Positions 1 to 40,906 of a stretch of 40,906 nt of DNA are shown one piece after another; the first letter of the stretch is position 1, and every line of letters starts with the position of its first letter. This DNA is from Sphingobacterium thalpophilum (lineage in GTDB: Bacteria > Bacteroidota > Bacteroidia > B-17B0 > Aurantibacillaceae): the NCBI GenBank assembly GCA_943325195.2, contig CALPON020000009.1, positions 1-40,906 of the forward strand, in the 5' to 3' direction. Position numbers and translations under genes: made by a program. The notes beneath the pieces were generated by a model, which made no database searches, was not told the DNA's origin, and saw nothing but the letters and a program-made list of their open reading frames with translations.

Positions 1-66
1 AAAATGAGCACACGCATTTTTAAAGAAGCGTTCATTGGTGTTCTTCAGATGCGTTTTGGTATCTGA
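1..66 (+). CDS. Possible C-terminal tail of a gene truncated by the left edge
   Basis: Frame 1 is open from the first base and stops with TGA at 64-66, giving 21 codons ending in RFGI. It would be convergent with the efflux operon, whose last gene ends at 88. The tail is too short to recognise a family, and 21 open codons can arise by chance. An ATG at position 4 makes a 20-residue small protein formally possible, but nothing supports it. Confidence 0.2.
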   Translation, partial: KMSTRIFKEAFIGVLQMRFGI

Positions 67-87
67 TTCTTAGATACAAAAATCAAA

Positions 88-1395
88 CTATTTCAGAAGG
101 CTGCCATTCGCTTTTAATAGTGCCGCTTCCGACATTTTAATAGCATACAGGGCATTGATATAGCGGGACTGGGCTTCTTCCAAATTCCTTTGTGTTTCGA
201 TTGTTTCGATCAAGGTGGCTTTCCCAATGCGATACCGTTCCAATGAAATGCTTTGCACCTCGCCTGCTTCGGCTAGACTTTGTAATTCAAGGCCGACAAT
301 TTTCTGATTCATTTGAAAGGACTGGTACTGCAAGTAGACAAGTGCATCCAGCTTTAATTGGGTTTGATCACTGAGAAATTTCTGATTGAGTACTAGTAAA
401 TTTCTTTCTTTTACGAGGGCTGTATTTCGACCACCGTTAAATAAAAGCCAACGGGCGCTAAGACCGTAGCTCAGACCATTCTGGCGGTTAGAAAATAAAA
501 ATCCGGCCTGACTCTGCGTCTTTGTATAGACATAAGCGCTATTCAGGGTAATGAAAGGGAGCGTTGCCGATTGCGCCTCCTTAACGGATTGCAAGGCGAT
601 CAATTCATTTTGTTGGGCAAGTAATAAATTAATGTTTCCGGCACTGACACTCTTTTTAAGTTCCTCTAGTTCAGGCTTCCAGTTCACCATCAAGGTATCA
701 TTTACTCTAAAATCCTCAGAAGGCAGACGGCTTAATACGGTGTTTAGATTAGCCTTGGCCTGCAGCAGTGATAATTGTAGCTGGTACTGTGAACTCAGCG
801 CTTTATTGAGATCAGAGCGACTGAGTAGAACTTCCACCTTCGAATCTGCGCCGATTTGCAGTCTTAATTCCGCAATTTTTTTTCTTTCCTCATACATCCG
901 AATATTTTGTTCCCCCGCTTTCAGTAGTTCGTTCAGTCGCACAATATCGTAGTACGCAGACATAACCTCATAAATCGTATTTTCCATCTCCGCTTTTAAG
1001 TTCAAAGCAGACAGATCTTCATTGAGTTGCAAGCGTTTACGGATACTGAACATGCGCAATCCATCGAAGACGGTCCAGTCGGCATTCACAGATCCTGTCA
1101 AGCCTTTACTTTGCGCGCCTGTCCGGTCTTGAACCGCTCCGGTATTAAAAACCTGATAAGAGTTCAAATTAGAATTACTCAAAGTCCCGTTTAGACTTAG
1201 CGTTGGGCTGAGTCCCGCAGCGCCAGCATTATTTTGCACATCGGCGATTTTCTGCATATTAGCAGCTGAGAGCACCTGGTAATTCTTTTCAAGTGCCAGG
1301 CGAATTGCGTCTTCGAGACGAAGTAATTCCTGGGCTTTGCCACTCGCAGTTATGGAGAGGAGTATCGCTAATAACCTAAACAGATTCCCTTGCAT
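88..1395 (-). CDS. TolC-like outer membrane efflux channel
   Basis: Outer membrane factor of a tripartite efflux pump, forming the channel across outer membrane and periplasm. The 435-residue product has a signal peptide (MQGNLFRLLAILLSITASGKAQ) followed by the family opening LRLEDAIRLALEKN. It then has two similar halves of long amphipathic helices, as expected for the TolC/OprM fold, including a late ALYAIKMSEAALLKANG segment. The frame is open upstream to an ATG at 1440, but that adds 15 basic residues before the signal peptide, so I chose the ATG at 1393-1395. With this start the gene overlaps the end of the pump gene by 20 bp. It is the last gene of a fusion protein-pump-channel operon. 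Substrate cannot be deduced. Confidence 0.9.
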   Translation of the reverse strand: MQGNLFRLLAILLSITASGKAQELLRLEDAIRLALEKNYQVLSAANMQKIADVQNNAGAAGLSPTLSLNGTLSNSNLNSYQVFNTGAVQDRTGAQSKGLTGSVNADWTVFDGLRMFSIRKRLQLNEDLSALNLKAEMENTIYEVMSAYYDIVRLNELLKAGEQNIRMYEERKKIAELRLQIGADSKVEVLLSRSDLNKALSSQYQLQLSLLQAKANLNTVLSRLPSEDFRVNDTLMVNWKPELEELKKSVSAGNINLLLAQQNELIALQSVKEAQSATLPFITLNSAYVYTKTQSQAGFLFSNRQNGLSYGLSARWLLFNGGRNTALVKERNLLVLNQKFLSDQTQLKLDALVYLQYQSFQMNQKIVGLELQSLAEAGEVQSISLERYRIGKATLIETIETQRNLEEAQSRYINALYAIKMSEAALLKANGSLLK

Positions 1396-4300
1396 GCGCT
1401 TTTTCTTTAACGAGATATGTGTAAATGGCCGGTATAACAAACAAAGTGAGAATCATACTTAACAAAAGTCCACCGATAATAACAATTCCCATCCCCATGC
1501 GGCTTCTACTTCCTGCCCCCAGAGCCAGCGCAATGGGAAGAGCACCCAGCATGGTGGCAAGACTCGTCATCAAGATGGGACGCATTCTGGCAAGAGCAGC
1601 CTGCATGACCGCTTCTTTTACGCCAAGACCCCGTTCACGTAATTGATCTGTAAATTCAATAATCAAAATCCCATTTTTAGTCACAAGCCCAATGAGCATA
1701 ATAATACCAATCTGACTAAAAATATTCAAGGTCTGATTAAAAAACCAAAGCGCAAAAACGGCTCCGGCTATGGCCATGGGCACTGTTAGCATAATAATGA
1801 GCGGCTGCACAAAACTTTCGAACTGTGCCGCCAGCAATAGATAAATTAAAACCAATGCTAATACAAATGCAAAAAGAATGTTACTTGAGCTTTCTGTAAA
1901 ATCGCGGCTAGGCCCCGTCAGAGAAGTTGTAAAACTATCATCCAGAACCTGCGCAGCAATCTGATTCATTGCTGCAATGCCATCACCAATGGTTTTGCCA
2001 TTAGCAAGTCCTGCCGACACGGTGGCGGACTGATAACGATTATAATGATATAATTGCGGGGGACTACTTCGCTCTGTTACACTGACCAGATTGTCCAATT
2101 GAATCATTTCATTTCGGCTATTCCGAACAAAAAGATGGCGGATATCGGCCGGATTGTCGCGGTTCTCACGTGACACCTGTGCCAGCACCTGGTATTGTTT
2201 ATCACCACTTATAAAATAGCCGAAACGCTGTCCGCTTAAAGCCAATTGAATCGTCTGCGCCACATCGGCAATACTAACACCCAGGGTTCGTGCCTTATCC
2301 CTGTTTATCTCAATAACCAGTTCTGGCTTATTAAACTTTAGATTGGCATCGACCCCCTGAAAAACGGGATTCTTATTTGCTAATTCCAAAAACTGCGGCA
2401 ATTTATCACGCAACTTTTGAAAATTTTGAGTTTGTAACACAAATTGAACCGGCAGACCAATGCGCGGACCGCCCCCTGAAGAGATGGATTGCTCCTGAAC
2501 CACAAACACTTTTCCTTCAGGAAACAGAGCTAGATTTTTATTGATGGAGCCCGCTATTTCCTGTTGCGAGCGCTCGCGCTCCTCCGCATCGGTCAGCGCG
2601 AGACGAACAAATGCGGTGTTGACTGCACCTGAGCCGGCAAAACCAGGAGCGGTGACTGTTAAGCAAACTCGTTTTTCAGGAATTGAATCTCCCACAAAGC
2701 CGGAAATGCGGTCCACAAGTGCATCCGTCGACTCATAAGAAGTTCCCTCAGGAGCCGTAACCAGCATGCGAAGCCAGTTACGGTCTTCAAGAGGAGAAAG
2801 TTCTGATTGTAATTGTGAACCGAAATAAAAAATTCCCACGATAGACAGCCCCATAATCACAAAAGCCCACCAGCGTTGCTGCAGAAAATTTTCAAGACGG
2901 GATTTAAACCACTGGTCCAGACCGGTGAAAAACGGCTCGGACCAATTATAAAACTTAGTTTTTTTCAGTGGGTTCTTTTTAACCAGCTTCGCATTTAACA
3001 TGGGTGTGAGTGTCAGCGAGACAAAAGCAGAGATTAAAACTGCTCCAGCTAGCACCACTCCAAATTCTCTAAATAAGCGGCCAACAAATCCTTCCAGAAA
3101 AATAACGGGCATAAACACCGCAGCAAGCGTTAAAGAGGTAATAATGACCGCCATGTATATTTCACGCGTCCCCTCAATGGCAGCATCCTTTGGATTCATC
3201 CCTTTTTCAATCTTCTTAAAGATGTTTTCGGTGACAACGATGCCATCATCAACAACCAGACCCGTCGCCAATACTATGGCCAGCAGCGTCAGCACATTAA
3301 TGGAATAATCCATCAGGTACATAATAAAAAAGGCACCAATCAGTGAAACCGGAATATCAATTAAGGGACGGAATGCAATGACCCAATCTCTAAAAAACAG
3401 AAAAATAATGAGGATAACCAGCACTAAGGCAATGATTAGCGTCTCTTTAACTTCGGCAATTGATTTCTTAATAAAGCGGGTGTTATCCAGTGCAATGTTG
3501 ATGCTGTAGTCTTTCGGTAATTCCTTTTTAAGAACATCATACCGTTTATAAAACGCATCGGCGATATCAATGTAGTTGGCTCCTGGCTGAGGAACAAGTG
3601 CGAGTCCAACCATTGGCGTCCCCGATTCCTTTAACACTGTTTCTTCATTCTCAGCCCCTTGTTCCACCAAAGCAACATCCCGCAGTCGGACAATGTTTCC
3701 AGCATTTTCAAGGATAATCATGTTTTCAAATTCCTGCACGGAACTCAAACGTCCCACTGTATTCACCGTTAGTTCGGTCGCATTACCAGCTATCTTTCCG
3801 GAGGGAAGGTCTACATTTTCGCGCGCAATAGCTGACTTTACATCAAGAGGGCTTAACTTAAAAGAAGCCAGTTTATCGGGATAGATTCGAATCCGCATGG
3901 ACAAACGTCGCTGTCCCCAAATTTGCACTGCACTCACGCCTGGAATTGTCTGCAGGTTTTGTGCCAGCACATTCTCAGCATAGTCACTCACCGCGAGCAG
4001 GGAACGCGTATCACTTTTTAAAGTCATACTGATGATCGCATCCGAGTTGGCATCTGCCTTTGACACGACCGGCGGCGCGTCAATGTCCTGAGGTAATTGA
4101 CGCAGCGCTTGCGACACCTTATCACGCACGTCATTCGCTGCCGCTTCTAAATTACTGCTGAGATTAAATTCGACCGTAATTATGGATGAACCCTGATTCG
4201 AAGATGCGGAGATCGAGCGAATTCCTTCAATGCCGTTGACAGCTTTCTCAAGCGGTTCTGTAATTTGTGATTGAATCACATCAGCGTTGGCACCTGTATA

Positions 4301-4450
4301 ATTGGTGCGGACGGTGATGACAGGCGGATCAATACTGGGATATTCCCGAACCCCTAAAAATTTATAACCAATGAGTCCGAATAAAACAATGATTACGGAC
4401 ATCACAATGGCAAGGACCGGGCGTTTAACGCTGAGAGAAGCCAGATCCAT
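1376..4450 (-). CDS. RND multidrug efflux pump, HAE1/AcrB-like
   Basis: Inner-membrane proton-driven drug exporter of the hydrophobe/amphiphile RND family. The 1,024 residues match the usual length. The N-terminus has the first membrane helix followed by EYPSIDPPVITV, typical of the family. The proton-relay residues are present: the Asp pair D401-D402 in TM4 (GLVVDDGIVV) and K925 in TM10 (GLVTKNGILIIEF). Two halves each carry a large periplasmic loop, and a second helix bundle starts near residue 860. The ATG directly follows the TAA of the membrane fusion gene with no gap, and the 3' end overlaps the TolC-like gene, so all three are probably one transcript. No disruption is visible. Drug specificity cannot be inferred from sequence alone. 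Confidence 0.96.
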   Translation of the reverse strand: MDLASLSVKRPVLAIVMSVIIVLFGLIGYKFLGVREYPSIDPPVITVRTNYTGANADVIQSQITEPLEKAVNGIEGIRSISASSNQGSSIITVEFNLSSNLEAAANDVRDKVSQALRQLPQDIDAPPVVSKADANSDAIISMTLKSDTRSLLAVSDYAENVLAQNLQTIPGVSAVQIWGQRRLSMRIRIYPDKLASFKLSPLDVKSAIARENVDLPSGKIAGNATELTVNTVGRLSSVQEFENMIILENAGNIVRLRDVALVEQGAENEETVLKESGTPMVGLALVPQPGANYIDIADAFYKRYDVLKKELPKDYSINIALDNTRFIKKSIAEVKETLIIALVLVILIIFLFFRDWVIAFRPLIDIPVSLIGAFFIMYLMDYSINVLTLLAIVLATGLVVDDGIVVTENIFKKIEKGMNPKDAAIEGTREIYMAVIITSLTLAAVFMPVIFLEGFVGRLFREFGVVLAGAVLISAFVSLTLTPMLNAKLVKKNPLKKTKFYNWSEPFFTGLDQWFKSRLENFLQQRWWAFVIMGLSIVGIFYFGSQLQSELSPLEDRNWLRMLVTAPEGTSYESTDALVDRISGFVGDSIPEKRVCLTVTAPGFAGSGAVNTAFVRLALTDAEERERSQQEIAGSINKNLALFPEGKVFVVQEQSISSGGGPRIGLPVQFVLQTQNFQKLRDKLPQFLELANKNPVFQGVDANLKFNKPELVIEINRDKARTLGVSIADVAQTIQLALSGQRFGYFISGDKQYQVLAQVSRENRDNPADIRHLFVRNSRNEMIQLDNLVSVTERSSPPQLYHYNRYQSATVSAGLANGKTIGDGIAAMNQIAAQVLDDSFTTSLTGPSRDFTESSSNILFAFVLALVLIYLLLAAQFESFVQPLIIMLTVPMAIAGAVFALWFFNQTLNIFSQIGIIMLIGLVTKNGILIIEFTDQLRERGLGVKEAVMQAALARMRPILMTSLATMLGALPIALALGAGSRSRMGMGIVIIGGLLLSMILTLFVIPAIYTYLVKEKAHARESV

Positions 4451-5521
4451 TTAGTTAAGGGCCTTTAGAAGTTTAACCTTTGCGTCTTTTTTCAAACTCA
4501 TAAGACCCGTTGTCAGTATCGTATCCCCAGCCGACAGGCCTTCTGTCACCTGAATGGTCTTGTCCGTTCGTAAACCAATTTTTATTGGGACCTCCAGCGC
4601 CTGTCCCATTTTGCAAACAAACACCTTTTGACCTTTTAAGGTCGCGACAACTGCCTGAGTAGGCACCATGATTGCATTGTTTGTTTTGCCCAGATTTACA
4701 TAGGTATTCACAAAACTACCGGGATAAAAAATCTGATTCCCTGTGTACTCCGCTCTCGCCCGGATGGAACGCGTAGCTTCATCCACCAGCGGTTCAATGG
4801 CATAAACCTTTGCATCAAACACCTGGGAGCTATCCATTTTTTCGGAGCGGAATTTAACCAGACAGCCTTTAACAAAAATCGCATTGTATTTTTCAGGAAT
4901 AGAAAATTCTACGTAAACCGGCTTCATTTGCACAACCGAAACAACGGGTGTAACTGGACTAACAAATGAACCTTCACTCACATTTTTAAGCCCCGCCTGA
5001 CCACTGAAAGGAGCGGTGATATTTGTCTTTGCTATTTGTGCGCGGGTGAATGCCTCATCCGCTTTTAAAGATTCTAGTTCATTTTCCTGTATTTCAAATT
5101 CTTCCTGACTAATTCCATTAATCTTTAGCAACTTTTCGAGCCGGGTTAATTTTTGCTGTGAGAGTTGGACCTGGCTGCGCACTTTTAACAGTGTTGCTTG
5201 TAAATCTGAATCATTTAATTTCACCAGCAGAGCGCCTTTAGCCACGGTCTCCCCTTCCTTAAAATAAATCGCGATAATTTTTCCTGAGATTTCTGGAACC
5301 AGTTCAACCTGATTGTATGCGCCAATTTTCCCCGCTGTATAGACTTCGTTCTCGAAATTACTAGTCTTCACTATGAAATAATTAACAGCGACGGGCGGAC
5401 TTGTTTTTCCTGCTCCACCCTTCGCTTTTGAAGCCTCATTTTTTGGAAAAAAAATGAATTTAGAGGCGATCAAAAGACCCATTACAATCACGACAACAAG
5501 CCAGGCAGGAATTTTCTTCAT
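4451..5521 (-). CDS. RND efflux membrane fusion protein (AcrA/MexA-like)
   Basis: Periplasmic adaptor linking the RND pump to the TolC-like channel. The 356-residue protein starts with an inner-membrane anchor or signal segment (residues 6-25). A biotinyl/lipoyl half-motif follows (VELVPEISGKIIAIYFKEGE), then a coiled-coil hairpin (about 115-170), the second lipoyl half (TNITAPFSGQAGLKNVSEGS), and beta-barrel and membrane-proximal domains (VPTQAVVATLKGQKVFV). It is the first gene of the operon. A TATATTTG box about 260 bp upstream (5778-5785) may be its promoter, which would give a long leader. No regulator gene such as tetR lies beside it in this window. Confidence 0.94.
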   Translation of the reverse strand: MKKIPAWLVVVIVMGLLIASKFIFFPKNEASKAKGGAGKTSPPVAVNYFIVKTSNFENEVYTAGKIGAYNQVELVPEISGKIIAIYFKEGETVAKGALLVKLNDSDLQATLLKVRSQVQLSQQKLTRLEKLLKINGISQEEFEIQENELESLKADEAFTRAQIAKTNITAPFSGQAGLKNVSEGSFVSPVTPVVSVVQMKPVYVEFSIPEKYNAIFVKGCLVKFRSEKMDSSQVFDAKVYAIEPLVDEATRSIRARAEYTGNQIFYPGSFVNTYVNLGKTNNAIMVPTQAVVATLKGQKVFVCKMGQALEVPIKIGLRTDKTIQVTEGLSAGDTILTTGLMSLKKDAKVKLLKALN

Positions 5522-5777
5522 ATTAGTTTCTATTTTTGATGACCATGGTTTTATTCGCCGACTAAGAGCATTACAGCATTCGCTGATCGAATCGTTAAGT
5601 CAATCGTTAATTTTTCAAGCAGTGGCTTCTGTTTATCATTTTTCCCCTGAGCCAGACTGGAAAATTGTTTCCGGTGCAGCTGCCAGCAAATGTCACCATG
5701 GTAGAACTCGGAAAAGAGCAGAGCGTTGGTGCCAAGGGAAATATCAGAATGCTGTTTCAGTCTTTTGAATTAAGGTA

Positions 5778-5785
5778 CAAATATA
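5778..5785 (-). promoter_or_regulatory. Bacteroidota -7 box TATATTTG, facing the efflux operon
   Basis: This is an exact match to the Bacteroidota housekeeping -7 consensus TAnnTTTG on the minus strand. No convincing -33 TTG was found at the usual spacing. Transcription would begin near 5771, leaving about 250 nt before the membrane fusion start codon at 5521. Confidence 0.5.
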
Positions 5786-5829
5786 ACTTTTAGGCAGGAG
5801 CATTGCTTTTATGTTTCCCCTTTTTAACT

Positions 5830-5837
5830 TACATTTG
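5830..5837 (+). promoter_or_regulatory. Bacteroidota -7 box TACATTTG, upstream of the PD40 gene
   Basis: Exact TAnnTTTG match 13 bp before the chosen ATG at 5851, so the leader would be very short. A TTG at 5803-5805 lies 24 bp upstream, slightly longer than the usual -33/-7 spacing. The position supports the internal ATG over the upstream one at 5803, which would lie before the transcription start. Confidence 0.55.
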
Positions 5838-5850
5838 CGTCTTTTCCAGC

Positions 5851-6888
5851 ATGAAATTACACTCGATTTCCTTTATTCTTGCACTGAGCGTCAGTGCCTT
5901 TTCCCAGACAGAAAAACACTTTAAAAATCTGACCATGTTGACCCACGGTGGTGACAATGCAGAAGCCTATTTTAGTTTTGATGGGAAGTATGCCAGTTTT
6001 CAAAGTAATTACACAAATTGGGGATTGCAATGTGATCAGATTTTTAATTTGGATATTGCAAAAGCTTCTAAAGACACAACGTATCGGCCCCCACTCATCA
6101 GCACTGGTAAAGGGCGGACCACCTGTAGTTTTTTCATGAAGGGCAACAAAGAGATTCTTTATGCTTCTACGCATCTGGCTGGGGATGCATGTCCCGAAAC
6201 GCCGCGCTTACCCGGTAAATACCTTTGGTCGGTGCACGCCTCTTACGATATTTTTGTCAGTGATTTGACTGGAAAAATTCTCCGTCAGCTTACAACTTCA
6301 CCGGGTTATGATGCAGAGGCCACGGTATCTCCCAAAGGCGATATGATCGTGTTTACAAGTGACCGCAGTGGTGACCTCGAATTATGGACCATGAATCCCG
6401 ATGGCAGTAATCAAAAACAAATCACTTTTGGTTTGGGCTATGATGGCGGTGCTTTTTTCTCTCCTGACGGCAAAAAACTAGTCTTCCGTGCCTCTCGGCC
6501 GCAGTCTGATGAAGATCAGAAAGAATATAAAGATCTTTTGAAACAGGGACTTGTGGCTCCCAGCACGATGGAGATTTACACTTGCAATGTAGATGGTTCT
6601 GAGCTTCGCCAAATCACTCACTTGGGCAAGGCCAACTGGGCACCTTTCTTCCATCCAAAGAGTAATAAAATTATCTTTTCAAGTAATCACCACAGTGCCA
6701 AGGGTTATGATTTTCAATTATGGCTAATTAATCTGGACGGTACTGGACTGGAGCAACTAACCTTCGAAAGTATGTTTAATGCGTTTCCCATGTTTTCGCC
6801 GGACGGTAAAAAACTTATTTTCTCAAGTAACCGCAAGAATGGCGGGACAAGAGACACGAACTTGTTTATCTGCGATTGGGCGGATTAA
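5851..6888 (+). CDS. TolB-like PD40 beta-propeller, secreted or periplasmic
   Basis: A 345-residue exported protein made almost wholly of WD40-like PD40 (TolB) blades. The signal peptide is MKLHSISFILALSVSAFSQ. Blade motifs repeat along the chain: ATVSPKGDMIVFTSDRSGD, GAFFSPDGKKLVFRASRP, PFFHPKSNKIIFSSNHH and PMFSPDGKKLIFSSNRK, each with a DxDG-type turn such as NPDGSN or NVDGSE. The frame is open to an ATG at 5803, but the start at 5851 gives a clean signal peptide and follows a -7 box. There is no OmpA-like or sorting domain. Such propellers usually mediate protein binding; a specific role cannot be assigned. It is monocistronic and divergent from the efflux operon. Confidence 0.85.
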   Translation: MKLHSISFILALSVSAFSQTEKHFKNLTMLTHGGDNAEAYFSFDGKYASFQSNYTNWGLQCDQIFNLDIAKASKDTTYRPPLISTGKGRTTCSFFMKGNKEILYASTHLAGDACPETPRLPGKYLWSVHASYDIFVSDLTGKILRQLTTSPGYDAEATVSPKGDMIVFTSDRSGDLELWTMNPDGSNQKQITFGLGYDGGAFFSPDGKKLVFRASRPQSDEDQKEYKDLLKQGLVAPSTMEIYTCNVDGSELRQITHLGKANWAPFFHPKSNKIIFSSNHHSAKGYDFQLWLINLDGTGLEQLTFESMFNAFPMFSPDGKKLIFSSNRKNGGTRDTNLFICDWAD

Positions 6889-6964
6889 AGCACTTGGCTC
6901 CGCTGTAAACAATTCAATGTTCACTTATGGGGTCATTCCCATTGTTTGAACAATTGGAATTATA

Positions 6965-6972
6965 TACATTCG
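6965..6972 (+). promoter_or_regulatory. Probable promoter of the kelch gene
   Basis: TACATTCG differs from TAnnTTTG at one fixed base. A TTG at 6943-6945 sits 19 bp upstream, a normal spacing. The ATG follows at 6992. The -33 area overlaps a small inverted repeat, ATTGTT-TG-AACAAT (6942-6955). Confidence 0.4.
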
Positions 6973-6991
6973 TGATATAAAAATAATTTCT

Positions 6992-8866
6992 ATGAAGCAG
7001 TTTTTCGCCGGTCTGATGGTATTGACCTTGCTCAGTGCAGCGGACATGAATTCTCAGCATTTTGCATGGATGGGTGGTAGCACTGGCACCGGAGCAGCTG
7101 GTGACTATGGAACACAAGGCGTTCCTTCGGGGACCAATACCCCTGGAGCAAGAATGGCTCCCGCAGATTGGCAAGATGCTTCCGGTAATTTTTGGTTGTT
7201 CGGGGGAAACGGGCTTGATGATTTTGGAAATAACGGTTACCTGAACGATCTCTGGCGTTACAATCCCACTAATCAACAATGGACTTGGATAAAGGGTGAC
7301 AATCTGATTGCTCAAGTAGGTGTTTATGGTACGCCCAGCGTTTCTGCTGCTAGTAATAAACCAGGAGGTCGCACCGAAACAGCGCAGTGGCGCGATAATC
7401 AAGGAAATATCTGGATTTTCGGTGGGTATGGTCATGATGGTTTATCCTCACTTGGCCTGTTAAATGACCTTTGGAAATATGATCCTCTTTTAAATCAGTG
7501 GACATGGATGAAAGGCAGTAATACAACCAATGGCTCTGCTGTCTACGGCACGGTCAATGTGAGCTCTATTTCAAATACCCCAGGTCCTCGTAAAGGGGCA
7601 GCTACCTTCCTTGACAATGCGGGGAATCTTTATCTTTTTGGCGGAATTGGTACGGGCAGCAATGCGACTTATGGGAGTCTGAATGATTTATGGCGCTACA
7701 CGATTTCAACCAACAGCTGGACTTGGATTAATGGAAGCAATGTGGTCAATCAAAACGGCTCTTATGGTTCATTAAATACCGCTTCTGTCAGTAATAGTCC
7801 TGGATCCCGCTCAAACACGAGCAGCTGGAAAGATGCAGCTGGCAATTTTTGGATGTTTGGCGGGGATGGATATGATGCGCAAATTCCCACCAAAAGTTTT
7901 CTCAATGATTTGTGGCAATATGACCTGACTTCTAACATGTGGGTTTGGAAAGGTGGTACTACCGTGCTGACGTCCCCAGGTGTTTATGGAACGCCAGCTG
8001 TACCGAGCACTAGCAATATTCCAGGAGCTCGCCAGAGCGCTTTTACTTGGGTGGATGCGGTTGGCAATTTCTGGTTGCTAGGCGGGGCAGGAGTTTCTAC
8101 CGGGACGCTAACGGGACAATTGAATGACCTGTGGAAATATAACAAAAACACCAGCGAATGGGTTTGGCTAAAAGGCACCAGCCTTGTAAATCAGCCTGGT
8201 ACTTATGGTTCAGTGACCGTGCCTACCTTTAATAACCGTCCTGGCGGAAGAAGTTCAGGTGCTGCCTGGATGGATGCAAACAGTAATCTCTGGTTATTTG
8301 GAGGCTCCGGTTTTGGTACAGGAAGTTCCAGTTCCGTCGACTTGGTGAATGATGTCTGGCGCTACACCAACTGCTTCATCAGTCCAATTACCATGACCAT
8401 TATTGCAAAAGATAGCATCATCTGCGCTGGCGAAAGTACCTCACTCACGGTGAACGGAGGTACTAATTACTTGTGGAGTGTAAACTCGGTAACCATTAAT
8501 AATATTGCCATCAGCCCAAATGTGACGACAACTTATTCTGTCGGCACAACGAACGCGAATGGTTGCACCTATTTCGCTTCTTTTACAGAGATTGTAGATG
8601 CTTGCCAGAATATCAACAGAATTCTTGCTGCTGATGCCTTTGCCGTCTATCCCCTACCTGCTCAAAACAGTCTGACCTTTAAATTCGGAGAAGCCTACGC
8701 AGGCATGGACATCATTATTCGGGATATTCAGGGAGCAATAATCCTGACCGACATCTTGAATATCTCCCCTGCAACCATCAGTATCGATTTTGCGAAAGGG
8801 CTTTATTTTTATGAGGTCAGGGACAAGAATAGAACGCTGAAGAGTGGGAAATTAATTAAAGAATAG
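6992..8866 (+). CDS. Six-kelch repeat protein with T9SS sorting domain
   Basis: Predicted secreted or cell-surface protein of 624 residues exported by the type IX system. It has an N-terminal signal peptide (MKQFFAGLMVLTLLSAADMNSQ). Six kelch-type modules of about 70 residues follow (about 55-460), each with a GN-W-FGG core, an LNDLW-Y strand and a W-W turn, joined by linkers with VYGT and PG-R. Then comes an Ig/PKD-like module (about 470-545; IICAGESTSLTVNGG) and a C-terminal T9SS type A domain (VYPLPAQNSLTFKF, then a final KSGKLIKE). The six modules should close one propeller. Its last 11 bp overlap the convergent glycosyltransferase gene. The ligand is unknown. Confidence 0.88.
   Translation: MKQFFAGLMVLTLLSAADMNSQHFAWMGGSTGTGAAGDYGTQGVPSGTNTPGARMAPADWQDASGNFWLFGGNGLDDFGNNGYLNDLWRYNPTNQQWTWIKGDNLIAQVGVYGTPSVSAASNKPGGRTETAQWRDNQGNIWIFGGYGHDGLSSLGLLNDLWKYDPLLNQWTWMKGSNTTNGSAVYGTVNVSSISNTPGPRKGAATFLDNAGNLYLFGGIGTGSNATYGSLNDLWRYTISTNSWTWINGSNVVNQNGSYGSLNTASVSNSPGSRSNTSSWKDAAGNFWMFGGDGYDAQIPTKSFLNDLWQYDLTSNMWVWKGGTTVLTSPGVYGTPAVPSTSNIPGARQSAFTWVDAVGNFWLLGGAGVSTGTLTGQLNDLWKYNKNTSEWVWLKGTSLVNQPGTYGSVTVPTFNNRPGGRSSGAAWMDANSNLWLFGGSGFGTGSSSSVDLVNDVWRYTNCFISPITMTIIAKDSIICAGESTSLTVNGGTNYLWSVNSVTINNIAISPNVTTTYSVGTTNANGCTYFASFTEIVDACQNINRILAADAFAVYPLPAQNSLTFKFGEAYAGMDIIIRDIQGAIILTDILNISPATISIDFAKGLYFYEVRDKNRTLKSGKLIKE
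7150..8370 (+). repeat. Six tandem kelch-module coding repeats
   Basis: Diverged tandem repeats of roughly 205-220 bp inside the kelch gene. The phrase encoding LNDLW or VNDVW followed by Y recurs six times. The copies differ at many third positions, so this is an old duplication kept by selection rather than recent satellite DNA. Confidence 0.8.
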
Positions 8867-10037
8867 ATCCAGCAACAGAGCGATCTGTCTTCTCTTTTAT
8901 TCCACTAATCAGTCCTTGGATTAATTTTTCCCAGGTAAATTCCTCTCGAATCATTTTTAAGGAAGCTTGTTTCCGTGCCTGGATTTCTTCAGGTGACAAA
9001 TCTGCGATGTTGGACAAGGTCCTTGCCAGAAGTTCTGGTGCGGAATTTTTGAGCAGCCAGCCGGTCTCGGGACGAATGAGGACAGCAGTGGCTCCTACAT
9101 CTGTTGCTACTACAGCAAGACCAGCCGCCATTGCTTCCAAAATAACATTCGGCATACCTTCACTCCAACTTGGACAGAGCAGAATATCCTGTTGACGAAT
9201 TAGCTCCTGCAGCTTTTGTTTATTCCGAATCTCACCGAAATACCGTACGTTTTTATTTTTAATTTGGCGATTACCGGGAATAGGACCTATAAAATTAAAT
9301 TGCACTTTGAGGTTCGGCTGCGTCGCTAAAAGCAGTTTGATGGCTCTATTCAGTTCTTCAATACCTTTTCTTCTTTCGTAGCGTCCCAGAAAAACGAAGC
9401 GGAGTACTTCCCCTGCAGGTCTGACTTCTTCAACCAGAGTCGAGGCTTCTACCCCGCTGGGAATTTCGAAAATGCGGCTGACCGGTACACCCAATGCAGA
9501 GATAATACCTGTAATATTTCCCCCATAGGAGAAGACCACGTCCGCATTTCGGCTAATAGCACGAACGGGACGTCGTAAAAATAAAAAATGCTGGAGGCGC
9601 GTTTTCAAATCCGGTGGTTTCTGAAACATCTCATACCCATGAAATTTGACACCAATGAGCGGTTTATCGAATAGGGATTTTTTTTTCTGTTCAAGGAGGT
9701 GCCAGCCTGTAAATCCTTTTGTGTAAATAAAATCATAATCGACGAGGCGCGGTTTCATTGCCTGGTATAAAGCTCTCGAATAGCGGTAACTGTTGAAAAG
9801 ATAATGCCCTGGAAAGCGAATGGAGACCGGAAAGGGTATAATAAACGAATGAATGAAGGGCCGCTCTTCATCCGTAAAGACATCTAGCTGAGAAATATCG
9901 TACGTGCTGCTGTTAAAGTGGTACAGATCGACATGAATGGAACTTTGCGCAAAATATTTACACAAGTAGTACGAATGCTTTTGCATTCCGCCCAGCACGT
10001 AAGGCCAGATTCCGTCTGTTAAAAGAGCAATACGCAT
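8856..10037 (-). CDS. GT4-family glycosyltransferase
   Basis: Cytoplasmic retaining glycosyltransferase with a GT-B fold, 393 residues. The N-terminal Rossmann domain begins MRIALLTDGIWPYVLGGMQK, including the GG loop of GT4 enzymes. The C-terminal nucleotide-sugar domain starts near residue 215 (FVFLGRYERRKGIEE), and the E-x7-E motif is intact in SEGMPNVILEAMAAG. It lies alone, away from the glycan cluster at the right end, and its 3' end overlaps the kelch gene tail-to-tail by 11 bp. Donor and acceptor sugars are not deducible. The start at 10037 is the only ATG that preserves the first beta strand. Confidence 0.9.
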   Translation of the reverse strand: MRIALLTDGIWPYVLGGMQKHSYYLCKYFAQSSIHVDLYHFNSSTYDISQLDVFTDEERPFIHSFIIPFPVSIRFPGHYLFNSYRYSRALYQAMKPRLVDYDFIYTKGFTGWHLLEQKKKSLFDKPLIGVKFHGYEMFQKPPDLKTRLQHFLFLRRPVRAISRNADVVFSYGGNITGIISALGVPVSRIFEIPSGVEASTLVEEVRPAGEVLRFVFLGRYERRKGIEELNRAIKLLLATQPNLKVQFNFIGPIPGNRQIKNKNVRYFGEIRNKQKLQELIRQQDILLCPSWSEGMPNVILEAMAAGLAVVATDVGATAVLIRPETGWLLKNSAPELLARTLSNIADLSPEEIQARKQASLKMIREEFTWEKLIQGLISGIKEKTDRSVAGSIL

Positions 10038-10096
10038 TAATCTGTCATTCTGGTTGATGCGGTCATGACGCTTTCTTGCAAAACAAATGCCGAGGG

Positions 10097-11080
10097 CTAT
10101 TTACGGAGGTACATCACCTCTTCCACCGCCTTGATGACGCGTTCTGCATTCGGAAGGCTCGCCTCAATCAGGGTTGGTGCGTAAGGCAAAGGTGTATCTG
10201 CCGTTGTGATGCGAATAACCGGAGCATCGAGGTAATCAAAGGCATCCCGCTGCACTTTATAAGCAATTTCAGTGGAAATGCTTGCTAGTGGCCAAGCTTC
10301 TTCCACTACAACCAGACGGTTGGTTTTTTTAACGGAGTTAATAACAGTATCGTAATCAATAGGACGGACGGAACGTAAGTCAACGATTTCAGCTTCAATG
10401 CCTCTGGCAGACAGTTCTTTAGCTGCTGCGAGTGCTGTTTTGATAATCTTGCCAAAAGACACAATGGTCACGTCTGAACCTGCCCGCTTAATGTCCGCCT
10501 TGCCAATGGGAATCAGGTATTCCTCCTCAGGAACTTCCCCCTTGTCACCATACATCTGCTCACTCTCCATAAAAATGACAGGATCATTGTCGCGGATAGC
10601 GGATTTTAAAAGGCCTTTTGCGTCATATGGATTGGAAGGAACCAGCACTTTTAATCCAGGACAATTGGCATACCAGTTTTCAAAAGCTTGGGAGTGCTGT
10701 GAACTGAGCATGCCGGCACTTGCAGTCGGTCCGCGGAATACAATTGGGACATTGTATTGTCCCCCGCTCATGCTATACATTTTAGCGGCACTATTAATGA
10801 TCTGATCAATGGCAACCAGACTAAAATTAAACGTCATGAACTCAATGATTGGACGTAAGCCATTGCTGGCAGCGCCCACACCAATTCCTGCAAAGCCTAA
10901 TTCGGCAATCGGGGTGTCGATAATACGTTTCGGACCGAATTCAGCCAGCATTCCTTTACTTACTTTGTACGCGCCATTATATTCTGCTACCTCTTCACCC
11001 ATGAGAAAGATCTTGTCATCTCTTCTCATTTCCTCTGACATGGCTTCTCTTAAAGCTTCTCTGAATTCAATTGATCTCAT
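10097..11080 (-). CDS. pdhB: Pyruvate dehydrogenase E1 component, beta subunit
   Basis: Beta subunit of the alpha2-beta2 thiamine-diphosphate E1 enzyme, which decarboxylates pyruvate (or a related 2-oxo acid) and passes the acyl group to lipoyl-E2. The 327 residues match the family. Recognisable segments are FREALREAMSEEMRRD at the start, GEEVAEYNGAYKVSKG, RIIDTPIAELGFAGIGVGAA, QHSQAFENWYANCPGLKVL and the C-terminal transketolase domain (EIVDLRSVRPID). The frame is open to an ATG at 11119, but the ATG at 11078-11080 gives the standard N-terminus and lies 17 bp downstream of a -7 box. No E1 alpha, E2 or E3 gene is adjacent. The close paralogue acting on branched-chain acids is a less likely alternative. 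Confidence 0.9.
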   Translation of the reverse strand: MRSIEFREALREAMSEEMRRDDKIFLMGEEVAEYNGAYKVSKGMLAEFGPKRIIDTPIAELGFAGIGVGAASNGLRPIIEFMTFNFSLVAIDQIINSAAKMYSMSGGQYNVPIVFRGPTASAGMLSSQHSQAFENWYANCPGLKVLVPSNPYDAKGLLKSAIRDNDPVIFMESEQMYGDKGEVPEEEYLIPIGKADIKRAGSDVTIVSFGKIIKTALAAAKELSARGIEAEIVDLRSVRPIDYDTVINSVKKTNRLVVVEEAWPLASISTEIAYKVQRDAFDYLDAPVIRITTADTPLPYAPTLIEASLPNAERVIKAVEEVMYLRK

Positions 11081-11097
11081 AACGAAAAATAATCCCT

Positions 11098-11105
11098 CAA
11101 AAATA
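11098..11105 (-). promoter_or_regulatory. -7 box TATTTTTG upstream of pdhB
   Basis: Exact TAnnTTTG match on the minus strand, ending 17 bp before the chosen ATG. There is no TTG at ideal spacing. The terminator of the upstream gene lies just before it (11142-11169), consistent with pdhB being its own unit. Confidence 0.45.
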
Positions 11106-11141
11106 GCAATTATATTCAAGGAGATGGCTACTTCCTGAGCA

Positions 11142-11169
11142 TAAAAAAAACCCTTCCGAAGAAGGGTTT
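11142..11169 (-). terminator. Rho-independent terminator with a UUCG tetraloop
   Basis: Read on the minus strand, a perfect 9-bp stem AAACCCTTC/GAAGGGTTT encloses TTCG and runs into a T tract (TTTTTTTTAT). The C(UUCG)G loop is exceptionally stable in RNA. It sits 26 bp after the stop of the T9SS protein gene ending at 11195 and separates it from pdhB. Confidence 0.88.
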
Positions 11170-11194
11170 CTAAAATTATAAGTTCTACCTGCGT

Positions 11195-12643
11195 TTATTG
11201 ACCGATCATCAGATGAACCGTCTTGCTCTGCTGTTGAGCATTGCGGACTGTCACCAGATAAGTTCCGGCTTTCAGTTGAGACAAATCGATGCTTACTTCA
11301 GTGCTAGTGGTATGGCAATTGAGGACAGCTTGGCCCAGTACATTGTATACCGTGATATCGTTCTCGCCGATTAGGCCGCTGACAAGGGTGGAACCGTTGG
11401 CAGAAGGATTTGGATACATTTTTAATTTTGCAAAGGCTGAATTTTCGATCAGACCTGTTCCATCATCACTACAGAACTTAAGACAGATGCGGAAAGGCTC
11501 GTTATAAGAAAACTCTGGCTGACGTCCGAATGCGCTCATTGGACGTAGTTTGGCGCGAAACTGGTTATCCCAGCAGCCGGCAAGGTCACTGTAGGAAATA
11601 ATGGTGTTTGGATTCGTATTTGGATAGCGGTATGGTAAAAATACCCGTGGATCGCGAGGAGGCATTGCATTTTCAGTGTATTCAAAGTTCCAGGTAATAG
11701 CGGAGTCAGCTGAGAAACCACCGCAGCAAACAGGGGTTGCCACAAACGCATAATACAGATTCCATTTGCGATAAAACTCATTCAAGTTATAAAAGCGATT
11801 GGTAAACTGCCATGAGGAGGTATTTGTAAAGGTAAACTGAGTGCGTGTACAGATGGTGTCACTCGTTGACGGATTTGCATTAAAATCCAGGATATTCTGT
11901 GGAATTTGCTGACTCGCTTGAACGGTATAGGTTACACGTGGCGCTACCATGAATTCATAATCTGTCCCCACGCCATAACCAGGGGTCATGGAGAAGTTTT
12001 TAGTGCTATAGAACGTAGCGGCATTCGCATTGGCTTTGTAGCGAATATAGCCGTAGTCACCGTCAGAGTATTTTCTGGCTGAAGTTGCACCAGCGCCTAT
12101 CACGTTGGTTGGGGTTAGACCAGCTGTCCGCAAAAGTTGCAGGGTGTCACCGCAAAAATTAGACATGTTACGAATAAGGACGGCAAAGTCGCCTGAAACC
12201 ACGCGTGGTGTTACAAAGTTACCTCCTAGGATGCCCGGTTTGTTCTTATACGAGGAGTTCACCTCCGTCACAACCGAGTCAATAGCTGGTAAAATCGGAA
12301 CGCCGCTACTGTTTAAATTACAAAGGTAGAGATGCACAGGGAACTTAAGATTAGCGGTCACGCCCGGCATACCGGCATATGCTTCCAAACCAGTTACAGT
12401 CAGATCACTAACTGCATTCTCAAAACGACTACCCACATGCGTTACACTCGCATTTGAGCATTTTGGTGAAGGATCTTTGAAAAAGGGATAGTTGCTGTAT
12501 GTGGTGACACCGGTTTTAAAATAGTACTTATTGAAATAATAGTGCAGCGTATCGACTACTGTTGCAGTATTAGTCGTTTGTGCTTTTAAAGAAACGCCCA
12601 GCGAAAGTAAAACTGTACTGAGCAAAAGTAATTTTTTCATCAT
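11195..12643 (-). CDS. Secreted protein of unknown function with T9SS sorting domain
   Basis: A 482-residue predicted type IX secretion cargo. It has a signal peptide (MMKKLLLLSTVLLSLGVSLKAQ). Residues about 25-390 are a beta-rich region that I do not recognise, containing GLEAYAGMPGVTANLKFPVH and a CCGG motif. Several cysteines (in PKCSN, NFCGD, DTICT, VCCGG, GCWDN, ICLKFCSDD) may form disulfides outside the cell. The C-terminal T9SS type A domain is clear: LKMYPNPSANGSTLVSG, ITVYNVLGQAV, and the closing KAGTYLVTV. Start could be either of two adjacent ATGs (12643 or 12640). It has its own -7 box (12666-12673) and a strong terminator, so it is probably monocistronic. No enzymatic motif was seen. 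Confidence 0.85.
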   Translation of the reverse strand: MMKKLLLLSTVLLSLGVSLKAQTTNTATVVDTLHYYFNKYYFKTGVTTYSNYPFFKDPSPKCSNASVTHVGSRFENAVSDLTVTGLEAYAGMPGVTANLKFPVHLYLCNLNSSGVPILPAIDSVVTEVNSSYKNKPGILGGNFVTPRVVSGDFAVLIRNMSNFCGDTLQLLRTAGLTPTNVIGAGATSARKYSDGDYGYIRYKANANAATFYSTKNFSMTPGYGVGTDYEFMVAPRVTYTVQASQQIPQNILDFNANPSTSDTICTRTQFTFTNTSSWQFTNRFYNLNEFYRKWNLYYAFVATPVCCGGFSADSAITWNFEYTENAMPPRDPRVFLPYRYPNTNPNTIISYSDLAGCWDNQFRAKLRPMSAFGRQPEFSYNEPFRICLKFCSDDGTGLIENSAFAKLKMYPNPSANGSTLVSGLIGENDITVYNVLGQAVLNCHTTSTEVSIDLSQLKAGTYLVTVRNAQQQSKTVHLMIGQ

Positions 12644-12665
12644 CTCTGAATTTAAATTTGTTCTT

Positions 12666-12673
12666 CAAATATA
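12666..12673 (-). promoter_or_regulatory. -7 box TATATTTG for the T9SS protein gene
   Basis: Exact TAnnTTTG match 22 bp upstream of the first ATG at 12643. A TTG at the standard distance is not evident. The gap to the divergent giant gene (12644-12859) contains no other clear signal. Confidence 0.5.
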
Positions 12674-12859
12674 GTGACTTGAGGCAGTAAAACCATGGAA
12701 ATTTCAAAAAAAAATTAAGAAGTGCTGGTTAACAAAAAACTTTTAATGATTGTATGGAATTTCTGTCCTAACCGCATCTGTAGTAATAGGGTGTTCAAAT
12801 TTCTTATGAAATATACCACTAGGTCTGCATTTATTATTAAATTTACCAGAATTCTCCTT

Positions 12860-15800
12860 ATGCCAGAAAGCACCTGGACCAGCTCATATTTAGTAAAAAG
12901 CATATTCCGTAAGAATATTCTCGTATTGGTTTCCCTGCTGATTCTATCTGTAGCGCATGCTCAGCCAGGAGATGAGATTAAAATGCAGGCTGATAAGCTC
13001 TTTAAGGAGGAGAAGTATGACGAGGCCTACAAGTATTACTCACAATTAGTATCCAATTTCCCAAAAGATCCCGAATATAATTTCCGACTCGGTGTCTGCA
13101 TGATTTACAGCGAACCAGATAAAACAAAGTGCATCCCCTTCCTCAAGACTTCTGCCGCCAATACTGCAGAGGCTCCCAAAGAGGTCCTTTTTTACCTCGG
13201 TAAAGCCTATCACATTAATTACCGCTTTGATGAGGCAATTCGGAATTACAATGAGTTTAAAAAGACGGCATCTTCTGGCCTGCAGAAAAAATTACTGGTC
13301 GACCGGGAGATTGCTTCTTGTAACTCAGGTAAACGCTTATTAAGTAATGTAACGGATCTGGTGGTCTTAAATAAGAAAGAACTGGCCAAAGTTGATTATT
13401 TCCGGAGCTATGACATGAAAAAAATGGGTAAACTCCTGGCGAAGCCGGACGAGTTTAAGACCTCACTTGACAAGAAGAAAAAAGATAATTCGATTGTCTT
13501 CCTCCCCTCTAAATCGGATGTGATTTATTTTAGTAGTTACGGTGATGATCCAGCAACTGGTAAAGATATTTACACGTCGCGCCGCGTCAATGGTGTATTT
13601 GGAAAGCCAGAAAAGGTACAGATGATTAACACGGAGTTCGATGAGGACTTCCCTTTCCTACATCCCGATGGCAAGACTTTGTATTTCGCTTCCAAGGGCT
13701 TTAATAGCATGGGGGGCTATGATATTTTCCGCTCTACTTTTAATCCAGGAACACAAACTTGGAATGCCCCAGTTAATATGGAATTTCCAGTTAACTCGCC
13801 GGATGATGACTTTCTCTATGTAACCGATTCCCTAGAAACAGTGGCTTTTTTTAGCACTGGACGCCAAAGTCCTCCGGGAAAAATTGATGTCCTTAAAGTC
13901 AAAACCAAACGCCGCGCCATGGATATGATGGCGGTAAAGGGACAAGTAAAATCTGACCAGTCAGACCAGAGTCTGGCCAGTGTCATCACCGTTAAAATTA
14001 TTGGTGGACCACAGGAATTTGGAAAGTTTAATGCGACGGAAGAAGGAAATTACACACTCGAAATTCCCAGCGGTCTAAAAATTGCATTAACGGTCGAGAC
14101 ACCGGGTATGCAAACGCAAACGGCTGAAGTCCTCGTACCGGCCACCGAAAGTCTTAAACCGATGCGCCAAACAATTTCTTATCAAAATGGTCAGCTTTCG
14201 ATCGAAAATTCTTTTGAGGACACTGCTGGCGATGACAGCTATCTGGAGTATCTGAATGTCATTGAAAAGAAAGCAAAGCTCAATGTTAATGGCACTGAGG
14301 GCACAGAAGATGCTGCACCATTGGCGGCAGTTACTGGGGCGACAACGCCGGCACCTACTTCATCTGTTACTCCGAGGTCGAATAAAGAATTGGGGGACAT
14401 AGCACGGAAAGACGCTGAAGAGTCCAGGTCAGAAGCAGCCTTACTGCGCAGTGAGTCCCAAAACGCAATTGACGCAGGCACTAGTTTCAATACAGAAGCG
14501 CAGCGCAAGAAAGTGGCTGCAGACCTTGCGCGCGAGACAGAACCAGCGGTGGCAGATTCATTACTAAAAGGTTCTGAACGCGATGCAGAACTCTCCACCC
14601 GCATCTTGGCCTTCGGAAATGCACTAGCTGAGGATGCAGAAAGAAAGGAAAAAGAAGCGGCGCTGAATGAACAGTATTCTTCTGAACTGGCCATTGCCAT
14701 TTCTACAAAAGACCCTAAGTCCGTTCAAAAATTAGCGGATCTGCAGAAACAAATAGAAGAATTATCAAAACAGGAGAACGCTTCAGCGGAGCGTCTTTCT
14801 GCACTAAAATCAGAAATTGCGGAAAGCGAAAAAGTGGTGAGTCAATTGGAAACTGAGAACCAAGAGCTATCCGCTTCCATTACCGAGCTCAGTGGCCTTA
14901 TCAAGAATAAAGAACTGGAGTTAGATCAGGCCCGAAAGAAAAAGGACAAGGAGCGCTTGTCAGAAGAGCTAGCGAATCTTCGCTTGGAAAAATCGTCACA
15001 GGAAAATGAACTGGAGACCAATAAGACTACTTCGACTCGCGTGCAGGATGAACTGGGTGCCGGCAAAAAAGAACTCAGTGTCGCCACAACACTCCGCGAG
15101 AGTGCAGTTGCCGCGGCTCCAAAATCCGCTCCTGCTAACTTAAATGCAAAGCAACTTCGTGATTTTTACGCTTCAAAAATTCTGACTGCAGATAATAATG
15201 ATGAGGGTAGTATACAGTCTAGTAACACAGCCTTAATGAGCTATACTAAGGACTTAGAAGCCGCTCTGGAACGCAGTAAAGCAGCACAGGCATCACTTTC
15301 GCCGGTAGAAAAGCAGGCGCAGGCCGCTGAAATCAAAGCACTGGAGAATGACAAAAAATTAATTCAAACCCGTCTTGCTTCGAATGAAAACAGACTAAAC
15401 GAATTAGCGAAGATTGAGAAGAAAGAAAAAGTAGTGCTAGAAACCAATTCGACTTACCAATCCATTAAAGCAAATAATCCTCTGGAAGCCATGAGTCTCA
15501 TTAACGAGATCAGCAGTGACCTCCAGGATACGGAGGATGAGTTGTTCAGTATTAATTACAAGAGTCCTGCCGCCCTCCAACTGCGAAATGAAGCAAGTGC
15601 TAGCCTCAACTCGGCCAGTGCGAGACAAAATCAGGTACTAGAGGATCTGAGGCTGGCGAAGGAACAGCTCCAGAAAGTGGATCCCAATTCGGCGCCAGAA
15701 GTCGTTTTAGCGGACTCATTGACTGCTAAGGCGGAATTGCTTAGCCTGCAAGCGCAAGAGCTTCGAGATAAGGCCTCCTCCGCAACTGGAACTGATAAAG

Positions 15801-18800
15801 ACAATCTGATTAGTAAGGCTAAAAAATTAGAAGACCAAGCCTCAGATCAAAACATTTCAGCTTCAGAAATTAGTAGTCAAGATAAAACTTTGATCTTTGC
15901 AGCAAATAAAGAAAATATTCAGAATCTGATTAAACTCAACCTAGCGACTGAGCAGGATTTGGCTACTGCTAGGCGGTTAAGTGATGAAGCCGTTCTTTCT
16001 TTCCGCAAAGCGGGGGAAATTCGCATCGAAGCGCAGGCGATGCTGAATAAAGGATCCAAGCTTGGTAGTTATAGTAATGCAGAGGACCTCGAATCCGAAG
16101 CCATCCTTAAGCAAGAACAAGCTATTGAATTGCTGATGCAGACCAGTGGTGACTTTGCGCTAAAGACCGCTAATACCAGTCTGGTTAGAGCCAAAGCACA
16201 AGCAGAAACTCCAAAAGAACCAGGACTTAATGAAGCACTTAGCACTGTTAACGCAGGCTTAGTCGAACTGGGAGATCTAAAACTTCAGTCCTATCAAAAA
16301 TTATATCAGGCCAATGCTGCAGAGCTTGAGGCACTGAATGCGGAGGTGATGGCGAAAGAATCTGTTGCGCTCAAGACCCCTTCCTTGAAGACTGAATTAC
16401 TGCGAACTAAGAAATTGATTGGCTATGCTATTGAATTTAAAACGAGTTCCGATGCAGCAAATGAGACCAATGAGAAGTTTAACTTTTTGGTGACTGCTGT
16501 AAAACAACAAAATCTCGCTCAGCAAAAACTGGCTGAATTAAAATTCAATATCGACAAAGCAGAGTCACAGGCTAAAATGGCGCCAGTGGTCACCGAAGTG
16601 GTCGCCATTGAAACGACTGTGGAGCCTACTCAGGAAAAGACAAACACCGCAGCTGTTAAAACAAATGAGCCCCTTGCAGTAAAACAAAAAAATACAAGCC
16701 CATCACCGAAAAAACCAGTGCAAACAAAGAAAGCGGTACCGCCTCCTAATAAGTCGGAACCAGTTGTAGCACGAGTGACCGCAAAAAACAATGCCGTTTC
16801 TCAAACGGAAAGCCGAATAATTGACATTTCAGAAGTAGCCAAAAAAGATACAAGCTCCAGCCAGGTCATCACCTACCTAGATTCAAAAAACCAGATTTTA
16901 AAGAATGAAGAGGCCGGCACTATGATTCAATCCAGCTTGGCGCGCTTAAAATCACTTGAAACAGAAATGACCGCTGCCAACGAGGTGGTCCGCAGAAATG
17001 ATGCCCTCCAGAACAACCTTATAAACGCCTCAGCTGAACCCGCAGAGATGCGGACAAAAGCGGACGCTTTGTTAGATGAGTCTGAAAAACTATCAGCAGA
17101 AGCCGCAGAGGCAAAAGCTTCTGCAGCAAAAGCGGCAGGACTTCAGCGCGATGCATTCCTGACTGAGGCAAGAGAACTTGAAAAGGAATCTCAGGAAAAA
17201 ATGATGACCTCTGCTCAGCAAATGCAAATGGCAAATGAGAAGGAAGTCCGAGGTAATTCCCTTGCCATTCAAGAACTTCTAGAACTACTGAATAAGGATG
17301 ATGCCGATGCGGCAGCGGCTCTCAAGCAGAGTAATGATGATCTGACTGCACTGAAGACGAGTATTCGAAATCTAAGGGAAGAAGTGAACGCACAAACCAA
17401 TCCTTCTGCCAAAATGGGCGCTATCGGAAATGCAGAAGAAAAAGAAGTTGAATTGCTACAACTGCAAGGTAAAATTCTAAGTTCCCTTCGTCAGCGTTAT
17501 CCGGACTATACCATGACCCCCGTGGCGGACGATTTAACTAGCCTTGATCCACAAGCGGAAGAAAAACGTAAAGAACTGATGGATGAGCAATACACGCAGA
17601 TGATCAATCTGACAAATGGCTATAGTCTCGAATACGAGACAGCAAAGGTCGCCGTTCCCGTCTCAATGACCGATGCTGATCTGGAATTAAAGAAAAATGC
17701 TGACGAATTGAATACGGAATCCAAACGACTGCTCATTGCCTCTGCCATGGAACCTGATTACAGTCGCCGTATGCGTCTGCTTGCGCTTGCAGCAAAATAC
17801 GGTAACTATGCAGTAGAGCAACTGGCGCAAATTACTCAGCCTGGCCAAAGCAAGGTGGCACAAAACAATAAAAAATCGCCAGCAGGCATGGACTTTAGCA
17901 AGGTGCAGATGGTTGACGCCAGTCAACCTGCAAGCCAAACACAAAAAAGAACGAAAGCTCCTCAAGAAAAACCTGTAGCCGCTAAGAAAGAAAAAGAAAC
18001 AATTTCTACTCCATCAGTGGCAGCCGCGCAGCCTGCAGCGGTTGCAAAAACAACCGGAATTAAGATTGCCAAAGGAAATGCATATACCAATGCCAATCCA
18101 ATTCCTATTAACGCTCCAATGGAACAAGGATTAGTGTTTCGTGTACAGATTGGTGCATTTAAAACAGCTATTCCAAACAACGCATTTAAGGGATTAAGTC
18201 CCATGAATGGTGAGACCACTGCCAGCGGCTATATCCGCTATACGGCTGGAAACTTTCAGAAAATGGAGGGTGCAACTGCTGTTAAAAATGATTTGCGCGG
18301 ACTCGGCTATGGGGATGCTTTTGTCGTTGCCTATTTAGATGGTAAACGTATTTCAATCTCTGATGCATTAGCTGCCATGAAGGAAAAAGGAATTTTAATA
18401 GATGAGGCAGCGCCAAAAACCGCGGGCATAACGGCAAATGAGAACATTCCACGTGCTGCGCAAAGTGCAGAAGTAATAGCGCCAGTAAAAGTGGCAAAAG
18501 AACTTGAAAAAAGTAAAGCCCTGCTCTACACGATTCAGATTGGGGTCTTCACTAAACAAGCTACGGTGGCTCAGCTAAGGGGACTAACACCGGTTTGCGC
18601 TGAGTCTCTAACTAACGGACTTTTCCGCTATACAGCGGGTATCTACAACAGTCCTGAACGCGTGGTAGACGCCAAAAACAAAGTGGCGAACATGGGTTTC
18701 CGTGATGCATTTGTCAGCGCCTACCGTGACGGTAAACGCATTTCTTTTGGTGAGGCAAGAACATTACAACAAAACGATCCAGCTATTCAAACCGAATCCG

Positions 18801-19222
18801 AAAATCCTGTGCAGTTGGGCAACAGTTCAACAGACTTCGTCACGGTGAGTCCTTCAGCCATAAGCAGTCCAAGCATTGTGGTTTATACCAACAGCATCAG
18901 CACTTACCCTGAAGCGACGGAAGAAAATGGTATCAAAACGGATGAAAAAGGAATCTGCTATAAAATTCAGTTGGGAGCCTTCAGCAAAGAAGTCCCCGAG
19001 GACATGGTAAACCTATTTAATCAGATTAAGAACTGGCCCGTTGAATACAAAATCATCAACGGACTGTATGTGTATACCGCTGGAAATTATAGTTCAGTCA
19101 AATTTGCATTTGCGCTGCGTGATGAAATTAAGGAGTTGGGACTGCAAGACGCCTACCTTACGGTTTATCGTGATGCTAGCAAACTGTCGGGTACAGAAGC
19201 AGAAGAGTTACTTCGCGAGTAA
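12860..19222 (+). CDS. Giant TPR-PD40-CRD-coiled-coil protein with three SPOR-like modules
   Basis: About 2,120 residues, probably periplasmic. A signal peptide ends near residue 34 (LLILSVAHAQ). Domains in order: TPR-like helices (35-145; YDEAYKYYSQLVSNFPKD); PD40 propeller blades (205-365; FPFLHPDGKTLYFASKG); a carboxypeptidase-regulatory-like beta domain (359-445; VKGQVK to LEIPSGLKIALTVETPG); a huge Ala/Glu/Lys-rich helical and coiled-coil region (507-1667) with Lys/Pro-rich linkers; and three SPOR-like modules (about 1758-1840, 1888-1965, 2033-2110) beginning FRVQIGAFK, YTIQIGVFTK and YKIQLGAFSK. SPOR domains bind denuded peptidoglycan. The first three domains match the order in the T9SS protein PorE, whose OmpA-like end is absent here. 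The frame extends to an ATG at 12722, but that adds 46 unlikely residues before the signal peptide. The function is inferred as an envelope scaffold, not shown. Confidence 0.85.
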   Translation: MPESTWTSSYLVKSIFRKNILVLVSLLILSVAHAQPGDEIKMQADKLFKEEKYDEAYKYYSQLVSNFPKDPEYNFRLGVCMIYSEPDKTKCIPFLKTSAANTAEAPKEVLFYLGKAYHINYRFDEAIRNYNEFKKTASSGLQKKLLVDREIASCNSGKRLLSNVTDLVVLNKKELAKVDYFRSYDMKKMGKLLAKPDEFKTSLDKKKKDNSIVFLPSKSDVIYFSSYGDDPATGKDIYTSRRVNGVFGKPEKVQMINTEFDEDFPFLHPDGKTLYFASKGFNSMGGYDIFRSTFNPGTQTWNAPVNMEFPVNSPDDDFLYVTDSLETVAFFSTGRQSPPGKIDVLKVKTKRRAMDMMAVKGQVKSDQSDQSLASVITVKIIGGPQEFGKFNATEEGNYTLEIPSGLKIALTVETPGMQTQTAEVLVPATESLKPMRQTISYQNGQLSIENSFEDTAGDDSYLEYLNVIEKKAKLNVNGTEGTEDAAPLAAVTGATTPAPTSSVTPRSNKELGDIARKDAEESRSEAALLRSESQNAIDAGTSFNTEAQRKKVAADLARETEPAVADSLLKGSERDAELSTRILAFGNALAEDAERKEKEAALNEQYSSELAIAISTKDPKSVQKLADLQKQIEELSKQENASAERLSALKSEIAESEKVVSQLETENQELSASITELSGLIKNKELELDQARKKKDKERLSEELANLRLEKSSQENELETNKTTSTRVQDELGAGKKELSVATTLRESAVAAAPKSAPANLNAKQLRDFYASKILTADNNDEGSIQSSNTALMSYTKDLEAALERSKAAQASLSPVEKQAQAAEIKALENDKKLIQTRLASNENRLNELAKIEKKEKVVLETNSTYQSIKANNPLEAMSLINEISSDLQDTEDELFSINYKSPAALQLRNEASASLNSASARQNQVLEDLRLAKEQLQKVDPNSAPEVVLADSLTAKAELLSLQAQELRDKASSATGTDKDNLISKAKKLEDQASDQNISASEISSQDKTLIFAANKENIQNLIKLNLATEQDLATARRLSDEAVLSFRKAGEIRIEAQAMLNKGSKLGSYSNAEDLESEAILKQEQAIELLMQTSGDFALKTANTSLVRAKAQAETPKEPGLNEALSTVNAGLVELGDLKLQSYQKLYQANAAELEALNAEVMAKESVALKTPSLKTELLRTKKLIGYAIEFKTSSDAANETNEKFNFLVTAVKQQNLAQQKLAELKFNIDKAESQAKMAPVVTEVVAIETTVEPTQEKTNTAAVKTNEPLAVKQKNTSPSPKKPVQTKKAVPPPNKSEPVVARVTAKNNAVSQTESRIIDISEVAKKDTSSSQVITYLDSKNQILKNEEAGTMIQSSLARLKSLETEMTAANEVVRRNDALQNNLINASAEPAEMRTKADALLDESEKLSAEAAEAKASAAKAAGLQRDAFLTEARELEKESQEKMMTSAQQMQMANEKEVRGNSLAIQELLELLNKDDADAAAALKQSNDDLTALKTSIRNLREEVNAQTNPSAKMGAIGNAEEKEVELLQLQGKILSSLRQRYPDYTMTPVADDLTSLDPQAEEKRKELMDEQYTQMINLTNGYSLEYETAKVAVPVSMTDADLELKKNADELNTESKRLLIASAMEPDYSRRMRLLALAAKYGNYAVEQLAQITQPGQSKVAQNNKKSPAGMDFSKVQMVDASQPASQTQKRTKAPQEKPVAAKKEKETISTPSVAAAQPAAVAKTTGIKIAKGNAYTNANPIPINAPMEQGLVFRVQIGAFKTAIPNNAFKGLSPMNGETTASGYIRYTAGNFQKMEGATAVKNDLRGLGYGDAFVVAYLDGKRISISDALAAMKEKGILIDEAAPKTAGITANENIPRAAQSAEVIAPVKVAKELEKSKALLYTIQIGVFTKQATVAQLRGLTPVCAESLTNGLFRYTAGIYNSPERVVDAKNKVANMGFRDAFVSAYRDGKRISFGEARTLQQNDPAIQTESENPVQLGNSSTDFVTVSPSAISSPSIVVYTNSISTYPEATEENGIKTDEKGICYKIQLGAFSKEVPEDMVNLFNQIKNWPVEYKIINGLYVYTAGNYSSVKFAFALRDEIKELGLQDAYLTVYRDASKLSGTEAEELLRE
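15710..17850 (+). repeat. Internal helical repeats in the giant protein
   Basis: Two ungapped ~55-residue segments align well: 15710-15874 (ADSLTAKAELLSLQAQELR...) and 17060-17224 (ADALLDESEKLSAEAAEAK...). They are exactly 450 codons apart. Both share the AD-L-E-LS-A pattern and a later D-L-A-LE pattern. A shorter relative lies at 17699-17850 (ADELNTESKRLL). This suggests that the rod grew by duplication of a helical unit. Confidence 0.6.
18131..19200 (+). repeat. Three SPOR-like module repeats
   Basis: Three related coding units at about 18131-18380, 18521-18755 and 18956-19190. Each begins with a VQIGAF-like strand, has a central RYTAG or VYTAG core (YIRYTAGNF, LFRYTAGIY, LYVYTAGNY), and ends with DAF-AY-DGKRIS or a variant. 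The third copy has drifted most at its end (RDASKLS). Confidence 0.8.
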
Positions 19223-20047
19223 TTACATTTTACCGCTGATTTCAAGCAAATGCTGCAATTGATCTGTTTGAATAAAATCTGGATTAAGCGGAAGGGTCCT
19301 CAAATTATCGCTTTTACTTTGCTGATTAAACAGGGTCACACGAAGATTCCTTTGATGAGCTTCCTCTACCTGCTCAACTGATACACGATTAAGGTCAAAG
19401 GTTACGCCAAAAAAATCATAGTTATCGGCAATTTCCAGTGCAGTTTCTATCTGTTCGGAATAATAAAATAAGCGAAGTTGCGGCAGAGCCTGACGCAATT
19501 GCAGAAGGAGCTCTGGACTGGTGCTTTCAACAAAGCTGCGTTCTTGCAGGTTAAATTCCCGCAGCAGCTTCGAAAGGGCACGCGCCATAACGGGAAATTG
19601 TTTTTGCGTGAGATCGTAGCTTTTCAATTCAAAAGTCAGAATGCTGATCGTATCGTTAAGTGCTTCTAGAAAGTCACGGACTGGGATAAGCTTGAAGGCT
19701 TCCGATTTCAATGACTTATAATGACAGTCGATTTCCTCTGCAGTCATCTCCCCTATCCGCCCTGCGCACTGTGTATTTTCAGAAAGTTCTGATGCGTGAA
19801 AAAGAAAGAGTACAGAGTCAAGAGACATCTGCACATCCATCTCTGTACCATCAGCCCCCAATTTGAGAGCAGCTAGAAGTGATTCTTTGGAATCTATCGG
19901 CAATAAGGATTTAATGCCCATTCCGCCATGGCCAAACACCCCAATCTGCCCACCGGAAAGATTGGTAATCCGAATAATTTCGGGATCTTTTTTGCATGTG
20001 AAAAAAAGAAAGGACAGTAAGACAACTGTTACCAGTACTATTCGCAT
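19223..20047 (-). CDS. Lipoprotein GDPD-family protein with altered HRG motif
   Basis: A 274-residue relative of glycerophosphodiester phosphodiesterases, which hydrolyse glycerophosphodiesters to glycerol-3-phosphate and an alcohol. The N-terminus is a lipoprotein signal with a lipobox-like FFTC (Cys18). Conserved catalytic or metal positions are present: His40, Glu69-x-Asp71 (GTEMDV), His84 and Glu140-x-Lys142 (TFELKS). However the family HRG reads H40-G41-G42 and the later HD reads H84-A85, so two usually conserved side chains are missing. It may be active with altered chemistry or substrate, or may be inactive. Its stop abuts the stop of the giant gene with no gap. It starts about 25 bp after the htpG terminator. 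Confidence 0.8.
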   Translation of the reverse strand: MRIVLVTVVLLSFLFFTCKKDPEIIRITNLSGGQIGVFGHGGMGIKSLLPIDSKESLLAALKLGADGTEMDVQMSLDSVLFLFHASELSENTQCAGRIGEMTAEEIDCHYKSLKSEAFKLIPVRDFLEALNDTISILTFELKSYDLTQKQFPVMARALSKLLREFNLQERSFVESTSPELLLQLRQALPQLRLFYYSEQIETALEIADNYDFFGVTFDLNRVSVEQVEEAHQRNLRVTLFNQQSKSDNLRTLPLNPDFIQTDQLQHLLEISGKM

Positions 20048-20063
20048 CGGTTAAAGATATTAA

Positions 20064-20087
20064 ATAAAAAAAGCCGGTTACCCGGCT
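20064..20087 (-). terminator. Rho-independent terminator of htpG
   Basis: On the minus strand, AGCCGG-GTAA-CCGGCT (20072-20087) forms a perfect 6-bp GC-rich stem with a 4-nt loop followed by a T tract (TTTTTTTATTTA). It lies 28 bp after the htpG stop and just upstream of the GDPD gene, so the two genes are probably separate units. Confidence 0.85.
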
Positions 20088-20115
20088 CCTTAAAAAAATA
20101 AAAGGTCTAAAAAGA

Positions 20116-22017
20116 TTATATCAGTTCGACACTCCGCTTGATAAAGCTGGTTAACTTTTCACCTTTCAAAAGTCCCTGTGAGAGCAAGGCTAAATCAGCG
20201 GCCTGTTTTGCCAGTGCCGACTTTTTATCAACATCACCTTCTGCTAGAATTTTTCCGATCAGCGGATGATTGGCATTGACCACGAGGTTATACATTTCCG
20301 GCATATTGCCATAAAATCCCATTCCGCCGCCACCTAAAGCGCTCATGTCTTTCATTCTACGCATGAACTCGGGACGGGTAATGATCATCGGAGAATCAGT
20401 TTCACTCAGGTTTTCGAAGACCACCGAGAACTGTTCTTTATTTACCGCCCCTTCAATAATAGGCTTTAACGTGTTTTGTTCCTCTTCAGTAATTTTAGAA
20501 ATAGTGTTTTCCTCCTTGCTGATAAGTTTATCAACCGTATCGGAATCTACGCGAACAAATGAAACGTCTTTTAATTTGCTTTCCAGGTGATTGATAAAAT
20601 GCGGATCTAGCATTGTTTCCATTAAGAGGACGTCATACCCGCGCGATTTTGCGGCATCGATATAGGCATGTTGTTCTTCCGCATTGGTGGCGTAAAGAAA
20701 GACGATTTTTTTATTTTTATCAGTTTGCAGCGGCTTTACTTTCTCTTCAAACTCTTCGAAGGTGAAGAATGTGGTATCCGTTGTTTTCAGCAAGGCAAAT
20801 TTTGCGGTTTTTTCGTAAAATTTCTCATCACTGATCATGCCGTATTGCACAAAAATCTTGATATCATCCCATTTCTTTTCAAAATCGCTGCGGTCTTTTT
20901 TGAATAATTCCTCGAGTTTATCCGCTACCTTTTTGGTGATATGGCCTGCTATTTTCTTCACGTTACCATCTGCCTGCAGATAGCTTCTACTCACGTTAAG
21001 GGGGATATCTGGACTGTCAATTACACCGCGGAGCAAGGTTAAAAAGTCGGGGACAATGTTTTCGACGTTATCCGTTACGAAGACCTGATTACTGTAGAGC
21101 TGAATCCTATCCTTTGGCATTTCAAGCTTATTTGTAAGCTTTGGAAAATAGAGAATACCGGTAAGATTGAAAGGGAAATCAACATTCAGATGGATATGAA
21201 ACAAGGGTTGTTCAAACTGCATGGGATATAACTCCCGGTAAAAGTTTTTATAGTCCTCATCGCTCAAATCAGCTGGTTTACGAGTCCATGCTGGACTAGG
21301 ATTATTGACGATATTATCAATCTCCTTTTCAATTTCCTTTACATCTTCCTCCTTTTCACCTTCTTTCAAATCCGGCTTGACCCATTCTTTTTTTGTTCCG
21401 AATTTAATTTCTACGGGTAAAAATTTGCAATATTTACTGAGCAGTTCTTGAATTTTGGCTGTTTCGAGGTATTCTTCACAATCGTCAGCGATGTGAAGTA
21501 CGATGTTGGTGCCCCGTTCAGTGCGGTTGCTGATTTCTTCAATGGTGTATTCTGGACTTCCATCACATTCCCAGCGGACAGCCTTGGCGCCTTCCTTATG
21601 GGATAAGGAGAAGATCTCTACTTTCTTTGCCACCATGAAGGCGGAGTAGAAGCCCAAACCAAAGTGGCCGATGACTACATTTTTATCGACCTTGTCTTTG
21701 TATTTAGTTACAAACTCTTCTGCTCCAGAGAACGCAATCTGAGTGATGTATTTTTCGATTTCATCCTTGGTCATCCCTAGCCCTCTGTCTTTGATGACAA
21801 TGGTTTTGGAAGCTTTGTCCACCACGACTTCAATTCTGAGGTCGCCAAGTTCATCTTTTACCTCGCCCATGCGGGCAAGCGCTTTCAGTTTTTGTGTAGC
21901 ATCCACGGCATTACTAACAAGTTCTCTTAAGAAAATCTCGTTATCGCTGTAGAGGAATTTTTTAATAATTGGAAAAATATTTTCCGTTTGAACATTAATC
22001 TTTCCGTTTGTGCTCAT
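20116..22017 (-). CDS. htpG: Molecular chaperone HtpG (Hsp90)
   Basis: Cytosolic Hsp90 chaperone of 633 residues, using ATP-driven clamp closure to remodel client proteins. The N-terminal GHKL ATPase domain carries FLRELVSNAVDATQKL (catalytic Glu and Mg-binding Asn), DRGLGMTKDEI and the lid/glycine motif GHFGLGFYSAFMV. The middle domain contains NVSRSYLQAD with the conserved Arg that contacts ATP. The C-terminal dimerisation region ends KRSVELI. A frame extension reaches an ATG at 22056, but MSTNGKINVQTE at 22017 is the standard Hsp90 beginning. It is a single-gene unit with its own terminator. No clear heat-shock promoter or CIRCE element was seen. Confidence 0.97.
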   Translation of the reverse strand: MSTNGKINVQTENIFPIIKKFLYSDNEIFLRELVSNAVDATQKLKALARMGEVKDELGDLRIEVVVDKASKTIVIKDRGLGMTKDEIEKYITQIAFSGAEEFVTKYKDKVDKNVVIGHFGLGFYSAFMVAKKVEIFSLSHKEGAKAVRWECDGSPEYTIEEISNRTERGTNIVLHIADDCEEYLETAKIQELLSKYCKFLPVEIKFGTKKEWVKPDLKEGEKEEDVKEIEKEIDNIVNNPSPAWTRKPADLSDEDYKNFYRELYPMQFEQPLFHIHLNVDFPFNLTGILYFPKLTNKLEMPKDRIQLYSNQVFVTDNVENIVPDFLTLLRGVIDSPDIPLNVSRSYLQADGNVKKIAGHITKKVADKLEELFKKDRSDFEKKWDDIKIFVQYGMISDEKFYEKTAKFALLKTTDTTFFTFEEFEEKVKPLQTDKNKKIVFLYATNAEEQHAYIDAAKSRGYDVLLMETMLDPHFINHLESKLKDVSFVRVDSDTVDKLISKEENTISKITEEEQNTLKPIIEGAVNKEQFSVVFENLSETDSPMIITRPEFMRRMKDMSALGGGGMGFYGNMPEMYNLVVNANHPLIGKILAEGDVDKKSALAKQAADLALLSQGLLKGEKLTSFIKRSVELI

Positions 22018-22191
22018 GGTTTTGAATGTAGATTTATTAACAGTTATTACGAGCAATTAATGTACCAAAACCAAAAAACTGACAAGTTGGCAAGGGACCT
22101 TCATTAATCCTGCAAAAACGACGCGGTTAACTGCCCGCAGCAAAGGTTTGGTTCACGAGATAATACCCATCTTTCACTCATTTATAAGGTA

Positions 22192-22207
22192 TTTCTAAAA
22201 TTAGAAA
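22192..22207. repeat. Inverted repeat TTTCTAA-AA-TTAGAAA
   Basis: A perfect 7-bp inverted repeat with a 2-nt centre, in the 276-bp gap between htpG and the glycine-rich T9SS gene. It could be an operator or a weak AT hairpin, and similar repeats occur by chance in AT-rich spacers. I found no clear -7 box in this gap. Confidence 0.3.
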
Positions 22208-22293
22208 CACTGTTATCTCTTAATTTAGTGGGCTGTTGTAGCGAACCTATTTGCTACCTCGGTATTTATAATTTAAAACTAGAGACAGTTCGT

Positions 22294-25200
22294 ATGAAAA
22301 AATATTTTCTCGCATTTGATCGTTTAAAATTAGTTGGTTTCCTTTTAGCAGGTAGTCTAATTTCCAGTGCACAGACGCCTACCTTACAGACTTTTGGATT
22401 TACGGGTTCGGTTCAATCTTTCACGGTTCCGCCATGCGTCACCAGCATTACTGTGGTTGCTAGAGGAGCACAAGGAACTTCGACCACCTCACCAGGTGGC
22501 CTCGGTGGCGCAGCTAGAGGTATTATGAGTGTTGTACCAGGACAGGTAGTAAATATCTATGTCGGTGGTCAAAATGGATATAATGGCGGTGGCTTAGGAG
22601 CTACCACTGGGATTGGCGGTGGCGCCTCTGATGTTCGTTTTTCCCCATATACAATAGCTGCCCGCCAAATTGTGGCAGGTGGCGGTGGTGCAGGCGGTGC
22701 GACAAATACTAATGCAGCCGGCGGTGGCGGTGGCGGTGGTGTGGTAGTGGGAACAAATTTTGTCGGTGGCGGCGGAGGAATTGGTGTGAATGGTGCACTC
22801 CCCCCTGTTGGCGGCTCATCCGGCAGTACAGCTGGTGGTGCAGGCGGTGTTAACAGCGGATCCTTCGGGGGTGCTGGTGGTGGCGGCGGGCTAACTAGCG
22901 GTGGCGGCGGCGGTACCAATACTTCCTATGTTGCAGGCGGCTCCGGAAGTCTTGGAATTGGTGGCAATGGTCTTGGTACTACTGGCGGAGCCGGTGGTGG
23001 TGGTGGCTACTACGGTGGCGGCGGTTCATCGGGAGGGACAAACGCAAATGCCGGAGGCGGCGGTGGATCGTCGTGGACAGGAACCCTTTCTAGTCCCGGT
23101 TTCACCGCATCTACAAATGCCGGTAATGGCTCAGTTACCTTTTCATATACGACTTTAGGTACCGGTATATCCGCTGTCAGCAATCCCACTGCGATCTGTG
23201 CGGGCAGCTCTGCCACCTTAACGGCTGGTAGCGTAAACTCGTTTACCTGGAACACCGGCGCTACAACCAATTCTATTCTTGTTTCACCAACGGCGACGGG
23301 TAATTATACTGTACAGGGGACCAATTCCTTTGGTTGTACCTCTTCCGTTGTTATTACGGTGACCGTCAATGCCGGATTGCCGGTGATGACGATTGCAAAC
23401 ACGGCCTCGGCAAGCGGGGGCATTTGTCCTACCGGCACCCTAAACTTATCAGCTTCGGGAGCCACTAGCTTTACCTGGAACAACTCCGTAACAAATGGAG
23501 TAACCTTTGCCCCGGTAAGCTCAAATACTTACGTTGTGACAGGCCAGAATGCATGCGGGACGAGCTCTGCAGCTGTTTCTGTTTCATTACACCCGCTGCC
23601 GTCTGTTTCAGCTGTTTCAAGTCAATCAACAATTTGCTCTGGAAATCCGGTCTTAGTGAGTGGTGTCGGAAATGCAGTGACCTACAGTGTTGTCAATTCT
23701 TTGATTCCCTATGCCACGAACTTCTTTCCATCTGCCACTGCTCTGTATACGATTGCGGGAACAAGCGCATTATCCTGTACAAATAGTGCGGTAGTAGGTG
23801 TGACTGTAATCAGCACGCCGATAAATCCACCACTCGCCACACCCCCACTCATTTGTGTAGGTGGAACAGCTTCACTCAGTTCAAGCGGTGCAACAACCTA
23901 CAGCTGGATCAGCTCAAGTGGAATTATCACTGGAAGTCTGGTGACGGTTTCACCAACAATCAATACCACTTATACGTTGACCAAATCGAATGCAAATTGC
24001 ATTGATACACAGACCCTTCTTTTATTTGTGAATCCATTACCAACGGTTTTTGCTATCGCTTCCCCAACACTCATTTGTGCATCGAGACCGGCCACTTTAC
24101 AGGCTGGTGGTGCACAGACCTATACTTGGTTTGCGGCTGGTCCTCCATCTTTTTCTGTAACGGGAGCAAGTCCTGTGGTTTCTCCTAGCATTACTACCCT
24201 CTACACGGTGGCGGCATCCAACGGTACTTGCGCGAATACGACTACGGTCTTGTTAAGTACAAATCCCAATCCAACGTTAAGCATTTCGCCAACCAGCACG
24301 AGTATTTGTCAGGGTGATGCAGTGAGTTTGACGGTGAGCGGAGCCAGCGGTTATAGCTGGACAGTTGGAGCAATAACATCCAACAGCAACAGTGCAACGA
24401 TTACGGAAACGCCGACAGCATCTGTCAACTATCAGGTGACGGGAATCAATAACTTTAATTGTACCACAAATGCACAACAAGTTGTTGTCGTGAGAACGAC
24501 ACCAACGCTGCAAATTGCCACGACCAAGTCGCTGGTCTGCATTGGCGGAATTAGTAATTTAACGGTATCAGCTCAGGCAGGACCCTGCACGTATACCTGG
24601 GATGCAAATGCGGGCGGTGTCAACGCGCCTGTGGCACCCGTTAATGTGTTCAACAGCACGACCTACAGTGTGGTGGGGCGCGCAACCAATCAGTGTACTG
24701 CTGCTGCTTTTTATCAGGTACTTGTTTTCCAGCCTACTTTTGCAGTCAATAGCCCTACCTCTAGTTGTCTTGGAGGGACCATTAATCTGATTGCCACTGG
24801 CGCAAACAGCTATACTTGGAATGGAAACCAGCCATTCTCTCAGATTGCAGTATCGCCAAATACGGCAACTTTCTACATTGTGGCAGCGACCTCTTCGTCC
24901 AATACGGTCAATTGTATTAGCACTAATACGGTGTTTGTGACCATTTACAATAATCCAACCATCACAGCAGTACCAAGCAGGACGCAGATTTGTCGCGGCG
25001 AATTTACCGACATTCTTGCCGGTGGAGCCTTAACCTATACGCTGAATACTGGCCTATCTGGATCGGTTATCCCTGTTAATCCGTCTACTAATACAACCTA
25101 TACGTTGACAGGTACCGATCAAAATGGCTGTACAAATACAACAACGGTTCAGGTAAGGACTTCCATCTGTTTTGGTCTGGACGAACAAAGCAGCTTGAGC

Positions 25201-25428
25201 AAGTTAGTCGTTTATCCAAATCCCAGCAACAGCCATTTTACAATAAAGGCAGAAACAGATATGCGCTTACAATTGTTTAATGAACTGGGACAATTGGTTA
25301 AGGAACTGAGTGTGACGAAACAAACGGGCTTTCATGTTCAGGTGGATCATCTTGCGAGTGGCATTTACTTTCTAAAAGATGCCCAGCAACCTTCTGCCAG
25401 CCCTCTTAAAATTGTTATTACACATTAA
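22294..25428 (+). CDS. Glycine-rich, multi-Ig-like T9SS-secreted protein
   Basis: Predicted large surface or secreted protein of 1,044 residues. A signal peptide (MKKYFLAFDRLKLVGFLLAG...SSAQ) precedes a lectin-like or glycine-rich domain (about 28-290) with long GGGG-type loops such as GGGGAGGATNTNAAGGGGGG. Then come about nine tandem Ig/PKD-like modules of 70-80 residues, each opening with an ICxG-like strand (ICAGSSATLTAG, ICVGGTASLSSSG, ICQGDAVSLTVSG, ICRGEFTDILAGG). The T9SS type A domain closes it (LVVYPNPSNSHFTIKA ... LASGIYFLKD). The upstream ATG at 22228 would add 22 residues before the signal, so 22294 is preferred. A strong terminator follows. An adhesion or matrix role is an inference. 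Confidence 0.87.
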   Translation: MKKYFLAFDRLKLVGFLLAGSLISSAQTPTLQTFGFTGSVQSFTVPPCVTSITVVARGAQGTSTTSPGGLGGAARGIMSVVPGQVVNIYVGGQNGYNGGGLGATTGIGGGASDVRFSPYTIAARQIVAGGGGAGGATNTNAAGGGGGGGVVVGTNFVGGGGGIGVNGALPPVGGSSGSTAGGAGGVNSGSFGGAGGGGGLTSGGGGGTNTSYVAGGSGSLGIGGNGLGTTGGAGGGGGYYGGGGSSGGTNANAGGGGGSSWTGTLSSPGFTASTNAGNGSVTFSYTTLGTGISAVSNPTAICAGSSATLTAGSVNSFTWNTGATTNSILVSPTATGNYTVQGTNSFGCTSSVVITVTVNAGLPVMTIANTASASGGICPTGTLNLSASGATSFTWNNSVTNGVTFAPVSSNTYVVTGQNACGTSSAAVSVSLHPLPSVSAVSSQSTICSGNPVLVSGVGNAVTYSVVNSLIPYATNFFPSATALYTIAGTSALSCTNSAVVGVTVISTPINPPLATPPLICVGGTASLSSSGATTYSWISSSGIITGSLVTVSPTINTTYTLTKSNANCIDTQTLLLFVNPLPTVFAIASPTLICASRPATLQAGGAQTYTWFAAGPPSFSVTGASPVVSPSITTLYTVAASNGTCANTTTVLLSTNPNPTLSISPTSTSICQGDAVSLTVSGASGYSWTVGAITSNSNSATITETPTASVNYQVTGINNFNCTTNAQQVVVVRTTPTLQIATTKSLVCIGGISNLTVSAQAGPCTYTWDANAGGVNAPVAPVNVFNSTTYSVVGRATNQCTAAAFYQVLVFQPTFAVNSPTSSCLGGTINLIATGANSYTWNGNQPFSQIAVSPNTATFYIVAATSSSNTVNCISTNTVFVTIYNNPTITAVPSRTQICRGEFTDILAGGALTYTLNTGLSGSVIPVNPSTNTTYTLTGTDQNGCTNTTTVQVRTSICFGLDEQSSLSKLVVYPNPSNSHFTIKAETDMRLQLFNELGQLVKELSVTKQTGFHVQVDHLASGIYFLKDAQQPSASPLKIVITH
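22560..23075 (+). repeat. GGT/GGC-rich low-complexity glycine codons
   Basis: Runs of GGTGGCGGTGGC-like codons encode the Gly-rich loops of the T9SS protein. The purine/pyrimidine bias opens long frames in other phases, including a proline-rich one on the minus strand at 22569-22919, which is an artefact. Replication slippage here could vary the length of the loops. Confidence 0.75.
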
Positions 25429-25448
25429 AAACTGCCACCATAAATTAA

Positions 25449-25478
25449 AATCCGTCCCCTTGGGGCGGATTTTTTTTT
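25449..25478 (+). terminator. Rho-independent terminator of the glycine-rich gene
   Basis: AATCCG-T-CCCC pairs with GGGG-CGGATT around a TT loop, with one bulged T, followed by nine or so T residues. It begins 21 bp after the stop codon. Confidence 0.88.
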
Positions 25479-25500
25479 GAATTAGCGTACCTTTAATCAG

Positions 25501-26274
25501 ATGAAGAAAGCAGACTGGCAGGAGATTTCAGATTTTCTAAATGCAAAATATGAATACTATAATACCTCGGAATTTATAGCTGCCGATCCCGTCTCAATAC
25601 CCCATCTCTTCACCAAAAAAGAGGACATAGAAATAGCAGGATTATTTGCCGCTACACTCGCTTGGGGTAATCGCAAATCGATCTTAAAAAATGCAGGTGA
25701 GCTAATGGACCGGATGGACCACCGTCCCTTCGACTTTATCAGTGGACATGAGAAAAAAGATCTCAAACAATTTGACCATTTTGTTCACCGCACCTTCAAC
25801 GCCACGGACCTCCGTTTTTTTATTAGCGGCCTAAAACACATTTATCAGTGCCATGGAGGTCTTGAAACGGCCTTTACCAATGGCTCCGGTGGCAATCTGA
25901 AGCAAGCCATTGGTCTTTTCCGCAGCCGCATGATGGAAGTGCAACATGAAAGTCGAAGTGAAAAGCACATCTCAGATCCATTTAAAAAATCCAGTGCTAA
26001 ACGTTTGTGCATGTATCTTCGCTGGATGGTGCGTAACGATAAAAGGGGCGTAGATTTTGGAATCTGGAGTAGCCTCTCCCCCGCTTCCCTGCATCTGCCT
26101 TTGGACGTACACACTGGCAATGTTAGTCGGCAACTTAGACTACTGAAGCGCAGTCAAAATGACTGGCAGGCTGTTGAAGAAATTACGGCTCAATTAAGGA
26201 AGATGGACGCTGCGGATCCCGTAAAGTACGACTTTGCGCTATTCGGTCTGGGCGTGGAAGGTTTTTTTAAATAA
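25501..26274 (+). CDS. TIGR02757 family protein
   Basis: A 257-residue cytosolic protein of the conserved Bacteroidota family TIGR02757 (DUF2400). Family signatures are DPVSIPHLFTKKEDIEIAGL, FAATLAWGNRKSILKNA near residue 55, the central FFISGLKHIYQ, YLRWMVRND, and the C-terminal LPLDVHTGNVSRQLRLLKR with YDFALFGLGVEG. The late LDVHTGNVAR-type and FGLGVE segments resemble the helix-hairpin-helix glycosylase fold, but no biochemical role is established to my knowledge. It follows the terminator of the preceding gene. TACCTTTA at 25488-25495, one base off the -7 consensus, lies only 5 bp before the ATG, so the message might be nearly leaderless. Confidence 0.88.
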   Translation: MKKADWQEISDFLNAKYEYYNTSEFIAADPVSIPHLFTKKEDIEIAGLFAATLAWGNRKSILKNAGELMDRMDHRPFDFISGHEKKDLKQFDHFVHRTFNATDLRFFISGLKHIYQCHGGLETAFTNGSGGNLKQAIGLFRSRMMEVQHESRSEKHISDPFKKSSAKRLCMYLRWMVRNDKRGVDFGIWSSLSPASLHLPLDVHTGNVSRQLRLLKRSQNDWQAVEEITAQLRKMDAADPVKYDFALFGLGVEGFFK

Positions 26275-26302
26275 AAAAGGCGGACCGCTAAAGGTCCGCC
26301 TT
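26271..26302 (-). terminator. Hairpin terminator of the lipoprotein gene
   Basis: A perfect 10-bp stem AAGGCGGACC/GGTCCGCCTT (26277-26302) with a 6-nt loop. On the minus strand it runs into TTTTTTAT, so it terminates the leftward lipoprotein gene ending at 26321. The T tract touches the last codons of the rightward TIGR02757 gene. The same stem may weakly stop that gene too, although no T tract follows on the plus strand. Confidence 0.85.
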
Positions 26303-26320
26303 AAGGAAAAGAAAAAGCAC

Positions 26321-27172
26321 TTAGGCAGTTATTTTGTTACGCAGCGCAATGATTTTTTCGCTGATTGCTTTGAAATTTGCATCGGTAATTTCAGACGATT
26401 GATGAAACTTCACAATACTCTCGTGGATTTTTGTTAAGGAGGCAATCAGGCCTGCAGCCTCTTTTTTATCTTTAAAATCACTCAATAAATTAATTAAGTT
26501 TCCTAGATGAAAACGCTGTTCCCATAAATGCTGGTAGGCAGCTGCTTTTGAAACAGGGTCGGTAATTTCTTGTGCAAGAACAGAGGTCAGAAAAAGATTT
26601 TCAATCCAGCTTCCGGCAAAAACTGTTGCAGCCGTATAAACTCGGTCATTTGTCCTCAGGTAAGAATCACTCTTCATGAACATTTCATCCAGGATGGCGA
26701 AAAGACTGTCTTTAATCGCCAGATTTGCTTCTGCACGTTTGCCAATCATGGCATCGACGGCATTCTTTAATCCAAGCGCATCACTGAGCAGCAGGGTGCT
26801 TTTCATGTAGCTGAGAACTTCAGGACCTTTATTGTTCATCATGGCATAGGCCATATCGATATTATAGACACCAAGATTTAGGCTCCGCTGAAACTCGGTT
26901 GCATACTTTGATGCATTTTGAGGATTATTCAATGTCGAGCCATCAAAAGGTACTTTCCATTTTTGAAATGCCTGCATGGATGCTGCAGGGGAAGGAATAT
27001 TGGCAATGGCAAAATCAAATTTAAATTTGGTCGTGTCATCCACGGTTATAGCTGTCGTGTCGACTGCTGGCGCAGGTACATCCGCTTCAGGGGTTTCTGC
27101 TTCTTTGGAACTGCAAGATACCAGCATTCCGGCGCTAAATGCTAAAATTATTGTCTTACGAAGGATATTCAT
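26321..27172 (-). CDS. Lipoprotein of unknown function
   Basis: A 283-residue predicted lipoprotein with lipobox LVSC (Cys20) and an acidic, Pro/Ala-rich linker after it (EAETPEADVPAPAVDTT). The rest is mostly alpha-helical, with phrases such as LNLGVYNIDMAYAMMNNKGP, GSWIENLFLTSVLAQ and QRFHLGNLINLLSDF. I do not recognise the family, though similar all-helical lipoproteins of about this size are common in Bacteroidota. Cys20 is followed by Ser-Ser-Lys, so there is no obvious surface-export signal of acidic residues directly after the Cys. The gene has its own -7 box (27193-27200) and terminator. Confidence 0.8.
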   Translation of the reverse strand: MNILRKTIILAFSAGMLVSCSSKEAETPEADVPAPAVDTTAITVDDTTKFKFDFAIANIPSPAASMQAFQKWKVPFDGSTLNNPQNASKYATEFQRSLNLGVYNIDMAYAMMNNKGPEVLSYMKSTLLLSDALGLKNAVDAMIGKRAEANLAIKDSLFAILDEMFMKSDSYLRTNDRVYTAATVFAGSWIENLFLTSVLAQEITDPVSKAAAYQHLWEQRFHLGNLINLLSDFKDKKEAAGLIASLTKIHESIVKFHQSSEITDANFKAISEKIIALRNKITA

Positions 27173-27192
27173 GTTAAAATGGTTAACTGCGT

Positions 27193-27200
27193 CAAATTTA
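27193..27200 (-). promoter_or_regulatory. -7 box TAAATTTG for the lipoprotein gene
   Basis: Exact TAnnTTTG match 20 bp upstream of the ATG at 27172, in the 60-bp gap after the hotdog gene. It indicates separate transcription from the polysaccharide-type operon upstream. Confidence 0.5.
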
Positions 27201-27232
27201 AGAGAAAAAATGAAAAAGCGAGGATTGGAAGA

Positions 27233-27670
27233 CTATCTTCTAGGGATAACCATACATGTGAAGCGGCTTATACAGCATAGATTGCTCTCAGCATCCAAAA
27301 TTTTGATTTCCCAGACATGAACTTTTCCTTCTTTTCGCAATGGCGCACAAATACCGGTGACGAAACCCGAGGTAACCGGTCTCAAGTGGTTAGCATTAAT
27401 TTCCATTCCAACACCGATAAACAATTCACGGTTGACCAGACACCAGCTGGCCACACTGCCCAATGTTTCTGCTAATGCCACAGAAGCACCGCCGTGTAAT
27501 AAACCAAAGGGCTGCTTAGTTCTTTGATCAACTGGCATCGTTGCTACTAGATAATCAGGTCCCAATTCTGTAAATTGTATGCCTAAGGTTGCGCTTAGTG
27601 TCCCGGCATTTAATGCAATAATATCCTGCAAATCAATGGTCCCAAACCAGATAGGATTTTTATTTTCCAT
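27233..27670 (-). CDS. PaaI/EntH-type hotdog thioesterase
   Basis: A 145-residue single-hotdog acyl-CoA thioesterase-like protein. The active-site helix reads GLLHGGASVALAETLGS, with H59-G60-G61 and the catalytic-type acid E68. The C-terminal strands (FIGVGMEINANHLRPVTSG, VHVWEIKILDAESNL) match the 4HBT fold. An upstream in-frame ATG at 27751 lies deep in the neighbouring gene, so MENKNPIWFG at 27670 was chosen. That leaves an 11-bp overlap with the deacetylase-like gene, so the two are likely co-translated. Entry in the glycan train is unusual for a housekeeping thioesterase; it may simply be the last, unrelated gene of the operon. Confidence 0.85.
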   Translation of the reverse strand: MENKNPIWFGTIDLQDIIALNAGTLSATLGIQFTELGPDYLVATMPVDQRTKQPFGLLHGGASVALAETLGSVASWCLVNRELFIGVGMEINANHLRPVTSGFVTGICAPLRKEGKVHVWEIKILDAESNLCCISRFTCMVIPRR

Positions 27671-28487
27671 GTTCCTGTTCTTTAGATTCCAATAAGCTGA
27701 TCGCTTCTGAAAAGTTGACAAAGGGAATACCTGAACTCTTGAGGTGATCAATTAACCACATGTACCAGTTGAGCCAGGTACTGAAACTATGCGAGAAATA
27801 GCGGTCATGAAAGTCAATTCCAAGAAATTCCAAATTCGCGGCATGTGCTTTTTCAATCAAACGCAGTGTATTTTCCTTTGCTTTCGCTAAGTTGAGAGAC
27901 TGCCAGCTCTTATGATTTTCTATTACCCAGCCATCCATAATTTGGAAAGGGAACTCCCACATGTTCCCTATTTTGTAGGGATTTATAAAGGCATGCTCCG
28001 TACTGTCATACCGGTAGCCATTTTCATTTAATACTTGGTAGGTGTCGGCGGTATTGCGCACATAATGCATTCTGATTCCACAAGAAGTCTGACCGGTCAT
28101 CTCTAAAAAAAGTTGATGTTCCATCTTCATGTTCTCGGGATTGTTATAGGCGATGCCATGTAAACCCAATTCACAGTGTCTACTTTTCATTTGTTCAATC
28201 CACAACAGTGCAGCTTCGTTGCCGTAATTAAGTCCCACCCCCTTACTCACAGCTATGAAAAAGGAAGAAGGGACGCCATAGATATTATTAAAAGTCACCA
28301 GTTCATCAATGTTCTGCCACTTGTTTTTAAAGAAGTCTGACCAGCGCAGCGTATATTCTCTGAGACTGATTTTGCCCTTAAACAGTTCGATGTGCATTCG
28401 AGCCAAGTATTTGGGAAGAATGGTATCACGGAAAAGATGTTCCCACACCGTAATGTGATCGATATCATGAGAAATAATAGCCTTCAT
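27660..28487 (-). CDS. Polysaccharide deacetylase-like (CE4 fold) protein
   Basis: A 275-residue cytoplasmic-looking protein resembling CE4 polysaccharide deacetylases. The N-terminal ISHDIDH carries the D8/D10 pair of motif 1. ELGLHG supplies H110, RMHY near 139-142 is in the place of the RxPY motif, and GIDFHDRYFS has H227 like motif 5. FxxPxYxxxY-like spacing to the second sugar-binding region is not clear. No signal peptide is present, so it could act on a nucleotide- or lipid-linked sugar inside the cell rather than on exported polymer. The ATG overlaps the FemAB-like gene by 4 bp. The activity is inferred; it might be a non-catalytic relative. Confidence 0.75.
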   Translation of the reverse strand: MKAIISHDIDHITVWEHLFRDTILPKYLARMHIELFKGKISLREYTLRWSDFFKNKWQNIDELVTFNNIYGVPSSFFIAVSKGVGLNYGNEAALLWIEQMKSRHCELGLHGIAYNNPENMKMEHQLFLEMTGQTSCGIRMHYVRNTADTYQVLNENGYRYDSTEHAFINPYKIGNMWEFPFQIMDGWVIENHKSWQSLNLAKAKENTLRLIEKAHAANLEFLGIDFHDRYFSHSFSTWLNWYMWLIDHLKSSGIPFVNFSEAISLLESKEQEHGK

Positions 28488-29446
28488 TTCTTTCGTAATC
28501 GCATAACAATGTCCAGAAGAGGGTGACGCTTTTCAATTGCGGCATAAGAAATCAGGTCGCCACCAAATTCACGGAAATATTTTTCTATGCCCGGCTGCAT
28601 GCTGCCTTCAAAATCAAATAACTCTGCTCCTTGCTTCTTGGCAAGTAATAGTGTTTGCCACATGCAGGAGACTGCCGCGCCATGGTGGCGATTTTCAGAG
28701 GTGGTACCGCCAAACAGGTAAATAACTTTTTGACCATCTCTGACACAAAAAGTGGCCGCCAGCAAATCACCATTCTGTTTGGCCGTAAAAACCAGCGCGT
28801 GCTTGCTCATGGCAGGAGCGATTATTTTACGAATCAGTGCTTCATTATTCAAAGCCCCGGCACGCCTCAGGGAATCCACAATCAGATCCGCAACCATCGG
28901 AAGGGCTTCCGTTTGTTCAATAACCAGTCCGTCCTTAATTGCCTTGCTGATGCTCTTCCGTTTTTCACTTGCTAATTTTGCCCACAAGTCTTCTTCTGTC
29001 TGTCCAAGGTTAATCCAATACGAATAGCGTAAGGTGGCCTTCAACTGATTCCAAGTAAAGGGCTGCGTATCAGTGACCGAGGACGGTAAAGCAAGGTCCA
29101 GCAGATGCAGTTTCTGCTCTGAAAAATAGGCAGACACGGCAGTTAGGATTTCTTTGGTGAAGGAATGACGTCCAACGACCGATTCAGCTGGATTTATATA
29201 GTGTAAACCAATAGAGGGACAAAAAGGAGGCGTAATCGCCAATTTAAAAAATCCTTTTTTGAATTGTAGGTACTGAAAGGCGCCAATAATGTCTTCGTTG
29301 TTATTAAAAATGAGACAAACCCGTAAATCTTTTCCTTCATAAATCAGCTGCCAATCAGCAGAAAAAAACAAACTGGCATGCTTTTCCTGGAATACTTTCC
29401 AGGAGTTCAGCAGATTCCCCCGACTATTTAATGGAATGATTTTCAA
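28484..29446 (-). CDS. FemAB/GNAT-like acyltransferase, copy 1
   Basis: A 320-residue protein of the double-GNAT FemAB-like class (BioF2-like C-terminal domain). The C-terminal half has the signature segments KSISKAIKDG (about 175), LAATFCVRDGQKVIYLFGGTT and AELFDFEGSMQPGIEKYFREFGG. Members of this class transfer amino-acyl or acyl groups to peptidoglycan precursors or glycans. It is a paralogue of the next gene upstream and the same length; both share DFEGSM-PG-EK-FR-FG. Start and stop overlap both neighbours by 4 bp (ATGA). The substrate is unknown. Confidence 0.8.
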   Translation of the reverse strand: MKIIPLNSRGNLLNSWKVFQEKHASLFFSADWQLIYEGKDLRVCLIFNNNEDIIGAFQYLQFKKGFFKLAITPPFCPSIGLHYINPAESVVGRHSFTKEILTAVSAYFSEQKLHLLDLALPSSVTDTQPFTWNQLKATLRYSYWINLGQTEEDLWAKLASEKRKSISKAIKDGLVIEQTEALPMVADLIVDSLRRAGALNNEALIRKIIAPAMSKHALVFTAKQNGDLLAATFCVRDGQKVIYLFGGTTSENRHHGAAVSCMWQTLLLAKKQGAELFDFEGSMQPGIEKYFREFGGDLISYAAIEKRHPLLDIVMRLRKK

Positions 29447-30405
29447 AAAATATGTGATTTTTTAAATTTTAATAGAATTTCAAGAGGCTTCCAGGCTTTA
29501 TTGATTGTGTAAAATGGAATCAGCTCTGGACCGAAACTTCGGAAAAACTTCTCCACGCCGGGAAGCATCGACCCTTCGAAATCGAAACGTTCACAGTTTA
29601 AGTCCTTTGCTTTTTCAATTGCCTTTAACAACAATAAATTATTCAAACCATTAAGTCCTGAGGTGCGGGAAGTTCCTCCCAATAGGTAATAGCAGGACTG
29701 CTGATCATAGACGCAGTAAACGATAGCCTGCAATTCGCCCTCCGAGCGGACGCTCAGATGAAAGGCCCCCTGCTGTTTATCAAAGGCAGCGAATATAGAG
29801 CTCAGATCAGAGGAATAAATGTTGGCCCCACTCTTTCCCAAGGCTTTTTGAAAAAACCGGTCTAAATCGTCTGGACTTTCCAGATTATAAGAAATGTCTG
29901 GATTTTCTTTAAGGACCTTTGAAATACTATTTCGGTTCTTGGTGTCAAATCCAGCTTGGATTTCAGCTAGGCTTTTATTTAAAGAAATCTGATAGGTATA
30001 ATTGGGTATGACTTTAAAATTCTGCCAGATAAAGGGCTGAAGGTCGATGTGAGAACTTGAAAAGGCAAGTACTGTTAAGGCAGGATTAAGTTGTACAAAA
30101 TAATCGCAAACTTCTTTCATAACCTCCTTTCGTGCGGAATTACGAGCGGCGGGATTGGAACTGCTCGACTCAAAAAATAAGCCGCAATGAGGCGTATACG
30201 GCGGCAATTTGACGAAACGGAGTCCGAACTTTTTCGTGTCAAGATAAAAAAAACCTCCAGCCAGCTGCTTTTCGTCCTTATACAAGCCAATAAGTTGCAG
30301 CGCAGGACCATATCTCAACAGCCACTTTTCTGAACCAAAAATCCCATTAGCTTTTTCGGACATTCTGAAAAATTCAGCCCGGTCCTCTACTGGTCGTGCT
30401 TTCAT
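29443..30405 (-). CDS. FemAB/GNAT-like acyltransferase, copy 2
   Basis: A 320-residue paralogue of its downstream neighbour. Conserved stretches include KNRNSISKVLKENPDIS, LQAIVYCVYDQQSCYYLLGGT and ERFDFEGSMLPGVEKFFRSFG. N-terminal parts diverge more (SEKWLLRYGPALQLIGLYKD), consistent with different acceptors. No signal peptide or membrane helix was seen, so it probably acts at the cytoplasmic face. It lies between the GT4 gene (4-bp overlap) and copy 1 (4-bp overlap). Function as an aminoacyl- or acyltransferase is a family-level inference. Confidence 0.8.
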   Translation of the reverse strand: MKARPVEDRAEFFRMSEKANGIFGSEKWLLRYGPALQLIGLYKDEKQLAGGFFYLDTKKFGLRFVKLPPYTPHCGLFFESSSSNPAARNSARKEVMKEVCDYFVQLNPALTVLAFSSSHIDLQPFIWQNFKVIPNYTYQISLNKSLAEIQAGFDTKNRNSISKVLKENPDISYNLESPDDLDRFFQKALGKSGANIYSSDLSSIFAAFDKQQGAFHLSVRSEGELQAIVYCVYDQQSCYYLLGGTSRTSGLNGLNNLLLLKAIEKAKDLNCERFDFEGSMLPGVEKFFRSFGPELIPFYTINKAWKPLEILLKFKKSHIF

Positions 30406-31526
30406 CTTCTTTTTTTTCCTTCCTCTTTGTGAGAGACTAGCTTGGCATACTCGCTAATCATCAGTTCCAGATTATTATTCCAGTCATAAGTCCGCAGCAC
30501 ATGTTCGCGGGCTGCTTTGGCCTGTTCCTGATAATACGTCGGTTCTGACCTGATGCGGAGTATCGCTTCCGCTAGAGCAGATGGATTGTTTTTAGGAATC
30601 ACGGTACCGTATTTGCCATGCGCTACTACTTCCATCAGACCACCAACATCCGTTACAATGACTGGCGTTTCACTCGCCATTGCTTCTACGGTGGCAACAC
30701 CAAAACTTTCACTGTCATTCACCGAAACATTTAGAAAAACATCCAGTAGATTATGATATTCATGGACTTCAGAAAATGGTATTCGTCCCGTTATGACAAA
30801 GTAGGCTGCAAGTTGCCTTTCCTGCACAAGGTGACGGTAGAGATCTAAATCATAGCCATCGCCAATCAGATAAAAAAGATACTGCGTCTGCCCCCGCTCT
30901 TTTATAATAATTTCAGCTGCATCAATGATGTCATGAATACCGTATTTTTCTTCGATCGGCTTTATGGTTCCCACATGAATGCGGGTCATCTCTTTCTTAT
31001 TTAACTGACGGGGAGCAAATTCCTGTGTATCAACTCCGAACGGGGTGACAACAATTTCTTTAGTGGTGTATTTTTGAAGTTCCGTCTTCATGACTTCACT
31101 TGTGGACAGGAGAGCATCCGCCCTTTTCAGGTTGTACTGTAAAACACGGCGGTGGAGGCGCGAATGGGTCGGAAAATCATAGACATCAGAGCCCCAAACA
31201 GAAAGTACAAAGGGATGAAACTTACTCAGGGCACCAACAAGCCCGTAACTAGTTGCATAATGGGCATGCAGAATATCCGGCTCAAAATGGCGAATTATTT
31301 TACGCAGAATGCTGACGTATTTTAAATACGATAATTTGGTGAGCGTGCTCTCCGCATTAATTTTTTGGGGAGGTTCAAAAAACACGGTGATGTTGGCATA
31401 ATTGTGCCACTCGTAAGAGGCTTTGTTGAAAGAAAATAAACCCACTTGGTGTCCTTTATCCGCCAAAGCTTTAGCCCATTTTTCAGTGTGCTCACTATAC
31501 GTATCTGACAGTAACAGTATTTTCAT
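30402..31526 (-). CDS. GT4-family glycosyltransferase, first gene of train A
   Basis: A 374-residue GT-B glycosyltransferase. It starts MKILLLSDTYSEHTEKWAKAL and has the HAHYATSYGLVGAL and SVWGSDVYDFP segments of GT4 enzymes in its first domain. The second domain opens IHVGTIKPIEEKYGIHD, and E-x7-E is intact in ESFGVATVEAMASETPVIVTDVGG. It leads a five-gene train with 4-bp overlaps. Its 180-bp upstream region contains a leftward -7 box and a perfect 16-bp palindrome. Sugar donor is not deducible. Confidence 0.9.
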   Translation of the reverse strand: MKILLLSDTYSEHTEKWAKALADKGHQVGLFSFNKASYEWHNYANITVFFEPPQKINAESTLTKLSYLKYVSILRKIIRHFEPDILHAHYATSYGLVGALSKFHPFVLSVWGSDVYDFPTHSRLHRRVLQYNLKRADALLSTSEVMKTELQKYTTKEIVVTPFGVDTQEFAPRQLNKKEMTRIHVGTIKPIEEKYGIHDIIDAAEIIIKERGQTQYLFYLIGDGYDLDLYRHLVQERQLAAYFVITGRIPFSEVHEYHNLLDVFLNVSVNDSESFGVATVEAMASETPVIVTDVGGLMEVVAHGKYGTVIPKNNPSALAEAILRIRSEPTYYQEQAKAAREHVLRTYDWNNNLELMISEYAKLVSHKEEGKKRR

Positions 31527-31584
31527 GGTTGAATACTCAGACGATTGGGCAGTCCATCTACCACCGTTGGATAAAACAGAATCA

Positions 31585-31600
31585 CGGATTTATAAATCCG
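31585..31600. promoter_or_regulatory. Perfect 16-bp palindrome CGGATTTATAAATCCG
   Basis: The palindrome lies between the leftward -7 box (31654-31661) and the start of the GT4 gene at 31526, in the probable leader. It could be an operator for a dimeric regulator. As RNA it can also form a short hairpin. No T tract follows, so it is not a typical terminator. Confidence 0.45.
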
Positions 31601-31653
31601 CCAAGGGTACAAACGCATATGGCACATTGGCGCTATAGTTGAGGGCCTCCAGA

Positions 31654-31661
31654 CAAATATA
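31654..31661 (-). promoter_or_regulatory. -7 box TATATTTG for train A
   Basis: Exact TAnnTTTG match on the minus strand, about 128 bp before the GT4 start codon. No matching -33 TTG was seen. Its leader would include the 16-bp palindrome. Confidence 0.45.
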
Positions 31662-31693
31662 AGAATAAAGCGCAGGGCGGGAATTAATAATTG

Positions 31694-31701
31694 TATATTT
31701 A
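31694..31701 (+). promoter_or_regulatory. Near-consensus -7 box TATATTTA for the rightward GT4
   Basis: One mismatch from TAnnTTTG, only 5 bp before the GTG start at 31707, so transcription might start close to the coding sequence. It forms a divergent pair with the leftward box at 31654-31661. Confidence 0.35.
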
Positions 31702-31706
31702 ACTCC

Positions 31707-32852
31707 GTGAAAGCGCTTAGAATCGCCTACATTTCCGAATCTTCTCCCTCCGATAAACATGCCTGGTCGGGCACGGTCCACTATGTTTACGAAGCGCTTA
31801 AAAAAAAGGGTTATCAGGTTACCGCACTGGGTCCGGCAAGGCCTAGGATCGAACGCTGGGTTCTTGCTCTCATAAATAAAGCCTCACTTCTTTTATTTGA
31901 TCGTCGGATTGATTACCGTCACACCGCGCTTTATTCAAAAGCGTTTGCAAGAGTTTTCGAAAAAAAACTAAATACGACAACTTTCGATGTGATTATCCAT
32001 TGCGGCACAACAGAAACCGGCGCTTACCTGAAAACGTCTCTGCCGGTGATCTATGTTTTGGATCGTACTATTGCCGGTGCCATCGATTACCATAGTATTT
32101 TAAGTAAACTCTGGAAGTACTCTGAAAATCAGAGTATTGCTCTTGATAAAAAAGCGATGACGGAGGCACACTTTGTTTTGTTTTCATCGCTATGGGCAGC
32201 GCAACATGCCCAGCAATACTATCGTCTTCCCCCTCAAAAAATAGCCGTTTTTCCATTTGGCGCGAATCTCGACGAGATACCGGAACGGAGTACCGTACTG
32301 ATTAATAAACCAAAAGATAGCATTCGTTTGTTCCTCATGGGAACGTATTGGGATAATAAGGGAGCGGGAATCGCCGTCAATGCGATGAAGGAATTGCGGG
32401 CAGCGGGATATAAGGTCCATTTAACGGTTGCGGGCTGCGAACCTCCGGATGGACTTCAGGATCCGGACCTGGAAATTATTCCTTTTATTGATAAAAATTC
32501 CCGAGAAGGGCTGCTGCTTATTAGGGAGCTCTTTTTGTCGCATCATTTTTTTATCCTTCCCACCCGTTTCGACTGCACTCCGATCGTCTTTTGTGAGGCC
32601 AGTGCTTTTGGTGTTCCCGTGCTCAGTGCAGATACAGGCGGGGTGGCGGGTCATGTTCAATCTGGTGTTAATGGCTACCTCTTACCCTATAGTGATCAGG
32701 GACCAGCTTACGCAAACAAAATACTTGAAATTCTTGCAACAGCCGGTCGCTATGAGGCACTGTGCAAGACTACGCGTGATCATTATGAACAAGCCTTGAA
32801 TTGGGGGGTGTGGTCGGACCGTTTTGCTGAACTACTTACTAAATTAATCTAA
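31707..32852 (+). CDS. GT4-like glycosyltransferase, GTG start
   Basis: A 381-residue GT-B glycosyltransferase and the only rightward gene in the glycan region. It begins with GTG (KALRIAYISESSPSDKHAWSG), which gives the complete first strand. The second domain starts IRLFLMGTYWDNKGAGIAV. The E-x7-E equivalent reads DCTPIVFCE, so the first acidic residue is Asp instead of Glu, followed by GVPVLSADTGGVAG. A few GT4 subgroups use this variant, so activity is plausible. The 3' end overlaps the GT2-GT4 fusion gene tail-to-tail by 9 bp. It is probably transcribed separately from both leftward trains. Confidence 0.85.
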   Translation: MKALRIAYISESSPSDKHAWSGTVHYVYEALKKKGYQVTALGPARPRIERWVLALINKASLLLFDRRIDYRHTALYSKAFARVFEKKLNTTTFDVIIHCGTTETGAYLKTSLPVIYVLDRTIAGAIDYHSILSKLWKYSENQSIALDKKAMTEAHFVLFSSLWAAQHAQQYYRLPPQKIAVFPFGANLDEIPERSTVLINKPKDSIRLFLMGTYWDNKGAGIAVNAMKELRAAGYKVHLTVAGCEPPDGLQDPDLEIIPFIDKNSREGLLLIRELFLSHHFFILPTRFDCTPIVFCEASAFGVPVLSADTGGVAGHVQSGVNGYLLPYSDQGPAYANKILEILATAGRYEALCKTTRDHYEQALNWGVWSDRFAELLTKLI

Positions 32853-34814
32853 AATTTCCCGCCAGTTTTTCTCAAATGCTGCGTATCCAAAATTTGTTTT
32901 TGCATACTCTTCGGCTGACAGTGCTGTTTTCAGAAGGAGACTGCGGTCAGCAAGAAGCTTTTTAAGGATGCTGCAGAAGTCCTCAACAATTTCTTGTTCC
33001 GTCGTTTTTGTGCTAAGAAATCCGTTGATGCCATACCGAATATGGGTAGGAATATCACCGACACTTGTGGAGAGGGGTGTGCAACGCGCCATCATCCCTT
33101 CCATGAGACTCATAGGAAATCCCTCGGATACCGAACTAATGATACAAAGATGCGCTTGCGCATAAAGTCTCTGTAAGATGGCAGTGTCGGTTATGCTCCC
33201 TATTAATTTTATATTTTCTAAATGTTGGAAGGCTGATCGCTTTTCAATAGGACCTGCCAATGTGAACTGAAGTGGTAAAGCCAGTTCCTGACAAAGCGAC
33301 GCCAGTTGAAAAATCAGATTAACGCGTTTTTCAGAAGTATCTCGTCCTGTATAAAGAATCTGTAGGGTATCCGAATAATTTTTCTCTGGTTCTTGAGCAG
33401 GGGCCTCCACCCCATTCAGGATGAGTTGAAGTCGCTTTTCATCAGAAGGATCCGCGAAGTTTTTTTTATAAAATGAGCGGCAGCGTTCTAGTGTGTTACT
33501 GGAAATAAATATACGTTTATCGCAGCGCAGCCAGGCGCCCAAAGTGCCTTCTGCCTCCTCTTCATTCTTCTCGTAATCGTAATCATGCGTCAGGTCGACC
33601 ACCCTTACCTGCTCACTGAGCAGTGGAATAAGTTCGTCAAAAAAACGATTGTTGGCTCCCAACACCACTGCTTTTTTTTCCTGATGAATTTTAGCAAGGA
33701 TGCGGTATTTATTTTTTTGCGCGAAGAATGGATGGTATAAGCCTGCCGCCATGCGAAGTACTTTTTGTTCTTCACCAAACTGTTCCAGCCAAGGTTGCTG
33801 GTCATTTAAACCAGTTATAAAGACAAAAGGCCTTCGGAAGCTGTTTGCTTTTGTGATTGCTGCATGTACTTTTTCGGCACCTCCCAAATGAGAATAAGGG
33901 AAAAAGAAAAAGTGACGTGAGGTATCCTCCTTCAGTGATTGGCGCAACTGCGCAGACTGCAGCCAGGCTTGGAAGGGATTAATTGTAAAAAGCCATTTGA
34001 TTTGCCGGGCTACTTGTGGCAAAAAAGTGGTCCTGAAATAATAAAATAAATCGCGAGGTACAGAGCTCAAGCTGCGAAGGACAAAGCGGTTTACTTTTAA
34101 TTCCCTCAAAGACTGCGCAAAGAAACGCCACTTCACGAATGCGGATTTAATCTGCGTATGCTGTTTTCTCCGATAGCGGCTGGTGACCGAAGCTGGATGG
34201 ATGCGGTAACGCAGCAAGATTTCATCGGTCTTGATCAGTTCATGTCCGTCGCGGAGCATGCGCAACCACAAATCCCAGTCCTCACTGCCAATTTGCTTTG
34301 CATGATACCGATATTTTTTTAAAACGGCGGTTCTAATTAACACCGTCGGATGCGAAATACAATTGCTGAGGGGCATTTGCTTTCGGATTGCCGAAGAGGT
34401 CCGCGTATCAAAATCCAGCTGCCATTGGTCGCGATCCCGTCCCTCGGGTGTGATGCCCAATATGGGACTCGCCACTAAGGAGGCGGCAGGATGTCGCAGC
34501 AAATAATCCATTTGAATCTTGAGCCTTTCAGGATCAGCTACATCATCATGATCCATCCTCGCAAGCAATTCAGTTTTACAAAGATCGATGCCTTTATTTA
34601 GCGTAGCAATCAAACCCAGATTTTTTTCATTTCGGACCAGGACGATTCTCGCATCATTAAATCCCTTCATCACCGTAAGTGTATCATCGGTGCTGGCATC
34701 ATCAATAACGAGTAAAGTGAAATCTTTAAAGGATTGCTCTAGAATACTGCGCACTGCTTCTGCGAGATAGGGTGCGCCATTGTAGACAGGAAGTAAAACC
34801 GTTATACTGCTCAT
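32844..34814 (-). CDS. GT2-GT4 fusion glycosyltransferase
   Basis: A 656-residue two-domain enzyme. Residues 1-240 are a GT2 (GT-A) domain: ITVLLPVYNGAPYLAEAV at the start, the DDAS loop, and the metal-binding DHDD at 88-91. A linker of roughly 70 residues (RRKQHTQIKSAF to LRQSLKED) follows. Residues 310-656 form a GT4 (GT-B) domain with an HLGGAEK-type opening, LQILYTGRDTSEKRVN, and E-x7-E in EGFPMSLMEGMMA. It could add two sugars in succession. It is the last gene of train B, coupled by a 4-bp overlap to the GT14-like gene, with its end overlapping the convergent GT4 gene. Confidence 0.88.
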   Translation of the reverse strand: MSSITVLLPVYNGAPYLAEAVRSILEQSFKDFTLLVIDDASTDDTLTVMKGFNDARIVLVRNEKNLGLIATLNKGIDLCKTELLARMDHDDVADPERLKIQMDYLLRHPAASLVASPILGITPEGRDRDQWQLDFDTRTSSAIRKQMPLSNCISHPTVLIRTAVLKKYRYHAKQIGSEDWDLWLRMLRDGHELIKTDEILLRYRIHPASVTSRYRRKQHTQIKSAFVKWRFFAQSLRELKVNRFVLRSLSSVPRDLFYYFRTTFLPQVARQIKWLFTINPFQAWLQSAQLRQSLKEDTSRHFFFFPYSHLGGAEKVHAAITKANSFRRPFVFITGLNDQQPWLEQFGEEQKVLRMAAGLYHPFFAQKNKYRILAKIHQEKKAVVLGANNRFFDELIPLLSEQVRVVDLTHDYDYEKNEEEAEGTLGAWLRCDKRIFISSNTLERCRSFYKKNFADPSDEKRLQLILNGVEAPAQEPEKNYSDTLQILYTGRDTSEKRVNLIFQLASLCQELALPLQFTLAGPIEKRSAFQHLENIKLIGSITDTAILQRLYAQAHLCIISSVSEGFPMSLMEGMMARCTPLSTSVGDIPTHIRYGINGFLSTKTTEQEIVEDFCSILKKLLADRSLLLKTALSAEEYAKTNFGYAAFEKNWREILD

Positions 34815-35683
34815 GGTAGCTTTGCATAAATGGTTTCAATGATCTCTGAGTCAACAGCCTCATCAAATTTTCGTGCAAAAAAACCGGGGTGCTCTTCTAC
34901 TCGCGAACTGTCTGTTTTACGGAATACATGGGGATATTCGGGTCCGCTAGACCAATCAATAAAGCGCAGGCAATCGTTAATAATGCGGCTGGCAAAGGGA
35001 GAGTTCAATAAAATAGTCTGAACAACAATTTCATCTGCACAGCGCGTCCACTTAAATTGTTTTAAAAATTTAGGATTGCGGGTGGGATAAGCAGCAACAT
35101 AAGCAGCCATCTCTCGGTTCAAAGTAAACCAATTTGCGCCACCATAGAGCTGAAGCTTTACTTTTCTGCGTAAGCCTAACTTATTCTGAAACAAGTGGAT
35201 AAGAACATTCAGACGATTAAATATAAATCCCAGTTTTTTGGGAAAGGCCAACACCCAAAAGAGTTCCATCCTGTCCAATCCTCCGTTTCCATCCCAATCA
35301 CTTTCTTCAGGAATTTTCTGAAAACTGAGAAATGACTGGTCCGCATGCTTTTCCAGAAACGCATTAAATTCTTTCAGCGGTTTGATGGGTAAGTCCTGTG
35401 CACTGATGAGGCTAATAAAATCATTTCCCTCTTGCCTAATGGCCATGTGCAAAAGTAAAAAGGTCGCAAGAATTTGATTGTAACTCCCCCATTGCACCTG
35501 GTAACGGGAGATGATCTCCATGCCCTCCCGCTTTTTATTTTTTAAAATGAAGGGATGGAATTCTTGGAGTGCTTTTTTGTCGATGTGGATGAAGATTCGA
35601 ACATCTTCAGCCAGCAAATAATCACAGAGCTTTTGCAACTGCGAGGGGTTTTTATGCGCCAATATGAGGAATGCGTGTCTCAT
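34811..35683 (-). CDS. GT14-like (core-2/I-branching) glycosyltransferase
   Basis: A 290-residue protein of the core-2/I-branching beta-1,6-N-acetylglucosaminyltransferase family (GT14 type). Signatures are HAFLILAHKNPSQLQKLCDYL at the N-terminus, IFIHIDKK, the SAQDLPIKPLKEF motif, LYGGANWFTLNREMAAYV, CADEIVVQTILLNSPF, and a C-terminal FARKFDE. Eukaryotic members make branches; bacterial members may be xylosyl- or GlcNAc-transferases, so the exact sugar is open. Its place among chain-building enzymes suggests addition of a side branch. Overlaps of 4 bp on both sides indicate translational coupling. Confidence 0.85.
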   Translation of the reverse strand: MRHAFLILAHKNPSQLQKLCDYLLAEDVRIFIHIDKKALQEFHPFILKNKKREGMEIISRYQVQWGSYNQILATFLLLHMAIRQEGNDFISLISAQDLPIKPLKEFNAFLEKHADQSFLSFQKIPEESDWDGNGGLDRMELFWVLAFPKKLGFIFNRLNVLIHLFQNKLGLRRKVKLQLYGGANWFTLNREMAAYVAAYPTRNPKFLKQFKWTRCADEIVVQTILLNSPFASRIINDCLRFIDWSSGPEYPHVFRKTDSSRVEEHPGFFARKFDEAVDSEIIETIYAKLP

Positions 35684-36555
35684 GCGATTCGAATCCAGTC
35701 CTTACAATAAATATCTTCAGTCTGTGCACTCGGATCCTGAAACCAGGGCTGAGGCGCCATTACCACTTTGGAGGGCGAGGCATTCAGCCAGGCCGCCCAC
35801 CAGCTAAAACTACTGTTGGCAATGATGTGATGCGAACAGCGACTCATGAGATACATTTCTGAGGCGGCATTGCTGAGTTGCACAAATGTCAGTGCTGCTG
35901 TACTGTTGATATTTTCGCGGCACCATGCCAAGTCATCTGAAAAAATATAAAAATGCACGTTTTGAAATTTCGAGCACATCTGATTCATTGCCTTTTGGTA
36001 ATAGGCAGGTGAACAGATACCATGAAAATCACCGGCGCTTTTGTTTTTTACATAGTCCCCTCGACGAATATGAACAGAAATACTTGTTGCTGCAGATAAG
36101 CCTCGCTCTATGCTGCTGGCTTCCACTTTAAACTCTTCTTTGAAATTAAAGACCTCCCTTAGTTTTGCAGCCATTGGCTCGAAATATTTCTCGCATTGCC
36201 AAAAGCCAATCAGTAGCGTATCTTCTCCACAAAAACTCAGCTCTGGATCATATCGGCTGTTTTTCTCTCGAAACACGCTCGGCGCTGGAAGTCCCAATAT
36301 TTTTTTAAATTTTGGAAGGAAGGCCTTCGAGCGCTGCTCATTAAAACGGGAAAGGTCCTTGTCGGAGGCGAATTGTATATCCGCCTTAAACACATTTAAT
36401 TCATAATTCCTTTGGGTGTATCTGCCCGCTGCATCGGTTTCGAGAAAAGATAGGTCTGCCAGTAAAGGTAGTTTATGTCGCGTCGCCAATGTTAAACCGG
36501 CAGCGTACTGAAACATCTGATTACCAAGGCCCCCCATTAATCGCGCAACAATCAT
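35680..36555 (-). CDS. Alpha-1,2-fucosyltransferase-like (GT11)
   Basis: A 291-residue GT11 family member, which normally transfers fucose from GDP-fucose in alpha-1,2 linkage. The N-terminus is MIVARLMGGLGNQMFQYAAG, nearly the family consensus. The donor-binding motif HIRRGDY occurs at 162-168. NSSFSWWAAWLN near the C-terminus is also characteristic. This predicts a fucosylated surface glycan that could mimic host-type epitopes. No GDP-fucose synthesis genes (gmd, fcl) lie in the window. It overlaps both neighbours by 4 bp. Confidence 0.93.
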   Translation of the reverse strand: MIVARLMGGLGNQMFQYAAGLTLATRHKLPLLADLSFLETDAAGRYTQRNYELNVFKADIQFASDKDLSRFNEQRSKAFLPKFKKILGLPAPSVFREKNSRYDPELSFCGEDTLLIGFWQCEKYFEPMAAKLREVFNFKEEFKVEASSIERGLSAATSISVHIRRGDYVKNKSAGDFHGICSPAYYQKAMNQMCSKFQNVHFYIFSDDLAWCRENINSTAALTFVQLSNAASEMYLMSRCSHHIIANSSFSWWAAWLNASPSKVVMAPQPWFQDPSAQTEDIYCKDWIRIA

Positions 36556-37730
36556 TTCTTTTCGGCTAATAATTTGGTATAAAGGTCCTCATACTTTTTA
36601 GCAATGACTTCCCAACTAAAGTGTTTTTTCCACTTATCGAATGCGCGCTCACCCATTTCCTTGCGCTGGGAGGCATTTTGATACACTGATCGCAGTACCT
36701 GAGCGGACTCTTCAATCTTTACAAAACTAAATCCGTTTTGATCGACTGTGGTGGGCAATATGAGGCCCCCACCGGTCCATTTTGCTATTTCCGGTGCATT
36801 GCCGCTGTCAGAAGACAAAAATGGAAGGGCGGCGGCAGCGCACTCAAACAGGACAATTGGCGAACATTCAATATTACTTGGGAACAGAAAGAGGTCGGCT
36901 TGTTTATAAGCGGCCACCGTAAAAGCTCGGTTAAAGTAATTAAAGATAATTCGTTTCTTTCCACGTAAGCGACCCATAAAATAGCGGAGTGCCAGAACTG
37001 GTTCACGCATCCAGTTAAATTTAAAGGCTTCATAATTATTGCCAATCATGAGTAAGGTAGCATTGGTAATACCACTTTTCAGAAAAATGCGGATGGCTTC
37101 ATCATGGCCTTTCCACCCGGAATAAGAGCCCACGTGTAAAATCAGAAAATGGCCTTCTGGTAAATGTAAGTCTTGCCGTACATTTATTTTCTGATCACTC
37201 AGAAACTCATCCTCCCCTGCTCCGTTAGGAATCAGAATGGTTTCCTTGACTTTATTGTCACGCGCAAAATTAATATCGCGGTAATCATCGCTGAGGTAAA
37301 CATTCATGTCGTATCCATGAATGTAAGTCTTCATATCTTCAAAATACTGCTTAAAATCAGGCCAGTATAAGCCTGAATAACCAGTTGGTACTGAAACTTT
37401 CACTGCTTTTATTTGGGTAAGGATGGGTAAGGCCAAATCCGTAGCCCATTGTTGAGCAGCAAAAAATCCAATCACGTCCGCATCATTATTCAAGAGCAAT
37501 TGGACGTAGCGCTGTTCTTCAGACGTCTCCACCTTTTTCGGATTGCCTTCAATTTTAAAGGTTAAAATCTTTACGCCATGATATTCAGTAAAATTTCGCT
37601 CAGGATGAAAACGGGTCAGCACGGTCACTTCATGCCCTGCCTGCACCAGACGTTCAGAGAGTTGCTTTACGACTTCCTGCATTCCTCCCAAAGCGGGATG
37701 ATAAGATTCTACTGCATGGAATATCTTCAT
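36552..37730 (-). CDS. GT4-family glycosyltransferase
   Basis: A 392-residue GT-B enzyme beginning MKIFHAVESYHPALGGMQEV, with the GG loop after the first strand. The first domain includes VPTGYSGLYWPDFKQYFEDM. The nucleotide-sugar domain begins FLILHVGSYSGWKGHDEAI, and E-x7-E is present in IECSPIVLFECAAAALPFLSS. The C-terminus is Lys-rich. It overlaps its neighbours by 4 bp on each side and is therefore part of the coupled train B. Substrate not deducible. Confidence 0.9.
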   Translation of the reverse strand: MKIFHAVESYHPALGGMQEVVKQLSERLVQAGHEVTVLTRFHPERNFTEYHGVKILTFKIEGNPKKVETSEEQRYVQLLLNNDADVIGFFAAQQWATDLALPILTQIKAVKVSVPTGYSGLYWPDFKQYFEDMKTYIHGYDMNVYLSDDYRDINFARDNKVKETILIPNGAGEDEFLSDQKINVRQDLHLPEGHFLILHVGSYSGWKGHDEAIRIFLKSGITNATLLMIGNNYEAFKFNWMREPVLALRYFMGRLRGKKRIIFNYFNRAFTVAAYKQADLFLFPSNIECSPIVLFECAAAALPFLSSDSGNAPEIAKWTGGGLILPTTVDQNGFSFVKIEESAQVLRSVYQNASQRKEMGERAFDKWKKHFSWEVIAKKYEDLYTKLLAEKK

Positions 37731-38725
37731 AAATCAGGTTTCAGGAATAAAAATAACCTTCTCTTTAGTTTTAGAGTAATTTTTTTTAAAAAAGGTAAGC
37801 CTGGTTCGTCTAGCGCGCGCTGAAAAACGCTCCGTCTAAAACTCCTGTATTGCCCCCTTTGTATCTTGTGAATCTCTCCGCTAGGGTCCTTTTCCTTGAA
37901 GAAAAACTCTTTTTGAATCCTGCTCATTACTTTATCAAACAATCTTGTGGCGGACATCGGCGGTGGCAGAAAGCCATAATAGACCGACAAAAATGTCTGC
38001 AACTCCTCATCCCTTAGATCCTTGACATAAAAGCGAATATTCTCGAATGCCTGATTCATGACTCTCAAGCGATAATCGCTGGTGGTTTTGGACATACCCG
38101 AACTCACTTCCCGGTACCGTATAAGAAAATCAGGTAAGTTGCCGATGGCTGCCAGTCTTGCCATGGCAGACCAGAGATGATAGTCCTCAAAATAATCCTG
38201 ACCGCAGTAATAAGGACCCGTTTGACTCAGTAGCGACCGACGAAACATAACAGAACTGTGCACAAATGGATTGTCAAACAACAAAAAGTATTTCAGAGCT
38301 GCTGACGAGGAAGGATGTTGATGGATGCGGCCCGTCTCTTTGTTATGCTCATCCACGATGACCGCAGCAGTGCCAAGTAAGGCCAGTTCTGGATGGGCTT
38401 CTAAAAAATTAAACTGCTTTTCGAAGCGTTCAGGCAAACTGATATCATCATTATCTTGGCGTGCGATGTAATTTCCTTTCGCAATTTTTAAGCCATTGTT
38501 TAGACTTGCAGCAAGTCCTTGGTTGTGCTGCTCAATGATTATAATGCGTTCATCCTTAAATTGTTTGATTACCTCAGAAGATGCATCGGTTGAACCGTCA
38601 TTTATAATAATTAATTCAAAATCCCTGAACGTCTGCTGCAGGATGCTTTCTATTGCCTCCGCCAGAAACGCTTCCGCATTATAGACAGGCAATAGCACAG
38701 AAATCGCTGGAACTTTTAGACTCAT
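37727..38725 (-). CDS. GT2-family glycosyltransferase
   Basis: A 332-residue inverting GT-A glycosyltransferase. ISVLLPVYNAEAFLAEAIES opens the nucleotide-binding fold, INDGST follows, and the metal-binding DNDD lies in IARQDNDDISLPERFEKQ. A later Y-FEDYHLWSAM segment carries the ED-x-x-LW catalytic-base motif common in GT2. The C-terminal 60 residues are basic (LKKITLKLKRRLFLFLK) and may bind the membrane. 4-bp overlaps on both sides. Confidence 0.9.
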   Translation of the reverse strand: MSLKVPAISVLLPVYNAEAFLAEAIESILQQTFRDFELIIINDGSTDASSEVIKQFKDERIIIIEQHNQGLAASLNNGLKIAKGNYIARQDNDDISLPERFEKQFNFLEAHPELALLGTAAVIVDEHNKETGRIHQHPSSSAALKYFLLFDNPFVHSSVMFRRSLLSQTGPYYCGQDYFEDYHLWSAMARLAAIGNLPDFLIRYREVSSGMSKTTSDYRLRVMNQAFENIRFYVKDLRDEELQTFLSVYYGFLPPPMSATRLFDKVMSRIQKEFFFKEKDPSGEIHKIQRGQYRSFRRSVFQRALDEPGLPFLKKITLKLKRRLFLFLKPDL

Positions 38726-39537
38726 GGGTGCAAAAAATTATAGAGTTTACCTCGGCGTTCACTGAGAAAACGCGTCACAAACGTATCGCGTAATAAATAA
38801 TAATTTGTTTTTGTACAGCCGGTCTTATTTTTTTTAGACCATTGGCGAAAGTGCTTATGTATTCTGGATAGTTGCTCTCTGGTGCTCAGGGACTCTGTTC
38901 GTATGCTATTGGCAGAATCATCCCGATAATACAACAAGGGTGTCCCGATGAAATAGAAATCCGTATACAAACTTGCCTGCAGCCAGGCGGCATAATCTTC
39001 TAGGGCTTTTAGGGATGGGCTTTCAGGGAAAGCACCAGACTTTAGAAACAGTGCTTTTTGAATGACAACACTGCTGCAGATAATGACATTGCTTTTAACC
39101 AGTGTCTTAAAATCAATCTGCTGATCTGGTTGAGCCTCGGCGCAATTTTCCGGACTCTTTCCGGGACCGATTATTTTTGCATTCGTGCAAACCGCATGGA
39201 CCTTTTGCTGCTGCAGCGCCGCGATTTGTAGTTCCAATTTCTCAGGCAACCACACATCGTCATTGTCCAGAAAAGCCAGCCATTGGCCTTTTGCGCGCTG
39301 AACACCCTTGTTTCTTGGAATTGCGGGACGGCCATTTCTCCCGCAGTCGAGCCACTGAATCCGATGATCGGCAAAAGCTTGCACAACGCTTCGAGATTCA
39401 TCCTGCGAGCCATCATCACAAATTAAAATCTCGAGAACGGGGTACGTTTGAGCAAGGACACTTTCAATCGCTTGTTTTAAAAACGCAGCCCTGTTATAGT
39501 TTGGGATAATGACCGATATACCGAAATTACTCCGCAA
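38722..39537 (-). CDS. GT2-family glycosyltransferase
   Basis: A 271-residue GT-A enzyme. Characteristic segments are ISVIIPNYNRAAFLKQAIE, CDDGSQDES, WLAFLDNDDVWLPEKLELQ (metal-binding DNDD) and ALEDYAAWLQASLYTDFYF (ED-x-x-W motif). It is shorter than its neighbour and ends RGKLYNFLHP. It overlaps the next gene by 4 bp and the methyltransferase gene by 11 bp. Donor sugar unknown. Confidence 0.9.
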   Translation of the reverse strand: MRSNFGISVIIPNYNRAAFLKQAIESVLAQTYPVLEILICDDGSQDESRSVVQAFADHRIQWLDCGRNGRPAIPRNKGVQRAKGQWLAFLDNDDVWLPEKLELQIAALQQQKVHAVCTNAKIIGPGKSPENCAEAQPDQQIDFKTLVKSNVIICSSVVIQKALFLKSGAFPESPSLKALEDYAAWLQASLYTDFYFIGTPLLYYRDDSANSIRTESLSTREQLSRIHKHFRQWSKKNKTGCTKTNYYLLRDTFVTRFLSERRGKLYNFLHP

Positions 39538-40171
39538 AAGTCAAATCCAGCTGTGTGTTAAACTTTTCCATCCAGACGGCGAGCATGCGCTGTTCGGTTT
39601 CACTGTCATCCACTAGGTAAGCACTCAGATACTGTGCTGCTCCTTTCGCGGCTTCTTCCTTTTTGATGTTTTGTTTTTTTACAGCGTGAATTTCGATATT
39701 AAATGTCCGCTTATACTCGCTTTTGATGACTTCCGTCGTCTCAAAGCCGAAATGCGAAACGATTTCCCGTAACTTCCAATCTGAGTACCCTTCATAATGA
39801 ACGGCCCAGGGCGCTTCCTGACTGCCAAAAATATGACGCAAGCCTACACCTTCGAAACGATGATTATCCCAACGGCTAAAGTTCTTTTTCAAGGTTGTTT
39901 CAAAATCAGGGACCTCGATATGAATGCGGCCACCGGTTTTTAGCCAAGAATTCCAACTGGCCAGATAAGCACAAGCAGAAAAACGCTCAAAATGCTCGAA
40001 CACATGGTGGAGACGCACTTCCTCAATACTGCCGGAAGGATACTTCAATTGGGATATATTATAATATTCATCCGCCACAGAGGTATTCTGCACGGTATGC
40101 TCTGCCGGTGGATAGTCAATATTCCGGTACCCTTCAAGGTATTTCTGGCCGCAACCCAAATGTAATTTCAT
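39527..40171 (-). CDS. SAM-dependent methyltransferase
   Basis: A 214-residue class I methyltransferase-like protein. The SAM-binding loop is MKLHLGCGQKYLEGYRNIDY, with YNISQLKYPSGSIEEVRLHHVFEH as the post-II strand region and WLKTGGRIHIEVPDFE as the motif III region. The protein lies 3 bp downstream of the Wzt-type ATPase gene. In some ABC-dependent O-antigen systems a methyl group caps the chain and signals export, so a capping role is attractive but unproven. A methyltransferase acting on a nucleotide sugar is the main alternative. Confidence 0.85.
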   Translation of the reverse strand: MKLHLGCGQKYLEGYRNIDYPPAEHTVQNTSVADEYYNISQLKYPSGSIEEVRLHHVFEHFERFSACAYLASWNSWLKTGGRIHIEVPDFETTLKKNFSRWDNHRFEGVGLRHIFGSQEAPWAVHYEGYSDWKLREIVSHFGFETTEVIKSEYKRTFNIEIHAVKKQNIKKEEAAKGAAQYLSAYLVDDSETEQRMLAVWMEKFNTQLDLTFAE

Positions 40172-40174
40172 GCT

Positions 40175-40906
40175 TTATTTTCGTCTAATTTCGACATCCA
40201 TTGGATTGAGGATGAGACCACTTTGTGTATTTACTATCCTGTTATTAGCAGCAGTAGCGCCTGCATCGCTAATCGTCATACTTACCACATCATCAATGTA
40301 CTGAAAAGTACGTTCATGCTCACTCAATCCAATCACCAGTTTATAGATACCAGGATTGAGCAATAAATCATTATTTTTAAAGGTAACACAGTACTCCCCC
40401 TTCTCCATTTTAGAGGGCTGTGTCCAACTAGTACGAATTGGCATGTCGAGACTCGAGACAATTCCTAGTCCGAGAATAAAATGTTCAAGTTCGCGCTCCA
40501 CCCGAAAATGTACCCGGGCCTGCCAGAAAGTACCCACTGGAATTTCGTAGACCGTCTCGCCCTGTTCATTTTCTATTTCGACTTTGTAAGCATGGGCTGC
40601 TACTTTTTCAGCGGGCTCAGGAATTTCATAAATCGCCCTACCACCGTCAGCAGATTGCAGATACCGGTTCACGATCTGATCAATGGCGTTCTGTTCAATT
40701 AGTCGGCCCTTCTGTAAAAAAATACCGGTATTGCAAATTTTTTGCACTGCCTGCATACTGTGCGAAACAAACAAAATAGTCTTCCCCTCGCGGTTACTGA
40801 TATCACTCATCTTTCCGATGCATTTCTTTTGAAAGGCCGCATCACCAACAGCAAGGACTTCATCGACAATTAAAATTTCGGGTTCAAGATGCGCAGCAAC
40901 AGCAAA
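40175..40906 (-). CDS. Polysaccharide ABC transporter ATP-binding protein (Wzt-type), partial
   Basis: C-terminal part of an ABC ATPase that runs off the right edge. The frame is open to 40906, so the ATG at 40810 is internal. Reading inward from the edge, ILIVDEVLAVGD is the Walker B and D-loop, and ILFVSHSMQAV has the switch histidine. The ATPase domain ends around NRYLQSADGG. The following ~130 residues are a beta-rich extension of the Wzt C-terminal type (FWQARVHFRV, LGLGIVSSLDMPIRTSW, GEYCVTFKN), which in known systems binds the modified end of the O-polysaccharide. Walker A and signature motif lie outside the window. The cognate permease is expected further right. Confidence 0.92.
   Translation of the reverse strand, partial: FAVAAHLEPEILIVDEVLAVGDAAFQKKCIGKMSDISNREGKTILFVSHSMQAVQKICNTGIFLQKGRLIEQNAIDQIVNRYLQSADGGRAIYEIPEPAEKVAAHAYKVEIENEQGETVYEIPVGTFWQARVHFRVERELEHFILGLGIVSSLDMPIRTSWTQPSKMEKGEYCVTFKNNDLLLNPGIYKLVIGLSEHERTFQYIDDVVSMTISDAGATAANNRIVNTQSGLILNPMDVEIRRK

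Follow-up and report, generated by a model that had tools for sequence, protein, structure and literature searches.

A giant Bacteroidia protein with a PorE-like head, a long helical rod and three predicted SPOR modules

We analyzed a window of 40,906 nucleotides, contig C9 in the draft genome (2.9 Mb, 217 contigs) of an uncultured Bacteroidota bacterium, and found in it a gene for a giant protein that is made of ordinary parts with an unusual sum: a PorE-like head joined by a long rod to an array of SPOR modules as its putative wall anchor. The reading frame is intact, the predicted domain architecture is shared by a single conserved family and, outside the genus of the window, the gene lies in a conserved neighborhood. 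We propose, at about even chances, that the protein is a soluble periplasmic scaffold or tether whose SPOR modules would sit on denuded, probably septal, glycan while its head presents a protein-binding site, and that it is no part of the T9SS translocon. The family is old, widespread and apparently undescribed; the literature on SPOR together with PD40, Bacteroidetes or Flavobacterium, and on giant SPOR proteins, gave no description of it within a coverage that most subscription journals lie outside.

Gene and export signal

The open reading frame (12860..19222, + strand) begins with an ATG at 12860, ends with a stop at 19222 and encodes 2120 amino acids without interruption, a size similar to that of its relatives. 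From the N- to the C-terminal the protein is composed of a signal peptide, TPR, a PD40/TolB-like propeller, a transthyretin/CarboxypepD-like domain (TTR/CRD), the helical rod and three SPOR folds. Reading of the sequence suggests a Sec signal peptide in residues 1–34 (12860..12961, +), with expected cleavage between AHA and Q35 and no lipobox cysteine, and AQ- or SQ-type signal-peptide ends lie near the same point in 80 of 89 relatives. The protein would be exported by Sec and stay soluble in the periplasm. Pfam finds no Por_Secre_tail or other T9SS type A sorting domain in it, its C-terminus being the third SPOR module, and due to the lack of such a CTD we rejected the protein as a T9SS cargo. 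Promoter and terminator scans at the locus came out near the shuffle expectation. A fusion of three genes, by chance or in the assembly, was rejected, since about 90 distinct relatives share the architecture; that all three SPOR modules are kept in nearly all of them also argues against chance.

SPOR modules and glycan binding

The AlphaFold model of residues 1735–2120 shows three SPOR-like β/α modules. Module 1 (residues 1757–1835; 18128..18364, +) carries Gln1763, Phe1767 and Arg1793, module 2 (residues 1888–1965; 18521..18754, +) carries Gln1893, Phe1897 and Arg1923, and module 3 (residues 2032–2120; 18953..19219, +) carries Gln2037 and Phe2041 with no Arg at the equivalent site. Pfam reports module 2 above its cut-off (residues 1890–1952, 7e-5), and conservation backs modules 1 and 2. 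The classical β-α-β-β-α-β order is present in module 3, modules 1 and 2 being without helix 1 as modelled, and module 3 is matched by HMM to CwlC (1x60; 4e-5). Direct alignment to solved SPOR structures was done for module 3, which VIA matched to CwlC (Z 6.9), RlpA with glycan (Z 6.8) and DamX (Z 5.2); the FtsN and DedD SPOR domains reached Z ~4.1 only, level with unrelated folds, and were excluded as evidence. Module 1 is assigned to SPOR by the same order of elements in the model and by its high similarity to module 2.

Glycan recognition by SPOR domains follows a pattern of Gln270, Phe274 and a basic patch that includes Arg309, with Q251 and R285 in FtsN (PMC6895207). Among 91 distinct sequences, every filled row of modules 1 (89/89) and 2 (91/91) has the groove Gln, as do 74/88 filled rows of module 3. 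The Arg equivalent to R309 of RlpA and R285 of FtsN, when its position is assigned by motif spacing, is kept in 86 of 89 rows of module 1 and 90 of 91 rows of module 2, and at that position module 3 has Ile or Val in most rows. Two relatives (L052 and L053) show no recognizable SPOR motif; this and the missing Arg of module 3 count against a tether at the division site. Based on the SPOR folds and the kept Gln and Arg, the modules likely bind peptidoglycan, the job that a preliminary description of this DNA had given to the C-terminal end, and more specifically denuded glycan. The fold, the groove Gln and aromatic residue and, in modules 1 and 2, the Arg are common to the SPOR domains of FtsN, DamX, DedD, RlpA and CwlC. 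Unlike the division SPOR proteins, the giant has three modules, a huge rod and a TPR-propeller head, and neither a membrane or lipid anchor nor an enzyme.

Amidases strip stem peptides from peptidoglycan mainly at the septum, and the SPOR ligand is enriched there. The genome of the window also encodes an Amidase_3 protein whose SPOR-like end is locally 38% identical to module 1; this protein is in principle able to make the denuded-glycan ligand. The three modules would dock on such amidase-denuded strands, mainly septal ones, and the giant would concentrate or retain an envelope component at division sites, in the manner of the Pal or PorE tethers but by way of SPOR modules. Alternatively, the giant could be a general structural tether all around the sacculus, which would provide stiffness or spacing on denuded glycan anywhere and have no role in division. 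Avidity and spacing would be well served by three tandem SPOR modules on a long rod, and the length of the protein, which is mostly rod, varies widely; yet this septal enrichment of the ligand, and the link of most characterized SPOR proteins to division (PMC6895207), make such a tether quite unlikely in our judgement. A division role of the giant is plausible. The wider view, in which the family consists of undescribed, anciently conserved Bacteroidia scaffolds that link outer-membrane or other envelope partners to septal denuded glycan and partly do a Tol-Pal- or FtsN-type job, we consider unlikely.

The N-terminal head

The preliminary description had also noted TPR, propeller and CRD in the order of PorE, and this order was recovered by AlphaFold with VIA and by Pfam. 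The TPR domain (residues 38–161; 12971..13342, +) is indicated by weak Pfam matches, the AlphaFold model and VIA matches to TPR structures with Z ~10. It is followed by the short PD40/TolB-like β-propeller (residues 165–353; 13352..13918, +), with PD40 above the Pfam cut-off at residues 254–290 (9e-8) and a VIA match to TolB of Z 11.6 over 126 residues, and by the transthyretin/carboxypeptidase-regulatory-like β-sandwich (residues 357–454; 13928..14221, +), with VIA Z ~9.6. The Pfam matches to TPR_2 and CarbopepD_reg_2 fall below the curated cut-offs, and the Z-scores of the head domains were weighed jointly with domain coverage and Pfam matches, never alone. The head and the start of the rod were modelled in AlphaFold from an alignment of 21 sequences (residues 37–1000, mean pLDDT 77.8, pTM 0.45). 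The model contains eight TPR-like helices, a β-rich stretch and a second β-sandwich, and thereafter helices only; in model numbering the VIA segments are TPR 1–127 (residues 37–163), TolB-like propeller 160–315 and transthyretin-like sandwich 321–418. A whole-model Foldseek search with this N-terminal half put generic helical matches on top, and the domains were resolved by a second look with VIA.

Thus both the propeller and the SPOR folds, for which the preliminary description had proposed structure prediction as a check, are predicted. At ~190 amino acids (about 165–353) the propeller is ~80 residues below the 269 of PorE and has about four blades at most. The periplasmic TolB-type fold is shared with TolB/Pal; unlike there, the match to the TolB propeller is partial and the flanking domains are others, and no TolB was found above the curated cut-off in the window genome. 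The TPR, short propeller and transthyretin-like domain would together bind a partner protein, which most likely lies toward the outer membrane.

Relation to PorE and the T9SS

PorE is built of TPR (25–149), propeller (167–435), CRD (441–527) and OmpA (534–668) (PMC7192894). The PorE of P. gingivalis and the PorE-like or CHU_0125-type proteins have in common with the giant the order of TPR, PD40 propeller and CarboxypepD-regulatory-like domain and a related head sequence, and PorE and the giant both end in a peptidoglycan-binding part, a putative one in the giant. The differences are the absence of OmpA and lipobox, the shorter propeller, the rod with three SPOR modules and a clade of its own. 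Pfam gives no OmpA match and SPOR folds are modelled at the C-terminus instead, so the replacement of the OmpA end that had been described earlier stands. The NCBIfam PorE model scores the giant at 86.4 bits (cut-off 600) over positions 288–489 of 648, and the CHU_0125 model gives a partial match of 68.8 bits (cut-off 620). About ten PorE-like proteins of the same genome outscore it on the PorE model, the best of them, with an OmpA end, at 468 bits, and as this one is likewise below 600 the cut-off is not decisive by itself. We rejected the giant as a member of the PorE family on the combined grounds of OmpA, model score and lipobox; it may still work in a PorE-like way by holding something to the wall.

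The domain order leads to the question of whether the giant is a specialized PorE variant, with its head on a PorP-like barrel or another T9SS part and the SPOR array in place of OmpA, anchoring the T9SS or a type B cargo. PorE binds PorP and peptidoglycan, and six porP-like genes of F. johnsoniae adjoin porE-like genes (PMC9143113; PMC7192894). SprA is present in the window genome and in every giant-bearing genome tested, and within the genus the gene divergent to the giant often encodes a T9SS cargo. However, SprA was found in 30 of 30 genomes tested, giant-bearing or not, so that its co-occurrence is uninformative about a need of the giant for the T9SS, and eight SprA-positive genomes without the giant (G025, G026, G031, G034, G037, G038, G040 and G081) argue against an obligate T9SS part. 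Neither a T9SS core gene nor PorP is found among the neighbors scanned and, as described above, the same genome has better PorE-like proteins. A PorE variant of this kind is unlikely, and the T9SS role or dependence considered in the preliminary description is unsupported. The genomic background to which that description had tied its idea does exist, as the genome has SprA together with SPOR proteins that include the Amidase_3-SPOR protein.

The helical rod

The rod extends from residue 508 to about 1,660, ~1,150 residues. Its first part (residues 508–1237; 14381..16570, +) is modelled by AlphaFold to residue 1000 and, beyond, is deduced from composition and conservation; it includes an antiparallel coiled-coil-like hairpin at ~641–751. 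As modelled, helices of ~20–58 residues are split by turns in a hairpin-like manner, with some stretches of low confidence. A Pro/Lys-rich linker, by its sequence probably disordered, covers residues ~1238–1341 (16571..16882, +). On its two sides lie the copies of a 210-residue duplication, copy A (residues 898–1111; 15551..16192, +) and copy B (residues 1345–1562; 16892..17545, +), aligned by hhalign with E 2e-27 and a score of 194 against 47 for the best of 20 heptad-block-shuffled controls. With single sequences, the duplication exceeds the shuffled controls for most members of the genus but not for every relative.

Hydrophobic periodicity scans of the rod gave no consistent heptad signal. 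Based on this and on the broken helices of the modelled half we rejected a continuous coiled coil of 1,150 residues; what remains of that earlier picture is a helical rod, now a chain of short helices with a linker and an internal duplication. An SMC match of the giant (0.001) is generic coiled-coil similarity. As one straight helix the whole rod would measure ~175 nm by calculation, thus a straight one-rod span of the periplasm is not expected, and with a modelled half that is hairpin-like the earlier suggestion that the rod bridges the periplasm is doubtful. In the family alignment the head and SPOR modules 1 and 2 are highly conserved and the rod between them is poorly conserved, a pattern that fits a spacer. 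The rod would serve as the spacer of the molecule and would probably also multimerize it.

Gene neighborhood

In the window the giant is flanked by a T9SS cargo gene, a GDPD gene and an Hsp90 gene. The cargo gene (type A, Por_Secre_tail; 11195..12643, − strand) is divergent, and we do not claim it as a functional part; within the genus, 16 of 30 loci have a match to it close to the giant. Outside the genus the usual surroundings are an envelope and housekeeping block, P1500-PlsY-giant-ClpS-M48-NfeD-FloA, in which P1500 is a 1500-aa protein. Upstream of the giant, PlsY is found in 18/40 loci and P1500 in 13/40; downstream, ClpS is found in 38/57 loci, M48 in 30/57 and NfeD/FloA, farther along, in 9/57. 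None of these conserved neighbors is a T9SS core gene. As the neighbors are mostly metabolic they say little about division.

The block could point to a co-factor in the quality control of membrane lipids or of proteins that works with P1500, PlsY, the M48 protease and NfeD/FloA, the SPOR modules being a mere address. Such a function would fit a neighborhood kept across families, and P1500, although unlinked, is still encoded on another contig of the window genome with 37% identity. Yet PlsY, ClpS and PrmA have housekeeping roles in the cytoplasm or inner membrane, and in the genus of the window the block is disrupted without loss of the giant. We regard this co-factor function as very unlikely.

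Family and distribution

The ~90 distinct relatives, mostly of 1,400–2,400 amino acids, are spread over 11 or more family-level lineages within Bacteroidia, and across the family the length ranges from 1,192 to 2,320 amino acids, with the rod accounting for most of the variation. A search of 41 genomes, from which 20 loci were read completely, found related giant reading frames in nearly all of the genus of the window and in many families besides. The GTDB genomes, in a scan that partly overlaps with this set, gave 80 loci, nearly all in MAGs labelled Bacteroidetes, Flavobacteriales, Crocinitomicaceae, Vicingaceae or Bacteroidales. In a sample of 198 genomes of the phylum the clear members were the window genome and one other and, since most sampled Bacteroidota are without the giant, the family is no universal division factor.

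If the scaffold reading is right, a previously nameless wall tether would be among the largest envelope proteins of many Bacteroidia. The PorE-type head would then look like a docking unit of general use that had exchanged OmpA for SPOR as its wall anchor, and the giant would offer a way into cell division in a phylum with little work on SPOR-dependent steps. The strong conservation and the distinctive ends lend themselves to simple binding and localization tests.

In a tree of head sequences 38 giants form one clade (SH-aLRT 100), although they were picked for their length and their resemblance to the window protein, a choice that may favor a single clade. It stands apart from 16 OmpA-type (PorE-like) proteins and from two short SPOR-ended proteins of the window genome, G000:C16 (762 aa) and G000:C5 (735 aa). 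These two are TPR-PD40-CRD-SPOR proteins with a PorE-like head in which a SPOR-like C-terminal module replaces OmpA; unlike the giant, they have no rod and a single SPOR-like module, unreported by Pfam.

SPOR-type proteins in the window genome

Denuded glycan, the peptidoglycan without stem peptides that SPOR modules are expected to bind, has a likely source in the window genome (G000) in an Amidase_3 enzyme on contig C125 (L177:2419-3957, + strand). The C-terminus of this enzyme is itself SPOR-like, at a level under the Pfam cut-off.

Two short proteins of 762 aa (L173:4134-6419, - strand; G000:C16) and 735 aa (L174:1283-3487, - strand; G000:C5) form a separate clade. Both have a PorE-like TPR-PD40-CRD head, and a SPOR-like C-terminus replaces OmpA. 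On contig C22 of the same genome, an 861 aa protein (L175:3253-5835, - strand) contains two to three SPOR-like stretches, one of them above the Pfam cut-off, and adjoins a 513 aa protein (L175:5792-7330, - strand) with a single stretch that resembles the SPOR modules of the giant and for which Pfam gives no match. A 349 aa protein (L178:2607-3653, + strand; G000:C32) combines two CCDC81-like prokaryotic HU domains, of the DNA-binding type, with a C-terminal SPOR domain, each above the Pfam cut-off.

Relatives and neighbours of the giant in other genomes

A 995 aa protein of genome G002 (L184:4292-7276, + strand; contig C53) shows no match to SPOR and carries two apparent copies of the giant's head region. 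In G081, a genome that lacks the giant, a 743 aa ORF (G081:C29:27364-27981) is similar to both SPOR module 1 and SPOR module 2 of the giant.

In many families the giant is preceded upstream by P1500 (1500 aa; L051:13779-18290, - strand), which has no match in either Pfam or NCBIfam. The window genome has kept a homologue, but on another contig and unlinked to the giant (G000:C131:75-4442). P1500 is a conserved protein and appears to have a signal peptide.
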